In this document: piece after piece, positions 1 to 64,000 of the stretch | How positions within the stretch are numbered: position 1 is the stretch's first letter | Layout: every line of letters starts with the position of its first letter | Source of the DNA: Methylobacterium sp. | Lineage (GTDB): Bacteria; Pseudomonadota; Alphaproteobacteria; Rhizobiales; Beijerinckiaceae | DNA: 64,000 nucleotides | NCBI GenBank assembly: GCA_020253445.1 | Contig: JADCBP010000005.1 | Span: 496,001 to 560,000, forward strand | Direction of reading: 5' to 3' | Translations under genes and position numbers: made by a program | The notes under the pieces: generated by a model | What the model saw: the letters and a program-made list of their open reading frames with translations, nothing else | What the model was told of the DNA's origin: nothing | Databases searched by the model: none

Positions 1-641
1 AACATGCCCATCGCGACGATGACGAAATTGAAGCCATCAGCCAGTTCCGGCAGACCAAAGGCGTAGCGCTGGGCGCCGGAATTCACATCCGTGCCGACGA
101 GCCCGAGCAGCAGGCCGAGCACGATCATGGCCAGCGCATGAATGATCGAGCCGCTCGCGAGCACCACCGAGGCGGCAAGCCCCAGCACCATCAGTGAGAA
201 ATACTCCGCCGGCCCGAACTTGAAGGCGAGATCCGTCAGCGGCGGCGCGAACAGCGCGATCAGCACCGTGCATACCGTCCCGGCAAAGAAAGAGGACAAC
301 GCAGCCGCCGCAAGCGCCCGGCCCGCGGCCCCCTTGCGGGCCATCTGGTAGCCATCGAGCGCGGTCACAACCGAGGTCGCCTCGCCCGGCAGGTTGATCA
401 GGATCGCGGTCGTGGAGCCGCCATATTGCGCGCCGTAGAAGATGCCGGCCATCATGATGAGGGCCGAGACGGGCTCGAGGCCGAAGGTCGCCGGCAACAG
501 CATCGCGATCGTCGCCGATGGGCCAAGACCCGGAAGAACGCCGATGGCCGTTCCGAGGAAGACTCCGACGAGGCACCACCAGAGATTGATCGGCGTGATG
601 GCGACGGAGAGTCCAAGCCAGAGATTGTCGAGCATTTCCAT
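1..641 (-). CDS. tctA: Tripartite tricarboxylate transporter permease TctA family (partial, runs off left edge)
   Basis: Manual minus-strand translation from ATG at 641: MEMLDNLWLGLSVAITPINLWWCLVGVFLGTAIGVLPGLGPSATIAMLLPATFGLEPVSALIMMAGIFYGAQYGGSTTAILINLPGE, typical TctA; absent from ORF track because it is open at the window edge. Confidence 0.93.
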   Translation of the reverse strand, partial: MEMLDNLWLGLSVAITPINLWWCLVGVFLGTAIGVLPGLGPSATIAMLLPATFGLEPVSALIMMAGIFYGAQYGGSTTAILINLPGEATSVVTALDGYQMARKGAAGRALAAAALSSFFAGTVCTVLIALFAPPLTDLAFKFGPAEYFSLMVLGLAASVVLASGSIIHALAMIVLGLLLGLVGTDVNSGAQRYAFGLPELADGFNFVIVAMGM

Positions 642-649
642 GGCTGGCC

Positions 650-1126
650 TCACCCATTCCCGAGAAGGGCAATCAGCCAGTCACCGACCAGCGGCATCTG
701 CACCGAAAGACCCTTGATGAAGACCAGCGCGCAGATCGCAACCATGCCCAGCGCGCCGGCCAGGGCGCGCGGGTCCCAGCGGAATTCGCGGCTCGCCATG
801 GCGCAGCACAGGATGAGGATGAACAGCGCGATCGGCATGCCCAGCGGTTGCAGCAACACGCCGAAGAGCGAGCAGCCCGCGAGGATGAGAACCAGCGGCT
901 TCCAGCGGATGGCGCCAACAGGACTGCCCTCGACACGCAGGGCGCGGATGATCGCGAGAAGCCCGAGCAAAACCAGCAAGCCCGAGAGCACTCTCGGGAA
1001 ATAGCCCGCGCCCATGCGCCCGGCCGTCCCCATGGAATAGGCGGCGCCAAACCAGAGCCCGGCCACGCCAAAGCCCAGATAGATCAACCCTGCAAAGAAA
1101 TCCTTGGGACTGCGCACGATGTGCAT
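650..1126 (-). CDS. tctB: Tripartite tricarboxylate transporter TctB family protein
   Basis: ORF 650..1198 (-); likely start MHIVRSPKDFFAGLIYLGFGVAGLWFG at 1126 preceded by GGGGAGGGG; four-TM small subunit directly upstream of tctA. Confidence 0.85.
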   Translation of the reverse strand: MHIVRSPKDFFAGLIYLGFGVAGLWFGAAYSMGTAGRMGAGYFPRVLSGLLVLLGLLAIIRALRVEGSPVGAIRWKPLVLILAGCSLFGVLLQPLGMPIALFILILCCAMASREFRWDPRALAGALGMVAICALVFIKGLSVQMPLVGDWLIALLGNG

Positions 1127-1248
1127 CTGCCCCTCCCCTGGGTTCGCTTCCTCACCGATGCACTGCTTTGACCCTTGCGGATCTTTTCTGTTGGCCATCG
1201 CCCCGGACTCAGGCGTTCGGAGCGGACGGAAAACCGGATCGCATTGTC

Positions 1249-1265
1249 AGTTGTAATTTGCAACT
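1249..1265. promoter_or_regulatory. Near-perfect palindrome AGTTGTAATTTGCAACT, probable MarR-family operator
   Basis: Inverted repeat AGTTG..CAACT in the tctB/marR divergent intergenic region. Confidence 0.55.
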
Positions 1266-1291
1266 ATTTTTTTTAGCAACGATATGGGCGC

Positions 1292-1903
1292 ATGATTTCC
1301 GGCGCCGGCGAGCGATGCCGTTGCATGTCACAATTGTTGAAAAATGAGATCAGACCGTTCAGAATTCCCGAGGCTTCACACCGGGACAGGCTGAACATGC
1401 TGCATCGTTCGCTGACCTATCACCTCGCCACCATCTCGGAGGATGGGATCGGCCATGCCGGGCGCATCTTCGAAACGCGTTTCGGCTGGAACGTGCGGGA
1501 AATTCGCGTGCTGCGGCTCATCCGGTCCAACCCGGGCATCACCTTCACGGAACTGGCGCGGCAGACGAAATTCGAGCGCAGCCTCACTTCGCGCATTCTC
1601 GCAAAGCTCATGAAGGCAGGCCTGGTCGCGCGGACCAACTCGACGAAAGATGCGCGCGTCTTCACGTTGACGGCCACGAAACCCGGCCTCGCTCTCTGTG
1701 ACCAGGCAGACCCCCTGAGCATTGAGCTCGAGGCCATGATGCTTGAGCCCCTCACCGAAGAGCAGCGCGCAGCCTTTCTCGAGATGATCGATACGGTGCG
1801 CCGCTGGGTTCAGACGGGCTATCGCGAAAAGGTCGCGGCTCGCTTTCCCGAGGCTGTTGCAGGCAAGGCGTCAAAGCGCGCCGTCAAGATAGTTGCAAAA
1901 TGA
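1292..1903 (+). CDS. MarR family transcriptional regulator
   Basis: ORF 203 aa; winged-helix segment VREIRVLRLIRSNPGITFTELARQTKFERSLTSRILAKLMKAGLVARTNSTKDARVFTLTATKPG. Confidence 0.9.
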   Translation: MISGAGERCRCMSQLLKNEIRPFRIPEASHRDRLNMLHRSLTYHLATISEDGIGHAGRIFETRFGWNVREIRVLRLIRSNPGITFTELARQTKFERSLTSRILAKLMKAGLVARTNSTKDARVFTLTATKPGLALCDQADPLSIELEAMMLEPLTEEQRAAFLEMIDTVRRWVQTGYREKVAARFPEAVAGKASKRAVKIVAK

Positions 1904-1943
1904 AACCATCTTGACGGATGCCCGTCCTGTGCTAGGTTGATGT

Positions 1944-2135
1944 TAGCGGAAGAGTTCAGCCGGTTCGCCGGTTGACGCCGAAGGAGCAACCGCCCCGGAA
2001 ACTCTCAGGCCCAGGAACCGCAGTCGTTTTTGAACTCTGAAAAGTGGAGCAGCCGCTCCCGCCGATGGTGTAAGCCGATCCCCTGATGAACAGGAGCGGT
2101 GATGCTCTCAGGCCAATGACAGAGGGGGCTCCATC
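1944..2135 (+). ncRNA. Tandem glycine riboswitch
   Basis: Aptamer 1: GCGGAAGAGTTC...GCCGAAGGAGCAACCGCCCCGGAAACTCTCAGGCCCAGGAACCGC; aptamer 2: CTCTGAAAAGTGGAGC...GCCGATGGTGTAAGCC...GATGCTCTCAGGCCAATGACAGAGGGG. Two consecutive gcvT-type motifs upstream of an amino-acid oxidase. Confidence 0.9.
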
Positions 2136-2154
2136 TCGCGCGGAGCGCGCGAGA
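2134..2154 (+). promoter_or_regulatory. Strong hairpin TCTCGCGC-GGAGC-GCGCGAGA, candidate expression platform of the glycine riboswitch
   Basis: 8-bp perfect stem between aptamer 2 and the dadA-like start codon. Confidence 0.5.
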
Positions 2155-2172
2155 CAAGAGGGGGCCTGTCGC

Positions 2173-3453
2173 ATGTCTGTCACTTCAAATTCCTCTTCCC
2201 GTCCCGAAACCGTTGCCGTCATCGGCGCGGGCATTACCGGCATCACGACGGCCTATAATCTGATGAAGCGCGGCTGCCGCGTGACCGTCTTCGATCGCCA
2301 GCCCTATGCGGCGATGGAAACCTCCTTCGCCAATGGCGGCCAGCTCTCGGCCTCCAATGCAGAGGTCTGGAACAGCTGGGCCACGGTGCTGAAGGGCATC
2401 AAGTGGATGATGGAGCCCGGCGCGCCGCTGCTCGTCAATCCCAAGCCCTCCTGGCACAAGATCTCCTGGATGGGCGAGTTCATCGCCTCCATTCCGAAAT
2501 ACGAGCAGAACACGGTGACGACCGCGCGCCTCGCCATCGAGGCGCGCGGCTATCTCCAGGCGATGGCCGAGGCCGAGGGCATCGATTTCGACTGCGAGAC
2601 ACGCGGCATCCTGCATTTCTACGAGACGAAGAAGGATTTCGAGGCAGCCCAGCGCGTGAGCAACCTGCTCGCGAAGGGCGGGCTTGAGCGTCGCGCCGTG
2701 ACGCCTTCGGAGATCCAGTCGATCGAGCCGGCCTTGCGCGGCAATTACTATGGCGGCTTCTACACACCCTCGGATTTCACCGGAGACATCCACAAATTCA
2801 CCATCGGACTTGCGAGGGCCTGCGAGCGCCATGGCGTTTCGATGCGCTTCTCGACCGAGATCCTTTCCACCGCTGCCGGCGAGAACGACGTGACCCTCGT
2901 CACGCGCTCCACCGAGCCGACGCTCGACGACAGCCTTCAGCCGCAGCAGGTCGAGACCTTTGACAAGGTCATCGTCTGCGGCGGCGTGATGTCCCGCGCG
3001 ATTGCCAGCGGCTTCGGCGACCGGGTGAATGTCTATCCCGTGAAGGGCTATTCCATCACCGTGAGCCTCGCCGAAAAGGCCGATCAGGACGCCGCCCCCT
3101 GGGTCAGCCTGCTCGACGACAAGGCGAAGATCGTCACCAGCCGCCTCGGGCCGACACGCTTCCGCGTGGCGGGCACGGCGGAATTCAACGGCTATAACCG
3201 CGACATCCGCGCCGCGCGCATTGCACCGCTCATCGCATGGTGCCGGGTGCATTTTCCCGGCATGAGCACGCGGCAGAGCGTGCCCTGGGCCGGCCTTCGT
3301 CCGATGATGCCGGACATGATGCCCCGCGTGATGCGCGGCCGGAACCCGCGCGTCTTCTACAATACGGGCCATGGCCATCTCGGATGGACGCTTTCCGCCG
3401 CCACGGCCGATGCGGTCGGCGCGCTGGTCACGGCACGCTCCAACGTGGCGTGA
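2173..3453 (+). CDS. FAD-dependent D-amino acid dehydrogenase / glycine oxidase (DadA-like)
   Basis: MSVTSNSSSRPETVAVIGAGITGITTAYNLMKRGCRVTVFDRQPYAAMETSFANGGQLSASNAEVWNSW; GxGxxG FAD motif and DadA-like NGGQLS; ORF-track start at 2086 lies inside the riboswitch, so ATG 2173 is preferred. Confidence 0.9.
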   Translation: MSVTSNSSSRPETVAVIGAGITGITTAYNLMKRGCRVTVFDRQPYAAMETSFANGGQLSASNAEVWNSWATVLKGIKWMMEPGAPLLVNPKPSWHKISWMGEFIASIPKYEQNTVTTARLAIEARGYLQAMAEAEGIDFDCETRGILHFYETKKDFEAAQRVSNLLAKGGLERRAVTPSEIQSIEPALRGNYYGGFYTPSDFTGDIHKFTIGLARACERHGVSMRFSTEILSTAAGENDVTLVTRSTEPTLDDSLQPQQVETFDKVIVCGGVMSRAIASGFGDRVNVYPVKGYSITVSLAEKADQDAAPWVSLLDDKAKIVTSRLGPTRFRVAGTAEFNGYNRDIRAARIAPLIAWCRVHFPGMSTRQSVPWAGLRPMMPDMMPRVMRGRNPRVFYNTGHGHLGWTLSAATADAVGALVTARSNVA

Positions 3454-3555
3454 GCCGCTTTTTGCGCCAACCGCTTCGACTGGATGCCCAGCTCCTGTCA
3501 TCCTGGCCCGCAATCACCCTCCAAGCCTCGTGTCGAAACTTTCATTGGCCGGCCA

Positions 3556-3588
3556 TGGGGGGTATTGCTCCGCGGGGCACCCCCCCTC
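3556..3588. terminator. Putative bidirectional hairpin GGGGGGTATTGCTCCGCGGGGCACCCCCC between convergent genes
   Basis: Inverted repeat between the dadA-like stop (3453) and the convergent spike-base gene stop (3608). Confidence 0.4.
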
Positions 3589-3607
3589 TTGCACGGCGAT
3601 GGGCGGC

Positions 3608-3871
3608 TCAGGCGTAACCACGCAAGCCGGTGGCTGTGGTGCCGGTGGCCTTCACCTGATGGATGCGCCAATCCAGAAAATCTCCGGCACTGACAGGCTC
3701 GACGCTTTCTTCGCCCGAGGCCCAGACGACGGCGATCGTGCCGGCCGCGCCCGTCACGCGCAACTGGCGCGTGACGGCCGGCAGCGGGTCTGTATCGCTT
3801 GGCGTGATGGCAAAGCCGCGCGTCAGGGGCCCCAGCGGCGACTGGGCATGGGTCTCGAAAACATCAGGCAT
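3608..3871 (-). CDS. Spike base protein, RCAP_rcc01079-like (gene transfer agent head-spike family)
   Basis: MPDVFETHAQSPLGPLTRGFAITPSDTDPLPAVTRQLRVTGAAGTIAVVWASGEESVEPVSAGDFLDWRIHQVKATGTTATGLRGYA; short protein with ITPSDT...VTR and QVKATGTTAT signatures. Confidence 0.72.
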   Translation of the reverse strand: MPDVFETHAQSPLGPLTRGFAITPSDTDPLPAVTRQLRVTGAAGTIAVVWASGEESVEPVSAGDFLDWRIHQVKATGTTATGLRGYA

Positions 3872-3948
3872 CTCTCGTCTCCTCGGGAAGTGTCGGGCGG
3901 GAGACGATAGGCCCGGTTTGGCAAGGCGGGGATAAACCGGCGCAGGCC

Positions 3949-4716
3949 TCAGGGCAGGATGGTCCAGTCTCCGTTCCACAGCCCGCGCTTCGCGAACTGG
4001 GCCTCCATCATGGCAGCCCTTTGCGCGGTGACGCCCAGCGTCCCGCTTCGCGCAAATCCTGCACGAACAATCTCGGTCGCGAGGTCGTCGCCTGCAATCT
4101 CGCAACGGGCCAGCCGCATGGGCGGGTCATCCGGCTCGGCGGGAGCAGTGCTGCCGCCACAGGTCAGTGTCGCTTCGCGAATGAGATTGTAGAGCGCTGC
4201 CCGCCCCTGCCGGCCGCATCCCCAGCGCAAGTGCTCGGCATCAAGGCACACGGCATCGGCAGATGGTCCTTCGAGATCGGCGAGCTGGATCCTGACATCG
4301 CCGCTGCGAAAGCGGATTGCATCCAGCGGTTCAAAGGGCGGCTCCAGTCGCATCTGGCGCATCAGGCTCACGCGCGGGCCAATGGGTGCCGGCGCGAAGG
4401 GTGCGAAGGTGCCGCGATCCATGGGCCGGTCCGGCTCGGATCGGGTCACGGTCGCGACAGCCCGCTCCCGCGGCGAGGATTGCCAGCGCAGGCTGGCCAG
4501 ATGTCCCATTGCAGCAAGAAAACCGAACAGCCCTCCAACCACGATCAGCACCAGCGCGACCTGTTCGGGTCTGCGGGCTTTCTGGAAGGCCTCGCTGGCC
4601 TGCAGGAAGGCCGCCCGGAAGCCGCTTGTCTCGGCTGGTCCTGTCAAAGCTTGCCGGGTCCTCTGGCCATCTTCTCCCTGGCGCGTGATCAGCGGCGTGA
4701 CAAACCACCCCTCCAA
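3949..4716 (-). CDS. Membrane-anchored thermonuclease (SNase)-like protein, probably degenerate
   Basis: 255 aa; one TM segment (VALVLIVVGGLFGFLAAMGHLA) then an SNase-like C-terminus ending ATEIVRAGFAR...MMEAQFAKRGLWNGDW. Confidence 0.6.
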   Translation of the reverse strand: MEGWFVTPLITRQGEDGQRTRQALTGPAETSGFRAAFLQASEAFQKARRPEQVALVLIVVGGLFGFLAAMGHLASLRWQSSPRERAVATVTRSEPDRPMDRGTFAPFAPAPIGPRVSLMRQMRLEPPFEPLDAIRFRSGDVRIQLADLEGPSADAVCLDAEHLRWGCGRQGRAALYNLIREATLTCGGSTAPAEPDDPPMRLARCEIAGDDLATEIVRAGFARSGTLGVTAQRAAMMEAQFAKRGLWNGDWTILP

Positions 4717-4765
4717 GCTTTATCCGCAGAAAGCTCCCCTGGGCAAGGTTTGGCGGCTTTCCGGT

Positions 4766-6073
4766 TCAGCCCGCGCGTCCGATGCTCGCATAGGTGAGGC
4801 CGGCGGCCCTTGCCTCCTCGGGGCGGAAGATGTTGCGCAGGTCGATGAGGACGGGCGCGCCGAGGCGACGGGCGATGTCCTTGAGGTCGAGCGCGCGGAA
4901 CTCGTCCCATTCGGTGATGATGCAGGCCGCATCCGCGCCATCGAGGCAGGCCAGCGCGGATGGCGCGTAGTCGATGCCGGTCAGCACATGTCTTGCCTGC
5001 TCCACACCCTCCGGATCATAGGCCCGGATCCGCGCGCCGGCATCCTGCAATGCCTGGATCACCGCGATCGACGGCGCATCGCGCATGTCATCCGTGTTCG
5101 GCTTGAAGGTGAGGCCGAGGATCGCGATCGTCTTGCCGCGCACATTCCCATCCAGCGCCGTGATCACGCGGCGCGCCATCGCGCGCTTGCGCTTGTCATT
5201 CGCGGTTATGACCGATTCCACGATCGAGAGCGGAACCGCATGGTCATTCGCGGTGCGGATCAGCGCCAGCGTGTCCTTCGGGAAGCACGAGCCGCCATAG
5301 CCCGGGCCGGCATGCAGGAACTTCGAGCCGATGCGGTTGTCGAGGCCGATGCCGCGCGCCACCTCCTGCACATTGGCCCCCACGGCCTCGCAGAGATCGG
5401 CCATCTCGTTGATGAAGGTGATCTTGGTCGCCAGGAAGGCGTTCGCCGCATATTTGATCAGTTCCGAGGTGCGCCGCCCCGTGAAGACCAGCGGCGCCTG
5501 GTTGAGATAGAGCGGGCGATAGATCGCCGCGAGCACATCGCGCCCGCGCTGGTCCTCTGCCCCCACCACAATGCGGTCGGGCCGCTTGAAATCGTTGATC
5601 GCCGCGCCCTCGCGCAGGAATTCCGGGTTGGAGACCACCGAAACCTCGAGCTCCGGGCGCTCCTCCTTCAGGATGCGCTCCACCTCGTCGCCCGTGCCCA
5701 CCGGCACCGTCGACTTGGTGATGACGACGCAGGGGCCATCCAGCGCACGGGCGATCTCGCGGGTGGCATCGAACACATATTGCAGGTCGGCATGGCCATC
5801 CCCGCGCCGCGAGGGCGTGCCCACCGCGATGAAAACCGCCTCCACCCCCTTTACCGAGGCCTCGAGATCGGTCGAGAAGAACAGACGATTGTCACGGCGG
5901 TTCTTCGCCACGAGTTCGGCGAGGCCGGGCTCGAAGATCGGCATGATCCCCTGCTCAAGGCGCGCGATCTTGCCGGCATCCTTGTCGATGCAGATCACCG
6001 TGTGCCCGAAATCCGCAAGGCAGGCCCCCGAGACAAGGCCCACATATCCCGATCCAACCACCGCGATGCGCAT
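4766..6073 (-). CDS. ugd: UDP-glucose 6-dehydrogenase
   Basis: MRIAVVGSGYVGLVSGACLADFGHTVICIDKD...NAFLATKITFINEMADLCE...GSKFLHAGPGYGGSCFPKDT; ATG at 6073. Confidence 0.96.
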   Translation of the reverse strand: MRIAVVGSGYVGLVSGACLADFGHTVICIDKDAGKIARLEQGIMPIFEPGLAELVAKNRRDNRLFFSTDLEASVKGVEAVFIAVGTPSRRGDGHADLQYVFDATREIARALDGPCVVITKSTVPVGTGDEVERILKEERPELEVSVVSNPEFLREGAAINDFKRPDRIVVGAEDQRGRDVLAAIYRPLYLNQAPLVFTGRRTSELIKYAANAFLATKITFINEMADLCEAVGANVQEVARGIGLDNRIGSKFLHAGPGYGGSCFPKDTLALIRTANDHAVPLSIVESVITANDKRKRAMARRVITALDGNVRGKTIAILGLTFKPNTDDMRDAPSIAVIQALQDAGARIRAYDPEGVEQARHVLTGIDYAPSALACLDGADAACIITEWDEFRALDLKDIARRLGAPVLIDLRNIFRPEEARAAGLTYASIGRAG

Positions 6074-6173
6074 TACACATTCCTGTTCCGTCTTCCCGCG
6101 ACAAAGGCGCGGATTTGAAAAGATCCGGATCGGTCCGGAAACCAATCATCCGGACCAATGACCTTAGGCGGCG

Positions 6174-6371
6174 CTATTTCTGCCCCAGCGCCTTGATCAG
6201 CTCGCGGTGACGGCGCTCCTGGTTGTCGTTGTTGATGACCATGACTGCCCAGATCGCCGCAGGGATCCAGCCGATCAGCGTGAGTTGCAAGAAGAGGCAG
6301 ATGATGCCCTGGAAGATGCGCCCGCGCAGCATCAACGCGAGCCATGGGATGAGAATGGCGACGGCAATCAC
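6174..6371 (-). CDS. YqaE/Pmp3-like small membrane protein
   Basis: 65 aa MIAVAILIPWLALMLRGRIFQGIICLFLQLTLIGWIPAAIWAVMVI. Confidence 0.75.
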   Translation of the reverse strand: MIAVAILIPWLALMLRGRIFQGIICLFLQLTLIGWIPAAIWAVMVINNDNQERRHRELIKALGQK

Positions 6372-6452
6372 GGCTTTCTCCCCTGGGAGCGGAAAGGATC
6401 GCGATCAGAGATAAGCAGGATCAACCCGCAATCAAGGTGAAGCTTGCGCCGA

Positions 6453-7232
6453 TCAATGCAATGTCACGGCGAAGGGCTTCACCTCCACCGCCACCCCGCC
6501 ATGCGCGGTGAGGAAAGAGCCCTGCGGCACGGCATTCCAATGCTCGCGGGTTTCATCCAGCGGCTCGGAGACGATCTGCACGCCATGGCCGTCCCGCCGC
6601 CAGTAGAGTGTGGGAGCCTTCTCGTCGCAGGCCCAGCGGAAGGCGTGCAGCGTCTCGCCATCCGTGAAGCAGGCGGCGAAGCGCAAGGCATCGTTGATGC
6701 CAGCCGCGCGCATCATCCCGCAGATCTCGGCCAACACGGAGCCGAAGGCCTCGGCCGGATCATCCTTCGCGCCGCGCCCGAGGGCCGCAAGGAAGATCGC
6801 TTCGCTGTCGGTCGTGCCGGAGCGATGCTGGTAGAATTCATCCGGGATCATCGCCTCGACCTGCCGGCGGATCCTGCCGAAGCCGCCGATCTGGCCATTA
6901 TGCATGAAAAGCGAGCTTCCATGCGCGAAGGGGTGGCAATTGGCGCGCGCAGTCGCCGTTCCCGTGGCGGCGCGGACATGGGCGAAGAAGAGCGGCGAGC
7001 GTACCTGCATGCAGATGGAAAGCAGGTTGTCATCCGACCAGGCCGGGCGCAGATCGCGGTAAAGGCCCGGCTCCGGGCGCTCCCCGTACCAGCCAAGGCC
7101 GAAGCCATCACCATTCGTGGCGGTCTTGCACTCGGTCGCCCGCATGCTCTGCTGGATCAGCGAATGGCAGGGTTTGCTGACCACGGAGTCGAGGAAAACA
7201 GGTTCACCCTGATAAGCGAGGAATCGGCACAT
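6453..7232 (-). CDS. Class II glutamine amidotransferase (YafJ-like)
   Basis: MCRFLAYQGEPVFLDSVVSKPCHSLIQQSMRATECKTATNGDGFGLGWYGERPEPGLYRD; N-terminal nucleophile Cys2; start 7232 (the 1194-aa ORF is an upstream read-through). Confidence 0.92.
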   Translation of the reverse strand: MCRFLAYQGEPVFLDSVVSKPCHSLIQQSMRATECKTATNGDGFGLGWYGERPEPGLYRDLRPAWSDDNLLSICMQVRSPLFFAHVRAATGTATARANCHPFAHGSSLFMHNGQIGGFGRIRRQVEAMIPDEFYQHRSGTTDSEAIFLAALGRGAKDDPAEAFGSVLAEICGMMRAAGINDALRFAACFTDGETLHAFRWACDEKAPTLYWRRDGHGVQIVSEPLDETREHWNAVPQGSFLTAHGGVAVEVKPFAVTLH

Positions 7233-7427
7233 CGATTTTCTGATCTCGAGTTCGATCTTGGAATTATCTCCTTCTTCTGGTGAATGGAAGATGAAGAGCG
7301 AAGAAGACGTTGCAAAACGCCGTTTGCATGCCCTAGAGCGGGCGGGAATTCTCCGGTTTTCGGCAGGGGAGGCTTTCCAGAGCCGGGCCATCGGGGGAGA
7401 TCGGCTGGTCTTCGGGAGGAATATGCG

Positions 7428-8831
7428 ATGCGTTTGATGATCACTCTGCCGGCGATGGTTCTGACCTCTCCGGCCCTTGCGGCGGAAGGCTTCGACGGGA
7501 AAGGGCTTTCCTTCTGGTGGGCCTTGCCCTTTGCCGGATTGCTGCTCTGCATCGCGACCGGTCCCGTGCTCTACCATCGCACCTGGGAGCACCATTATGG
7601 CAAGATCACCGCGCTCTGGGCGGCGCTGATCATCCTGCCGCTCGTGCTGTTCAAGGGCGCGGGCGTGGCGCTGGAAGCCGTGCTGCACACGATGCTGCTC
7701 GAATACATGAGCTTCATCATCCTGCTCTTCGCGCTGTTCACCGTGGCCGGCGGCATTCTCGTGACCGGCAACCTGCGCGGCACGCCGGCGGTGAATACCG
7801 GTCTTCTCGCTATCGGCACGGCGCTCGCGAGCGTGGTGGGCACCACCGGCGCCTCGATGATCCTCATCCGGCCGATCATCCGCGCCAATGACAATCGCCG
7901 CCATAACGTGCATGTGGTGATCTTCTTCATCTTCCTCGTCTCGAATATCGGCGGCTCGCTCACGCCGCTGGGTGATCCGCCGCTGTTCCTCGGCTTCCTG
8001 CGCGGGGTGGATTTCTTCTGGACGACCTCGCACATGTTCGGCGAGTTCCTGTTCCTGTCGATCGCGCTGCTGGTGATCTTCTATATCTGGGACACTGTCC
8101 TGCATGCGAAGGATGACAAGCTGCCTCCGCTGCCGGACAAGACAGCCGATCGCGGCATCAAACTCTATGGCACCGTGAATTTCGCGCTGCTCGGCGCGAT
8201 CATCGTGATGATCCTGATCTCGGCCTCGTGGAAGCCGGGGGTGAGCATCAGGTTCCCGGGCGGTGCGGTGGAACTCCAGAACCTCGTGCGCGACATCGCG
8301 CTGGTGCTCATCGCGCTCATCTCGCTCAAGATCACGCCGAAGCCGGTGCGTTCGGGCAACGAGTTCAGCTGGGGGCCGATCCTGGAAGTGGCGAAGCTCT
8401 TCGCCGGCATCTTCATCTGCATGATTCCCGTGCTGGCCATGCTCAAGGCCGGCAAGGACGGCGCTTTCGCGCCGCTCGTCGCGCTGGTCTCGAACCCGGA
8501 TGGCAGCCCGAACAACGTGGCCTATTTCTGGCTCACGGGCACGCTCTCCTCCTTCCTCGACAATGCGCCGACCTACCTCGTCTTCTTCGAACTCGCAGGG
8601 GGTGACCCGAAGGTGCTGATGACCCAAGGCGCGCTGACGCTCGCAGCCATCTCCTGCGGCGCGGTGTTCATGGGGGCCAACAGCTATATCGGCAATGCCC
8701 CGAATTTCATGGTCTATGCCATCGCGAAGGATATGGGTGTGAAGATGCCCTCGTTCTTCGGCTACATGGTGTGGAGCGTGGGAATCCTCATTCCCCTGTT
8801 CATTGCGGTCACATTCATCTTCTTCCGTTGA
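7428..8831 (+). CDS. nhaD: NhaD-type sodium:proton antiporter
   Basis: MRLMITLPAMVLTSPALAAEGFDG...HNVHVVIFFIFLVSNIGGSLTPLGDPPLFLGFLRGVDFFW...SFLDNAPTYLVFFELAGG. Confidence 0.85.
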   Translation: MRLMITLPAMVLTSPALAAEGFDGKGLSFWWALPFAGLLLCIATGPVLYHRTWEHHYGKITALWAALIILPLVLFKGAGVALEAVLHTMLLEYMSFIILLFALFTVAGGILVTGNLRGTPAVNTGLLAIGTALASVVGTTGASMILIRPIIRANDNRRHNVHVVIFFIFLVSNIGGSLTPLGDPPLFLGFLRGVDFFWTTSHMFGEFLFLSIALLVIFYIWDTVLHAKDDKLPPLPDKTADRGIKLYGTVNFALLGAIIVMILISASWKPGVSIRFPGGAVELQNLVRDIALVLIALISLKITPKPVRSGNEFSWGPILEVAKLFAGIFICMIPVLAMLKAGKDGAFAPLVALVSNPDGSPNNVAYFWLTGTLSSFLDNAPTYLVFFELAGGDPKVLMTQGALTLAAISCGAVFMGANSYIGNAPNFMVYAIAKDMGVKMPSFFGYMVWSVGILIPLFIAVTFIFFR

Positions 8832-8840
8832 GGAGACATC

Positions 8841-10673
8841 ATGGCAGAAGTTCAGCACGGAGCCGGTTTCCGCGACGCGCTGATCTTCCTTGCCATGGCC
8901 GGTGTGATCGTTCCGGTCTTCCACCGGCTGAAGGTGAGCCCGGTGATCGGGTTCCTGCTGGGCGGCCTGTGCCTCGGGCCGCACGGCCTCGCCCGCTTCG
9001 CCGATCACGTGCCGTGGCTCGGTTATGTCACCATCACGGATATCGCCTCCGTGCTGCCCCTGGCCGAGCTGGGCGTGGTCTTCCTGCTCTTCACCATCGG
9101 GCTGGAGCTTTCCTTCGAGCGCCTGAAGCTGATGCATCGGCTGGTCTTTGGCCTGGGCACGGCGCAACTCATCGCGACCGCGACCGTTCTCGTCGGCATC
9201 GCCTGGAGCCTGGGCCTGCCGATGGTCGCGGCGATCATCATCGCCTTCGCGCTCTCGCTGTCCTCGACCGCCATCGTGCTGCCGGTGATGGCCGAGAGGA
9301 AGCGCCTCGCCACCACCGCCGGGCGAACGAGTTTCGCGATCCTGATCCTGCAGGATCTTGCCGTCGCGCCGATCCTCATCACGATCACGGCGATGGCGAA
9401 TCCTTCCGGTGGATCGGCGGTTCTGAGCTTCTCGAAGGCCTTCGCCTCGGGCATCGCGGTGATCGCGGTGCTGGTGATCGGCGGGCGCCTGCTGCTGCGG
9501 CCGCTGATGAAGCTCGTCGCGCGCTCCGGTAGCCAGGAGCTGTTTCTCGCCGCCTGTCTTCTCATTGCCATGGGGTCGGGCCTCATCGCCTCGGCGGCCG
9601 GGCATTCCATGGCGCTTGGCGCCTTCCTCGCGGGGCTGTTGCTCGCGGAAACCGAATATCGCCACGAGATCGAGGTGACGATCGGCCCCTTCAAGGGCCT
9701 GCTGCTGGGTCTGTTCTTCACCACGGCCGGTGCCCAGCTGGATCTGGTGGCGCTGGTCCAGAAGCCGGCGCTGCTGCTTGGTCTCGCGCTGGGTCTGATC
9801 GTGGTGAAGACGATCCTCCTTCTGGCTCTGTTGCGCGCGTTCCGGATTGCGGCCAGTGCGCATGCCGAAGTGGCCCTGTCGCTCGCGCCCGCAGGCGAAC
9901 TCGGCCTTGTCCTGATCGCCGCAGGCGGCGCGATGGGTGTGATCCGCCCGGAGATCGCGGCTCTCGCGTCCATCCTCGTGCTGCTCACGATGTTCGTCAC
10001 GCCCTTCCTGCATTCGGCGGGCATGCACCTCAGCCAACGCCAGCGGGTGGGGGCGCTGCCTAACGAAGCGCGCCGGCCAGAACAGGGCATGGGGGAGGGC
10101 AAGGTGATCGTGGTGGGCTTCGGGCGCGTGGGCCAGGTCGTGGCCGACATGCTGAAGCGCAACCGCATTGCCTACATCGCGGTGGATGTCGAACCGGCGG
10201 TCATCGCCAATGCCCGCAAGGCGGGTGTCGATGCGCTGTTCGGCGATGCGAGCCGCAGGGAATTTCTCCAGCGCATCGGCATCGCGCAGGCGCGCGCGCT
10301 GGTGGCGACCTCATCCGATCCCGATGCGGTCGAGCGCCTCGTGCGTGTGGCGCGGGCCGAGCGGCCGGATCTCATCATCATCGCCCGCGCGCGGGATGCG
10401 GACCACGCGGCGAAGCTCTATGCCCTCGGTGCGTCGGATGTCGTGCCGGAAACGGTGGAGGCCAGCCTGCAACTGGCCGAGAATGTCCTCGTCGATATCG
10501 GCGTGCCGATGGGGCTTGTCATCGCCTCGGTGCATGAGCGGCGCGACGAATTCCGCGCGGCACTGCAGAAAAGTGGCGCGACGCCGCGCCCCTCGCGCCT
10601 GGCTCGCCGTCCGGGCCTGAGGCGCGATGCACCCGAGCCGAAGGATGGCGATGCCGACGAGGCCGGGCGCTAG
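8841..10673 (+). CDS. Kef-type monovalent cation:proton antiporter (CPA2) with C-terminal TrkA-N domain
   Basis: 610 aa; GFLLGGLCLGPHGLARFADHV, EMSxLG-like LAELGVVFLLFTIGLELS, TrkA-N VIVVGFGRVGQVVADMLKRNRIAYIAVDVEP. Confidence 0.93.
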   Translation: MAEVQHGAGFRDALIFLAMAGVIVPVFHRLKVSPVIGFLLGGLCLGPHGLARFADHVPWLGYVTITDIASVLPLAELGVVFLLFTIGLELSFERLKLMHRLVFGLGTAQLIATATVLVGIAWSLGLPMVAAIIIAFALSLSSTAIVLPVMAERKRLATTAGRTSFAILILQDLAVAPILITITAMANPSGGSAVLSFSKAFASGIAVIAVLVIGGRLLLRPLMKLVARSGSQELFLAACLLIAMGSGLIASAAGHSMALGAFLAGLLLAETEYRHEIEVTIGPFKGLLLGLFFTTAGAQLDLVALVQKPALLLGLALGLIVVKTILLLALLRAFRIAASAHAEVALSLAPAGELGLVLIAAGGAMGVIRPEIAALASILVLLTMFVTPFLHSAGMHLSQRQRVGALPNEARRPEQGMGEGKVIVVGFGRVGQVVADMLKRNRIAYIAVDVEPAVIANARKAGVDALFGDASRREFLQRIGIAQARALVATSSDPDAVERLVRVARAERPDLIIIARARDADHAAKLYALGASDVVPETVEASLQLAENVLVDIGVPMGLVIASVHERRDEFRAALQKSGATPRPSRLARRPGLRRDAPEPKDGDADEAGR

Positions 10674-10845
10674 AGCATTTTCCGACCAAGTGGATACCGG
10701 TTGGTCGAAGAAAATGCGTGAAACAATAAGGAATTAGAGCGGATTCTGATCTGACAGAAAGAGATCTGGCGCTCACTCTTGTTGTTTTCGCATCCGCTTT
10801 TTTGCGCCAACCGGCATCCAACTGGCGGGCGGATACTCTAGCCGG
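10672..10845. repeat. Intergenic palindromic repeat, two-part element
   Basis: AGAGCATTTTCCGACCAAGTGGATACCGGTTGGTCGAAGAAAATGCG followed by AGAGCGG...GCGCTCACTCTTGTTGTTTTCGCATCCGCTTTTTTGCGCCAACCGGCATCCAACTGGCGGGCGGATACTCTA; right half nearly identical to 55438-55543. Confidence 0.8.
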
Positions 10846-12169
10846 CCTTTTCGCCGGCCAGAGCCGCCGGCTTCTCGCCGCCGAGCGCCCAATCCACGAG
10901 TTCGATCGTGTGGAGGATGGGCGTCGCCTCGCCGCGCTCTCTCATGCCCAGGCCGATCTGCGTGATGCAGCCGAGATTGCCCGTGGCGATCACATCCGGT
11001 TTCAGCCGCGCGATGTTGCGGGTTTTCCGCGCGCGAAGACGGCCGGAAATCTCCGGCTGGAGCATGTTGTAGGTGCCGGCGGAGCCACAGCAGATATGCC
11101 CTTCCGGCACATCCTTCACCGTGAAACCGAGGGAACGCAGGATCGTCTTCGGCGCATCCGTGACCTTCTGGCCATGCTGCATCGAGCAGGCGGAATGATA
11201 GGCGACCGTGAGGCCGGTTTCCCGCGCGGGGGCAAGGTTGAGCGTCGCGAGAAACTCCGTAATGTCCCGGGCCAGGGCCGAAACCCGCGCCGCCTTTTCG
11301 GCATAGGCGGAATTGTTGCGGAACATGAAGCCATAATCCTTGATGGTCGTGCCGCAGCCCGAGGCCGTGATGATGATCGCATCGAGGCCCTTTCCCTCGA
11401 TCTCGGCGATCCAGGCATCGATCAGCTTCTCGGCCTGGTGGTGCGCGGTCTCCTCCTGGCCCATATGGTGCACGAGCGCGCCGCAGCAGCCCTCGCCCTT
11501 GGGCAGCACCACCTCGATTCCGAGGCGCGTGAGCACGCGGATGGCCGCCTCGTTGATGCCCGGCGCGAGCACCGGCTGCGCGCAGCCCGAGAGCATCGCC
11601 ACGCGACCCTTGCGCGCGGTTTTCGGCGCGAACACGGCCGGGCCGTCCATCGCGGAGCGCGAAGGGAGGGAGGAAGGCGCGAGGCCGAGCATCGCGCCCA
11701 TCTGCTTGCCCACCACCGGCAGCTTCTCTACGATGGGCCGGAAGGGTTTCGCAATCGCCGAGGCCAGCAGCGCCAGGCGGAAGCGGTTGGGGTAGGGCAG
11801 CACATGCGCCAGAATGCCGCGCATCAGGCGCTCGTTCCACGGGCGCCTGTAGGTCTTCTCGATATGCGCGCGGGCATGGTCCACGAGGTGCATGTAATGC
11901 ACGCCCGAGGGGCAGGTCGTCATGCAGGAGAGGCAGGAAAGGCAGCGATCGATATGGGTCACCACCTCTTTCGTGGCGGGCTCGCCGCTCTCGAACATCT
12001 TCTTGATGAGATAGATGCGCCCGCGCGGGCTATCGAGTTCATCGCCGAGTTCGAGATAGGTCGGGCAGGTGGCGGTGCAGAAACCGCAATGGACGCAGGT
12101 CCGGAGGATCTTCTCCGAGGCCTGCATGGCGGGATCGGCGAGTGCCGCGAGCGAAAAACTGGTTTGCAT
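10838..12169 (-). CDS. glcF: Glycolate oxidase iron-sulfur subunit
   Basis: MQTSFSLAALADPAMQASEKILRTCVHCGFCTATCPTYLELGDELDSPRGRIYLIKKM...CLSCLSCMTTCPSGVHYMHLVDHAR; CxxCxxC motifs. Confidence 0.95.
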   Translation of the reverse strand: MQTSFSLAALADPAMQASEKILRTCVHCGFCTATCPTYLELGDELDSPRGRIYLIKKMFESGEPATKEVVTHIDRCLSCLSCMTTCPSGVHYMHLVDHARAHIEKTYRRPWNERLMRGILAHVLPYPNRFRLALLASAIAKPFRPIVEKLPVVGKQMGAMLGLAPSSLPSRSAMDGPAVFAPKTARKGRVAMLSGCAQPVLAPGINEAAIRVLTRLGIEVVLPKGEGCCGALVHHMGQEETAHHQAEKLIDAWIAEIEGKGLDAIIITASGCGTTIKDYGFMFRNNSAYAEKAARVSALARDITEFLATLNLAPARETGLTVAYHSACSMQHGQKVTDAPKTILRSLGFTVKDVPEGHICCGSAGTYNMLQPEISGRLRARKTRNIARLKPDVIATGNLGCITQIGLGMRERGEATPILHTIELVDWALGGEKPAALAGEKAG

Positions 12170-12177
12170 GGCAACCC

Positions 12178-13389
12178 TCAACAGCTCGCGTGCATGCGGC
12201 CGGGATTGATCAATCCGGCGGGATCGAAGCTCGCCTTGATCCGCGCCGAAAGTGCCGCCACCGGCGCGGGTTCCGGCTGGAAGACCGGCACGGCGGCGCG
12301 AATGGAATCGGGGGCGCGGACAAGCGTCGCATGCCCCTTTCCGCCAAGCGCGGCGCGGATGGCGCTCGCACCGGCATCGCCGCTTGCGGGCGTCGCGAGC
12401 CAGAGGAGGCCGCCGCCCCAATCGAGGAAGAGCCTCGCTCCGGAACTGGCCTCGCGCAAGGCTTGCGCCAGGCCCGGCGCGTGCGACGGCTTCATGGAGA
12501 TGCGCCAGAGCGCCGTGTCGCGCGGCGCGGCGAGCAGTCTGCAATCGCGGATCGCGACCCAGATCTGTTCGGATTCCGCCTTGTCGATCCGCTTTGGCGT
12601 GCCGAAACGCTGGAGCCTCTCGGCCAGGGCGGGGAACCGATAATCGATCGAGGCCGGAAAATTCTCGAAGCGCAGCAGCGTGCGCGCCCTCTCCGCTCCC
12701 ATCCCTGCCGGGAGATGCGCCGCGCCGGTCACCTCGAATGGCGAGCCGAGCGCGGCCGACATCGCGGCCACGGCATCGGCTTCCGAAAGCCCTTCGAAAA
12801 GCATTGTCGCAGTTGCTTCGGGGCGCGGCAGCACCTTGAAGGTGACTTCCGTGAGAATGCCGAGCGTGCCATGCGCCCCGGCCTGAAGCTTCACGAGGTC
12901 GAGGCCCGTGACATTCTTCATCACGCGGCCGCCGGAACGGATGATCTCGCCGCGTCCGTTCACGAAACGCACGCCGATGAGATGATCGCGGCAGGCCCCG
13001 ACGACCACGCGACGCGGGCCGGAGACATTGGCCGCCACCACGCCGCCGATGGTCGGCTCGCCATTCGTGCCATAGATGGCGCGGTGGTCCATCGGTTCGA
13101 AGGGCAGCATCTGGCCCTTTTCGGCGAGGGTTTCCTCCACCACGCGCAAGGGTGTGCCGGCGCGTGCCGAGATCACCATCTCGGCGGGCTCATGCAGCGT
13201 CACGCCCGAAAGGTCGGCCGTGGAGATCGTGACAGCGTTGTTTCCGGGGCGCCCGAGGCCGGCGCGCGTGCCCCCGCCCTGCACATTCAGCGATGCGCCG
13301 AGACCTTCCACCTCGCGCACGATTCCCGCCGCCTCGCGCACGATTCCCGCGAGTTCATCCTCGTTCCGGGGCCGTCGAAGCGTGATCAT
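12178..13389 (-). CDS. glcE: Glycolate oxidase FAD-binding subunit
   Basis: 403 aa MITLRRPRNEDELAGIVREAAG...GLGRPGNNAVTISTADLSGVTLHEPAEMVISARAGTPL. Confidence 0.94.
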   Translation of the reverse strand: MITLRRPRNEDELAGIVREAAGIVREVEGLGASLNVQGGGTRAGLGRPGNNAVTISTADLSGVTLHEPAEMVISARAGTPLRVVEETLAEKGQMLPFEPMDHRAIYGTNGEPTIGGVVAANVSGPRRVVVGACRDHLIGVRFVNGRGEIIRSGGRVMKNVTGLDLVKLQAGAHGTLGILTEVTFKVLPRPEATATMLFEGLSEADAVAAMSAALGSPFEVTGAAHLPAGMGAERARTLLRFENFPASIDYRFPALAERLQRFGTPKRIDKAESEQIWVAIRDCRLLAAPRDTALWRISMKPSHAPGLAQALREASSGARLFLDWGGGLLWLATPASGDAGASAIRAALGGKGHATLVRAPDSIRAAVPVFQPEPAPVAALSARIKASFDPAGLINPGRMHASC

Positions 13390-14819
13390 CAGACACGTCC
13401 CTCCAGCGGGAAAACCTTGGCGGGGTTGAGAAGCCAGCCGGCATCGAAGGCCGCGCGCACGCGCATCTGCTGATCGAGTTCAGGCGGCTTGAACTGGTGG
13501 CGCATCAGGTCGCGCTTCTCGATTCCCACGCCATGCTCGCCGGTGAGGCAGCCGCCGACTTCCACGCAAAGTTTCAGGATGTCATTGCCCGCTTCCTCCG
13601 CCTTCATGGCCTCGGCGGGGTCGTTCACGTTATAGAGGATCAGCGGATGCAGGTTGCCATCACCCGCATGGAACACATTCGCGACGCGCAGGCCGTAATG
13701 CTTCACGATTTCATCAATCCGGCGAAGCACATGGGGCAGTTGACCGGTGGGGATGGTGCCATCCATGCAGATGTAATCGGCGATGCGGCCCGTGGCGCCG
13801 AAGGCGGATTTCCGGCCCTTCCAGATCGCCGCAGTCTCCATCGCGGACCTTGACTCCTTCACGCGTTTCACGCCGTGCTTCCTGGCAATCTCCACGATCT
13901 TCGCCAGCGTGGCGTCCATCTCCGCATCCGAGCCTTCGACCTCGATGATGAGCAGGGCTTCCACATCCATGGGATAGCCCGCCTTTGCGAAAGCCTCGCA
14001 GATGTCGATCGCCGGCTTGTCCATGAATTCCATCGCGACGGGCACGATGCCCGCCCCGATGATCGCCGCGACCGCCTTTCCTGCCTCCTCGCTCGTCCCG
14101 AAGCCGAAGAGCACGGGGCGCGCGCCTTCCGCGGAGGGGAGAATGCGCACAATCGCCTCGGTCATGATGCCGAGCTGGCCTTCCGAGCCGCAGACGAGCC
14201 CAAGCAGGTCGTAGCCCGGCGCATCCATGGCCTCGCCGCCGATCTCGATCACCGTGCCATCGACCAGCACGAGCGTGACGCCGAGAATGTTGTTGGTGGT
14301 CACTCCATATTTCAGGCAGTGCGCGCCGCCGGAATTCATGCCGATATTGCCGCCGATGGTGCAGGCAAGCTGGCTGGAGGGGTCGGGCGCATAGAAGAAG
14401 CCATCCGCAGAGACGGCATGGGTGATGGCGAGATTCGTCACTCCAGCCTGCACCCTCGCGAGGCGATCCGGGTAGTTCACCTCGAGGATTCGGCTCATCT
14501 TGGAGAGGCCGATCACCACGGCGTCTTCCTGCGGAATGGCGCCGCCGCAGAGCGAGGTACCCGCGCCGCGTGGCACGACCGGCACCCGATGCTGGTGGCA
14601 GAAGGCGAGGACGGCCGAGACCTCGGCGGTCGTTTCGGGCAGTACCACGGCGAGCGGCACGCGCCGATAGGCGGTGAAGGCATCCGTCTCGAAGGCGCGG
14701 CGCTCATCCTCGCTGGTCACGAGGCAGGCGGGCGGCACCAGACCGGACAGTCCCGCGATCAGGAAATCGCGGCGTGCGAGCACGTCCGCCCTTGGTTCGG
14801 GGAATGGAATCGCAGTCAT
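13389..14819 (-). CDS. glcD: Glycolate oxidase subunit GlcD (FAD-linked oxidase)
   Basis: MTAIPFPEPRADVLARRDFL...VVPRGAGTSLCGGAIPQEDAVVIGLSKM...NVFHAGDGNLHPLILY...GGCLTGEHGVGIEKRDLM. Confidence 0.95.
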   Translation of the reverse strand: MTAIPFPEPRADVLARRDFLIAGLSGLVPPACLVTSEDERRAFETDAFTAYRRVPLAVVLPETTAEVSAVLAFCHQHRVPVVPRGAGTSLCGGAIPQEDAVVIGLSKMSRILEVNYPDRLARVQAGVTNLAITHAVSADGFFYAPDPSSQLACTIGGNIGMNSGGAHCLKYGVTTNNILGVTLVLVDGTVIEIGGEAMDAPGYDLLGLVCGSEGQLGIMTEAIVRILPSAEGARPVLFGFGTSEEAGKAVAAIIGAGIVPVAMEFMDKPAIDICEAFAKAGYPMDVEALLIIEVEGSDAEMDATLAKIVEIARKHGVKRVKESRSAMETAAIWKGRKSAFGATGRIADYICMDGTIPTGQLPHVLRRIDEIVKHYGLRVANVFHAGDGNLHPLILYNVNDPAEAMKAEEAGNDILKLCVEVGGCLTGEHGVGIEKRDLMRHQFKPPELDQQMRVRAAFDAGWLLNPAKVFPLEGRV

Positions 14820-15000
14820 CGGACCTCCCTTGCACGATGCCGGCCCCATGGACGGACCCTTCTTCATCATAGTTCATCCGATGCCGTCTGACAGCACCGA
14901 TGGTGACACATGGGTTCTGTTCCAAATCTGCATGAATGCCCTAAATTGTCGCCATGGACAAAAGGCGGCAGCCTGCGCTGCGCCGGATGGGCGGGGCAAC

Positions 15001-15915
15001 ATGGACCGGCTGGGCGATCTCGAAATCTTCGCGCGCGTCGCCTCCACCGGCTCGATGTCGCAGGCGGCGCGCGAACTGGGTCTGTCCCCGCCGGTCATTT
15101 CCAAGCGCATCAAGCGCCTGGAAGAGCGGCTCGGCACGCGTCTGCTCCAGCGCACCACGCGGCAGATCGTGCTGACCGATTCGGGGCGTGGCTTCCAGGA
15201 GCGGGTTGTCGCGATTCTCGGCTCGGTGGACGAGGCGGAGGCCTGGGTTTCCCAGCGCGCCCATGTGGCGCGCGGGCCCCTGCGCATATCCGCGCCTTCC
15301 ACCTTCGGGCGCCTGCATGTCGCCCCGCATCTCGTGCGCTTTCTCGAGAAGTATCCGGAAATCTCCGTCGATCTCTCCCTGTCGGATTCCTTCGTCGATG
15401 TCGTGGGTGACGGCTTCGATGTGGCTTTGCGCATCGCCGATCTCGGCGATACGAGCCTTGTTGCCCGCAAGCTTGCGCCGAACCATCGCCTGCTCTGTGC
15501 CTCGCCGGCCTATCTCGCCCGCAACGGCACGCCGCAGGTCCTCTCGGACCTCGCGCGCCACAAACTGCTTGTGCACAATAGCGACCATTGGCGGCTGGAA
15601 GGGCCAGAGGGACCGGTGACCGTGCCAGTGCCTTCGATTGTGGTGACGAACTCCTCCGAAGTGATCCGCGAGGCGGTGCTGGCCGGCCTCGGTATCGCAT
15701 TGCGCTCCACCTGGGATATCGGGCCCGAACTCAAGTCGGGCCAGTTGGTGCAAATCCTGCCGCGCTATCGCGGCGGCCATCGCGTGGCGATCCATGCCAT
15801 CTACCCCTCGCGGCGGCATCTGCCGCAACGCACGCGGGTCTTCATTGATTTCCTGGCGGAGCTTTATGGTCCCGTGCCCAGCTGGGACCAGGGACTCGAA
15901 CTGCCTTCCCCCTGA
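15001..15915 (+). CDS. LysR family transcriptional regulator (divergent to glcDEF)
   Basis: MDRLGDLEIFARVASTGSMSQAARELGLSPPVISKRIKRLEERLGTRLLQRTTRQIVLTDSGR. Confidence 0.93.
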   Translation: MDRLGDLEIFARVASTGSMSQAARELGLSPPVISKRIKRLEERLGTRLLQRTTRQIVLTDSGRGFQERVVAILGSVDEAEAWVSQRAHVARGPLRISAPSTFGRLHVAPHLVRFLEKYPEISVDLSLSDSFVDVVGDGFDVALRIADLGDTSLVARKLAPNHRLLCASPAYLARNGTPQVLSDLARHKLLVHNSDHWRLEGPEGPVTVPVPSIVVTNSSEVIREAVLAGLGIALRSTWDIGPELKSGQLVQILPRYRGGHRVAIHAIYPSRRHLPQRTRVFIDFLAELYGPVPSWDQGLELPSP

Positions 15916-16004
15916 GGGCGGCGGCGATAACCCTTTGCCTGTCCGCTTGCCTTGTCCGCTTGTGCCGATGGCGGAAACCGGTATCTTCGGTTGGGAAAAT
16001 TTTC

Positions 16005-16403
16005 ATGACGAGGATCGCGATGCTTCGTGCCGTTGCCCTTTCCGCCTTATTGGCCCTGCCTGCCGCCTCTGCTTTCGCGCAGGATGCGGAAGCCGGCAAG
16101 AGTGTCTTCAACCAATGCCGCGCCTGCCACCAGGTGGGCGAGACCGCCCGGAATGGCGCGGGGCCGGTGCTGAACGGCCTGTTCGGCCGCAAGGCCGGCA
16201 CGGTGCCCGGCTACAATTATTCGGAAGCCAACAAGAATTCGGGCATCATCTGGGACGAGACGAATTTCGCGGCCTATATCAAGGATCCGAAGGCGTTCAT
16301 GCCGGGCAACAAGATGGCCTATGCCGGCCTGAAGGACGACAGGCGCATCGCGGACCTCATCGCCTATCTCAAGACCTTCGGGCCGGACGGCAAGCCCAGA
16401 TAA
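16005..16403 (+). CDS. Class I c-type cytochrome (cytochrome c2-like)
   Basis: Signal peptide then AEAGKSVFNQCRACHQVGETARNGAGPVLNGLFGRKAGTVPGYNYSEANK; CxxCH haem motif. Confidence 0.93.
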   Translation: MTRIAMLRAVALSALLALPAASAFAQDAEAGKSVFNQCRACHQVGETARNGAGPVLNGLFGRKAGTVPGYNYSEANKNSGIIWDETNFAAYIKDPKAFMPGNKMAYAGLKDDRRIADLIAYLKTFGPDGKPR

Positions 16404-16523
16404 GCCGGCTGTGGCGGCTGCATCCTCGCAAGGCGGGCGCCGGGACGGGGCTCCGCCTTTTCTCTCTCTTGACGGCCGCGTGCAGGCAGTCCTTCATCGT
16501 GGGGAAATCAGGGGGAGTGCGCC

Positions 16524-17027
16524 ATGGACATGCAGGACAGCCGCAGGATCGCCGCGCCTCGCGAGGTAGTCTGGGCCGCGCTCAATGATCCCGAAGTGCT
16601 GAAGGCAGCGATCCCCGGCTGTGATTCGGTCGAGAAGACCGGCGATAACGAACTCGCGGCGCAGGTCACGCTGAAGATCGGCCCGGTGAAGGCCTCGTTC
16701 TCGGGCAAGGTCACGCTCTCGAATATCGATCCGCCCAATGGCTATACGATCAGCGGTGAAGGGCAGGGCGGCGCCGCCGGCCACGCGCGCGGCGGCGCGG
16801 ATGTGCGCCTTGAGGCCGATGGCGAGGAAACAATCCTGCACTACACCGTGCGTGCAGAAGTCGGCGGCAAGATCGCGCAACTCGGCTCGCGGCTGATCGA
16901 CGCCACCGCCAAGAAACTCGCGGGCGAATTCTTCGAGCGCTTCGCGGCGGAAGTCGCCCCGCCGACACCGGAAGAAGCCGCGTCGAACACTCCGAAGAAG
17001 AAGTGGTGGAAGCTTGGCTTGGGCTGA
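16524..17027 (+). CDS. CoxG-like SRPBCC family protein (carbon monoxide dehydrogenase subunit G family)
   Basis: MDMQDSRRIAAPREVVWAALNDPEVLKAAIPGCDSVEKTGDNELAAQVTLKIGPVKASFSGKVTLSNIDPPNGYTISGEGQGGAAGHARGGADVRL. Confidence 0.9.
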   Translation: MDMQDSRRIAAPREVVWAALNDPEVLKAAIPGCDSVEKTGDNELAAQVTLKIGPVKASFSGKVTLSNIDPPNGYTISGEGQGGAAGHARGGADVRLEADGEETILHYTVRAEVGGKIAQLGSRLIDATAKKLAGEFFERFAAEVAPPTPEEAASNTPKKKWWKLGLG

Positions 17028-17030
17028 ATC

Positions 17031-17600
17031 TCAGGTCTCCACCGCCAGCACGGCATGCAACGGAACATCATGCGCCTCGCGGGGCACGCGATCCATGCGC
17101 TGGGCGGCGAAGGCGAGGCCCACGCGCTTCGCCTGGGGGTGCGCGGCAAAGGCGCGATCGTAATAGGCCTTCCCATAGCCGAGCCTGTAGCCCTCATCAT
17201 CGAAGGCGAGAAGCGGCGCGAGGAAGAGATCCGGCTTCAGAATGGGTGCCGAGGCCTTGGGCTGGCGGGTGCCGAAGGGGCCTTCCTCCAGCTCCGCCGC
17301 ATTCTTCACCTGGTGGAAGGCAAGCCCCTCCCTCGTGATGCGCGGCACGGCAATCCGGTATCCGAGATTGACGAGCCGCATCACCAGGAGGCCGGGATCG
17401 AATTCGGAGCGCATCGCCACATAGGTCGCGATGACCCCGCCCGGCTTCGGCAGATTCGCGCTGAGAATTGGCCAATAAGGATCGCCCATCACGGCATGGC
17501 CGGCCAGCAGGCGCATGGGCGCGGGGATGGCATCGCGTTTGTTCATCTGTGCCTGTCGCAAGGCGGCCTTCTCGGCGGTGATCGCGTTGTCTTCGCTCAT
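17031..17600 (-). CDS. 5-formyltetrahydrofolate cyclo-ligase
   Basis: MSEDNAITAEKAALRQAQMNKRDAIPA...DLFLAPLLAFDDEGYRLGYGKAYYDRAFA; C-terminal LGYGxGYYDR-type motif. Confidence 0.92.
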   Translation of the reverse strand: MSEDNAITAEKAALRQAQMNKRDAIPAPMRLLAGHAVMGDPYWPILSANLPKPGGVIATYVAMRSEFDPGLLVMRLVNLGYRIAVPRITREGLAFHQVKNAAELEEGPFGTRQPKASAPILKPDLFLAPLLAFDDEGYRLGYGKAYYDRAFAAHPQAKRVGLAFAAQRMDRVPREAHDVPLHAVLAVET

Positions 17601-17707
17601 TCCGGGTTCCTCTTGCACGGGCGGAAAACCACCCCCATATTCCGCAGTGTCACGCCGCAACGGGTGACGCAGAATACCGGCCGCTTCGTCTGGAGGGCTC
17701 GCCTCGA

Positions 17708-18136
17708 ATGTCCCGCGTTCTCAATCTCTCTGCGCCTTTCCTGCTCGGCTTCGATGAAATCGAGCGGACGATGGACCGTCTCGCCAAGGCGGCTTCGGAT
17801 GGCTACCCCCCCTATAACATCGAACGGATCGAGCGCGATGACAATCGCCCCGAACGCTATCGGATCACGCTCGCCGTCGCCGGCTTCACGCGGGAAGAAC
17901 TCGATATCACGCTGGAGGAAAACCAGTTGATCATCCGCGGCCGCCAGCTGGATGACAAGAGCCGGCAATATCTCCATCGCGGCATTGCCGCGCGCCAGTT
18001 CCAGCGGGTCTTCCTGCTCGCCGATGGCATGGAAGTGGCCGGCGCGGAGCTTCAGAACGGCCTTCTTTCGGTCGATCTCGCCCGCCCGGAGCCCGAGCGG
18101 ATCATCCGCCGGATCGATATCCAGGCTCGCGACTGA
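17708..18136 (+). CDS. Hsp20 family small heat-shock protein
   Basis: MSRVLNLSAPFLLGFDEIERTMDRLAKAASDGYPPYNIERIERDDNRPERYRITLAVAGFTREELDITLEENQLIIRGRQ. Confidence 0.93.
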   Translation: MSRVLNLSAPFLLGFDEIERTMDRLAKAASDGYPPYNIERIERDDNRPERYRITLAVAGFTREELDITLEENQLIIRGRQLDDKSRQYLHRGIAARQFQRVFLLADGMEVAGAELQNGLLSVDLARPEPERIIRRIDIQARD

Positions 18137-18272
18137 CGCCTTCTTCCCGGTTGCCCTTCGTTAACCCTGTTGCCAAGCGGGCGGCGGGAAAAACCCCGGC
18201 CGCGTCGCGGCACGGCTTATGCAAGAGTTCGTCAACGCCTTCGGGCGTTTCATGTAAGAACTGGAGGTCATC

Positions 18273-18593
18273 ATGGCCATGAAGAGATCCTCGACGACCA
18301 AGTCCGCCCCAGGGCGCCCGGCTGTTCTGGCTTCGGGAGGCTCGCCGGTGAATGACAGCCACCGGGCGCTGGAGGAACTGATGGCGATGGGAGATGGCGA
18401 AACAGCCTACCTGCGCAAATTCCGGGCAGGCGACCTGCGCAAGCTTTTCCCCCAGACCGCCGAGCTGCACCCCTCCGTGGAGCTTTTCGCGCTGTTCGGG
18501 GCGGATGGCACGCCGCTGATCCTCGCCGATACCCGCGATGCGGTGCTCTCCGGCGCCTGGGATCAAAAGCTGACCCTTTCCGCCCTGCACTGA
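18273..18593 (+). CDS. DUF1150 family protein
   Basis: 106 aa; AYLRKFRAGDLRKLFPQTAELHPSVELFALFGADGTPLILADTRDAVLSGAWDQKL; follows hsp20 on the same strand. Confidence 0.8.
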   Translation: MAMKRSSTTKSAPGRPAVLASGGSPVNDSHRALEELMAMGDGETAYLRKFRAGDLRKLFPQTAELHPSVELFALFGADGTPLILADTRDAVLSGAWDQKLTLSALH

Positions 18594-18620
18594 CCGGGCA
18601 ACGGCCGGCCGCGCGCCATT

Positions 18621-19418
18621 TCAGCTCGCGGCTCGCAGGCTTTGGACCAATTCGCGCGTGATGCGCACGAGCGTCGCGATATCCTCGGGGCGCGAAAGGC
18701 GGTGATCGCCATCAGGGATGATGGTCATGGATACATCATCCTTCGACAACGAACTCACGAATTGATCGACATACTGGATCGGCACATCCGGGTCCTTCGC
18801 GCCCTGCAGGATGTGGATCGGCACACCGACATGGATTGGATGGTCCAGGATCAGGTGCTGGCGCGCATCCTCGATCAGGCTTCGTGTGATGGGGTAGGGC
18901 TCCGGCGAATAGGCCGAGGGGCGATACCAGACGCCATCCTTCAGGATCTTCTGGCGGATCTCCTCCGGAAAACGTGCCCACATCAGGCGTTCTGTGAAAT
19001 CCACCGCCGGAGCGATGAGCACGAGGCCCGAAGGCGCACATCCCTCCGCCTTCAGGCGCGCAGTCGCCAGCAGCGCGATCCAGCCGCCCATGGAGGAGCC
19101 AACCAGAACCGGCGCGGGGCCACCGAAGCGGCGGATCATCTCCAGCGCATCATCGAGCCAGATCGAGAGATTGGCGGCGTGGAAATCGCCCGCGCTTTCG
19201 CCATGCGCGTGGTAATCGAAGCGCAGCATCGCGCGGCCATCGGCCGCGCAGGCCTCATCCAGCGCAGTCGCCTTGGTGGAACTCATGTCCGAGCGGAAGC
19301 CGCCGAGCCAGACCACGGCTGGGGCATCACCGGCGCGCTTGCGATAGGCGAGTTGGCGGGCCGGAAGCTGTCGACGGGCATCGACCGGCAGTCCGAGCAA
19401 TTGCGTCTCCACGCTCAT
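18621..19418 (-). CDS. Alpha/beta hydrolase
   Basis: 265 aa; AVVWLGGFRSDMSSTKA...LRFDYHAHGESAGDF...PVLVGSSMGGWIALLAT (GxSxG). Confidence 0.9.
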   Translation of the reverse strand: MSVETQLLGLPVDARRQLPARQLAYRKRAGDAPAVVWLGGFRSDMSSTKATALDEACAADGRAMLRFDYHAHGESAGDFHAANLSIWLDDALEMIRRFGGPAPVLVGSSMGGWIALLATARLKAEGCAPSGLVLIAPAVDFTERLMWARFPEEIRQKILKDGVWYRPSAYSPEPYPITRSLIEDARQHLILDHPIHVGVPIHILQGAKDPDVPIQYVDQFVSSLSKDDVSMTIIPDGDHRLSRPEDIATLVRITRELVQSLRAAS

Positions 19419-19500
19419 GGCTCTATTGCTCCCTTGCCGCTGCTTCGCCCATGCGGCCTTGTCTACCTGTCATATTCGCTTGTGCGGTTGAAGCCCCCGG

Positions 19501-20706
19501 ATGGTGTTTTCGCAACAGATGGTTCAGCCCCTTTCAGGCAAGACGATTCTCCAGATCATCCCCATGCTGGATGCGGGGGGCGCCGAACGCACGACGATCG
19601 ATATCGCCGAGGGAATCGCGCAGGCCGGCGCGCGATCACTCGTGGCGACCGAGGGCGGGCGGCTGGTGGGCGAATTGCAGGCCAAGGGCGGATTGTGGAT
19701 TCCCTTCCCGGCCGCCACGAAAAACCCGCTCGCGATGGCGCTGAATGTCGGCAGGCTCGCGCAGATTCTGAAAGCGGAGAAGGTTGATCTGGTCCATGCC
19801 CGCTCGCGCGCCCCGGCCTGGGTGGCGCTGGCCGCCTGCCGCCTTACCGGCACGGGTTTCATGACGACCTATCACGGTGCTTATTCGGGTCTTTCCGCGC
19901 CGAAGCTGCTCTACAATTCGGTGATGGCGCGCGGCGAGGTGGTGATCGCCAATTCGCATTTCACGGCCGAGCGCATCCAGGCCCAGTTCCGCATGAATCC
20001 CACATGCCTGCGCGTCATCCATCGCGGCACGAATTTCGAGACCTTTTCGCCAGACAGGGTCTCGCCCGCGCGCATCGAGAAGATCCGCCGCGGCTGGCTG
20101 GTCGCTCCGGAGGAGCGCGTGGTGCTGCTCGCGGGGCGCCTCACGCCCTGGAAGGGGCAGATGGTGCTGATCCGCGCGGCTCAGGTGCTGCGCGAGCGGG
20201 GCTATCGCGATCTCGTCTTCATCCTCGCGGGCGATCCGCAGGGCCGGGACGGGTATGTCAGGGAGATCGACCAGCTGATCAGCGAGAACCAGCTGGGCGG
20301 CGTGGTGCGCCGCGTGGGGCATGTCTCGGACATGCCGGCGGCGCTTGCGGCCTCCGCTTTGGTCGCGGTGCCCTCCACTGCCCCGGAAGCCTTCGGCAGG
20401 GTGGCGGTGGAAGCGCAGGCGATGGGTGTGCCGGTGGTGGTCTCGAATCTCGGCGCCGTGCCTGAAACGGTGCTCGCGCCCCCGCAGGTTCGGCCCGACC
20501 AGCGCACGGGCTGGCGTGTTGCGCCCGACAACCCGGAAGAACTCGCCGATGCCATTGCCGAGGCCATCGACCTGATGCCCAGCGCCTTCCAGCAACTCGC
20601 GGATCGCGCCCGCACGCATGTCATGGCGCGCTTCTCGCTGGAACGGATGGTGAGCGAAACGCTCGATTGCTATGCGGCGCTGCTCGCGGATCGCGGGAAC
20701 CGTTGA
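19501..20706 (+). CDS. GT-B fold glycosyltransferase family 4
   Basis: 401 aa; MLDAGGAERTTIDIAEGIAQAG...VLLAGRLTPWKGQMVLIRAAQVL...STAPEAFGRVAVEAQAMGVPVV. Confidence 0.93.
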   Translation: MVFSQQMVQPLSGKTILQIIPMLDAGGAERTTIDIAEGIAQAGARSLVATEGGRLVGELQAKGGLWIPFPAATKNPLAMALNVGRLAQILKAEKVDLVHARSRAPAWVALAACRLTGTGFMTTYHGAYSGLSAPKLLYNSVMARGEVVIANSHFTAERIQAQFRMNPTCLRVIHRGTNFETFSPDRVSPARIEKIRRGWLVAPEERVVLLAGRLTPWKGQMVLIRAAQVLRERGYRDLVFILAGDPQGRDGYVREIDQLISENQLGGVVRRVGHVSDMPAALAASALVAVPSTAPEAFGRVAVEAQAMGVPVVVSNLGAVPETVLAPPQVRPDQRTGWRVAPDNPEELADAIAEAIDLMPSAFQQLADRARTHVMARFSLERMVSETLDCYAALLADRGNR

Positions 20707-20832
20707 CAAAACGGGCAAACACAACGAATTTCGCATGCATTCCGGAGAATTTGGTGGCATGGAATCGCGATCCCTTTCCGGATGCGCGCCGGCCATGGCG
20801 CGACTTGTTGCAACAGAGCCAGGAGAAGACCC

Positions 20833-21372
20833 ATTCGCAGGCCCATGAGAACCGCTCCCGTCCCCGCAAAGGATGGTCCGAGAATCAACCGCGATATCCG
20901 CGTGCGCGAAGTGCAGGTGATTGACGCCGACGGCTCGAACAAGGGCGTTCTGAACGTCTTCGATGCCATCCAGATCGCCGAGGAACAGGGGCTCGATCTG
21001 GTCGAGGTCGCCCCGAACGCCACGCCCCCGGTCTGCAAGATCATGGATTACGGCCGCTTCCGCTTCCAGGAGCAGAAGAAGGCCGCCGAGGCGCGCAAGA
21101 AGCAGAAAGTGATCGAAATCAAGGAGATCAAGCTTCGCCCGGCCATCGACGACCACGATTACGGCGTGAAGATGAAGGCGATGAAGGGCTTCTTCGAGGA
21201 AGGCAACAAGGTGAAGATCACCCTGCGCTTCCGCGGCCGCGAAATGGCCCACCAGGATATCGGCATGAAGGTGCTGGACCGGGTGAAGCAGGATATCGTG
21301 GACATCGCCAAGGTGGAGCAGGAGCCGAGCTTCGAAGGCCGCCAGGTGGTGATGGTGCTCGCGCCCAAGTGA
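20833..21372 (+). CDS. infC: Translation initiation factor IF-3, probable non-canonical ATT start
   Basis: SD AGGAG (20821-20825) then ATTCGCAGGCCCATGAGAACC: (M)[73 protein letters not shown]. Confidence 0.95.
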
Positions 21373-21551
21373 GGCGGGGGCTGAAGCTGGGCTTGCGCCC
21401 CTGTTTTCGCTTGAACTTTCGGGCGCGCTGGCTTAAGGACGCTCCTTCATTCGAACCGCCCGGCCGGTAAGGGCTGCCGTGGCGGTTCTTTCATGCGTTC
21501 CGAATTCCGGCTTGCCGGAGGGGCGCCTCCATAAGAAGACGGAGATCCGAA

Positions 21552-21752
21552 ATGCCCAAGCTGAAGACCAAGTCCGGCGCGAAGAAGCGCTTCAAGATCA
21601 CGGGCACCGGCAAGGTGAAATACGCCCAGTCCGGCAAGCGCCATGGCATGATCAAGCGCTCGACGAAGCAGATCCGCGAGCATCGCGGCACGGCCGTCCT
21701 GTTCAAGACCGACGGCGACAACATCAAGAAGTATTTCCTCCCGAACGGCTAA
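21552..21752 (+). CDS. rpmI: 50S ribosomal protein L35
   Basis: [42 protein letters not shown]. Confidence 0.97.
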
Positions 21753-21754
21753 CG

Positions 21755-21812
21755 GGAGCATTTGCAAGCGAAGTGGACCCCGGTTCGCGTGAAGCAAATG
21801 CGACCCAGATCA
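21755..21812. repeat. Intergenic palindromic repeat
   Basis: GGAGCATTTGCAAGCGAAGTGGACCCCGGTTCGCGTGAAGCAAATGCGACC between rpmI and rplT; same architecture as 10672-10720. Confidence 0.7.
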
Positions 21813-21873
21813 GAAATCAGAGCGCCGCGCGCTCTCGTTTGAGAAAACGATCAGCCAAACAGAGGATTTTGAC

Positions 21874-22239
21874 ATGTCTCGTGTGAAGAGGGGCGTGACG
21901 TCTCACGCCAAGCACAAGAAAACCTACAAGGCCGCCAAGGGCTTCTATGGCCGCCGCAAGAACACCATCCGCACCGCGAAGGCCGCTGTCGATCGCGCGA
22001 TGCAATATGCGACGCGTGACCGTCGCACCAAGAAGCGCACCTTCCGCGCGCTCTGGATCCAGCGCATCAACGCCGCCGTTCGCGAATTCGGCCTGACCTA
22101 CAGCCGCTTCATCGATGGCCTCGCCAAGGCCGGCGTCGAGGTGGATCGCAAGGTGCTCTCCGAACTCGCCATCCATGAGCCCGAGGCCTTCAAGGCCATC
22201 GTGGAGAAGGCGAAGGGCGCGCTGCCGGCCGCGGCCTGA
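21874..22239 (+). CDS. rplT: 50S ribosomal protein L20
   Basis: [51 protein letters not shown]. Confidence 0.97.
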
Positions 22240-22270
22240 GGCATTTGCCGCAGCCTTCGGAACTGAAATG

Positions 22271-22297
22271 GCGGCCCTTCGCGGGGCCGTTTTTTTG
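22271..22297 (+). terminator. Rho-independent terminator after rplT
   Basis: GCGGCCCTTCGCGGGGCCGTTTTTTTG: GC stem followed by T7. Confidence 0.85.
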
Positions 22298-22418
22298 TTG
22301 CCTCGATCGCCTGTTGCAAGGCCCTTTTCCGCTCGCTTTCTTCTCTGGAACGCTGCGAGCGCTTGACGAGCCTCCCCACGGCCATCAGAAGCAAGCCCAG
22401 CAACGGAACGGGGTCACC

Positions 22419-23501
22419 ATGTCGGATCTGGCGCAACTTGAAACGGAACTCCTCGGCGAGATCGCCCAGGCCGCGAATGAAGAGGCGCTTGAAGCCCTGC
22501 GTGTGAAGGCGCTGGGCAAGAAGGGCTCGATCTCCGGCCTGCTCGCAACGCTCGGCAGTCTCGCGCCCGAGGATCGCAAGAGCTTCGGTGCCAGCATCAA
22601 TGCCGTGAAGGACCGCGTGACGGAAGCGCTCGGCACCCGACGCATCACCCTGAAAGATGCCGCGCTTGATGCGCGCCTTGCCGCCGAGCGTGCCGATGTC
22701 ACGCTGCCGGTGCGCGAAAGCGGGCTCGAGGCCGGACGCATTCACCCCATCAGCCAGGTGATGGATGAGCTCACGGCCATCTTCGCCGATCTCGGCTTCG
22801 CGGTTGCCGAAGGCCCGGATATCGAAAGCGACGACTACAACTTCACCAAGCTGAACTTCCCCCTGGGCCACCCCGCTCGCGAGATGCACGACACCTTCTT
22901 CTTCGCAGCCGATCAGAAGGGCGAGCGGAAGCTGCTGCGCACCCATACCTCCCCCGTGCAGGTGCGGACGATGCTGCGGGAGAAGCCGCCGATCCGCGTG
23001 ATCTGCCCCGGCCGCACCTATCGCTGCGATTCCGACCAGACCCATACCCCGATGTTCCATCAGGTCGAGGGGCTGGTGATCGACCGGCACGCCAATCTCG
23101 GCCAGCTGAAATGGGTGCTGGAGGAGTTCTGCAAGGCGTTCTTCGAGGTGCCGCATGTGAAGATGCGCTTCCGCCCCTCGTTCTTCCCCTTCACCGAGCC
23201 GTCGATGGAGGTGGATATCCAGTGCTCGCGCAAGGGTGGCGAGATCCGCTTCGGCGAGGGCGAGGATTGGCTCGAAATCCTGGGCTGCGGCATGGTGCAC
23301 CCCAATGTGCTGAAGAATTGCGGGCTCGATCCCGATGCCGTGCAGGGCTATGCCTGGGGCATGGGCATCGACCGCATCGCCATGCTGAAATACGGCATGC
23401 CCGACCTGCGCCCGTTCTTCGAGGCGGATATCCGCTGGCTGAAGCATTACGGCTTTCGCCCGCTGGATCTGCCGAGCCTCGCGGCCGGCCTTTCGGCTTG
23501 A
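22419..23501 (+). CDS. pheS: Phenylalanyl-tRNA synthetase alpha subunit
   Basis: [48 protein letters not shown]...HDTFFF...[14 protein letters not shown]...[32 protein letters not shown]. Confidence 0.97.
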
Positions 23502-24445
23502 AGCGCGATATCGCGATCCTCATCTATAGCCGCGGGCGGGAAAGCCTTCTCGCCCGGCTGATCGATGATCTCGACCGTTCATACATGCCGGCTCTGGAAG
23601 CAGGCGATCTCAGCGCCTGCGCCTTCATCTACGCGCAGAACTATTCCGGCGCCTATCTCGATGGGCTGAGGCAGCGTCATGCGGCGGCCATCGAGGCCGG
23701 ACGGCTTATCCTTTGCGAGGCCGAGCGTCCCCATTCCTGCATTGGCGAGGTCTTCGTGGCCGCGGCCGATGCGATGCATGCGAGGGTCGATTATCGGCTC
23801 GCTATGCTGATGGATGATGACAGCCTCTATCGCGCGGATGCTCAGGTCGATGCCAATCTCCGCGACACGGCTCGCCTGTTCCTGCAGAAGGGAGATCGTG
23901 CCTATTCCCTGAAGCTCGGCCCGGCGCGGGTGGTGGAATACTGGCCCTTCATCGATTCCGCCGGGCCAATCATGCCCTTCAAGGAAAAGATGCTCTGGGT
24001 GAGCCGCGCGGTGATGGAGGAGGCGCTGGCCTTCCCGGCCTTCGCCGCGCTCGCCGTGGGCGAGGATGTGGTTCTGGCGGCCATTGCCTGGCGGGGCGGG
24101 GCGGAGAAGTGCTTTGGTGTTTTCGGCCTTGGCACCTTCCTGCATCTCGGCTTCGAGCCGGATGAGGAAAGCGCCGGCCTCGCCATGGGCGGAGGCTATG
24201 GCGAACTCGTGGGCTATGACGAGACGAAACAAGCCGATCCCGAACTCGGCAAATACGGCGCGGCCTTTCGCGGCGGAATCGTGCCGCACACGGTGCTGCC
24301 CGAGATCTTCGTTGGCCCTGAACATCCGCATCACACAATCAGCGGCATCAAGCCCGAGGCGGTCGCACATTACGGCGCTCGCGACACGGGCTTCAGTCGG
24401 ATCGACCGCAAAGCGGCGATTGGGAAAACGCTGGAAGCCGGTTGA
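23498..24445 (+). CDS. Uncharacterised protein, glycosyltransferase-like (putative GT-A fold), TTG start overlapping the pheS stop
   Basis: TTG at 23498 overlaps pheS TGA; (M)[28 protein letters not shown]...[31 protein letters not shown]...[33 protein letters not shown] motif. Confidence 0.55.
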
Positions 24446-24477
24446 CATCCCGGCCCGGCTGACCATGCTTGCTGCGC

Positions 24478-24570
24478 ATTCCGAGGGGTGTCGCAACCGG
24501 CGGCTGAGATCAGGGGAATGGACCTGAGCACTCTTTGAACCTGATCCGGGTCATGCCGGCGAAGGGACAG
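24478..24570 (+). ncRNA. TPP riboswitch (THI element) upstream of thiMED
   Basis: GAGGGGTGTCGC...CGGCTGAGATCAGGGG...ACTCTTTGAACCTGATCCGGGTCATGCCGGCGAAGGGA matches the THI-box core. Confidence 0.93.
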
Positions 24571-24574
24571 GGCC

Positions 24575-25321
24575 GTGTTTCGCGACAAGATTTCCTCCAC
24601 TGCTTCTTGCCTGCCGGTGCCGATGACGCCGTTTCCGCTTGATGAGGCGCGGCGCCTGGCCCGCGCCGTGGCCATGCGCCGGCCTCGCATTCATGTCCTC
24701 ACCAATCCGGTGGCGCAGGCGCTGAGCGCGCATGCGCTCGTGGCGCTCGGGGCCGAGCCATCGATGTCCGCGCATCCGCGTGACATCCTCGCGCTCGCGC
24801 GCGGCGCGGATGCCCTCGTCGTCAATCTCGGCATGCTCGAACCCGCGCGCGAGGCGGCGATCGAGGCGCTTCTCGCGGAGGGCGCGGCTTTGGCGACGCC
24901 CGTCGTGCTCGACCCCGTGATGGCCGATCGCGTGCCCTTCCGTCGTGAACTGGCGGAACGGTTTTCGCCTTTCCCGCGTCTCCTCGTGAAGGGGAATGCG
25001 GCAGAGATGGCCGCCTTGCGCGGCGCGTTTCCGGCCGGGACGGTTCTCGTCACCACCGGCGGGACCGATCATGTCGAGGGCAGCGCCGCCTGCGAGATCA
25101 CGGGCGGCCACCCGCTCATGGCGCGGTTCTCGGGCTCGGGTTGCCTTGCGGGCGCGGTGATCGCGGCTTTCGCGAGCGTCGAGCCTGAGCCGGCGCGCGC
25201 CGCGGCCGCCGCGCTGACAGCCTTGCGACACGCCGCAGCCGAGGCCGGCGCGGCCGCGCAGGGCCCCGGCACCTTCGTGCCGCTTCTTCTCGATTCCCTC
25301 GCCCGTTTTTCGGAAGGATGA
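24575..25321 (+). CDS. thiM: Hydroxyethylthiazole kinase (start GTG 24575 or ATG 24623)
   Basis: HVLTNPVAQALSAHALVALGAEPSMSAHPRD...LVKGNAAEMAALRG...VTTGGTDHVEG...MARFSGSGCLAGAVIAAF. Confidence 0.92.
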   Translation: MFRDKISSTASCLPVPMTPFPLDEARRLARAVAMRRPRIHVLTNPVAQALSAHALVALGAEPSMSAHPRDILALARGADALVVNLGMLEPAREAAIEALLAEGAALATPVVLDPVMADRVPFRRELAERFSPFPRLLVKGNAAEMAALRGAFPAGTVLVTTGGTDHVEGSAACEITGGHPLMARFSGSGCLAGAVIAAFASVEPEPARAAAAALTALRHAAAEAGAAAQGPGTFVPLLLDSLARFSEG

Positions 25322-25322
25322 C

Positions 25323-25967
25323 ATGACGTTGGACATCACCCTCTATGGCATCGTCGACCCGCAGATCGCGAGGGGCCGCAGCCTCGCGCGGCTCGCGCGT
25401 ACGGCGGCCGATGGCGGCACGACCATCATCCAGTATCGCGCGAAGGAGGCGGTTACCCGCGCGATGATTGCCGAAGCGCGGGGCATCGTCGCAGCGCTTT
25501 CGGGCACGAATGTGCCGCTGCTCATCAATGATCGCGTGGATGTCGCCCTCGCCAGCGGCGCGCAGGGCGTGCATCTCGGGCGCGAGGACATGCACCCGGC
25601 GGATGCCCGCGCGCTTCTCGGCCCGCAAGCGATCATCGGCGCGACGCTGAAGAACCGCGACGATCTGCTCGCCCTGCGCGGCCAGCCGATCGATTACGCC
25701 TGCATTGGTGGTGTGTTTGCGACAAGCCACAAGGACAATCCCGATCCGCCCTTGGGAATTCATGGCTTCCGGGCCCTGCGCGCCGAGGCGCGGGAATTGC
25801 TCGGCCATATCCCGGTCGGTGCCATCGCGGGTATCACGGTCGAGAATGCGGGCTCGCTCATGGAAGCGGGCGCGGATGGCGTCGCGGTGATCGGCGCGCT
25901 TTTCGCGGGCGAGGATCCGTGCAGGGCGGCGAAAGCCTTCTCGCCCGTTCTGAGGAGGGCGGCATGA
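25323..25967 (+). CDS. thiE: Thiamine phosphate synthase
   Basis: [21 protein letters not shown]...[22 protein letters not shown]...[27 protein letters not shown]. Confidence 0.94.
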
Positions 25968-26767
25968 TCCCCGTCGCGCTCACGATTGCGGGCTCGGATT
26001 CCGGCGGGGGAGCGGGCATTCAGGCGGATCTGAAAACCTTCTCGGCCTTGGGCGTGTTCGGCACCAGCGCGCTCACGGCACTCACGGCGCAGAATACGCT
26101 GGGCGTTTCCGCCGTGCACGCTCCGCCGCCGGATTTCGTGGCGGCGCAGATCGCGGCCGTGCTCACGGATTTCCGTGTCGGCGCGGCGAAGACCGGCATG
26201 CTCCATTCCGCCGAGATCATCACGGCGGTGGCGGAGGCCCTGGCCGAGGCGCCCGATCTCCCGCTCGTCGTCGATCCCGTGATGATCGCGACCTCCGGGG
26301 ATCCCCTCATCCGGCCAGAGGCGGTCATGGTGATGGTGAAAAAGCTCTTCCCCCGCGCCGCGCTCGTCACGCCCAATCTCGCGGAGGCCGCCGCGCTCAC
26401 CCATGCGCCAATCGCGCAGGATCTCGACGCCATGCAGCGGCAGGGGGAGGCGATCCGCGCCATGGGCGCGCGCTCGGTGCTGATGAAGGGCGGTCATGCG
26501 GAAGGCGCCGAGGCCATCGATCTGCTGGTGAGCGACGAGGGGTCACGCGTCTTCTCCGCGCCACGCATTGAGACGCGTCATACCCACGGCACGGGCTGCA
26601 CGCTCTCGGCGGCGATCGCGGCCGGCCTCGCCAGGGGCCAGCCGATGGAAGAGGCGATCGGAGAGGCCAAGGCCTATCTCACCGCGGCTCTGGTTGCGGG
26701 CCGCGAGCTCGGCCTTGGGCACGGCAACGGGCCGGTCCATCATTTTCATGCCCTCCGGGCGCGCTGA
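25964..26767 (+). CDS. thiD: Hydroxymethylpyrimidine/phosphomethylpyrimidine kinase
   Basis: [48 protein letters not shown]...[21 protein letters not shown]. Confidence 0.96.
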
Positions 26768-26782
26768 TTTCAGGAGTTTGCC

Positions 26783-27820
26783 ATGGCCGTGACCCGCCGC
26801 CTCGCGCTTGCCGGAGCCGCGAGCCTTGCGCCCTCCGCGATTGCGCGCGCCGATGCGCCACGCCGCTGGCGCATGGTCACGAGCTGGGGGAAGAATCTCG
26901 TCGGGCCGGGTGTTACGGCCGCCCGGCTCGCGAGGCGCATCACCGCCATGAGCGGCGGTGCCCTGGAGGTGCAGCTCTTCGCGGCCGGCGAGATCGTGCC
27001 GGCGCTGAACGTGCTCGATGCCGTCTCCACCGGCACGGTGGAGATGGGCCACACCGCCGCCTTGTTCTGGCAGGGAAAGATGCCGGCGGCCTCGCTCTTC
27101 ACCACGGTGCCCTTCGGCCTTTCGCCCGTGGCGCATGCCGCTTGGATCGATGCGGAAGGGCAGGGGCTCTGGGATGAACTTTACGGTCAATTCAACGTGA
27201 AGCCCTTCCTTGCCGGGAATACCGGGCCTTCAAGCGCGGGCTGGTTCCGCAAGCCCGTACAGATGCTCGCCGATATTGCCGGTCTGCGCATCCGCGCGAG
27301 CGGCATTGGCGGCGAACTCTATCGTCGTTTGGGCGCGACGGCGGTGACGATCTCGCCCGGCGAGACCTATGCCGCGCTCGAACGCGGCACGATCGATGCG
27401 GCGGAATTCTTGGCCCCCGCGAATGATCTCGCCCTTGGCCTCAACCGCATCGCGCCACATCTCGTTTTCCCCGGTTTCAACAAGCCGAATGGCGCGAGCG
27501 AATTGCTGATCGCGCGCCCGCTCTGGGAAGGCCTGCCGGAACATCTCAAGGCCATCATCGAAGCGGCTGCCCGCATGGAGCACGATATCGGCCTCGCGGA
27601 GGCGCATCGCCTCAATGCCGAGGCGCTCCGCACGCTGATCGAGGGCGGCACGCAGGTGCATCGCCTGCCGGAGGAGGTGCTCGCGAAGGGCGCGATTCTG
27701 GCCGAGGAAATCCTCTCCGGCCTCGCCGCAAAGGATGCGCTCACCGCACGGATCGTCGCGAGCTATCGGGGCGCGCGCCATTCCTCGGCGCGGGCCTGGG
27801 AGGCGCTGGCGCGGAGCTGA
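26783..27820 (+). CDS. TRAP transporter substrate-binding protein (DctP-like), orphan
   Basis: MAVTRRLALAGAASLAPSAIARADAPRRWRMVTSWGKNLVGPGVTAARLARRITAMSGGALEVQLFAAGEIVPALNVLDAVSTGTVEMGHTAALFW...WFRKPVQMLADIAGLRIRASGIGGELYRRLGATAVTISPGETYAALERGTIDAAEF; starts 15 bp after thiD. Confidence 0.88.
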   Translation: MAVTRRLALAGAASLAPSAIARADAPRRWRMVTSWGKNLVGPGVTAARLARRITAMSGGALEVQLFAAGEIVPALNVLDAVSTGTVEMGHTAALFWQGKMPAASLFTTVPFGLSPVAHAAWIDAEGQGLWDELYGQFNVKPFLAGNTGPSSAGWFRKPVQMLADIAGLRIRASGIGGELYRRLGATAVTISPGETYAALERGTIDAAEFLAPANDLALGLNRIAPHLVFPGFNKPNGASELLIARPLWEGLPEHLKAIIEAAARMEHDIGLAEAHRLNAEALRTLIEGGTQVHRLPEEVLAKGAILAEEILSGLAAKDALTARIVASYRGARHSSARAWEALARS

Positions 27821-27823
27821 TGC

Positions 27824-28702
27824 TCAGCGATTGAAGCGCACCAGACCCGCTTCTGCCACGCGATAGCCCGTGAGCGCCTCGGCGCGGCGGGCGAAATCCG
27901 GGCTGCGCATGAGCGCGAACAGCTTCTGCGGCCCCGGCTCGAAATAGGTGCGGCGACGCATGGCAAGATCGAATTTCTCCCAGGCCAGCGAGAGAAAATC
28001 GAGGCCCTGCGCCTTCGCCGCCGCGCGTGTGGCGATGCCGCAATCAACCTCACCGGCGCGAATGGCATAGGCGAGATCATCCCCTGTGGGGTAGACCGGC
28101 ATGCCCGCCGTGAGGCGCGCGAAATCCAGCCCGGCATCAGCGAAAAGCTGCTCCGCCAGTTGTTGCGCGCCCGCTCCCGGCTGGCGCAGGCCGAGTCGCG
28201 CCTGCTGAGCCGCGAGATCGGGCAAGCTCGCGATGCCTTTGGGGTTTCCGGGCGGCAGAAGCAGACCCTGCTCGCGTTCCGCAAAAGCGATCAGCACGCC
28301 ATCCGTCAGCGCGCGGGAATCGCGGAGGGCAGCCACATTGGCCGCTTCCTCCGGGTTGTGGAGATGGATGGCCGCGAGGCCCGCGGCATTCGCCTCGAGC
28401 TTGCGGAAGCCGGAAAGCGAGCCCTCGCTGAGCAATGCGAGCCCCGAACCGGATTGCCGCAACGCCCATTCCAGCAGGGGATCATGGCTGCCGCCGACGA
28501 TCGGTGGCGCGGCTTCGAGCGCCAGACCAATCGGCCGCGCGAGGCCGGATTCCACCCAGCGATCGAGCGCCGCGCGCGGGAAAATCCATTTGCCGGTGAC
28601 CTTGGAGCAGGGCACGGCACCCTCGGCCACGAGTTCATAGAGCTTGCGTTCCTTGATGCCGAGATAGGCCGCAGCCTGCTCCGTACTCAGATAAATTTCC
28701 AT
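27824..28702 (-). CDS. Transcriptional regulator: excisionase-type HTH fused to a PBP-like ligand domain
   Basis: MEIYLSTEQAAAYLGIKERKLYELVAEGAVPCSKVTGKWIFPRAALDRWVESG then a PBP-like domain (SHDPLLEWALRQSGSGLALLSEGSLSGFRKL...AAIHLHN); divergent from tupBC. Confidence 0.87.
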   Translation of the reverse strand: MEIYLSTEQAAAYLGIKERKLYELVAEGAVPCSKVTGKWIFPRAALDRWVESGLARPIGLALEAAPPIVGGSHDPLLEWALRQSGSGLALLSEGSLSGFRKLEANAAGLAAIHLHNPEEAANVAALRDSRALTDGVLIAFAEREQGLLLPPGNPKGIASLPDLAAQQARLGLRQPGAGAQQLAEQLFADAGLDFARLTAGMPVYPTGDDLAYAIRAGEVDCGIATRAAAKAQGLDFLSLAWEKFDLAMRRRTYFEPGPQKLFALMRSPDFARRAEALTGYRVAEAGLVRFNR

Positions 28703-28721
28703 GACTTGTCCTGCGTTTGAA

Positions 28722-28737
28722 TGCGCATATATGCACA
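28722..28737. promoter_or_regulatory. Near-perfect palindrome TGCGCATATATGCACA, probable operator
   Basis: GCATATATGC core palindrome in the 108-bp divergent gap between the HTH-PBP regulator and tupB. Confidence 0.6.
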
Positions 28738-28810
28738 AATTACAAAACTTGAAAACCAGGCAGATCACGGCCTATCACGCAGGCAGAAACTGGAAGCGGT
28801 CACGCTCGCG

Positions 28811-29512
28811 ATGGATGTCACGACAGCCTTTTCGGAAGCCCTTGGCCTGATCTTCGGGGCCGATCCCAAATTCCTGCAGATCGTGGGTTTGTCGCTCCGC
28901 GTCACGCTCACGGCCGTGCTGCTCGCGGCGATGATCGGCCTGCCGCTTGGCGCGTGGCTTGCGGTCTCCCGCTTTCCGGGCCGGAACCTGGTGATCATCT
29001 TCATCAACGGCATGATGGGCCTGCCGCCGGTGGTTGCGGGGCTGATGGTGTTCCTGCTCCTGTCGCGCTCCGGGCCGCTCGGTGCCTGGGGCCTGCTCTT
29101 CACGCCCGCCGCGATGGTCATCGCGCAGGCCCTTCTCGTGCTGCCCATCGTCATCGCGCTCACGCGCGGCACAACCGAGGAACTCTGGCTCGAATATCGC
29201 GAGCATCTCACCTCGCTCGGCGTCAGCGGTTTGCGCGCCGTTCCCACATTGCTGTGGGATGGGCGGTTCGCGCTGGCGACCGGCCTGCTCGCCGGATTCG
29301 GCCGTGCCAGCGCCGAGGTCGGCGCGGTGCTCATCGTGGGCGGTAACATCGCGAATTACACGCGCACCATGACCACGACCATCGCACTGGAAACCTCGAA
29401 AGGTGATCTTCCGCTCGCCCTCGGCCTTGGCATCGTGCTGATGGGGCTGACCTTTCTGATCAATGGCCTCGCCTTCGGCGCGAGCCGCATCGGCGCGCGG
29501 TTCGCGGGGTGA
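28811..29512 (+). CDS. tupB: Tungstate-type ABC transporter permease (TupB-like)
   Basis: MDVTTAFSEALGLIFGADPKFLQIVGLSLRVTLTAVLLAAMIGLPLGAWLA...NGMMGLPPVVAGLMVFLLLSRSGPLGAWGLLFTPAAMVIAQ. Confidence 0.82.
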   Translation: MDVTTAFSEALGLIFGADPKFLQIVGLSLRVTLTAVLLAAMIGLPLGAWLAVSRFPGRNLVIIFINGMMGLPPVVAGLMVFLLLSRSGPLGAWGLLFTPAAMVIAQALLVLPIVIALTRGTTEELWLEYREHLTSLGVSGLRAVPTLLWDGRFALATGLLAGFGRASAEVGAVLIVGGNIANYTRTMTTTIALETSKGDLPLALGLGIVLMGLTFLINGLAFGASRIGARFAG

Positions 29513-30228
29513 GCATGCGCGCTCCTGCCTCCATTCTGCCGCTGCGGGTCGAGAACCTCGCTTTCGAGGCTGAAGGCAAGAGCCTGCTCGGCCCGCTGAG
29601 TTTCGAGCTGCCCAGGGGCGGGATCACCGCGATCATCGGCCCGAATGGCGCAGGGAAATCCCTGCTGCTGCGCCTTTGCCACGGGCTCATCGCGCCGGCT
29701 TCGGGCCGCGTGAACTGGGCGGTGGAGGAGGGCATGCTCGCGGGCCGCAAGCGCCACGCCATGGTTTTCCAGCGCCCGGTCATGCTGCGCCGATCCGCCC
29801 GCGCGAATCTGCAGCACGCCGCCTCGGTGACGCATGCAGGGCGGCGCGTGGAGGATGCGCTGGAACGCTTCGGCCTTGCGAGCCTGGCGGAACGGCCCGC
29901 GCGGCTCCTCTCCGGCGGCGAGCAGCAGCGCCTCGCGCTGGCCCGGGCATGGCTGCTCGAACCGGAGGTGCTCTTCCTCGATGAGCCGACCTCCCAGCTT
30001 GATCCCGGCGCGACGCGGCAGATCGAGGCCAGCCTCGAACGCCTCGCGGCCGAGGGTGTGACCCTGCTGATGACCACGCATGATCTCGGGCAGGCACGCC
30101 GCCTCGCGCGACGCGTGCTTTTCCTCAATCGAGGGGCGCTGGTGGAAGACGCCGAGGCCAGCGCCTTCTTCACCGCGCCCCGCAGCGAGAAAGCCCGCAG
30201 CTTTCTCGCCGGCGACCTGCTCTGGTGA
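29509..30228 (+). CDS. tupC: Tungstate-type ABC transporter ATP-binding protein (TupC-like); GTG start overlapping tupB stop
   Basis: AIIGPNGAGKSLLLRLCHGLI (Walker A), LLSGGEQQRLALARAWLLEPEVLFLDEPTSQLD (signature/Walker B). Confidence 0.85.
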   Translation: MSMRAPASILPLRVENLAFEAEGKSLLGPLSFELPRGGITAIIGPNGAGKSLLLRLCHGLIAPASGRVNWAVEEGMLAGRKRHAMVFQRPVMLRRSARANLQHAASVTHAGRRVEDALERFGLASLAERPARLLSGGEQQRLALARAWLLEPEVLFLDEPTSQLDPGATRQIEASLERLAAEGVTLLMTTHDLGQARRLARRVLFLNRGALVEDAEASAFFTAPRSEKARSFLAGDLLW

Positions 30229-30368
30229 TGGATTCCGAAAAAAGCACGCGCCGGAAAGGGAGAGGTGTGGGGATGATCGCGGCCTGACCCCTGGCTCCGC
30301 CAATGGCTCCACGTCGTCGCGGGCCCCGGGAAACCAGCGCCGGTCGAGGAACCAAACCGCCCCGTATT

Positions 30369-31058
30369 TCAATCATCGGTTGGGACGGGCGCCAGTTGCC
30401 CATCCACCACGTGCAGCCGCCGCGAGGCGCGCCGCGCGAGATGCGGATCATGCGTCACGATGATCACCGAGCGCCCGGCCTCGCCCACGAGGGTCTGGAT
30501 GATGCCGAAAACCTGCTCGGTCGAGGCGGTGTCGAGATTGCCGGTGGGCTCGTCCGCGAGGATCACCTGCGGGTCGTTTGCAAGCGCGCGGGCAATCGCC
30601 ACGCGCTGGCGCTGGCCGCCGGAGAGCTGGTCCGGCCGCTTGTGTGAATGTTCCTTCAGGCCGAGCCGCGCGAGAAGATCCAGGCCGCGCGCCCGCATTT
30701 CCTTGTCGCTGAGATTCCCCAGAGCGCGCATCGGCAGCGTCACGTTGTCGAGGGCGGAGAATTCGGCGAGCAGGAAATGGAACTGGAAGACGAAGCCGAG
30801 CGTCTCGAGCCGAAGCTTCGCGCGGGCATCCTCGTCCATCTTCGCGGTGGATTGGCCGAGGATGAGAACATCGCCGGAGGTGGGCGTATCCAGCAGGCCC
30901 AGAAGATACATCAGCGAGGATTTGCCCGAGCCCGAGGGGCCGGTGATGGCCACGAACTCGCCGGGATGGATCGCAAGGTCGATGTCGCGCACGAGGGTGG
31001 TGTCGATCTCCCCGCGCAGCACGCGGGTCGCCTGCCGCGTCTCGATGAGGGGCGTCAT
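30369..31058 (-). CDS. ABC transporter ATP-binding protein (MacB/LolD-type)
   Basis: ITGPSGSGKSSLMYLLGLLDTPTSGDVLILGQ...LSGGQRQRVAIARALANDPQVILADEPTGNLD. Confidence 0.93.
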   Translation of the reverse strand: MTPLIETRQATRVLRGEIDTTLVRDIDLAIHPGEFVAITGPSGSGKSSLMYLLGLLDTPTSGDVLILGQSTAKMDEDARAKLRLETLGFVFQFHFLLAEFSALDNVTLPMRALGNLSDKEMRARGLDLLARLGLKEHSHKRPDQLSGGQRQRVAIARALANDPQVILADEPTGNLDTASTEQVFGIIQTLVGEAGRSVIIVTHDPHLARRASRRLHVVDGQLAPVPTDD

Positions 31059-32290
31059 GAGGCCCCCCGGATGATCTCGACCGGGTTCACGCTCGCGGCC
31101 TTCCGTGCCGGCAGCCAGGCTGCGATGAGCGAGGCCCCGAGCGCGATCAGCCCCGCGAGGCCGTAATGGAGCGGCGAATAGATCACGGGCAGGCGCGTGG
31201 CATCGCCAAAAGGCGATTTGAACTCCACCGCGCCCAGGCCTTTCGTCATCAGGAATCCCAGCAGGAAGCCCGCGAACATGCCGATCAGGCCGATCAGCAG
31301 TGCCTCCAGCACGAAGATGCGCCGCACGAGCGCCGCGCGAAGGCCCAGCGACTTCAGGATCGCGATGTCACGCGTCTTCTCATGCGTGATGGTCGAGATG
31401 ATGTTGTAGGTGCCGAAGGACGCGACCAGCAGGATCGCGCCCACCACCGTATACATGATGAAATTGCGGATGTTGAAGGCGTTGAGCAGATCCTCATGCG
31501 CCTCCTGCCAGGAGACGGCCTTGTAGCCTGTCTCAGCCTCGATGCGGCTCGCGAGTTCGCGCGCGGACAGGGCGTCATTGGCCTTCAGGCGCAATTCGTT
31601 GATGAGGCCGGTCTGTCCCGCGAGGATCTGCGCAGAGCGGGTCAGCGCAAAGATCTGGCTGTCATCGATCTGCGCCACGCCCGTGCGGAAAATCCCGACG
31701 GCGGTCGCTGTCATCGTCTTCCCGCCCGAGGAGGAAATGGAGACCGTGTTGCCCACGCGGATGCCCAGCCTCTCGGCCATGCGCGCGCCCAGCAGAATCG
31801 CGTTCGAGGCCTTCAAGAGGTTGTCGAGGCCGCCCTCGACCATCTTGCTCGCGATGTTCGAGACCTCCGCCTCGCGCTTGGGATCGATGCCGAGCATCAC
31901 CGCCCCGACATCGCGTCCTGCCTGCCGCACGAGGATGTTCACGCGCACGGAAGGCGCGACCTTCGCGGGTGCCCAGCTCTCGATCTCGGCCATCACCGCG
32001 AGCGGGTTCTTGATGCCGCGACGGCGATCCACCGTGGAGAGGTTCGAGATTTCCACCTCGTCGTAGATCAACGCGGCAGGCTGCCGGGGCGGGGTGCGCC
32101 GCTCGTCGCTCACCGTGATATGGGGAAGGGAATCCACGAGTTGCGCGATGAAATCGCGCTGCGACCCCTCCATCAGCGAGGCCATCATCACGGAGAAGCC
32201 CACGCCCGTCGCCACGCCCAGCACGCCCACCAGCGTCTGCCGCAGGCGTGAACGGATATGGGTGATGGCGATGTCGATCGCGAGGCCCAT
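31055..32290 (-). CDS. ABC transporter permease (FtsX/MacB-like)
   Basis: 411 aa; MGLAIDIAITHIRSRLRQTLVGVLGVATGVGFSVMMASLMEG...FGTYNIISTITHEKTRDIAILKSLGLRAALVRRIFVLEALLIGLIG. Confidence 0.92.
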   Translation of the reverse strand: MGLAIDIAITHIRSRLRQTLVGVLGVATGVGFSVMMASLMEGSQRDFIAQLVDSLPHITVSDERRTPPRQPAALIYDEVEISNLSTVDRRRGIKNPLAVMAEIESWAPAKVAPSVRVNILVRQAGRDVGAVMLGIDPKREAEVSNIASKMVEGGLDNLLKASNAILLGARMAERLGIRVGNTVSISSSGGKTMTATAVGIFRTGVAQIDDSQIFALTRSAQILAGQTGLINELRLKANDALSARELASRIEAETGYKAVSWQEAHEDLLNAFNIRNFIMYTVVGAILLVASFGTYNIISTITHEKTRDIAILKSLGLRAALVRRIFVLEALLIGLIGMFAGFLLGFLMTKGLGAVEFKSPFGDATRLPVIYSPLHYGLAGLIALGASLIAAWLPARKAASVNPVEIIRGAS

Positions 32291-32298
32291 GCGCCCCC

Positions 32299-33315
32299 CT
32301 ATCGCGCGACGCGTACGGATTGGCCATCGCGGAATTCCGCCTTCACCGGCGAGGCGACCACGCCGCCCTCCGCGAGGCCGGATGTCACTTCCACCAGGCG
32401 GCTGCCCCGAATGCCCGTCTCCACCGGCATCTGCTTCAGCTTCCCGTTCTCCACTGCGAAGACACTGGCCTTGCCGCCGGCATTGCGGATGGCCTCGGCG
32501 GGCACCAGCAGCACGGCCCTCTTCTCGCGGATGATGATGTTCGCTTCCACGCTCATCCCGATCCGCAGCGGGCTCTCCTCCGGCAGGGCAAGGTAGGCGC
32601 GGAAGGTCTTGGTCACGGGATCGCCCTTGGGCGTGATGGAGGAAACCGTGGCGCGCAAGGTGCCATTGGGGAAGCCATCATTGCGCAGAAGCGCGGTCTG
32701 CCCGACCACGACCTTCGCGATATCCTCCTCGTTCACATCCGCGATCACCTGCAGCGGTTTCGGCTGGCCCACCCAGAAGAGCACGTCGGTGGTCACGGGA
32801 ATGTCGCCGACCTGTCCATCCGCGCGCAGCACGATGCCTTCCTTGGGTGCCACGAGAAGGTAATCCGTGAGGCGCGCGCGCAAGGCCGCGATCTGGCTGT
32901 CGAGCTGGCGGAGTTCGGTTTCGGCGCGCTCGAGTGTGAGCCGCGTGGTGGCGCCGGTGGCGATGAGGTTCGCAAGCCGCCTCACATCGCTCTCGGCGAA
33001 ATCGCGCTTGGTCTGGACCTGCGCGAGTTCGGCCTGGGCCGCGGTATCGTCGAGTTTCGCGAGCACCTGGCCCTTCTGAACGAACTGCCCCTCGCAGCGG
33101 CAATGCTCGACGATGCGGGCACGCAGGAGCGGCAGCACCTTGGACCAGGTGAGCGGTTCGACCGCGCCGGTCGCGTAGACCACCTCGGCCACGTCGCCGC
33201 GCTGGGCGCTGGCGACGGTCACGATCGGCCCGCGCAGCCAGAGCGAGGCCCCGTAGCCGAGACCGCCGAGAACCAGCAGGCCTGCGAGCAGTTTCTTCCA
33301 GTTCACCGCGAACAC
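32299..33315 (-). CDS. Efflux periplasmic adaptor (HlyD/MacA-like membrane fusion protein)
   Basis: VFAVNWKKLLAGLLVLGGLGYGASLWLRGPIVTVASAQRGDVAEVVYATGAVEPLTWSKVLPLLRARIVEHCRCEGQFVQKGQVLAKLDD; probable GTG start. Confidence 0.9.
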   Translation of the reverse strand: MFAVNWKKLLAGLLVLGGLGYGASLWLRGPIVTVASAQRGDVAEVVYATGAVEPLTWSKVLPLLRARIVEHCRCEGQFVQKGQVLAKLDDTAAQAELAQVQTKRDFAESDVRRLANLIATGATTRLTLERAETELRQLDSQIAALRARLTDYLLVAPKEGIVLRADGQVGDIPVTTDVLFWVGQPKPLQVIADVNEEDIAKVVVGQTALLRNDGFPNGTLRATVSSITPKGDPVTKTFRAYLALPEESPLRIGMSVEANIIIREKRAVLLVPAEAIRNAGGKASVFAVENGKLKQMPVETGIRGSRLVEVTSGLAEGGVVASPVKAEFRDGQSVRVAR

Positions 33316-33587
33316 TCCACCTCGTCCGTTCCGGGTCACAGATACCCCGGCCTCCCGGATGCTGCATAGCGCTTCCTCGAGGCTTTGGACTTTAACTCCA
33401 CCAGCGCAAGCCCTGTCTTGATGCGGCACAAAGCACGAGAAACGGACGGCATGGCGCCGACAGGCCGGCTCGCATGGCTTCGCCTCCCCATGGAGGACGT
33501 CCTGCCGGATCGGAACGCTGCTTCGCGCGGTGCGCTCAAGGGAGCCTCAGGCGCACCAGCACCCTATGCGAGCCGATATTGCCCGCG

Positions 33588-33599
33588 CCCCCCCCCCCC
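33588..33599 (+). repeat. Homopolymeric C12 tract
   Basis: GCCCGCG-CCCCCCCCCCCC-GTCAGC in the intergenic region upstream of galU. Confidence 0.85.
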
Positions 33600-33757
33600 G
33601 TCAGCAGAACCGTCATGCAGATTCCCGCGTTTACCCTTTTTTTTGCGTTGGATGAATGTCTTAAACCCGTCGCGGTTCATGGAGCATTAAGTGGCGGGGC
33701 TCGAGAAGTGGGTCAAGGCAGCGGCCTGGCGGTCATGCCGTTGAAAACAGGTGTCGA

Positions 33758-34627
33758 ATGAATCGAATTCGCAAAGCGGTGATCCCGGTCGCGGGCCTTG
33801 GCACGCGTTTCCTGCCGGCGACGAAGGCCATGCCGAAGGAAATGCTCACGGTCGTGGATCGCCCCGTGATCCAGCACGTGGTGGATGAAGCGCGCAAGGC
33901 CGGCATTGAGCATGTGGTCTTCGTGACCGGGCGCAACAAGAACGTCATCGAGGATCATTTCGATCGTCAGTATGAATTGGAAGACACCCTGAAGAGCCGT
34001 GGAAAGGTGAAGGAACTGGCAGCTCTCGAGGCGGATACGCCCGGCGCGGGCGCGACGAGCTTCACCCGCCAGCAGGCGCCGCTCGGCCTCGGGCACGCGG
34101 TATGGTGCGCGCGCGACATCATCGGCAATGAGCCGTTCGCGCTGCTTCTCCCGGATATGCTGCATCTTGGCGAGACGGCCTTTCTCGGCGACATGATCGA
34201 GGCTTATGGCCAGACTGGAGGAAATCTCATCGGTGTCTACCCGGTTGCGGATGAAGAAACGCATCAATACGGCATCGTGGATGTGGCGGGTTCGGCGGAA
34301 AAGGTCGCGAAGATCGCCCGCATGGTCGAGAAGCCGGCCAGGGGAACGGCCCCTTCGAACCTCGCGATTTCCGGCCGCTACATTCTCCAGCCCACGATCT
34401 TCGAGCTTCTGTCCAGGCAGGAGCGCGGGGCGGGCGGCGAGATACAGCTCACGGATTCCATGCTGACGCTTGCGAAGACTGAGCCCTTCCATGCCGTGCG
34501 CTTCGATGGCCAGGTCTATGATACCGGCTCGAAGCTCGGCTTTCTGGCGGCCAACGTGGCCTATGCGCTGGCCAATCCGGAGCTGGGCAAGGATTTCCGT
34601 GGCATTCTCAAGTCATTGGCAGGTTGA
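33758..34627 (+). CDS. galU: UTP-glucose-1-phosphate uridylyltransferase
   Basis: [69 protein letters not shown]. Confidence 0.96.
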
Positions 34628-34733
34628 ACGCACGTTCCCTGCCTATCCATCATCCCCTCATTGCTGTTCTTGATCTGGTTTTTCCCGGCCGTCGGCGGTA
34701 TGGGAGCCGGACCTCACGCGAAGCGAGCGCCTC

Positions 34734-36260
34734 ATGACGTCCTTTCCGAAAGCCCGTGCGGACCTGAAGCCCAATACGGCTGCCTTCGAGCTCAACCCGC
34801 TCGTGAAGCCCACCGGCTTCCGCGAATATGATGCGCGCTGGTGGTTCGGGCATCCGGTTTCGGAAAAGGCGCCGGAACTGAACCTGATGGGCGTGCAGGC
34901 CCTTGGCCTCGGCATCGGTACTTATCTTGCCGAAACCGGCGTGAAGCAGCGCGTGGTCGTCGGCCATGATTTCCGCAGCTATTCGAACGCCATCAAGCTG
35001 GCGCTGGTCGCCGGCCTCATGGGTTCGGGCTGCGAGGTGGTGGATATCGGCCTCGCCATGTCGCCCATGGCCTATTTCGCGCAGTTCGCGCTCGATGTGC
35101 CGGCCGTGGCGATGGTCACCGCCTCGCATAACGACAATGGCTGGACCGGCGTGAAGATGGGCTCGAACCGCCCGGTGACCTTCGGCCCCACCGAGATCAA
35201 CCGCATCAGGGAAATCGTGCTCAACGCGCAATATCGCTACGGGCAGGGCAGCTATTCCTTCGTCGAGAACTTCTTCGAGAGCCACTATTTCAAGGAACTG
35301 GCCGACCGCCCGAAGCTCAAGCGCAAGCTCAAGGTCATCTGCGCCTGCGGCAACGGCACGGCCGGCGCCTTCGCCCCGCAGGTGCTCGAAGCGCTCGGCG
35401 CGGAGGTGATCCGCCTCGATTGCGAACTCGATCATACCTTTCCGCGCTACAACCCGAACCCCGAGGACATGGAAATGCTCCATGCCATGGCCCATGCCGT
35501 GAAGGAGCATGGCGCGGATGTGGCACTCGGCTTCGACGGCGATGGCGATCGCTGCGGCGTGGTGGATAACGAGGGCCATGAGATCTTCGCGGACAAGATC
35601 GGCGTGATGCTGGCGCGCGATCTCGCGGCGCTGAACCCCAATGCGCTTTTCGTGGCGGATGTGAAATCCACCGGCCTTTTCGCGACCGACCCGGAACTCC
35701 GGCGCCTCGGCGCCAAGACCGATTACTGGAAGACCGGCCATTCCTATATCAAGAAGCGCGTGGCCGAACTCGGTGCGCTCGCGGGCTTCGAGAAGAGCGG
35801 GCACTTCTTCTTCAACCCGCCGGTAGGGCGTGGCTATGATGACGGGCTCGTGACGGCGATTGCGGTGCTCGACATGCTCGATCGCAACCCCGGCAAGTCC
35901 ATGGCCGATCTTTATCGTGCGCTGCCGAAGACCTGGGCCACGCCCACCATGGCGCCGCATTGCGAGGACGAGGTGAAATATGGCATTGTCGAGAAGGTCG
36001 TGGCGCGTATTGAGGCGATGCAGAAGGCCGGTGCTTCCATCGCGGGCCATCCGATTCGTGATGTGGTGACCGTGAATGGTGTGCGCGTGACGGTTGATGA
36101 CGGCACCTGGGGCCTCATCCGTGCCTCGTCCAACAAGCCGGAACTGGTCGTCGTCATCGAGAGCCCGGTCTCCGAAGCCCGCATGCGCGAGATGTTCAAG
36201 GCGATGGATGCGATCCTGCGCGAGCACAGGGAAGTCGGTGCCTATAACCAGACGATCTGA
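34734..36260 (+). CDS. Phosphomannomutase/phosphoglucomutase
   Basis: 508 aa; VTASHNDNGWTGVKMG, DVALGFDGDGDRCGVVDNEG, ADVKSTGLFATDPEL. Confidence 0.94.
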   Translation: MTSFPKARADLKPNTAAFELNPLVKPTGFREYDARWWFGHPVSEKAPELNLMGVQALGLGIGTYLAETGVKQRVVVGHDFRSYSNAIKLALVAGLMGSGCEVVDIGLAMSPMAYFAQFALDVPAVAMVTASHNDNGWTGVKMGSNRPVTFGPTEINRIREIVLNAQYRYGQGSYSFVENFFESHYFKELADRPKLKRKLKVICACGNGTAGAFAPQVLEALGAEVIRLDCELDHTFPRYNPNPEDMEMLHAMAHAVKEHGADVALGFDGDGDRCGVVDNEGHEIFADKIGVMLARDLAALNPNALFVADVKSTGLFATDPELRRLGAKTDYWKTGHSYIKKRVAELGALAGFEKSGHFFFNPPVGRGYDDGLVTAIAVLDMLDRNPGKSMADLYRALPKTWATPTMAPHCEDEVKYGIVEKVVARIEAMQKAGASIAGHPIRDVVTVNGVRVTVDDGTWGLIRASSNKPELVVVIESPVSEARMREMFKAMDAILREHREVGAYNQTI

Positions 36261-36271
36261 CGGAGCTTCTC

Positions 36272-37696
36272 ATGTCGCAGCCGATCATCCGGCCCGTCAT
36301 CCTCTGCGGCGGCTCCGGCACGCGGCTCTGGCCGCTCTCGCGCGAGGCCTTTCCGAAGCAGTTCGCGCCCATCATCGGCAAGCGCTCCACCTTTCAGGAA
36401 ACGCTATTGCGCGTGAAGGACCCGGCTGTTTTTGGAAAGCCGCTCGTCATCACCAACCGGTCGCATCGCTTCATGGTCGAGCGCCAGCTGGCCGAGATCG
36501 GCATCGCGGCGGATATCCTGCTTGAGCCGATGGCGCGGGATTCGGGCCCGGCCGTGCTGGCTGCGGCGCTCTACCTTCATCGCCAAACCCCCGATGCGCT
36601 TGCCCTGATGCTGGCGGCGGATCACCTCGTGCTGAAGCCCAAAGCCTTTGTCGAAGCGGTGGTTGCCGGTCGGGCCGTGGCCGCTGCCGGCGGCATCGTC
36701 ACCTTCGGCATCCTCCCCACCTCGCCCGCCACCGGCTATGGCTATATCGATCCGGGCGAGGAAAGCGGCGCGGGCCTGCGCGCCGTGCGGCGTTTCGTCG
36801 AGAAGCCGGATGCCCGGCGCGCGCTGGAATATGTCGCCTCGGGTTATCTTTGGAACTCGGGCAACTTCCTCTTCGCTCCTTCCACCGTGATCGGCGAATA
36901 CCGTGACAGCCAGCCCGAATGCGTGAACCATGTCGAGGCGGCGCTGGCTGAGGCCAGCGTCGATCTCGAGGTTCCCACGCTTAACGAGGAGCACTTCGCC
37001 AAGGCGCGCAAGATCGCCTTCGATATCGCGGTGATGGAAAAGACCCGCCATGCCCATGTCGTTGCCGGAGATTTCGGCTGGTCCGATATCGGGGATTGGA
37101 ACGCGCTCTGGGAGGTTTCCGAAAAGGATAATGCCGGCAATGCAGGGCAGGGGCCTGTGCTGATGGTGGAGACCGAGGGCAGCTATGTCTCGACCGAGGA
37201 TCAGCTTGTCGCGACCCTCGGCGTGAAGGATCTCGTGGTCGTCGCCACACGGGATGCCGTTCTCGTTGCGGATCGGCACAAGGTCGGGCAGGTGAAGCAG
37301 CTGGTCGAGCGCCTGAAGCAGGATGGCCGGCCGGAAGCCTCCCACCACGCGCGCGTCTTCCGCCCCTGGGGCTGGTACCAGACGCTCGTCCTGCAGGATC
37401 GCTCGCAGGTGAAGCGCATTGTCGTCTATCCGGGCGGAAAACTGTCACTGCAGAAGCATTTCCATCGCTCCGAGCATTGGGTCGTCGTGCGCGGTACGGC
37501 GCGCGTCACCATTGGCGACAAGACAGAAGATCTCATCGAGAACCAGTCCGCCTATATCCCCAGTGGGGTCGTGCATCGGCTCGAGAATCCCGGCCGGATC
37601 GATGTTGAGATCATCGAGGTGCAGACTGGCAGCTATCTCGGCGAGGATGACATCGTGCGGCTTCAGGATATCTACAGCCGCGCGGGCACCGCCTGA
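36272..37696 (+). CDS. manC: Mannose-1-phosphate guanylyltransferase / mannose-6-phosphate isomerase
   Basis: RPVILCGGSGTRLWPLSREAFPKQFAPIIG...FVEKPD...FRPWGWYQTLVLQDRSQVKRIVVYPGGKLSLQKHFHRSEHWVVV. Confidence 0.96.
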   Translation: MSQPIIRPVILCGGSGTRLWPLSREAFPKQFAPIIGKRSTFQETLLRVKDPAVFGKPLVITNRSHRFMVERQLAEIGIAADILLEPMARDSGPAVLAAALYLHRQTPDALALMLAADHLVLKPKAFVEAVVAGRAVAAAGGIVTFGILPTSPATGYGYIDPGEESGAGLRAVRRFVEKPDARRALEYVASGYLWNSGNFLFAPSTVIGEYRDSQPECVNHVEAALAEASVDLEVPTLNEEHFAKARKIAFDIAVMEKTRHAHVVAGDFGWSDIGDWNALWEVSEKDNAGNAGQGPVLMVETEGSYVSTEDQLVATLGVKDLVVVATRDAVLVADRHKVGQVKQLVERLKQDGRPEASHHARVFRPWGWYQTLVLQDRSQVKRIVVYPGGKLSLQKHFHRSEHWVVVRGTARVTIGDKTEDLIENQSAYIPSGVVHRLENPGRIDVEIIEVQTGSYLGEDDIVRLQDIYSRAGTA

Positions 37697-37877
37697 GCCC
37701 AAGCCGATGGCTTGCAAAGCCTCGCCATTCCTGAATTTTGCGATGGCGTTCCGCTGACCTGCCATCGGGAATCTCTTGTCGCTCCGCGCGCCATCGCCGA
37801 CCATCTGCCGCAGTTCATTCTCGCCGCGACGCGCACCACACCCGCGCGGCGTGGCGTTCGTCGGTCGCGGCGACGGG

Positions 37878-39032
37878 TCAGGCATCCCGCGCGATTGCAA
37901 GCCGCTCCTTGAGCGCGCGCAATTCGTTGCGCGTCTCCTTCAATGCGGCCCAGAGCACGGGGATCAGCTGGTCCGGCCGGAGCCATTGGCGGCTCTCGTG
38001 ATCAGCGGAATCCTCGAGGCCCCAGACGCCAAAATCGAGCCCGGCGCCATCAAGCGCCGCCTTGATGTCCTGCGCGAGGAAACCGGCCTGAAGCCGTGAA
38101 TCGCCCTCCGCATCCTGCTTCCAGCGGAACAGCACGGGTTCGACCGCGTCGAGCAGGGCGAGGGCAGAGGCCTTGCGCAAGGGCGATTCCACGATTTTCT
38201 CTCGCGCATCCGAGGTCTGGATGGTGCCGGTCGCCGACCAGATTGCCTGGAACCGGGCACCCGCGCCCCCAAGCCGGGAGACATTGTCAGCCAGAGGCAT
38301 GAAATGCCCCGCACTGTCGAGCGCCACGCGCTCGGTTCCGCCGGTGCCGAAACGCAGGCTTCCCGTTCCATTGGTCATCAGCCGGAGGTTGCCGGTTGTC
38401 ACGCTCTGGATGGTCACCTGCGTCGGTGAAACGCTCATGGCATCATGCCAGGCCGTGCCATCGGCGCTCACCTTCACCTGGAAGGCATCGCTGCCCGTGA
38501 GGCCGAATTCCGCGCGGCCTGAATAGCCGGTCTGGAACACGAGGCTCGCGGTATTGGCCGGCGCCGTCTTGTTGACGACCATCCGGTGATTGCCACCCTC
38601 CTGGTCGAAACGGCTCACCGCCGAGTTCACGGCGAAGCGGGTTGTCGCATCCGCCATCGTCCCGATTCCGAGCCGCGTCATGTTCTGCAGTTCGGTCACC
38701 GCCGAACGCCATGTGCCGCCTTTGAAGATCTGGACCGCATCCACCGCATCGACCCAGGCAAGCCAGCCCTCGCGCGGCGTGAAGAACTGCCAGCCGCCAT
38801 CGAACCAGCCGGCAATCTGCCCTGCCTTCGAGGTCCATGCGCCGCCGGCCCCCGCGGGCACCGCATAGCAATCTCCCTCCGTCGGGGTAGGGGGCGGAGT
38901 GGTGGTCGCCGTCGATTTCAGCACGAGCTGGCATAGGGCATCGAGTGCTCGCAGCGCCTCGTTCAACGTCACGTGCTTCTGCGCCTGGCCGGCAGCGAGA
39001 TAGGGCAATTGAAGGCGGGGCGTGAGGCTCAT
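37878..39032 (-). CDS. GTA/phage-type tail spike adhesin: DUF2793 N-terminal domain and C-terminal peptidase S74 intramolecular chaperone
   Basis: MSLTPRLQLPYLAAGQAQKHVTLNEALRALDALCQLVLKSTATTTPPPTPTEGDCYAVPAGAGGAWTSKAGQIAGWFDGGWQFFTPREGWLAWV (DUF2793); IQTSDAREKIVESPLRKASALALLDAVEPVLFRWK...GFLAQDIKAAL...IPVLWAALKETRNELRALKERL (S74). Confidence 0.88.
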   Translation of the reverse strand: MSLTPRLQLPYLAAGQAQKHVTLNEALRALDALCQLVLKSTATTTPPPTPTEGDCYAVPAGAGGAWTSKAGQIAGWFDGGWQFFTPREGWLAWVDAVDAVQIFKGGTWRSAVTELQNMTRLGIGTMADATTRFAVNSAVSRFDQEGGNHRMVVNKTAPANTASLVFQTGYSGRAEFGLTGSDAFQVKVSADGTAWHDAMSVSPTQVTIQSVTTGNLRLMTNGTGSLRFGTGGTERVALDSAGHFMPLADNVSRLGGAGARFQAIWSATGTIQTSDAREKIVESPLRKASALALLDAVEPVLFRWKQDAEGDSRLQAGFLAQDIKAALDGAGLDFGVWGLEDSADHESRQWLRPDQLIPVLWAALKETRNELRALKERLAIARDA

Positions 39033-39226
39033 CAGGGGCTCCTCCGGGGAAAATGCGATGGAGCCAAGCTAGGCGCTCCCCGAAAGGGGGGGATAAGTGC
39101 CGAACCCACGCAGACCGGCGCGATTGACTTTACAGACTCCTTGCTGGCAGGCTCTGGTCATTCAAGGCTTGAACCGCTATCGCACCCGTCGAGCAGGAAC
39201 AGCCCCGGCGAAGGCGATCGATCGGA

Positions 39227-40294
39227 ATGACCAAAACAGCACTCATCACCGGCATCACGGGCCAGGACGGCGCCTATCTCGCTGAATTGCTGCTTGGCAA
39301 GGGCTACCGGGTGCATGGCGTGAAGCGTCGCTCCTCGTCCTTCAATACCGGGCGGATTGATCATCTCTATCAGGATCCGCATGAGCGCGACATTCGCCTG
39401 AAGCTGCATTACGGCGACATGACCGATGCGACGAACCTCATCCGCATCGTGCAGGAGACGCAGCCCGACGAGATCTACAATCTCGCGGCGCAATCCCATG
39501 TGCAGGTGAGCTTCGAAACCGCCGAATACACAGCCAATGCCGATGCCATCGGCACGCTTCGCCTGCTGGAAGCGATCCGCATCCTGAAGCTCGAGGGCAA
39601 GACACGCTTCTACCAGGCCTCGACCTCGGAACTCTATGGCAAGGCCCAGGAAGTGCCGCAGAGCGAGAAGACACCGTTCTATCCTCGCAGCCCTTACGCC
39701 GCCGCCAAACTCTATGCCTACTGGATTACCGTGAATTATCGCGAGGCCTATGGCATCCATGCCTCGAACGGAATTCTCTTCAACCATGAGAGCCCTTTGC
39801 GCGGCGAAACCTTCGTCACGCGGAAGATCACCCGCGCCGTGGCTTCCATCCATCACGGCCTGCAGGATGTGCTCTATCTCGGCAATCTCGACGCCATGCG
39901 CGACTGGGGCCATGCGCGCGATTATGTCGAGGGCATGTGGCGCATTCTCCAGCAGCCGCAGGGCGATGATTACGTGCTTGCGACCGGTGAAGCCCACACC
40001 GTGCGCGAATTCGTGGAGCGCGCCTTCGCGGAAACCGGCGTCGCCATCACGTGGGAAGGCTCGGGCGTGACGGAGATCGGTCGCGATGCGAAAACCGGCG
40101 CGGTGCGCGTTGAGATCGACCCGCGCTATTTCCGCCCGACGGAGGTGGATCTCCTGCTGGGCGATCCCTCGAAGGCCCATCATGTGCTGGGATGGAAGCA
40201 CAAGACCACCTTCCCCGACCTGGTGAAGGACATGATGCGTTCCGATCTCGATGTGGTTCTCCGCGAGCACAACCGGCAGGATCGCGATGCCTGA
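39227..40294 (+). CDS. gmd: GDP-mannose 4,6-dehydratase
   Basis: [53 protein letters not shown]...[48 protein letters not shown]. Confidence 0.98.
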
Positions 40295-41255
40295 GGCGCT
40301 GTTCCCGCTGGCTGGAAAAAGCGTCTTTGTCGCGGGCCATCGCGGCATGGTGGGGCAGGCGCTGGTGCGCGCGCTGAAGGCACGCGGCATCGAGCCGATT
40401 GTCGCGAACCGCGCCGAACTCGATCTTGAAAATCAGGCTGAGACCGAACGCTGGTTCGCAAGAAACCGCCCGCAGGTTGTTCTGCTCGCGGCGGCCCATG
40501 TCGGGGGCATTCTGGCGAATAACAGCTTTCCGCGCGATTTCCTTTACAGGAACGTGATGATCGCCGCGAATGTCATTGAGGCCGCGCATCGCCATGGCGT
40601 GGAGAAACTCGTCAATCTCGGCTCTTCCTGCATCTACCCGAAATTCGCGGAACAGCCCATCCGCGAGGAAAGCCTGCTCACCGGCAGCCTCGAACCCACC
40701 AACGAGTGGTATGCGATTGCAAAGATCACCGCGATCAAGCTGGCGCAGAGCTATCGCCGGCAATTCGGCGCGGACATGATCTCGCTGATGCCCTCGAACC
40801 TCTATGGTCCCGGCGACAATTACCACCCCGAGAACAGCCATGTGCTGCCCGCGCTCATCCGCCGTTTCCACGAGGCGAAGGAGGCGGGCGCGAAATCCGT
40901 CACGCTCTGGGGCAGCGGCACGCCGCGCCGGGAATTCCTGTTCGTGGATGATCTCGCGGAGGGCACCCTCTTCGCGACCGAACATTATTCCGGCGAGGGG
41001 CATCTCAATGTCGGCACCGGCACGGATGTGACCATCACGGAACTGGCGGGCCTCATCGCGACGGTCGTGGGCTTCGAAGGCGCGGTCGACCATGACCAAT
41101 CGAAACCGGACGGCACCCCGCGCAAGCTGATGGATGTCTCGAAGCTCGCCGAACTCGGCTGGCACGCGAAAACCTCTCTCCAGAAGGGTATTCGGCTGGC
41201 CTATGCCGATTTCCTCGCGGGCGGCGGGCGCAACCGACAAGGGGCAGGACCCTAA
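40287..41255 (+). CDS. fcl: GDP-L-fucose synthase
   Basis: [30 protein letters not shown]...[69 protein letters not shown]. Confidence 0.97.
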
Positions 41256-41265
41256 CCCGCGGACC

Positions 41266-42054
41266 CTAGCCCGCGATGAGCTTCTCGCGCTTCAGGATCA
41301 GCGAGGCCGTGACGACGAGCGCCGCGACACCGGCGATGAGCAAGGTCGAGATCGCGTTGATCTCCGGGCTCACGCCAAGGCGCACGGCGGAATAGATGCG
41401 CATGGGCAGCGTCGTGGCACCCGGCCCGGTCGCGAAGCTCGCGATCACGAGATCATCGAGCGAGAGCGTGAAGGCCAGGAGCCACCCGGCGATGATTGCC
41501 GGCAGCGCGAGCGGCAGGGTGATGGTCATGGTCACGCGCCACGGGCTCGCGCCGAGATCCTGCGCGGCTTCCTCGAGGCTGCGATCGAGCGTCGCAAGCC
41601 GCGCCTGCACGATCATGGTCACGAAGCAGAGCGTCAGCGTCGCATGCGCCAGCGTCACCGTCGCGAAGCCGCGCTCCACATTCAGCGCCACGAAGAGCAG
41701 CAGCAGCGAGAGGCCGGTGATCACCTCGGGCATGACCATCGGCGCGGCGATCAGCCCGCCGAAGAGCAGTTTCGCGCGGCCCGGTCGCGCCCGCTCCAGC
41801 GCCAGAGCGGCCAGGGTGCCAAGCACGGTCGCGATGGTCGCCGAAGCAATGGCCATGGCCAGAGAAAGCAAGGCTGCGTCCTTCAGCGCCTGATTTTGCC
41901 ACAGGCTCGCATACCATTGCGTGGAAAAACCGCCCCAGACCGTCACCAGTCGCGAGGCGTTGAAGGAATAGAGAATGAGAATGCCGATCGGCACATAGAG
42001 GAACAGCAGCCCGGCAATCAGCGCGAGCGCATGGACGAGACGGAAGCCTTTCAT
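41266..42054 (-). CDS. Spermidine/putrescine-type ABC transporter permease (PotI/PotC-like)
   Basis: MKGFRLVHALALIAGLLFLYVPIGILILYSFNASRLVTVWGGFSTQWYASLWQ...EEAAQDLGASPWRVTMTITLPLALPAIIAGWLLAFTLSLDDLVIASF. Confidence 0.93.
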   Translation of the reverse strand: MKGFRLVHALALIAGLLFLYVPIGILILYSFNASRLVTVWGGFSTQWYASLWQNQALKDAALLSLAMAIASATIATVLGTLAALALERARPGRAKLLFGGLIAAPMVMPEVITGLSLLLLFVALNVERGFATVTLAHATLTLCFVTMIVQARLATLDRSLEEAAQDLGASPWRVTMTITLPLALPAIIAGWLLAFTLSLDDLVIASFATGPGATTLPMRIYSAVRLGVSPEINAISTLLIAGVAALVVTASLILKREKLIAG

Positions 42055-42941
42055 CGGCTCGTCTCCTTCCGTTGGGTGATACTGCGGAGCATCATCATCG
42101 GCAGGATGATGAAGGCAAGAAGGCTCACGGCCACGGCGGAAGCCAGAGGCCAATCGCGGTTCGAGAAGAACTCGGTCCAGAGCACGCGGCCGATCATCAG
42201 GGTCTCCGAGCCACCAAGCAGGTCGGGGATCACGAATTCGCCGATTCCGGGAACGAAGACGAGGAAGCAACCGGCAAGAATGCCGGGCTTTGCCAGCGGC
42301 ACGGTGATGGTGAAAAAGCGCGTGAGCGGCTTCGCCCCGAGATCCGCCGCGGCCTCGATCAGGCTGCGATCCATCTTTTCGAGAACCGCGTAGATCGGCA
42401 GCACCATGAAGGGCAGGTAGGAATAGACCATGCCGATCAGCACGGCGGTTTCGGTATTGAGCAGACGCAGCGGCTCGCCGGTGAGGCCAATGCCCATCAG
42501 CACGCGGTCCAGCACGCCTTCGGGCCGGAGGATCGCCATCCACGCATAGACGCGGATGAGAAACGAGGTCCAGAACGGCAGGATGATCAGCAGAACCAGC
42601 AGGTTCTGCCAGCGTTTCGGGGCGCGTGTGATGGCATAGGCGAGGGGGAAGCCGATCAGAAGCGCGATGAGCGTTGCCATCCCTGCGATGCGGAGCGCGG
42701 TGAGAAACGCATCAAGATAAAGGCTGTCCTCCCAGAGCGTGCCGAACGCCTCGAAATCGAGCTGCGCCAGGAACTCGCCGATCTGCCCGAAGCCCGGCCA
42801 ATGCGGTGCATAGGGCGGCACCGCGCGCGCAGCATCCGACAGCGATATCCGCAGCACCATCAGGAAGGGCAGCACGAAGAACGCCCCGAGCCAAAGGATC
42901 GGCGCGAGCGCGGCAAGCCATGCGCGCTGGTCGCCCTTCAC
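42051..42941 (-). CDS. Spermidine/putrescine-type ABC transporter permease (PotH/PotB-like), GTG start
   Basis: (M)KGDQRAWLAALAPILWLGAFFVLPFLMVLRISLSDA...EAAADLGAKPLTRFFTITVPLAKPGILAGCFLVFVPGIGEFVIPDLLGG; GTGA overlap with the ATPase stop. Confidence 0.92.
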   Translation of the reverse strand: MKGDQRAWLAALAPILWLGAFFVLPFLMVLRISLSDAARAVPPYAPHWPGFGQIGEFLAQLDFEAFGTLWEDSLYLDAFLTALRIAGMATLIALLIGFPLAYAITRAPKRWQNLLVLLIILPFWTSFLIRVYAWMAILRPEGVLDRVLMGIGLTGEPLRLLNTETAVLIGMVYSYLPFMVLPIYAVLEKMDRSLIEAAADLGAKPLTRFFTITVPLAKPGILAGCFLVFVPGIGEFVIPDLLGGSETLMIGRVLWTEFFSNRDWPLASAVAVSLLAFIILPMMMLRSITQRKETSR

Positions 42942-44095
42942 GTCGCGCCATCCAGCAGGATCGGCGCCTCGATATCCCACGAGAGCCAGACGGGATCATC
43001 CCAGCCGATCGGGCGCTCCGAGCGGCGTGTGCGATTGGTGACGCCCACGCGGACAATCGCGCCATCGGCAAGTTTCACCTGCACCATGGTCATGTCGCCG
43101 AGATAGCCGATATCCCAGACGATGCCCTCGACGCGGTTCACGCCTTCATGCGGCGGGGTGAAGCCGAGGGTGATCTTCTCGGGGCGCAGGCCGACATCCA
43201 CGCGGGTGCCGGGCGCGGGTTTCTCGCCCTCGTCATCGAGTTCGATGGTGCCGATGGTGGGGTGCAGCAGCGTCACCACCTCGCCCTCGACCTTCGTGAC
43301 GGTCGCCTCGAAGATGGTGATGTCGCCCACGAATTCGGCCACCGCGCGCGTCTGTGGCGCTTCATAGATCTCCGCCGGTGTGCCGACCTGCGCGAGGCGA
43401 CCCTTTCCCATCACGCCGATGCGATGGGCCATGGTCATGGCCTCGTCCTGGTCATGCGTGACCATCAGGAAGGCGAGGCCGAGCTTCTCCTGCAGGGCCA
43501 CGAGTTCGAATTGCGTCTCCTCGCGCAGCTTGCGGTCCAGTGCGCCGAGAGGTTCGTCGAGCAGCAGCACGCGCGGCCGCTTGGCGATGGCGCGCGCGAG
43601 CGCCACGCGCTGCTTCTGCCCGCCGGAGAGTTGATCCGGTCGGCGCCTGCCGAAATCCGCGAGGCGCACCAGGCTCAGCACTTCCTCCACCCGCGCCGCG
43701 ATCTCTGCCCTGGGCAGCCCCTCCTGCTTCAGGCCATAGGCGATGTTCTCCGCCACATTCATGTGCGGAAACAGCGCGTAGGATTGGAACATGAGGTTCG
43801 TGGGCCGCTGATGGGCGGGCACGCCGAGCACGCTTCGGCCATCCAGCAGGATATCGCCCGAGGTCGGCTCCTCGAAGCCCGCGAGCATGCGCATCAACGT
43901 TGTCTTCCCGCAGCCGGAGGGACCCAGAAGGGCGAAGAACTCGCGCGGGTAGAGATCGAGATCCACCCCCGCCACGGCTTCCACCGCGCCGAAGGATTTC
44001 CGCACATTGCAAAACGAGACGAGCGGTTTCGCGCCCGGATCAAGCCACGGCGCGAAACTCGATCGCACCGGGCCTGCGGCGCGCTCAATGCTCAT
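42938..44095 (-). CDS. Spermidine/putrescine-type ABC transporter ATP-binding protein (PotG/PotA-like)
   Basis: LLGPSGCGKTTLMRMLAGFEEPTSGDILLDGRSV...LSGGQKQRVALARAIAKRPRVLLLDEPLGALD. Confidence 0.94.
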   Translation of the reverse strand: MSIERAAGPVRSSFAPWLDPGAKPLVSFCNVRKSFGAVEAVAGVDLDLYPREFFALLGPSGCGKTTLMRMLAGFEEPTSGDILLDGRSVLGVPAHQRPTNLMFQSYALFPHMNVAENIAYGLKQEGLPRAEIAARVEEVLSLVRLADFGRRRPDQLSGGQKQRVALARAIAKRPRVLLLDEPLGALDRKLREETQFELVALQEKLGLAFLMVTHDQDEAMTMAHRIGVMGKGRLAQVGTPAEIYEAPQTRAVAEFVGDITIFEATVTKVEGEVVTLLHPTIGTIELDDEGEKPAPGTRVDVGLRPEKITLGFTPPHEGVNRVEGIVWDIGYLGDMTMVQVKLADGAIVRVGVTNRTRRSERPIGWDDPVWLSWDIEAPILLDGAT

Positions 44096-44126
44096 GATGC
44101 GGGAAACCGACCGGTGAGGAAGCGCA

Positions 44127-45227
44127 TCATCGGCCCGTCTTCACGCGCGTCCAGAGGCGGTTCACCACCCGCTGGGTTTTCTCGTCAAACGGCGTGATGG
44201 TGTAGAGCCGCGCCAGCGTCTCCGCACTCGGGTAGATGCCGGGGTCCTTGAGGATCTCCGGCGGGATATGCTTCTGCGCCGAGAGGTTCGGCGAGGCATA
44301 TTGGATGAAGACCGAGTTGCTGGCCGAGACTTCCGGGCGGTTCAGGTAGTCGATCAGCTTGTAGGCTGCTTCCTTGTTCGCGGCATCCGCCGGGATCACG
44401 AAGCTGTCGAACCACATCAGCGCGCCCTCTCTCGGAATGGAATAGCCGATCTCGACGCCATTCCTGGCTTCCGCCGCGCGCTTCTTTGCCTGAAGCACGT
44501 CACCCGAATAGCCCACCGCGAGGCAGATATCGCCATTGGCGAGCGCGGTGATGTATTCGGAGGAATGGAATTTCTGGATATGCGGCTTGATCTTCGCCAG
44601 AAGGTCCGCGGCCTTGCGCAGGTCACCTTCGGCCTTTGAATCCGGGTCGAGGCCGAGATAACGGAGCGCCGCCGGGAACATTTCCTCCGTCGCATCGAGC
44701 ACGTGCACGCCGCAGGAAGCGAGTTTCGAGACCTTGGCGGGATCGAACAGGATCGACCAGCTATCGACCTGCGCTTGCGGGCCGAGCTTCTCGCGCACCT
44801 TCTTCAGATTGTAACCGAGGCCCGTGGTGCCCCACATGTAATTGACCGCGAACCTGTTGCCGGGATCATATCTGGCGAGGCGGCCCACGATATCCGGCCA
44901 GAGATGCGAGAGGTTCGGGAGCCTCGATTTGTCGAGTTCGGTGTAGAGCTTCAGCGGGATGTGCCGCGGCAGGAACGAGGCGGTGACCACCACGAGGTCA
45001 TAACCGCTCTTGCCGGTGACAAGCTTCGTCTCCACCGTCTCCATCTGGTCGAAGGTATCGTAGATCACCTTGATGCCGGTTTCGCGCGTGAAGGCGTCGA
45101 GAACGGCGGGGTTGATGTAATCCGACCAGTTATAGACGCGCACCTCGCCCTGCGCCTTCGCGGCCAGGGCTGACAGCATGAAGGCCAGACCGGCCACCAG
45201 CCCGCGTCCAATCGAGAACCCGTTCAT
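44127..45227 (-). CDS. Spermidine/putrescine-type ABC transporter substrate-binding protein (PotF/PotD-like)
   Basis: Signal peptide; EVRVYNWSDYINPAVLDAFTRETGIKVIYDTFDQMETVETKLVTGKSGYDLVVVTASFLPRHI. Confidence 0.94.
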   Translation of the reverse strand: MNGFSIGRGLVAGLAFMLSALAAKAQGEVRVYNWSDYINPAVLDAFTRETGIKVIYDTFDQMETVETKLVTGKSGYDLVVVTASFLPRHIPLKLYTELDKSRLPNLSHLWPDIVGRLARYDPGNRFAVNYMWGTTGLGYNLKKVREKLGPQAQVDSWSILFDPAKVSKLASCGVHVLDATEEMFPAALRYLGLDPDSKAEGDLRKAADLLAKIKPHIQKFHSSEYITALANGDICLAVGYSGDVLQAKKRAAEARNGVEIGYSIPREGALMWFDSFVIPADAANKEAAYKLIDYLNRPEVSASNSVFIQYASPNLSAQKHIPPEILKDPGIYPSAETLARLYTITPFDEKTQRVVNRLWTRVKTGR

Positions 45228-45402
45228 CGCGCCGCACCTCCGAGGGAAAGACGTGGCGAGAGCGCCACCGTCCGGGAAGAATAGCGCCTCGCGCCCGGCT
45301 GAAAAGGGCGTTCGGGTTATGCCAGAGGGAAAAATGCCGGGATCGCGATGCGAGACGCGCCGGAATTGACGGATCGGTTGCGCGCCACTATCTCTTTTCG
45401 GA

Positions 45403-45524
45403 GCCTAGGGGAGCCCTGGCCAGCCGCATCACGCGGCCTTCGGGGCTGAGAAGACCGCGAGATCCGGAAAACCGGAGGCGCGGCGACCCTTCGAACCTGA
45501 TCCGGATCATGCCGGCGAAGGGAT
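45403..45524 (+). ncRNA. TPP riboswitch (THI element) upstream of an orphan ABC binding protein
   Basis: CTAGGGGAGCCC...CGGGGCTGAGAAGACC...CGACCCTTCGAACCTGATCCGGATCATGCCGGCGAAGGGA; CUGAGA and GAACCUGAUCCGGAUCAUGCCGGCGAAGGG cores intact. Confidence 0.9.
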
Positions 45525-45570
45525 GGCGCGCATGGCCCGTCAGGTCGTCGCACTCTCAAGCCCTCAATCC

Positions 45571-45595
45571 GGATCTCTGACCCGAACGGAGATCC
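45571..45595 (+). promoter_or_regulatory. Shine-Dalgarno-sequestering hairpin GGATCTC...GAGATCC
   Basis: 7-bp stem 45571-45577 / 45589-45595 whose 3' arm contains the SD (GGAG 45588-45591) of the ORF starting at 45599. Confidence 0.65.
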
Positions 45596-45598
45596 GCC

Positions 45599-46624
45599 AT
45601 GATGTTTCTGAACAATCTCACGCGCCGTGCTTTCCCGCCGCTGATCGCGGTCCTGCTGGCCCTGCCGGCCTTCGCGCAAGCGCCGAAGACGCAGTTGCAG
45701 GTCTATACGACCCTGCTTCCGGAGAGCCTCGCCGAGTTCAAGAGCGCATTCGAGGCCGAGAACCCGAATATCGAGATCGTCTGGCGCCGCGAATCCACGG
45801 GCACGCTGACCGCGCGCATCATCGCGGAAGCCGAGCAGGCGCGCGGCGATGTCATCTGGGGTCTCGCCGTCACCTCGATGCTCGATTTCAAGCGGCGCGG
45901 CATTCTTGAGCCCTATGCGCCGAAGAACCTCGCGGCCTTGCGGCCGAATTTCCGCGACAGCGAGGCCGTGCCGCACTGGATCGGCATGGAAGCCTGGGTG
46001 GCGGCGATCTGCTTCAACACCATCGAGGCCGAGAAGCAGAACCTTCCGCGTCCGCAGAGCTGGTTCGACCTGCTGAACCCTGTTTACAAGGGCAAGATCG
46101 TCTTCTCCGATCCTGCGGCCTCGGGCACGGGCTATTTCCATGTCTCGGCCTTCCTGCAGCTCTTCGGCGAGGCGAAGGGGTGGGAATTCATGGAGGGGCT
46201 GCACAGGAACATCGCGGTCTACGAGCCCTCGGGCACGCGGCCCTGCCGCCATGCCGCGACGGGCGAATACCCGATCGGCATCTCCTATGAGCTCGCGGGC
46301 ATGATGGAGAAGGACAAGGGCGCCCCCATCGACATCCTGGTGATGAAGGAGGGCGGCGGCTGGGACATGGATACCGCCGCGATCCTCAAGGGCACGAAGA
46401 ACCTCGAAGCCGCCAAGGCGCTGATGGATTTTGCCGCGAGCCGGAAGGCCAACGAACTCTACGCCAGGTGGGTGCCGCTCACCGCCATCGAGGGCGTCGC
46501 CCCGCCGCCCAGGAACTATCCGGCGGGGGTCGCGGCTTCGATGATCCGAAACGATTTCGCCTGGGCGATGGAGAACCGCGATCGCATTCTTGGCGAGTGG
46601 CAGAAGCGCTTCGCAAAGCGCTGA
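45599..46624 (+). CDS. ABC transporter substrate-binding protein, PhnS2/SBP_bac_6-like, TPP-riboswitch controlled
   Basis: KTQLQVYTTLLPESLAEFKSAFEAENPNIEIVWRRESTGTLTARIIAEAEQARGDVIWGLAVTSM...YKGKIVFSDPAASGTGYFHVSAFLQLFGEAKGWEFMEGLHRNIAVYEPSGTRPCRHAATGEYPIGISYE. Confidence 0.88.
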   Translation: MMFLNNLTRRAFPPLIAVLLALPAFAQAPKTQLQVYTTLLPESLAEFKSAFEAENPNIEIVWRRESTGTLTARIIAEAEQARGDVIWGLAVTSMLDFKRRGILEPYAPKNLAALRPNFRDSEAVPHWIGMEAWVAAICFNTIEAEKQNLPRPQSWFDLLNPVYKGKIVFSDPAASGTGYFHVSAFLQLFGEAKGWEFMEGLHRNIAVYEPSGTRPCRHAATGEYPIGISYELAGMMEKDKGAPIDILVMKEGGGWDMDTAAILKGTKNLEAAKALMDFAASRKANELYARWVPLTAIEGVAPPPRNYPAGVAASMIRNDFAWAMENRDRILGEWQKRFAKR

Positions 46625-46627
46625 GGC

Positions 46628-47395
46628 TCATTCCTTCTCGGGCAGATCACGCAGGAAACCGAGCCCCAGGAAATAGATGCCGCCGGCTAGCAACACCGCT
46701 TTGGTGGCGAGGCCGGGGGCAAGCCGATCCACGATGATCGACCACACCGCCGCCACGCTCCATGTCGCGAGCGCGGCCATGGTCATGGGGCGCCAGCGCT
46801 TCACGCGCACGGGGTGCACGAACACCACGGGCAGGAACATCATCGCCGTGAGAATGATCACGATGACCAGCGCCAGCCAGGCCGGCGGCAGAAACACCAC
46901 GATATAGAAAACCACCACGTTCCACACGGCCGGAAAGCCGAGAAACCACCAATCATGCGTCTTCATCTTGGTGTCGGCGAAATAGAGCGCCGAGCCGATG
47001 GTGATGATCAGGCCCATCGCGAGGCCATAGGGCTGCGGCATGATTTCCGGGCGCAGCAGGATCGCCGCCGGCACGAAGACGTAAGTGATGAAATCCACCA
47101 CGAGATCGAGCACCGCGCCATCATAGCGCGAGGCGGTCTCGATCACGTTCAGTCGCCGCGCCATCGGGCCATCTGCGGCATCGACGATCAGCGCCACGGC
47201 CAGCCAGCCGAAACATGCCACGATATGCCCGGAAATCGCGGCCTCCAGCGCGAGAAAACCAAGCGCCGCTCCGAGTGCCGTGAAAACGTGCACGCCATAG
47301 GCCATGACATGGACCGGACCTTTCTTCCCGGCCTTGTCCCGCTCTCTTGTCGCCACGCCCCCAACTCCGTCACTGAAAATCTCGTATAATCGCAT
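46628..47395 (-). CDS. pcs: Phosphatidylcholine synthase
   Basis: MAYGVHVFTALGAALGFLALEAAISGHIVACFGWLAVALIVDAADGPMARRLNVIETASRYDGAVLDLVVDFITYVFVPA; CDP-alcohol-phosphatidyltransferase-like motif. Confidence 0.93.
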   Translation of the reverse strand: MRLYEIFSDGVGGVATRERDKAGKKGPVHVMAYGVHVFTALGAALGFLALEAAISGHIVACFGWLAVALIVDAADGPMARRLNVIETASRYDGAVLDLVVDFITYVFVPAAILLRPEIMPQPYGLAMGLIITIGSALYFADTKMKTHDWWFLGFPAVWNVVVFYIVVFLPPAWLALVIVIILTAMMFLPVVFVHPVRVKRWRPMTMAALATWSVAAVWSIIVDRLAPGLATKAVLLAGGIYFLGLGFLRDLPEKE

Positions 47396-47430
47396 AACAC
47401 CCTTGTCACCACCCGCCAATCCTGGGGGCT

Positions 47431-48156
47431 TCAGGTTCCGAACCCGCCCCCCGGCGAAAAATGCGAGACGATCTGATGGCGCGCGGCCGGATAATGCAGC
47501 GTCACGGCGGTGACGATCACGCCGCCTTGCCATGTGCGCCGGTCAATCACGAGGCAGGCCGCCCCCTTGGGCATGGCGAGCTGCCGCGCCAGCGAGGGTG
47601 AGGCGATATCCGCCCGGATGATGTGCTCGGCATCGGTCCAGGGCACTTCGTTGAGGAGCCAGGTGCCGGGCGGGGTCTCGGAGAAATCGGCGCTTGCCGC
47701 ATCCGGCACGATCGCGAGGTTCATCAGCCGGTATTCGACCGCGTAAGGAAGGTCATCGGCGTAATGCACGAGCTGGAGCGCGAGGATTTCCGTCACTGGT
47801 TCGCCCAGCCGTGCGAGGTCGGCGGCATCGGGTGCGCGCCTTGCCCGGGAGAGTATCTCGCAGCGATAGGCGCGACCGGAGGCAGCGATCTCCGCCTTGA
47901 GATCGTGGATCTTCAGCACGGTCTGCGCCGTGCGCGGCATTGCCACCTGCGAACCCGCGCGCCGGCGGCGCTGGATCAGCCCCTCGCTCGCCAGCGCCGA
48001 GAGCGCCTTGCTCACGGTCATGCGCGAGCAACCATAGAGTTCCTTGAGTTCATGCTCGGAGGGGATGGCATCGCCCGGCCGCAATTCGCCCGAAGCGATG
48101 CGATTCTGGATATCGCGCCGGATCTCCAGGTAGCGGGGGAGGGCGATGTCGTCCAA
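47431..48156 (-). CDS. hutC: GntR family histidine utilization repressor
   Basis: 241 aa; YLEIRRDIQNRIASGELRPGDAIPSEHELKELYGCSRMTVSKALSALASEGLIQRRRRAGSQVAMP; within hut cluster. Confidence 0.93.
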   Translation of the reverse strand: MDDIALPRYLEIRRDIQNRIASGELRPGDAIPSEHELKELYGCSRMTVSKALSALASEGLIQRRRRAGSQVAMPRTAQTVLKIHDLKAEIAASGRAYRCEILSRARRAPDAADLARLGEPVTEILALQLVHYADDLPYAVEYRLMNLAIVPDAASADFSETPPGTWLLNEVPWTDAEHIIRADIASPSLARQLAMPKGAACLVIDRRTWQGGVIVTAVTLHYPAARHQIVSHFSPGGGFGT

Positions 48157-48178
48157 TGGTCCGCTCCGATGATGCGCG

Positions 48179-49531
48179 TCAGATCATGCCGGCCAGACGG
48201 TGGATGACCTTCCGGTAGGCCTCCGCGACAGCCTCATGCCTGTGATGACGACCCCTGTCCACGACCGGTTTTCCAGCCGCATAAACGCGGTCGATCAGCG
48301 CATGGCCGCCCGCGAAAATGTAGGAATCGAGCGCGAAATCGCCATCGCGGCCCGCGAGATCGGGGGCCTCCGGGTCGAGCGTCACGAAGTCGGCCCGCGC
48401 TCCGGGCGTGATCCCCATCGGCCGCCCGAGCGCCTGCGCGCCGCCTGCGAGCGCGCGATCATGCAGGAGGCGGCCGGTGGAAAGCCCCGGCAGGCTCATC
48501 GCATTGCGCACCCGGCGTGCAAGACGCTGGCTGTATTCCAGCATGCGCAACTCGCCGGCCGCGCTGATCTCGACATTCGAATCCGTGCCGACGCCGAAAC
48601 GCCCGCCGCTCGCGAGGAAATCCATGCCGGGAAAGGTTCCATCACCGAGATTGGCCTCGGTGATGGGGCAGAGACCCGCCACCGCGCCGGAGCGGGCGAG
48701 GGCCTGCATTTCGCCCTCGGTGAGATGCGTCGCATGGATCAGGCACCAGCGCTCATCCACGGGCTGGTTGGCGAGAAGCCATTCCACCGGGCGTTTCCCG
48801 CTCCAGGCGAGGCAATCCTGCACTTCCTTCATCTGCTCGGCGACATGGATATGCGCCGGCCCCGTTGGAAAGGCAGCGACCAGGGCGTCCAGCTCATCCG
48901 GCATCGCGGCGCGCAGGGAATGGGGTGCGAAGCCGAGCACCGCCTGCGGCAGGCCGGAAATCGCCCGCCCGCTCGCCTCCATGAGGCGCGCGAAACCCCT
49001 GAGGTCCGAGATGAAGCGCCGCTGGCCGGAATTCGGAGCCTGCCCGCCGAATCCGCCATGGGCATAGAAGACCGGCAGAAGCGTGAGCGCGATGCCCGTT
49101 TCAGACGCCGCTGCGGCGATCCGCTCGGCATTTTCCGCAGGGTTGGCATAGGGCGTCCCATCCGGCTGGTGATGCAGGTAGTGGAACTCGCCCACCGCCG
49201 TGAACCCGCGCTCCAGCATCTCCATGAAAGCGAAGGCGGCGATGGTCTCGACATCCTCGGCCGTGATTGCGCCGAGGAAGCGATACATCACCTCGCGCCA
49301 GGTCCAGAAGCTGTCATCCGATTGGCCGCGCCGCTCCGCGAGCCCCGCCATGCCGCGCTGGAAGCTGTGCGAATGCAGGCTTGCAAGGCCGGGCAGGGCG
49401 ATCCGCCCATCGGTTGCAGCGGCCTCCAGTCCGGTCTCGACCCGCGTGATGAGGCCCGCCTCGTGATGAACAGCCACCCCGTTCGCCCAACCCGTCGGCA
49501 GCAGCGCCTGGCCGAAATGGAGCACCGGCAT
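48179..49531 (-). CDS. hutF: Formimidoylglutamate deiminase
   Basis: MPVLHFGQALLPTGWANGVAVHHEAGLITRVETG...LASLHSHSFQRGMAGLAERRGQSDDSFWTWREVMYRF...VGEFHYLHHQPDG. Confidence 0.95.
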   Translation of the reverse strand: MPVLHFGQALLPTGWANGVAVHHEAGLITRVETGLEAAATDGRIALPGLASLHSHSFQRGMAGLAERRGQSDDSFWTWREVMYRFLGAITAEDVETIAAFAFMEMLERGFTAVGEFHYLHHQPDGTPYANPAENAERIAAAASETGIALTLLPVFYAHGGFGGQAPNSGQRRFISDLRGFARLMEASGRAISGLPQAVLGFAPHSLRAAMPDELDALVAAFPTGPAHIHVAEQMKEVQDCLAWSGKRPVEWLLANQPVDERWCLIHATHLTEGEMQALARSGAVAGLCPITEANLGDGTFPGMDFLASGGRFGVGTDSNVEISAAGELRMLEYSQRLARRVRNAMSLPGLSTGRLLHDRALAGGAQALGRPMGITPGARADFVTLDPEAPDLAGRDGDFALDSYIFAGGHALIDRVYAAGKPVVDRGRHHRHEAVAEAYRKVIHRLAGMI

Positions 49532-49582
49532 TCGTTCAATCTCCGCCTCGCAAAATCCGCTGGACTCTAGCGCGAGCGCCTC

Positions 49583-49597
49583 ATTATGTATAGACAA
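49583..49597 (+). promoter_or_regulatory. Candidate HutC operator ATTATGTATAGACAA
   Basis: In the hutF/hutI divergent gap; 14/15 identical to the reverse complement of 58746-58760. Confidence 0.65.
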
Positions 49598-49611
49598 AAG
49601 AGGGGGATTTC

Positions 49612-50814
49612 GTGACAGCGGATCCTGTGTTTCGCAACGCCCGCCTGGTGACCATGGCTGGGGAGGGCATGGGGATCATCGAACGCGGCGCGGTTGTCGT
49701 GGCCGGCGGGCGGATCGTCTTCGCCGGGGCGGAAAACGACCTGCCGACCGGCCTTGCGGCAAATGAAATCATTGACTGCGAAGGCCGCATTGTCACGCCC
49801 GGCCTCATCGATTGCCACACGCATCTCGTCTTCGGGGGAAATCGCGCCCGCGAATTCGAGATGCGGCTCGATGGTGCGGGCTACGAGGAAATCGCCCGCG
49901 CGGGGGGCGGCATTCTCTCCACGGTGCGCGCCACGCGCGCCGCGAGCGAGGATGAGCTCGTCGCCTCTGCGCTTCCCCGCCTCGATGCCCTCATGAGCGA
50001 GGGTGTGACCACGGTCGAGATCAAGTCGGGCTATGGGCTGACGGTCGCGGATGAAGCGAAAACCCTGCGCGCGGCGCGCCGCCTCGGCACGCTGCGGTCT
50101 GTTTCGGTGTTGACGACGGCGCTTGGCGCGCATGCCGTCCCGCCGGAATTCGCGGGCCGCTCCGGCGATTACATCGATCACGTCATCGCCGAGCAATTGC
50201 CGGCGCTCGTCGCGGAAAACCTCGCGGATGCGGTCGATGCCTTCTCCGAGGGCATCGCCTTCTCGCCCGAGGAGGTGGATCGCCTCTTCACCGCCGCGCG
50301 CCGCATGGGCCTGCCAGTGAAGCTCCATGCCGATCAGCTCTCGAACCTGCATGGGGCGGCACTCGCGGCAAGGCACGGCGCGCTTTCGGCGGATCACCTC
50401 GAATACACCGATGCCGAGGGTGCGGCCGCGATGGCCAGGGCCGGAACGGTCGCCGTGCTGCTGCCCGGGGCGTTCTATTTCCTGCGCGAGAAGCAATTGC
50501 CGCCCATCTCCGCCTTCCGTGCGGCGGGGACGCGCATGGCGCTCGCGACCGATTGCAATCCCGGTTCCTCGCCGCTCACCTCGCCGCTGCTGACCATGAA
50601 CATGGCGGCGACGCTCTTCCGCATGACCGTCAGGGAGTGCCTCGCCGGCTTCACGCGCGAGGCTGCGCGCGCTTTGGGGAAACTCGGGGAGGTCGGCACG
50701 CTGGAGGCCGGCAAATGGGCCGATCTTGCGATCTGGTCGGTCGAGAGCCCGGCGGAACTGGTCTATCGCATGGGGTTCAACCCGCTCCATCAACGCATCC
50801 GGAGGGGCCAATGA
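49612..50814 (+). CDS. hutI: Imidazolonepropionase
   Basis: GTG start; [44 protein letters not shown]...KSGYGL...LHADQLSN...ATDCNPGSS. Confidence 0.97.
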
Positions 50815-52391
50815 GCGTCATGCTCACGCCTGGAAAAGCAGGATATCCGGCGTTTCGAGCCATTCTGGATGGTGCGGCGGCGCGACTTGATCCTGCAGCC
50901 TTGCCGCGCATCGAAGCCGCCGCGGCGATTGTCGCGAAGGCCGCAGCGAGTGATGCGGCGGTCTACGGCATCAATACCGGCTTCGGCAAACTCGCCTCGA
51001 AGCGCATTCCTGCGCAGGATACGGCAACGCTGCAACGCAATCTCATCCTGTCGCATTGCTGCGGCATGGGAGAGCCCACGCCAGCGCCGGTCGTGCGCCT
51101 CATGATGGCGCTGAAACTCCTCAGCCTCGGGCGTGGTGCCTCGGGTGTCCGTCCCCTGGTCATCCGCCAGATCGAGGCGTTTCTGGAGGCTGGAATCGTG
51201 CCGCTGGTGCCCGCTCAGGGCTCCGTGGGTGCCTCGGGCGATCTCGCTCCGCTGGCGCATTTCACCGCCGCCATGATGGGCGAGGGCGAGGCCTTTCTGG
51301 GCGACAAGCGGATGCCCGCCGCCGAAGCCCTGGCGAAGACGGGCCTCACTCCGCTGGTTCTCGGCCCGAAGGAAGGGCTCGCGCTGATCAACGGCACACA
51401 GTTTTCCACCGCCCATGCCATCGCCGCGGCCCTGCAAGCGGAACGGCTTGCCCTTTCGGCGCTGGTCACCGGCGCGCTCTCGACCGATGCCGCCATGGCT
51501 TCCACCACGCCGTTCCGGCCGGAGATTCATGCCCTGCGCGGCCTTCCGGGCCAGATCGAAGCGGCGGAAACGCTGATGCTGCTGCTGGAGGGCAGCGAAA
51601 TCCGCGAGGCGCATCTTGAAGGCGACGAGCGCGTGCAGGACCCCTATTGCCTGCGCTGCCAGCCGCAGGTGACGGGCGCTGCGCTGGGCCTCATCCGCGA
51701 GGCCATGCGCACGCTGGTTGTCGAAGCCAATGCGGCGACCGACAACCCCCTCGTGCTGGTGGAAACGGGAGAGATCGTTTCCGGCGGCAATTTTCATGCC
51801 GAGCCCGTGGCCTTCGCCGCCGATCAGATCGCGCTGGCGATTTCCGAAATCGGTGCGATCTCCGAGCGCCGCATCGCGACCCTCGTGGACCCGGCGCTGA
51901 ATTTCGGCCTGCCGCCGTTCCTCACGCCGGCACCGGGACTGAACTCCGGCTTCATGATTGCGGAGGTCACGGCGGCGGCGATCTTCGCCGAGAACAAGCA
52001 GCGCGCAACGCCGGCTTCGATCGATTCCACGCCCACCTCCGCCAATCAGGAGGACCATGTCTCCATGGCCGCGCATGGGGCGCGTCGGCTCCATGAGATG
52101 AACGCCAATCTCGCGCGGATTCTGGGCATCGAAATGCTCGTTGCCGTGCAGGGCATCGACCTGAGGAAACGGGGCGCGGGGCTGGAGGGCCTGAAGGGCG
52201 GTGCTGCCTCCGCGCATGTGTTGCGCACGGGTCCGCGACTGGAGCGCGTGGTCGAGGAGCTCCGTGCCCATGTGCCCGCGCTGGCCGAGGACCGCTTCAT
52301 GGCCGATGACCTTGCTCTCTCCGCCCATCTGATCGCCTGTGGCGCGACACTTCATGCCGCCGGGCTTGCGACGATCGAGAGCGAAGGCTGA
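50811..52391 (+). CDS. hutH: Histidine ammonia-lyase
   Basis: [19 protein letters not shown]...[15 protein letters not shown]...[26 protein letters not shown] (ASG MIO motif); ATGA overlap with hutI. Confidence 0.97.
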
Positions 52392-52394
52392 GCC

Positions 52395-53231
52395 ATGTTC
52401 ACGCTGCCGGATCACTGGCTGACGGTGCGACAGGGAAACGCGCCGCTTGTCATCAGCCTGCCGCATACCGGCCGCGACCTGCCGCCGGAACTCGCGGCCC
52501 GCGTCGTCTCGCCCTGGCTCGCGCGGAAGGATTGCGACTGGTGGATCGATGATCTCTACGCCTTCGCGGCCGGGCTCGATGCCACGATCATTCATACTTC
52601 CCTTTCACGCACGCTGATCGACGTGAACCGCGACCCCTCCGGCGTCTCCCTCTATCCCGGACAGGCGACAACCGAGCTCTGCCCGTCGACCACCTTCGAT
52701 GGCGAGCCGCTCTACAAACCGGGCCAGGCGCCGGATGCGGCGGAAATCGAAACGCGCCGCAAGCTCGCCTTCGATCCCTATCACGCGGCGCTTGCGGGCG
52801 AGCTTCAGCGCCTGCGCGCGCAGCACGCCAGCGTCGTGCTCTATGATTGCCACTCGATCCGCTCGGTGATCCCCCGGCTGTTCGAAGGGGAATTGCCACA
52901 GTTCAACATCGGCACGCATTCGGGTGCCGCCTGCGATCCGCGCCTTGCGGGCGAGATCGAACGACTCTGCGATCAGAGCGGCAGGAGCCGCGTCACCAAC
53001 GGACGGTTCAAGGGTGGCTATATCACGCGCAATTATGGCAAGCCCGAAGCCGGTATCCATGCCGTGCAGATGGAACTCGCCTGCCGTGGCTACATGCGCG
53101 AACCGATGCCCGAGGTGAGCGAGGCCAACTGGCCCGGCGCCTATGATCCCGCTTATGCCGCGCCGATCCGCGCGACGCTTTCCTCGATCCTCCAAGCCTG
53201 CCTTGCCTTCGCGAAAGGGGCCTCGACATGA
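52395..53231 (+). CDS. hutG: N-formylglutamate deformylase
   Basis: [37 protein letters not shown]...[37 protein letters not shown]. Confidence 0.95.
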
Positions 53232-54892
53232 CCCGTCTCGACAATTCCCGCGTGATCCGCGCGCCGCGCGGCCTCGATCTCTCGGCCAAGAGCTGGCTCA
53301 CCGAAGCGCCCATGCGCATGCTCATGAACAATCTCGACCCCGATGTGGCCGAGAAGCCCGGCGAACTCGTGGTCTATGGCGGCATCGGCCGTGCCGCGCG
53401 CGACTGGGACAGCTTCGACAGGATCGTCGCCGCGCTGAAGAAGCTCGAGGCGGATGAGACGCTGCTCGTGCAATCGGGCAAGCCGGTGGGCGTGTTCCGC
53501 ACGCAGCCGGACGCGCCGCGCGTGCTCATCGCCAATTCGAACCTCGTGCCGCGCTGGGCGACCTGGGAGCATTTCAACGCGCTCGATCGGAAGGGCCTCA
53601 TGATGTATGGCCAGATGACCGCCGGCTCGTGGATCTATATCGGCACGCAGGGCATCGTTCAGGGCACCTACGAGACCTTCGTGGAAATGGGCCGCCAGCA
53701 TTATGGCGGCGATCTCTCGGGCCGTTGGATCCTCACCGCCGGCCTCGGCGGCATGGGCGGCGCGCAGCCCCTCGCGGCCACGATGGCCGGGGCTTCCTGC
53801 CTTGCGGTGGAATGCCGCCCCTCCTCCATCGAATTCCGCCTGCGCACCGGCTATCTCGACGTGAAGGCCGACACGCTGGATGATGCGCTGGAGATCATCC
53901 GCCGGGCTTGCGCGGAAAAGAAGGCGATCTCGGTTGGTCTCCTCGGCAATGCGGCGGATCTCTTCCCCGAACTCGTCAGACGCGGCATCCGCCCGGATTG
54001 CGTGACCGACCAGACCTCCGCGCATGATCCCGTGCACGGCTATCTGCCGCAGGGCTGGACGCTCGCGGATTGGGAAGCCAGGCAGGCGAGTGATCCCGGG
54101 GGCGTGACGGCCGCAGCGAAGAAGAGCATGGCGGCGCATGTCCGCGCCATGCTCGATTTCCACAGGATGGGTGTCCCCACGGTCGATTACGGCAACAACA
54201 TCCGCCAGATGGCGCTCGAAGAGGGTGTCGCGGATGCCTTCGATTTTCCGGGCTTCGTGCCGGCCTATATTCGCCCGCTCTTCTGCAAGGGGATTGGCCC
54301 CTTCCGCTGGTGCGCGCTCTCCGGCGACCCGGAAGACATCTATCGCACCGACGAGAAGGTGAAGGAGCTGCTGCCCGACAACAAGCATCTCCACAACTGG
54401 CTCGACATGGCGAGGAAGCGCATCAAGTTCCAGGGATTGCCGGCGCGCATCTGCTGGGTGGGGCTGGGCGATCGTCACCGGCTCGGCCTCGCCTTCAACG
54501 AGATGGTTGCGAAGGGCGAACTCAAGGCACCGATCGTGATCGGGCGCGATCACCTCGATTCCGGTTCGGTCGCCTCGCCCAATCGCGAGACGGAAGCGAT
54601 GCGCGACGGCTCGGATGCGGTGTCCGATTGGCCGCTCCTCAACGCGCTGCTCAATTGCGCAAGTGGTGCCACCTGGGTGTCGCTGCACCATGGCGGCGGC
54701 GTCGGCATGGGGTTTTCGCAGCATTCGGGCATGGTGATCTGCTGCGACGGCACCGAGGATGCCGCGCGCCGCATCGCCCGCGTGCTCTGGAACGACCCCG
54801 CGACGGGCGTGATGCGCCATGCCGATGCCGGTTATGACACCGCGCTTCAATGCGCCCGCGAGCATCAATTGAACCTGCCGGGTATCCTTTGA
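53228..54892 (+). CDS. hutU: Urocanate hydratase
   Basis: 554 aa [60 protein letters not shown]...[24 protein letters not shown]. Confidence 0.98.
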
Positions 54893-55440
54893 TGCGCTTG
54901 CTCAAGGCTTCGGAACGCGCGGCTCGCCCCTGGAAGAACGGGGGAGGGGTGACATTCGATGTCGCGAGCTTTCCGGAAGGTTCGAGCCTCGATACCTTCG
55001 CGTGGCGCATCTCCATCGCGGAGGTGGCCGGCGATGGCCCGTTCTCGCGCTTCGAGGGAATCGACCGCTCGACGGCCATTCTCGCGGGGGAGGGCTTCCG
55101 CCTCACCTTCGGCGATGGCCGCGTGGAAGACCTGCGTCTCGATGCGCCCGCGCTCGCCTATCCCGGCGATGTCGATGCGCAATGCACCCTTCTCGGCGGG
55201 CCTGTGCGCGATCTCAACGTGATGACCCGGCGCGGGGTCTATCGCCATCGCCTCAGGCGGGTGAGCGGGGATTGCGTGGTGGAAGGCGAGGCGGTGCTCA
55301 TCTGCCCGCGCGGTGCGGCGCGGATCACCACCGCAGGGCGCGCGACCATCACCCTGCATGATGGCGACGCGCTGGTTCTCTCAAGCCAGCGGTTCCACGG
55401 CGATGAACCGGTCTGGCTCGTGGAGCTGATACCGGTTTAG
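54892..55440 (+). CDS. hutD: HutD family protein
   Basis: [71 protein letters not shown]. Confidence 0.93.
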   Translation: MRLLKASERAARPWKNGGGVTFDVASFPEGSSLDTFAWRISIAEVAGDGPFSRFEGIDRSTAILAGEGFRLTFGDGRVEDLRLDAPALAYPGDVDAQCTLLGGPVRDLNVMTRRGVYRHRLRRVSGDCVVEGEAVLICPRGAARITTAGRATITLHDGDALVLSSQRFHGDEPVWLVELIPV

Positions 55441-55543
55441 AGCGGCCTCCGATCTGATCGAATCAGATCCTGCGCTCACTCTTCTTGTTTTCGCATCCGC
55501 TTTTTTACGCCAACCGGTATCCACTTGGCGGGCGGATGCTCTA
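55438..55543. repeat. Intergenic palindromic repeat between convergent hutD and ABC ATPase genes
   Basis: TAGAGCGGCCTCCGATCTGATCGAATCAGATCCTGCGCTCACTCTTCTTGTTTTCGCATCCGCTTTTTTACGCCAACCGGTATCCACTTGGCGGGCGGATGCTCTA; nearly identical to 10737-10843. Confidence 0.8.
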
Positions 55544-56323
55544 ATGCGCCGCCGCGAGCACGGCCTCGCTGCGGATTTCCTCGGTCAGCCGGGCCTTGAG
55601 CGCGGAGAATTCCGGCGCGGTCTTCAGCGTGTAATGCCGGGGATGCGGCAGGGTGATCGGCAGATCGGCCTTGATGCGTCCGGGACGCGCGCTCATCACC
55701 AGGCAGCGCGTTGCGAGGAAGATCGCCTCCTCGATGTCATGGGTCACGAAGATCACGGTTTTCTGCTCGCGCTCCCAGATGCCGAGCAGCAATTCCTGCA
55801 TCAGCGCGCGGGTCTGGTTGTCGAGCGCGCCGAAGGGTTCGTCGAGCAGCAAAACGCCGGGATCATTGGCGAGCGCGCGGGCAATCGCCGTGCGCTGCTG
55901 CATGCCGCCGGAAAGCTGCTTCGGATAATGGTTCTCGAAGCCCTTGAGGCCCACTTTGTCGATGTAGCTCGCGACGATCGCGCGGCTCTCGCGCTCGGGC
56001 ATGCCCTTCTCGTTGAGGCCGAAGGCGATGTTCTGCGACACCGTGAGCCACGGAAACAGCGTGTAGCTCTGGAAGACCATCCCCCGATCCGCACCCGGCC
56101 CCTCGACCTTGCGGCCATCGAGCAGGACCTGCCCGGAAGTGGGTCGATCAAGCCCCGCGACCATGCGCAACAGCGTGGATTTCCCGCAGCCCGAGGGGCC
56201 GAGAAGCGTCACGAATTCATTGTTGCCGATCACGAGATCGGTCGGCTGCAGCGCGGTCACCGGCTTGCCCCCGCGCACGCCCGGGAAAATGCGCCCCAGC
56301 CCCTCGACTACCAGCTTGCTCAC
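55541..56323 (-). CDS. NitT/TauT-family ABC transporter ATP-binding protein (GTG start)
   Basis: (M)SKLVVEGLGRIFPGVRGGKPVTALQPTDLVIGNNEFVTLLGPSGCGKSTLLRMVAGLDRPTSG...LSGGMQQRTAIARALANDPGVLLLDEPFGALD. Confidence 0.93.
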   Translation of the reverse strand: MSKLVVEGLGRIFPGVRGGKPVTALQPTDLVIGNNEFVTLLGPSGCGKSTLLRMVAGLDRPTSGQVLLDGRKVEGPGADRGMVFQSYTLFPWLTVSQNIAFGLNEKGMPERESRAIVASYIDKVGLKGFENHYPKQLSGGMQQRTAIARALANDPGVLLLDEPFGALDNQTRALMQELLLGIWEREQKTVIFVTHDIEEAIFLATRCLVMSARPGRIKADLPITLPHPRHYTLKTAPEFSALKARLTEEIRSEAVLAAAH

Positions 56324-56451
56324 GCCAGCCTCTCTTCTTGCACTGGCCTGCTCATGCAAGCCTCTCTTCTTGCACTGGCTTGCTCATGCAAGCCTCTCTT
56401 CTTGCGCTGGCTTGCTCATGCAAGCCTCTCTTCTTGCACTGGCTTGCTCAT
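56320..56451 (-). repeat. Four-copy 32-bp tandem repeat forming four ATGA-coupled 11-codon mini-ORFs (MSKPVQEERLA-type)
   Basis: Minus strand: ATGAGCAAGCCAGTGCAAGAAGAGAGGCTTGC x4 (minor variants); each unit reads ATG...GCATGA and the TGA overlaps the next ATG; last TGA overlaps the ATPase GTG at 56323, first ATG overlaps the permease TGA at 56450-56448. Confidence 0.92.
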
Positions 56452-57221
56452 GCAAGCCTCCAGGGAAACAGCTTCGCGTTCAGGAACTTGAACAGGAAGT
56501 CGGAAATGAGCCCGATGATGCCGATGATGATGATGCCGAAGATCATCTGGCCCGTCGCGAGCAGGGCCTGGCTGTCGATGATCATGTGGCCGATGCCGCT
56601 GGAGGAACCGATCAGTTCCGCCACGATCACATAGGTCCAGGCCCAGCCGAGCACGAGGCGGAGGATTTCCGCGATTTCCGGCGCATTCATCGGGATCATC
56701 ACCCGGCCCACGATGCCGGCATCCTTGGCACCGAGCGTATAGGCCGCCTCCACGAGGTCGCGGCGGGTGTTGCCCACCACCACGGCGACCATCAGGATGA
56801 TCTGGAACACCGAGCCAATGAAGATCACCAGCAACTTCTGCGTCTCCCCGATGCCCGCCCAGAGGATCAGCAGCGGCACGAAGGCCGAGGCCGGCAGGTA
56901 GCGCGCGAAGGAGACGAAGGGTTCGAGAAACGCCTCCACCGGCTTGTAGGCCCCCATCAGGATGCCGAGTGGCACCGCGACGATCGCCGCGAGCACGAAG
57001 CCGCCGAAAACACGCCAGATGGTGATGGCGATATCCTCCGCGAAACCGAATTTCGTCAGCAGCAGCCAGCCATCCTTCACCATGGTGATGGGATCGGCGA
57101 GGAACGTCTTCGACACATATCCGCCAAGCGTGGCGACGGCCCAGGCCGCGAAGAACAGCACGAAGAAGGCGAGACCGAGCAGGATCTTGCGTCCTTCGGA
57201 GATGGGTTCAAGCGGCCGCAT
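56448..57221 (-). CDS. NitT/TauT-family ABC transporter permease
   Basis: 257 aa MRPLEPISEGRKILLGLAFFVLFFAAWAVATLGGYVSKTFLADPITMVKDGWLLL...FVPLLILWAGIGETQKLLVIFIGSVFQIILMVAVVVGNTRRDLVEAAYTLGAKDAGIVGRVMIP. Confidence 0.93.
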   Translation of the reverse strand: MRPLEPISEGRKILLGLAFFVLFFAAWAVATLGGYVSKTFLADPITMVKDGWLLLTKFGFAEDIAITIWRVFGGFVLAAIVAVPLGILMGAYKPVEAFLEPFVSFARYLPASAFVPLLILWAGIGETQKLLVIFIGSVFQIILMVAVVVGNTRRDLVEAAYTLGAKDAGIVGRVMIPMNAPEIAEILRLVLGWAWTYVIVAELIGSSSGIGHMIIDSQALLATGQMIFGIIIIGIIGLISDFLFKFLNAKLFPWRLA

Positions 57222-57723
57222 GGCGCTTCTCTTCCTTCACGCGCCGGGCAAGGGCCTGCCACGGCGCGATGTCCCAGTGGGATGTGGCGAGCCCCGAAGT
57301 CGAGGGCAGCACATGGGTTTCGATGCCGCAGAACCGCTCATCAAGCAGGCCGAAGCGCAGGTTCCGGCGCCCAAGGGCCAGCTCAGCAGCGTTCTTGCTG
57401 GTGAAGGCGAGGCATTGCGGCCGATGGCGTTCGAGGCTTGCCCTGAGCCGGTCGATGTGGAGTTCAGCCGCCGAAAGCGTGGAATCCTGTCCCGCCGAGG
57501 TTTTCGCCAGATCGGTCAGCCCGATTCCGAGGGGCAGCAGAAGCCGGTATTCATCGGCGGCGAAGAGGCGGGGCGTGAGCCCGACCTCGTGCAGGGTGCG
57601 CCAGAAGCGGTTGCCCGGCTTCGCGTAATAGGCCTGCCGGGCGGCGGAGGCGATGCCGGGGCGGGTGCCGCAGAAGACGATGCGAAGGCCATCGGCAAGA
57701 AGGTCTTCGAGAACGTCTGCCAT
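57208..57723 (-). CDS. mug: Mug-type G/U mismatch-specific uracil-DNA glycosylase
   Basis: LEDLLADGLRIVFCGTRPGIASAARQAYYAKPGNRFWRTLHEVGLTPR...GIGLTDLAKTSAGQDSTLS...HVLPSTSGLATSHWDIAPWQALA; GINPG-like and NPS-like motifs. Confidence 0.88.
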   Translation of the reverse strand: MADVLEDLLADGLRIVFCGTRPGIASAARQAYYAKPGNRFWRTLHEVGLTPRLFAADEYRLLLPLGIGLTDLAKTSAGQDSTLSAAELHIDRLRASLERHRPQCLAFTSKNAAELALGRRNLRFGLLDERFCGIETHVLPSTSGLATSHWDIAPWQALARRVKEEKRHAAA

Positions 57724-57744
57724 GGCGCGCCCCGCTTCCGAACC

Positions 57745-58686
57745 TTACTGGATGAAGCGCGTATCCGCGAGCTTCGTGATATCCGGAACCGACTTGATGA
57801 TGCCGAGTTCCAGCAGCAGTTCGGCCGCTTCCTTCGAGAATTCCGCATGCGGGCCGGCGAAGAACGCCTTGTTCGCGGCCCTATCCTGCCAGCGCAGATA
57901 CTTCGCGCTATCCGCGAATTGCTGCGCGGTCTGGCGCACATCGGCACCCATGATGGTGAAGGCCTTTTCCTGCTCCTTCGCGATCATCTCGAGGGCCTCG
58001 AAATAGCTGTCCACGAGGGCTCTCACGGCCTTCTCGTTCTCCGCGATGAATTTCGGCGTGCAGCCGAAGGTGTCCATCACCATCGGGTAATCGAGCGTGG
58101 TCGCGATGATCTTTCCGGCCTGTGGCGCGTTCCGCACCGCCGAGAGGAAGGGCTCATAGGTCATGGCGACATCATTCTGCCCGGCGATGAAGGCCTGCGC
58201 GGCTGGTCCGGGCTCCATGTTGACGACCGTGACGTCCTTCACCGAAAGCCCGTTCTTCTTCAGGAACCAGGCGAGAGTGAAATAGGGCGCGGTGCCGGGC
58301 GCGGAAGCCGCGACTGTCTTTCCCTTGATCTCCTTGATCGAATTGATGTTGTTGCGCACGGCCATGCCATCCGCGCCATAGCTCTTGTCAAGCTGGAACA
58401 GTTGTGTCGTCGCCACGCCATTGGCGTTCCAGACAATCCAGGTCTCCACGGTGGTTGCCGCGCACTGGATGTCGCCCGAGGCAATGGCCAGATGACGCGA
58501 GGCCTGCGGGATCTTCTTGATGGTCACGTCGAGGCCGTTCCTGGCGAAGATGCCGGCCTCCTTCGCGAGCGTGAGCGGAGCGAACCCGGTCCAGCCGGAG
58601 ATGCCGATCGAAACCTTGGTCTGGGCCGAAGCCGGAGCCGCGAGCCCGGCGGCGAGGAGGAGGGCGGCAAGGCGAAGCTTGTTCAT
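57745..58686 (-). CDS. NitT/TauT-family ABC transporter substrate-binding protein (NMT1-like)
   Basis: MNKLRLAALLLAAGLAAPASAQTKVSIGISGWTGFAPLTLAKEAGIFARNGLDVTIKKIPQASRHLAIASGDIQCAATTVETWIVWNANG. Confidence 0.92.
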   Translation of the reverse strand: MNKLRLAALLLAAGLAAPASAQTKVSIGISGWTGFAPLTLAKEAGIFARNGLDVTIKKIPQASRHLAIASGDIQCAATTVETWIVWNANGVATTQLFQLDKSYGADGMAVRNNINSIKEIKGKTVAASAPGTAPYFTLAWFLKKNGLSVKDVTVVNMEPGPAAQAFIAGQNDVAMTYEPFLSAVRNAPQAGKIIATTLDYPMVMDTFGCTPKFIAENEKAVRALVDSYFEALEMIAKEQEKAFTIMGADVRQTAQQFADSAKYLRWQDRAANKAFFAGPHAEFSKEAAELLLELGIIKSVPDITKLADTRFIQ

Positions 58687-58745
58687 GACGGTCTCCCTGA
58701 TGCTGATCTGCATTCTGGCGCGAAATGAAGCATTCCGGTTTTTTA

Positions 58746-58760
58746 TTGTCTAGACATAAT
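58746..58760 (-). promoter_or_regulatory. Candidate HutC operator (minus strand ATTATGTCTAGACAA), perfect TGTCTAGACA core
   Basis: 60 bp upstream of the ABC binding-protein start; 14/15 match to 49583-49597 in the same relative orientation. Confidence 0.6.
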
Positions 58761-58830
58761 TTCCCAGTGCAGGGGAATGCGAGTGCAGGAGAATGCGTCT
58801 GGCCGGCTTGACCGGCCGTTCTTGATGCTC

Positions 58831-59697
58831 TCAGGCCAGCCCCTCCGAGACGAGATCGAGAAAGCTCCGGACCATGGCGACGCGCTCGCGGGCGGCGAGG
58901 CAGGCCACGTATTCCGCGACATCGAGGGGCACATCCGCAATCGCCATGGCGCGAAAACTGTCACCCTGGGGCATTTCGCTCTCGAACACGATGCCGAGGC
59001 CGAACCCCGCCGCCACGGCCTCTCGCACGCTCTCGCGACCCTCGACCTCGATCAGCATGCCTGGCGTGATGCCGCGCTCGGCCAGCGCGGTCTCGAACAC
59101 CTCGCGTGTCACCGAGCCGCGTTCGCGGATCACCAGATCCTCGCCCGCGAGTTCCGAGAGAGGCACCGTCCGTCGATGCGCCAGCCGATGCCCCGTCGGC
59201 GCAAAGAGCACCACGCGGTCGCGCCGCAAGAGCCGGATCGCGAAACGCGGATCGGAACTCGGGCGCGCGGTGATCGCGATATCCGCGCGATAATCCAGGA
59301 GGTCATCGAGCACCGTGGAGGAGTTGCCGATTCTCAGGCTGAAGGTCAGGCCCGAGGCCCTCTCGCGCATCCGAGCCAGCAGCGGCATCGCGTGGGTCGC
59401 ACTGTCCGCCGCGATTCTCAGATGGCCCTGCCGCACGGTGCGCACGCCTTCGAGCAGGGCCTTCGCCTCGTCCTCCGCTGCAAAGAGGCGCGTGGTGATG
59501 TCGAGCAGTTTCTGCCCCAAAGGCGTCAAGGCCACGCCGCGCCCCTTGCGATCGAAAAGTGCTGCGTCGTGCCTTTCTTCCAGCAGGCGCACCTGGCTCG
59601 AGAGGGTCGGCTGACTGATGCCGGCCGCCTCCGCAGCGCGGGTGAAGCTGCCCGCGCGTGCCACGGCATGAAAGGCACGGAGTCCGGAAATCGACAT
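58831..59697 (-). CDS. LysR family transcriptional regulator (divergent from phnWAY)
   Basis: MSISGLRAFHAVARAGSFTRAAEAAGISQPTLSSQVRLLEERHDAALFDRKGRGVALTPLGQKL. Confidence 0.93.
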   Translation of the reverse strand: MSISGLRAFHAVARAGSFTRAAEAAGISQPTLSSQVRLLEERHDAALFDRKGRGVALTPLGQKLLDITTRLFAAEDEAKALLEGVRTVRQGHLRIAADSATHAMPLLARMRERASGLTFSLRIGNSSTVLDDLLDYRADIAITARPSSDPRFAIRLLRRDRVVLFAPTGHRLAHRRTVPLSELAGEDLVIRERGSVTREVFETALAERGITPGMLIEVEGRESVREAVAAGFGLGIVFESEMPQGDSFRAMAIADVPLDVAEYVACLAARERVAMVRSFLDLVSEGLA

Positions 59698-59811
59698 GAT
59701 GCACCTTCAAAGAAAATATCGAAAAAATCTATGACTGTCATCCAAAACACATATTGGACGAATAGAAGAAAGCTCGGCTAGCTTGCCTGCAATGCTTGCC
59801 CGGAGCCTTCC

Positions 59812-60957
59812 ATGCCTGCTTCCCGCCTGAACCGCGCCGCCTCCGAAACCGGCGATCCCCTGCTGCTTACCCCCGGCCCTCTGACCACCGCGAAAAGCGT
59901 GAAGGAGGTGATGGTTCATGATTGGGGAAGCCGCGACGCGACCTTCCTCAAGATCAACCGCGAGGTTCTCGAGCGACTGCCGGAGATCGTGAACGGCACG
60001 AGGAATTTCGTCACGGTGCCGGTGCAGGGCTCGGGTACCTTCGCCGTGGAGGCGATGCTCACGAGCCTCGTGCCGCCGAAGGGCCGCGTGCTCGTGCTGA
60101 TCAATGGCGCCTATGGTCATCGCGCCAAGCGCATCCTCGACATCGCGAAGCGGAAATCGGTGGTCTACGAGACGCCGGAAGATACCCCGCCGGACCTCAA
60201 GAAGATCGAGGGCATCCTCAAGCGCTCAAAGAGCATCACCCACATCTTCACGGTGCATTGCGAGACGACGAGCGGCATCCTGAATCCGGTCCACGAGATC
60301 GGCGCGCTGGCGAAGAAGTATGGCAAGACCTACCTCATCGATTCCATGAGCGCTTTCGGCGCCTTGCCGCTGGATGCGGAAAAGGCCCATGCGGATGCGA
60401 TTGCGGCATCCTCCAACAAGTGCATCGAGGGCGTGCCGGGCCTCGGCTTCGTGCTCTGCCGGAAATCGACCCTCGCGGGGGCCAAGGGCAATGCCACGAC
60501 CCTCGTGCTCGACCTCTATGATCAGGCCGCGAATTTCGAAAGGACCGGGCAGTATCGCTTCACGCCGCCGATCCATGTGATCGTTTCCTTTCATCAGGCG
60601 CTGATGGAATTCTTTGCGGAAGGCGGCCAGCCGGGACGCGGCGGACGCTATTCCCGCAATGGTAAGGTGCTGATCGACGGCATGCGCAAGCTTGGTTTCC
60701 GCACGCTGCTGCCCGATTCGCTTCAGGCGCCGATCATCGTCACGTTCCACATGCCGAAAGACCCCAAATTCGTGTTCCAGACCTTCTATGACGCGCTCAA
60801 GGACCGGGGCTACGTGATCTATCCGGGCAAGCTCACGGTGGCGGATTCCTTCCGCATCGGCTGCATTGGCCGGCTCTACGAGAAGGATATGGAAGGCGCG
60901 GTTTCCGCCGTTTGTGATGTGCTCGCCGAGATGGGCGTGCCGGTTCCGGTGAAGTGA
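59812..60957 (+). CDS. phnW: 2-aminoethylphosphonate--pyruvate transaminase
   Basis: PLLLTPGPLTTAKSVKEVMVHDWGSRDATFLKINREVLERLPEIVNGTRNFVTVPVQGSGTFAVEAMLTSLVPPKGRVLVLINGAYGHRAKRI...ASSNKCIEGVPGLGFVLCRKSTL. Confidence 0.95.
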   Translation: MPASRLNRAASETGDPLLLTPGPLTTAKSVKEVMVHDWGSRDATFLKINREVLERLPEIVNGTRNFVTVPVQGSGTFAVEAMLTSLVPPKGRVLVLINGAYGHRAKRILDIAKRKSVVYETPEDTPPDLKKIEGILKRSKSITHIFTVHCETTSGILNPVHEIGALAKKYGKTYLIDSMSAFGALPLDAEKAHADAIAASSNKCIEGVPGLGFVLCRKSTLAGAKGNATTLVLDLYDQAANFERTGQYRFTPPIHVIVSFHQALMEFFAEGGQPGRGGRYSRNGKVLIDGMRKLGFRTLLPDSLQAPIIVTFHMPKDPKFVFQTFYDALKDRGYVIYPGKLTVADSFRIGCIGRLYEKDMEGAVSAVCDVLAEMGVPVPVK

Positions 60958-60961
60958 GGGG

Positions 60962-62200
60962 ATGATGGCAGCAGTTTCCGTCAATGGCCGTGACTATGCC
61001 GCTCCGAAAAATCCCACGGTCGTCATCTGCATCGATGGCTCCGAGCCGGGCTATATCGAGAAGGCGATCGAGGCCGGCGTCGCCCCGAATTTCGCGCGGA
61101 TGATGCGCGAGGGTTCGAGCATGATCGCCGAATGCGTGATCCCCTCGTTCACGAACCCCAACAATCTCTCGATCATCACGGGCCGCCCTCCGGAAGTGCA
61201 TGGCATCGCGGGCAATTTCTTCTACGATCCCGCGACCGGCACCGAAGTGATGATGAACGACCCCTCCTTCCTGCGGGTGCCGACGATTCTTGCCGGCGTG
61301 CAGCAGGCCGGCTTCAAGGTCGCGATGGTGACGGCGAAGGACAAGCTGCGGCTCCTGCTCTCGAAAGGGCTCGATTATTCGAGGGGCACGGCCATCGCGT
61401 TCTCCTCGGAAAAGGCGGAGAAGGCCAACAAGGGCGAGAACGGCATCGAGAAGGTCTGTGATTTCGTTGGCATGGGCGTGCCGGATGTCTATTCGGCGAG
61501 CCTTTCGGAGTTTGTCTTCGCGGCGGGCGTGAAGCTGGCCGAGACATTCAAGCCCGACCTCATGTATCTCTCGACGACCGACTACATCCAGCACAAGGCA
61601 GCCCCAGGCACGAAAATCGCCAATGATTTCTATGCGATGATCGATCGTTATCTTGGCCTGCTCGACGCTCTGGGATGGACGATCCTCGCGACCGCCGATC
61701 ATGGCATGAACGACAAGCACCTCGCGGATAAATCGCCCAGCGTGGTCTATCTCGAGCCGCTGTTCGAAAGCTGGCTGGGCAAGGGCAGGGCGCGTGTCAT
61801 CCTGCCGATCACCGATCCTTATGTGGTCCATCACGGCGCGTTGGGCTCGTTCGCGACGGTCTATCTCCCGGAAGGCGCGGATCGCGCGGCGCTGATTGCC
61901 CGGCTGAAGCTCATTTCGGGCGTGCAGGTGGCCATGACGCGTGAGGCGGCTTGCGCCGAGTTCGAATTGCCGCCCGATCGCCTCGGCGATCTCGTGGTGA
62001 TCTCGACACGCCATGTCACGCTCGGCACGGCGCCGGAGAAGCACGATCTTTCGGGCCTGACCGAGCCGTTGCGCAGCCATGGCGGCCTGACCGAGCAGCG
62101 AGTCCCGATGATCTCGAACCGGAAGCTCAAGATTCCCGCAGGGCATCGCCTGCGCAGTTTTGATGCCTTCTGGGTCGCGCTCAACTGCGTGGAGGCCTGA
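60962..62200 (+). CDS. phnA: Phosphonoacetate hydrolase
   Basis: VVICIDGSEPGYIEKAIEAGVAPNFARMMREGSSMIAECVIPSFTNPNNLSIITGRPPEVHGIAGNFFYDPATGTEVMMNDPSFLRVPTI; alkaline phosphatase superfamily, between phnW and phnY. Confidence 0.94.
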   Translation: MMAAVSVNGRDYAAPKNPTVVICIDGSEPGYIEKAIEAGVAPNFARMMREGSSMIAECVIPSFTNPNNLSIITGRPPEVHGIAGNFFYDPATGTEVMMNDPSFLRVPTILAGVQQAGFKVAMVTAKDKLRLLLSKGLDYSRGTAIAFSSEKAEKANKGENGIEKVCDFVGMGVPDVYSASLSEFVFAAGVKLAETFKPDLMYLSTTDYIQHKAAPGTKIANDFYAMIDRYLGLLDALGWTILATADHGMNDKHLADKSPSVVYLEPLFESWLGKGRARVILPITDPYVVHHGALGSFATVYLPEGADRAALIARLKLISGVQVAMTREAACAEFELPPDRLGDLVVISTRHVTLGTAPEKHDLSGLTEPLRSHGGLTEQRVPMISNRKLKIPAGHRLRSFDAFWVALNCVEA

Positions 62201-62203
62201 GAC

Positions 62204-63655
62204 ATGCCGATCCTGCCGAAACTGCCGGCGCGCAAGGAAGCCATGCGCATCGCGGGCAAGCTCGTCTCCACCGATGACGTGATCGAGGTGAAGAACCCCT
62301 TTGATGGCTCACTCGTCGGCAGCGTGCCGATGGCGCGGCCCGAGCATGTGCGCGAGGCCTTCCGGAAGGCGAAGGATTTCAAGCCGAAGCTTTCGCGCTA
62401 CGAGCGCCAGCAGATCCTGCAGAAAACCGCGCAATTGCTGGCTGACCGGCGAGAGGAATTCGCGCGGCTCATTTCGGCGGAATCGGGCCTTTGCTGGAAG
62501 GATGCGATCTACGAATCCACCCGCGCCTATGATGTCTGGTCCTTCGCGGGCCAGCTCGCCATCAAGGATGATGGCGAGCAATTCTCCTGCGACATCTCCC
62601 CCAACGGCAAGGCGCGGAAGATCTTCACCACCCGCGTGCCGCTGCTGGGCGTGATTTCGGCCATCACCCCGTTCAACCATCCGCTGAACATGGTCAGCCA
62701 CAAGCTCGCCCCGGCGATCGCCACCAATAATCGCCTCGTGCTGAAGCCGACCGAACTCACCCCGCTTACGGCGCTGGCGCTGGCGGATGTGCTCTATGAG
62801 GCCGGCCTGCCGCCGGAAATGCTCTCGGTCGTCACCGGCAATCCGCGCACGATGGGCGACGCGATGATCACCGATCCGGCGGCGGATCTCATCACCTTCA
62901 CCGGTTCGGTGCGCGTCGGCAAATACATCGCGGAGAAGGCGGGCTATCGGCGCATCGTGCTCGAACTTGGTGGAAATGACCCGCTGATCATCATGGAGGA
63001 TGCCGACCTCGACAAGGCCGCAGAGCTGGCGGTGCAGGGTGCCACGAAGAATTCCGGCCAGCGCTGCACGGCCGTGAAGCGCATTCTCTGTGTGGAAAGC
63101 GTCGCCGATGAATTCGTGAAACGCGTCGTCGAGAAGGCATCGAGGTTGAAATGCGGCAACCCCGCCGATACCGAGGTCGATCTCGGCACGGTGATCAACG
63201 AGGGTGCCGCGAAACTCTTCGAAGCGCGGGTGAAGGATGCCGAAAGCCAGGGTGCGGAGGTGCTCTATGGCCACCCGCGCGAGGGCGCGCTGTTTCCCCC
63301 GACCGTGGTGGACAAGGTGCCCTTCATGGCCGAACTCGTGCACGAGGAGACCTTCGGCCCGGTCATCCCGATCATCCGCGTGCCGGACAACATGGATGAG
63401 ATCATCCGCATCTCGAATTCCACAGCCTATGGCCTATCTTCCGGCCTGTGCACGAACCGCATCGATTACATCCAGCGCTTCATCGCGGAACTTGATGTCG
63501 GCACGGTCAATGTCTGGGAGGTGCCGGGCTATCGCATCGAGATGAGTCCGTTCGGCGGCATCAAGGATTCTGGCCTCGGCTACAAGGAGGGCGTGTGGGA
63601 AGCGATGAAGAGCTTCACCAATGTTCGCACCTGGTCGATGCCCTGGAGCGCATGA
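62204..63655 (+). CDS. phnY: Phosphonoacetaldehyde dehydrogenase
   Basis: Aldehyde dehydrogenase family; [42 protein letters not shown]...[43 protein letters not shown]. Confidence 0.94.
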
Positions 63656-63775
63656 GAAGCCTGAATAACCAGGCGCAGATACCGTTTCGGCTTGTCATGG
63701 AACGGTCTTTGCGCTGCAATGAACAACGGAGCCCGAGGAGCGGGGAGCGCTCTTCAAGAGGACAGGGAGAATACA

Positions 63776-64000
63776 ATGAAACAGGGTTGGCTGGCCGGCG
63801 TGGCGATGGGCCTCGTTCTGGCCATGGGATGGAGCAGCGCGGCAGACGCGCAGGGTCGCACCCGTGTGACGGTTTATACGGCGTTGGAGAACGACCAGCT
63901 CCAGCCGTTCAAGCAGGCGATCGAGGCCGATGTGCCGGATGTGGAAATTTCCTGGGTGCGTGACTCCACCGGCGTGATCACCTCGCGCTTCCTCGCCGAG
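63776..64000 (+). CDS. 2-aminoethylphosphonate ABC transporter substrate-binding protein (partial, runs off right edge)
   Basis: Manual translation: MKQGWLAGVAMGLVLAMGWSSAADAQGRTRVTVYTALENDQLQPFKQAIEADVPDVEISWVRDSTGVITSRFLAE; PhnS2-like, follows phnWAY. Confidence 0.85.
   Translation, partial: MKQGWLAGVAMGLVLAMGWSSAADAQGRTRVTVYTALENDQLQPFKQAIEADVPDVEISWVRDSTGVITSRFLAE

Follow-up and report, generated by a model that had tools for sequence, protein, structure and literature searches.

The tail fibre of the Rhodobacter capsulatus GTA (RcGTA) is encoded by rcc00171 and has DUF2793 as its hallmark, a domain that co-evolves with the GTA structural genes (PMC8265664, PMC10883770). A homologous fibre is carried by phage R4C (PMC10276861). 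The RcGTA head spike, Rcc01079/Rcc01080, is a different adhesin, and homology between rcc00171 and rcc01080 is undetectable by BLASTp (PMC10218006). The N-terminal peptide of Rcc01080-type proteins is formed by an Ile/Leu-Gly repeat (PMC7296036). In R. capsulatus, the head-spike genes adjoin the CPS genes rcc01081-01086, with which they are described as co-regulated, and binding of the RcGTA fibre to cells increases with capsule (PMC10218006). Which cells receive GTA DNA is an open question; producers die, and they gain only if relatives take the DNA up.

The gene described here lies in a stretch of 64,000 nucleotides (the window) from a genome of the genus Rhabdaerophilum, whose assembly comprises 3,275,025 bases (3.28 Mb) in 18 contigs. 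Very probably, the product of this gene is the receptor-binding tail fibre of a resident RcGTA-type GTA, and the gene has been relocated to a surface-polysaccharide/capsule locus. The fibre protein itself adds a new member to a known family. In the literature consulted, we did not find described a tail fibre relocated to a glycan locus, a GTA fibre that ends in an S74 domain, or a promoter-like element common to the fibre and the spike base.

Identity of the fibre gene

The fibre gene, its domains and the adjacent sugar genes are as follows.

37878..39032, minus strand: gene assigned as a GTA tail fibre of the rcc00171 type (384 aa; the only DUF2793 gene in the genome)
38706..38963, minus strand: DUF2793 domain, residues 24-109, the baseplate-proximal part (PF10983, E 1.3e-31)
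37881..38213, minus strand: C-terminal S74 intramolecular chaperone, residues 274-384 (PF13884; fold match 3gw6; SDxRxK motif)
33758..34627, plus strand: sugar-phosphate nucleotidyltransferase, galU/rfbA-like (PF00483)
34734..36260, plus strand: phosphomannomutase/phosphoglucomutase (PF02878-PF02880)
36272..37696, plus strand: manC, mannose-1-P guanylyltransferase/mannose-6-P isomerase, convergent with the fibre gene (PF00483 + PF01050)
39227..40294, plus strand: gmd, GDP-mannose 4,6-dehydratase, divergent from the fibre gene (PF16363, E 3.4e-159)
40251..41255, plus strand: fcl, GDP-fucose synthase-like epimerase (PF01370)

The domain matches and the gene map confirm that, as an earlier note on this DNA had claimed, a minus-strand gene with DUF2793 and a C-terminal S74 domain is located between manC and gmd/fcl. 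The intergenic region that separates it from gmd is 194 bp long, and the true fcl start is probably located after the gmd stop codon. Transporter genes flank the glycan block on both sides. The only Poly_export gene of this genome is 79 kb from the fibre gene, and no Capsule_synth gene was found in the genome. To the right of the glycan block (46628-55440), the window carries ordinary histidine-degradation genes for a HutF-like deiminase, an amidohydrolase and urocanase.

The fibre ORF has a coding-like codon-phase G+C profile, and its dN/dS is approximately 0.17 in comparison with three full-length orthologues. The fibre is therefore under purifying selection, and a homologue is present in 15 of the 17 genus members. 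The best match in a PDB sequence search is to residues 4-132 of 8gtc_S (E 7.8e-16), a fibre of the R4C phage baseplate. Chain S of 8GTC is labelled 'Ribonuclease III' in its file and is a component of the R4C baseplate-tail complex. Matches among PHROG families are to phage tail-fibre or unannotated families.

The earlier note had likened the protein to Rcc01080, which is wrong, since DUF2793 belongs to the tail fibre rcc00171 (PMC8265664, PMC10883770). The RcGTA head-spike chains gave no match to the fibre in the PDB search, and the N-terminus of the protein, MSLTPRLQLPYL, is not the Ile/Leu-Gly repeat of PMC7296036. Domain content, the PDB search, the N-terminus and the literature thus rule out a head spike fibre of the rcc01080 type. 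In other words, the proposed 'GTA spike adhesin' is upheld as a GTA receptor-binding protein and given up as a head spike, the gene being of the tail-fibre (rcc00171) type. An autotransporter was also considered and rejected, as the supporting genes are absent around the fibre gene.

Confidence in a structure model of the fibre (pLDDT 76, pTM 0.39) is limited to its N-terminal half and S74 domain. The top fold match for the N-terminal part is 8gtc_T, with 40% identity over 93 columns, and the end of the model matches the 3GW6 intramolecular chaperone (E 3.3e-4). Residues 211-272 fall below pLDDT 50; this is the stretch just before the S74 module, where a lectin-like sugar-binding foot was sought. 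The Peptidase_S74 profile PF13884 covers residues 274-331 with E 1.9e-9 and 38.1 bits, relative to a curated cut-off of 22, and the sequence SDAREK, which represents the SDxRxK motif, starts at S274. Domains of the S74 family remove themselves by cleavage once folding is done. From this family behaviour, the fibre is predicted to self-cleave at the SDxRxK motif to yield a mature fibre of 273 aa, a length close to the 276 aa of relatives without S74.

The resident GTA and a promoter-like element

The adhesin reading of the earlier note depended on a core GTA cluster elsewhere in the genome, and a search recovered one. An RcGTA-type head-tail cluster is located on the same contig, approximately 90-100 kb from the fibre gene, and includes matches for the terminase (a weak match), portal, prohead protease, capsid, connector, Rcc01695-type distal tail protein, hub and megatron. 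For the megatron equivalog NF048004, the score is 1377.7 bits (cut-off 800). The fibre gene maps to C14:533881-535032, and the TIM domain of the megatron to C14:632868-633776. The bacterium can probably make a GTA particle.

Across 75 genomes of the family, fibre and megatron occur together in 59, the fibre alone in two, the megatron alone in seven and neither in seven (p 5e-5, with kinship ignored). No fibre was found in one genus member with a GTA (G069), whose assembly is fragmented. Elsewhere in the family, the fibre gene of most genera starts directly downstream of the megatron gene. The fibre tree groups the window's fibre with these megatron-adjacent fibres, and copies from GTA-like prophages branch elsewhere.

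The combination of DUF2793 and S74 is common among phage tail fibres, and in two genus members, G060 and G063, there are additional GTA-like prophage clusters that have their own megatron and DUF2793 genes (L144, L145 and L146). Both observations would fit a gene that an unrelated prophage left behind or carried as cargo. This origin is highly improbable, however, because there is no other phage gene around the fibre gene, the main fibre clade does not include the prophage fibres, the gene is conserved under purifying selection across the genus, and its promoter-like element is also found upstream of a GTA head-spike gene. The features concerned are listed below.

39066..39096, minus strand: promoter-like element TTATCCCC-N17-TAGCTT, 64 bp before the fibre ATG
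3904..3935, minus strand: the other genomic copy of this element, 64 bp before the ATG of the spike-base gene
3611..3871, minus strand: GTA head-spike base protein of the Rcc01079 family, 87 aa (NF048002, 82.9 bits, cut-off 28)
4766..6145, minus strand: nucleotide-sugar dehydrogenase, UDP-glucose 6-dehydrogenase-like (TIGR03026, 446 bits, cut-off 190)

The spike-base protein also matches the structure of Rcc01079 (PDB 6tb9, E 2.9e-8). No head fibre gene was recognised beside its gene, which is located 0.9 kb from the nucleotide-sugar dehydrogenase gene.

The exact pattern TTATCCCC-N17-TAnnnT has only these two sites in the whole genome of the window, and a reversed-pattern control has none. 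Within the genus, the pattern is located 61-96 bp before the fibre starts, in its strict form for 11 of the 15 and for 14 of the 15 if degenerate copies are included. The 17 genus genomes together hold 18 exact sites, compared to six in the reversed control; eight precede fibres, four precede spike bases, two precede members of a family of about 160 aa, and four are elsewhere. Because the pattern was derived from the fibre promoters, the fibre count is descriptive and the spike-base count is the real test. An independent search for spike-base genes found the element (T[TA]ATCCCC) at 59-64 bp in seven of eight genus genes, against a background of 0.7% per 150 bp. Judged from this sequence pattern, the element common to fibre and spike base argues for co-regulation with the GTA.

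Two homologous proteins of 158-166 aa with a KYSPxQPRDxxGRWAPW motif and no NCBIfam match are encoded directly behind the element in two genus members (L182:971-1468 and L191:1000-1473, both minus strand), and their gene is a candidate for a further GTA accessory gene. The element also offers a sequence handle for finding more such genes in the genus. The full element was not found at the promoter of the GTA main cluster, where an ATCCCCG box is present upstream in about half of the genomes in a different layout. The box of the element looks like a DnaA box, and a DnaA-like DNA-binding domain is part of the GTA activator GafA (PMC6363796). In Caulobacter, the fibre homologue is induced by GafYZ (PMC9632790). 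It is a guess that GafA or GafY binds the element; the GafA/GafY literature consulted offered no usable consensus for comparison.

Surface-polysaccharide genes around the fibre

A Poly_export gene is present at a distance of <=10 kb for 11 of the 15 Rhabdaerophilum fibre genes, compared to 0.17 expected by random placement, and for none of the 15 megatron genes used as a control; these genomes are related, and their lineages are not independent events. The placement of the fibre among glycan genes is not due to chance, and the adhesin inside a nucleotide-sugar locus pointed out in the earlier note is one example of a linkage kept in the genus. The common order, on one strand, is fibre, P450, lipid-A-acyltransferase-like gene, Poly_export/SLBB and SDR, with genes for Capsule_synth, a GT4 glycosyltransferase and ManC nearby. 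The conserved run from P450 to SDR and its neighbours can be seen at L138, L139, L140 and L159. One genome (G066) has the order manC - fibre - P450 - acyltransferase - Poly_export - gmd - fcl; it bridges the genus-wide locus and the window's own order, manC - fibre - gmd - fcl. The latter arrangement is also present in G068, at 93-98%.

Since the fibre gene heads this tight same-strand run of P450, acyltransferase, Poly_export and SDR genes in most genus members, the protein might now act in the capsule or at the cell surface, having lost its GTA role. We find this hard to credit. Inspection by eye revealed no obvious export signal at the N-terminus of the fibre, the promoter-like element is common to the spike base, and a relative (G074) has retained the gene run and lost the fibre along with the GTA. 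Every other genus member has a megatron match; this relative has neither that nor the fibre. Its capsule locus is otherwise collinear at 84-90%, with a value of 85-90% for G072; the alignment with G072 runs to positions 6607/9139 (G074/G072) and resumes at 7150/10304, such that the fibre-bearing segment of approximately 1.16 kb is replaced in G074 by 0.54 kb of unalignable sequence. In this one case, the glycan locus can do without the fibre, which was lost together with the GTA.

Returning to a relocated GTA tail fibre, the relocated genes fall into a single clade with support 90/83, in which other genera are also represented. Within this clade, a sugar transferase gene adjoins the fibre gene in G059 and a nucleotide-sugar dehydrogenase gene does so in G052. 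A genome nested in the genus clade (G002; assembly 79% complete, 5% contamination) has Poly_export 0.5 kb from the fibre gene. On a different branch of the fibre tree, an S74-ended fibre of another genus (G022, L147) adjoins PMM and manC genes, and this is possibly an independent case of the linkage. Caulobacterales (Brevundimonas and others) have fibre genes in conserved neighbourhoods, which are not counted here as cases of the linkage. One Rhabdaerophilum genome with a GTA (G064) has its fibre gene away from glycan genes and without the promoter-like element; this genome, G069 and the main-cluster promoter count against the relocated-tail-fibre reading.

These data bear on whether the location matters for function. 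The gene might be a GTA tail fibre whose place in the glycan locus is functionless, having arisen by one chance relocation into a tolerant neighbourhood and been kept by descent. This may well be so, although we stop a little short of calling it probable. According to the fibre tree, one relocation can account for the whole genus, and the fibre in G064 is elsewhere. Moreover, fibre type does not track either gmd/fcl or P450/Poly_export among the few species available, each represented by one strain: a near-identical S74-type fibre is found beside gmd/fcl in G000 and G068 and beside a P450/Poly_export/KpsCS locus in G067 and G062, and G066 has gmd/fcl yet carries a different, short fibre type. 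No diversifying selection was evident in the distal part of the fibre, where dN/dS is 0.25 in the closest pair against 0.09-0.16 for N-terminal parts, and wider pairs have no excess. Against a functionless placement, the fibre gene stays with sugar genes even as the locus is rearranged in orientation, neighbours and fibre ends, unlinked fibres elsewhere also adjoin sugar genes (G059, G052 and, with PMM/manC, G022), and R. capsulatus offers a parallel with a different GTA adhesin, its head spike being located by CPS genes (PMC10218006).

The same three points, namely linkage kept despite rearrangement, sugar genes by the fibre in other genera and the R. capsulatus parallel, favour the ligand/receptor cassette suggested in the earlier note, which we consider plausible by analogy. 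In such a cassette, the neighbouring sugar genes might make the fibre receptor and the linkage might keep the two matched. A fuller version, in which the fibre is expressed in the polysaccharide locus from a GTA-specific promoter common to the head-spike gene, and fibre and receptor glycan are inherited or exchanged as a unit to give kin-selective transfer, is tentative and on the doubtful side. Speaking against the cassette are a fibre type that does not follow gmd/fcl, the separate location of the G064 fibre, and neutral descent after a single relocation, which accounts for most of what is seen. The occurrence of nearly the same fibre at both locus types, together with G066, also speaks against a strict fucose ligand.

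For a relocated tail fibre, we envisage that the gene departed from the GTA cluster in an ancestor and arrived in the surface-polysaccharide/capsule locus in Rhabdaerophilum, staying among the GDP-mannose/GDP-fucose genes in the window's species. Its transcription probably starts from a promoter class of its own, common to the unlinked head-spike base gene, so that the fibre would be made with the GTA particles. By homology, the DUF2793 part would dock on the baseplate/megatron, and the S74 domain, as in its family, would aid trimer folding before being cut off. Experiments with RcGTA suggest that the mature fibre would bind a cell-surface glycan of recipients. Finally, with the genes linked, alleles of fibre and glycan might be passed on jointly.

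Comparison with known systems

If the cassette does exist, it would, along with the linkage of head spike and capsule in R. capsulatus, represent a recurrent GTA design principle. A promoter-marked fibre in a glycan locus and a natural relative that lacks both GTA and fibre would permit a comparative and genetic test of kin-selective transfer beyond R. capsulatus and Caulobacter.

Among known proteins, endosialidase-type tail spikes (PDB 3GW6) have the same C-terminal chaperone with SDxRxK, whereas the fibre described here lacks their endosialidase catalytic domain. The baseplate fibre of Roseophage vB_DshS-R4C (8GTC chain S/T) is homologous in its N-terminal part but comes from a true phage, and the matched chain is without an S74 domain. 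The RcGTA tail fibre Rcc00171 is alike in its DUF2793 N-terminus, its length (371 versus 384 aa), the separation of its gene from the head-tail cluster and its co-occurrence with the megatron. However, Rcc00171 has a pyocin-like lectin foot where the Rhabdaerophilum protein has a C-terminal S74 chaperone module, and only the latter is described here from a glycan locus with a promoter-like element common to the spike base. The arrangement also resembles that of the RcGTA head spikes by the CPS genes, in that a GTA adhesin gene adjoins surface-polysaccharide genes. In the window, by contrast, this adhesin belongs to the tail rather than the head, and the spike-base gene occupies a separate locus 35 kb away, by a nucleotide-sugar dehydrogenase gene.

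Follow-up and report, generated by a model that had tools for sequence, protein, structure and literature searches.

SBP*, an orphan periplasmic binding protein encoded behind a TPP riboswitch in the window (the whole 64,000-nucleotide stretch of DNA analysed), probably binds a phosphorylated thiamine vitamer, with the thiazole phosphate HET-P and thiamine monophosphate (TMP) as the likeliest ligands; it would be made at low TPP and hand its ligand to a remote transporter, most likely PhnT2/PhnU2. This proposed partner is the permease-ATPase of a putative 2-aminoethylphosphonate ABC transporter, whose own binding protein, PhnS2, is the closest relative of SBP*. The first-pass annotation had proposed that SBP* may be a phosphonate-type protein that was turned to a thiamine phosphate or a precursor and borrows a remote transporter, a reading that our results largely support. 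We put at somewhat less than an even chance the wider view that SBP* and its relatives constitute a new family of TPP-riboswitch-induced HET-P/TMP binding proteins that retarget an aminoethylphosphonate ABC transporter, such that one permease serves two ligands and is switched by vitamin status. If this sharing is true, a riboswitch re-tasks a transporter by a change of binding protein alone. Riboswitch-controlled vitamin binding proteins are already known as a kind. No literature linking TPP riboswitches to the SBP* group was found in the open-access library searched, in which the group, its missing transporter, and its link with ThiG absence appear undescribed.

Gene neighborhood, riboswitch, and expression platform

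SBP* (45599–46624, + strand) is a type-II periplasmic binding protein of 341 amino acids (SBP_bac_6, PhnS2-like). It scores 405.2 bits against the NCBIfam model TIGR03261 ("phnS2"), above the cut-off of 392.75, as do all the relatives tested (395–442 bits), and this family model would label it "2-aminoethylphosphonate-binding". Proteins of the SBP* clade are thus likely to be systematically misannotated, in which case aminoethylphosphonate (AEP) transport may be over-counted in metagenomes and vitamin uptake missed. The protein starting at 63776 (63776–64000, + strand, running past the window edge) is a true PhnS2, with 471 bits against the same model and with phnT2 and phnU2 following outside the window; it is 51% identical to SBP*, which bears out the resemblance that had been noted by eye. 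ThiB, the thiamine/TMP binding protein of ThiBPQ, is likewise a periplasmic binding protein and can be under TPP riboswitch control. However, SBP* reaches only 58.8 bits against the ThiB model TIGR01254 (cut-off 93.4), and neither thiP nor thiQ lies beside it.

The next gene, identified earlier as a convergent pcs, is pcs-like (46628–47356, − strand), its best matches all being phosphatidylcholine synthases, though below their cut-offs. Elsewhere in the genus, SBP* is followed by pcs, except that the downstream genes of G136 and G149 are of trp/acc/fol type (named by eye) and face SBP*; outside the genus, CoA-transferases follow SBP* at locus L166 and an oligopeptide-type binding protein at L180. 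None of the neighborhoods examined has a dedicated permease or ATPase gene, or phnT2 or phnU2, directly beside SBP*, and a search among distant relatives likewise turned up no operon in which SBP* comes with a permease. The earlier description of SBP* as having no permease or ATPase beside it needs amending in that a divergent, polyamine-type ABC operon (potF/G/H-like, 42051–45227, − strand) starts ~170 bp upstream. This operon has its own binding protein and is apart from SBP* in G093, G136, and G149, so the statement that SBP* has no transporter of its own stands.

The TPP riboswitch aptamer (THI-box) is located at 45397–45540 (+ strand; Rfam RF00059, 55.1 bits, E 4.7e-8), and the aptamer core runs to 45523, which puts it 75 nt upstream of the SBP* ATG (45599), the distance given in the first-pass annotation. 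The 3.28-Mb genome contains only two RF00059 matches. The second (24474–24584, + strand) precedes thiM-thiE-thiD-dctP. It is extremely improbable that the match before SBP* is decayed or arose by chance and that the orphan is an ordinary PhnS2 paralog. The score barely exceeds the gathering score of 54.3 bits, which is explained by long insertions (19 and 18 nt) in two loops of this aptamer, but the same match occurs before 15 orthologs, with leader scores of 55–76 bits. When these 15 leaders are aligned, about 50 columns are invariant, and 4 of the 20 predicted aptamer pairs show changes on both sides that preserve pairing, the remainder being mostly invariant. Moreover, the aptamer is followed by a hairpin over the ribosome-binding site.

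This 10-bp hairpin (45570–45596, + strand; arms 45570–45579 and 45587–45596) encloses the Shine-Dalgarno sequence GGAG (45588–45591) in its 3' arm, 7 nt 5' of the ATG. Its fold has an energy of −16.6 kcal/mol (z −3.42), and none of 200 shuffled sequences was equally stable. The leader of G093 has the same hairpin over its ribosome-binding site. The 5' arm overlaps a candidate anti-sequestor, ATCCGGATC (45567–45575, + strand), which is perfectly complementary to GATCCGGAT (45499–45507) within the aptamer, itself part of GATCCGGATC (45499–45508, + strand), the candidate 5' partner of an alternative, ON-state helix. This complementarity, along with the hairpin, makes for a plausible ON/OFF pair. 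Folded in full, the leader keeps the hairpin closed in its minimum-energy structure, so we infer the ON helix from complementarity. At low TPP, 45567–45575 would pair with the aptamer strand 45499–45507 and leave the ribosome-binding site free; with TPP bound, the aptamer would be locked, and the 45570–45596 hairpin would form over GGAG and turn translation off. SBP* would then be produced only at low cellular TPP. The motif (A/G)(A/G)TCCGG(A/G)TCTC...GGAGAT is found in 9 of the 15 ortholog leaders, including those of the distant L174–L177 (there with GGGAGAT). In L151, L166, L170, and L178, the start codon is so close behind the aptamer that control by direct occlusion is likely.

SBP* is an orphan in every genome, and a significant, distant relative (6lkg–6lkl) mediates two-component signal transduction according to its PDB entries, which together bring to mind a periplasmic sensor or chemotaxis ligand-binder. 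We consider such a role very unlikely, as no sensor kinase or chemoreceptor gene was recognized in the annotated SBP* neighborhoods and repression by TPP fits uptake better.

Phylogeny and association with ThiG absence

Within the genus, SBP* was identified in seven genomes out of 17 (G000, G093, G136, G149, G153, G154, and G155; 73–100% identity), each time with a TPP riboswitch directly upstream. A scan of public prokaryote genomes yielded 46 SBP* loci (55–97% identity), which belong to the genus, to many Reyranella, and to assorted Rhodospirillales bins. Eight loci outside the genus (L151, L166, L170, and L174–L178) have a TPP riboswitch above the Rfam threshold before SBP*; a motif scan of the other SBP* loci revealed no convincing TPP riboswitch upstream, and the transporter-linked PhnS2 loci examined are without one.

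A maximum-likelihood tree built from 75 proteins groups 45 orphan binding proteins in one clade (support 100/97), apart from that of 17 transporter-linked PhnS2 proteins (100/99). The comparison with PhnS2 that had been proposed as a check therefore places SBP* in a clade of its own and not inside that of transporter-linked PhnS2. The outer, early branches of the SBP* clade, within which some branches are weakly supported, are occupied mostly by riboswitch-bearing proteins, and TPP control of SBP* is for this reason best read as ancestral and lost in most Reyranella and in L179 and L180. One bin (MAG-110; contigs JAEULB01) has two SBP* copies, L174 with a riboswitch and L179, judged by motif scan only, without.

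The window genome has thiM, thiE, and thiD (thiazole and pyrimidine salvage, and TMP synthase; 24575–26767, + strand); neither thiC nor thiG was found in it. True ThiG, with E values of about 1e-90 to 1e-100, is encoded by six of the 17 genus genomes, none of which has SBP*. Seven of the 11 ThiG-less genomes do; one of the four that do not, G150, is only 83% complete. In the seven riboswitch-linked genomes outside the genus numbered G160–G166, the ThiG model finds nothing beyond weak, partial matches. Among 33 SBP* genomes, 14 of the 15 riboswitch-linked ones are ThiG-less (the sole exception being G167, which carries L151), as compared with 3 of the 18 in which SBP* lacks a riboswitch, the other 15 having ThiG. 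The Fisher values for these contrasts (0.035 within the genus and 1.3e-5 for linked against unlinked SBP*) are indications only, as the tests treat genomes as independent despite shared ancestry, several genomes are draft bins, and there are perhaps two evolutionary contrasts, one within the genus and one between Reyranella and the rest. TPP control of SBP* is thus conserved in all seven genus orthologs and eight relatives, and the riboswitch-linked form tracks the absence of ThiG. The ThiG-containing Reyranella have SBP* without a riboswitch, in many cases with a pocket identical to that of riboswitch-linked SBP*, and SBP* is therefore not confined to thiazole auxotrophs.

A link of SBP* to loss of ThiC was also considered and rejected, as SBP* is found both with and without ThiC. 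This variability argues against HMP as the ligand and points to the thiazole half or to the whole vitamin. TMP alone would satisfy every riboswitch-linked genome, and HET-P would satisfy those with ThiC. The occurrence of ThiM in the genus favors uptake of unphosphorylated HET by some route; this is mildly against HET-P, the uptake of which would make ThiM redundant, since ThiM phosphorylates unphosphorylated HET.

Uptake of the thiazole HET is a known gap, and the transporter for this step is often unknown. Only ThiW and ThiU are given for HET in a study of gut bacteria, in which ThiW was present in just 64% of the HET auxotrophs analysed (PMC6593275). ThiW and ThiU would fill the same need as SBP*, namely thiazole uptake in ThiG-less cells, but are set apart from it by description, SBP* being an ABC-type periplasmic binding protein. 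SBP* is a testable candidate for filling the HET-uptake gap in environmental Alphaproteobacteria without ThiG.

The only TPP-controlled transport genes in the window genome are SBP* and a TRAP-type binding protein. The latter, of the DctP family (26783–27820, + strand), ends the TPP-controlled thiM-thiE-thiD operon and follows the thi genes in most members of the genus. No TRAP membrane subunits were recognized beside it, so the TPP regulon may include a second orphan binding protein.

The ligand-binding site

By sequence profile and by predicted fold, the organophosphate binders AfuA, Vibrio VcA0625, and P5PA are the solved proteins closest to SBP* (model mean pLDDT 80.9; Foldseek E 6e-24, TM up to 0.85). 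The best PDB match by both sequence and fold is the hexose/heptose-phosphate binding protein AfuA (PDB 4R72–4R75), which contacts phosphate through Ser37, Ser148, Gly149, and Thr150 (PMC4546632). The pyridoxal-5'-phosphate binding protein P5PA (PDB 6WCE; TM 0.79/0.85 to the model) does so through Thr37, Ser147, Gly148, Thr149, and Ser183 (PMC8427247). These contacts correspond to T67, S175, G176, T177, and S211 of SBP*, and no SBP* or PhnS2 sequence examined departs from them, so that SBP* combines an AfuA/P5PA-type fold with the phosphate contacts of these proteins. The neighboring S66 is serine in all SBP* proteins except three of Reyranella type, which have alanine.

The residues that contact the remainder of the ligand in these proteins are absent from SBP* in the alignments. 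The sugar-binding H205 and D206 of AfuA are replaced by L232 and A233, and the ring contacts Y103 and H203 of P5PA by E131 and L232. SBP* also departs from PhnS2, in which D231 and R233 are invariant and position 232 is methionine (either methionine or threonine in Reyranella-type PhnS2): D231-(M/T)232-R233-P249-E258 of PhnS2 is E-L-A-M-D in SBP*. W133 and R/K217 are likewise specific to the SBP* clade. The pocket of SBP* is therefore altered from that of PhnS2, as a repurposed protein would have it, with the phosphate site kept and the specificity site changed. Given this pattern, the ligand of SBP* likely carries a phosphate and is unlikely to be AEP. Both HET-P and TMP are compatible with the phosphate site and with the link to ThiG.

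A role for SBP* in binding 2-aminoethylphosphonate or a close analogue, with TPP control being incidental or serving another purpose, would account for the TIGR03261 scores of SBP* and its relatives and for the presence of the PhnU2 permease in all SBP* genomes checked. We regard this as unlikely. In the same genomes, a PhnS2 bearing the D231-(M/T)232-R233 signature is already encoded next to PhnT2U2; SBP* belongs to a clade of its own, which has lost that signature; and the riboswitch persists across deep divergence. A phosphorylated thiamine vitamer remains the preferred ligand.

The Reyranella-type subclade L161–L173 has a different pocket, mostly with Y127, Q214, A230, I232, S233, and E256, and may bind another ligand.

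Candidate transporters

Binding proteins usually dock with the permeases of their nearest relatives. PhnU2 (at least 60% identity, 60–100%) is encoded in 24 of 24 SBP* genomes checked (in G163 split over two contigs), elsewhere than beside SBP*, with PhnS2 and PhnT2 next to it in nearly all, which supports the proposal of a remote transporter. Within the genus, SBP* is found in 7 of 9 carriers of the main PhnS2 clade and in none of the 8 others (Fisher 0.0023, again an indication only), and about 20 of 149 genomes of the family have a PhnS2-like protein (about 40% identity or more). The presence of PhnU2 in all SBP* genomes checked and the link to the main PhnS2 clade make borrowing of PhnT2U2 by SBP* our leading idea. 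We hold it at about even odds, because the PhnU2 counts among Rhodospirillales cover SBP* genomes only and PhnU2 may simply be common in this order.

P5PA offers an experimental precedent, as a vitamin-phosphate binder that is kin to another organophosphate binder and depends on its relative's ATPase, namely AfuC from AfuABC (PMC8427247). AfuA and P5PA both carried their ligand when purified. Unlike SBP*, P5PA has its own permease, P5PB, and no riboswitch is described for it.

SBP* might instead bind a thiamine-related ligand and use a transporter other than PhnT2U2, such as the divergent pot operon or a ThiP-like system elsewhere, which we judge rather unlikely, though less so than AEP binding. 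The pot-type operon lies nearby on the opposite strand in the closest relatives as well as in the window genome, and the latter has at least two further fused permeases of the same superfamily, 25–28% identical to PhnU2. However, the pot operon was rejected as the partner of SBP* because its adjacency is not conserved. No thiamine-type binding protein in the genus exceeds its cut-off, and both the usual docking partner and the constant presence of PhnU2 point to PhnT2U2.

Two other systems were considered and set aside. An NMT1-type ABC system (55541–58713) was examined as a possible ThiXYZ; its binding protein matches SsuA-type models best, below their cut-offs, and no TPP riboswitch is near. 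In G166, a possible physical link between PhnS2T2U2 and a TPP-controlled, ThiXYZ-like operon is probably coincidental, as the intervening genes encode subunits of cytochrome bd and a lactate racemase.

TPP riboswitches were also seen before other genes. In G160 and G166, they precede branched-chain-type ABC operons (L248 and L250; Peripla_BP_6 with BPD_transp_2), possibly another type of thiamine-vitamer transporter. In G162 and G163, which are without ThiC and ThiG and have riboswitch-linked SBP*, they precede YkoF-EDC-type genes (L251 and L253), and in G169 one of 58.2 bits precedes a luciferase-like monooxygenase (L254). The window also contains a glycine riboswitch (1937–2030, + strand; 54.4 bits) upstream of a gene that starts at 2086 or 2173.
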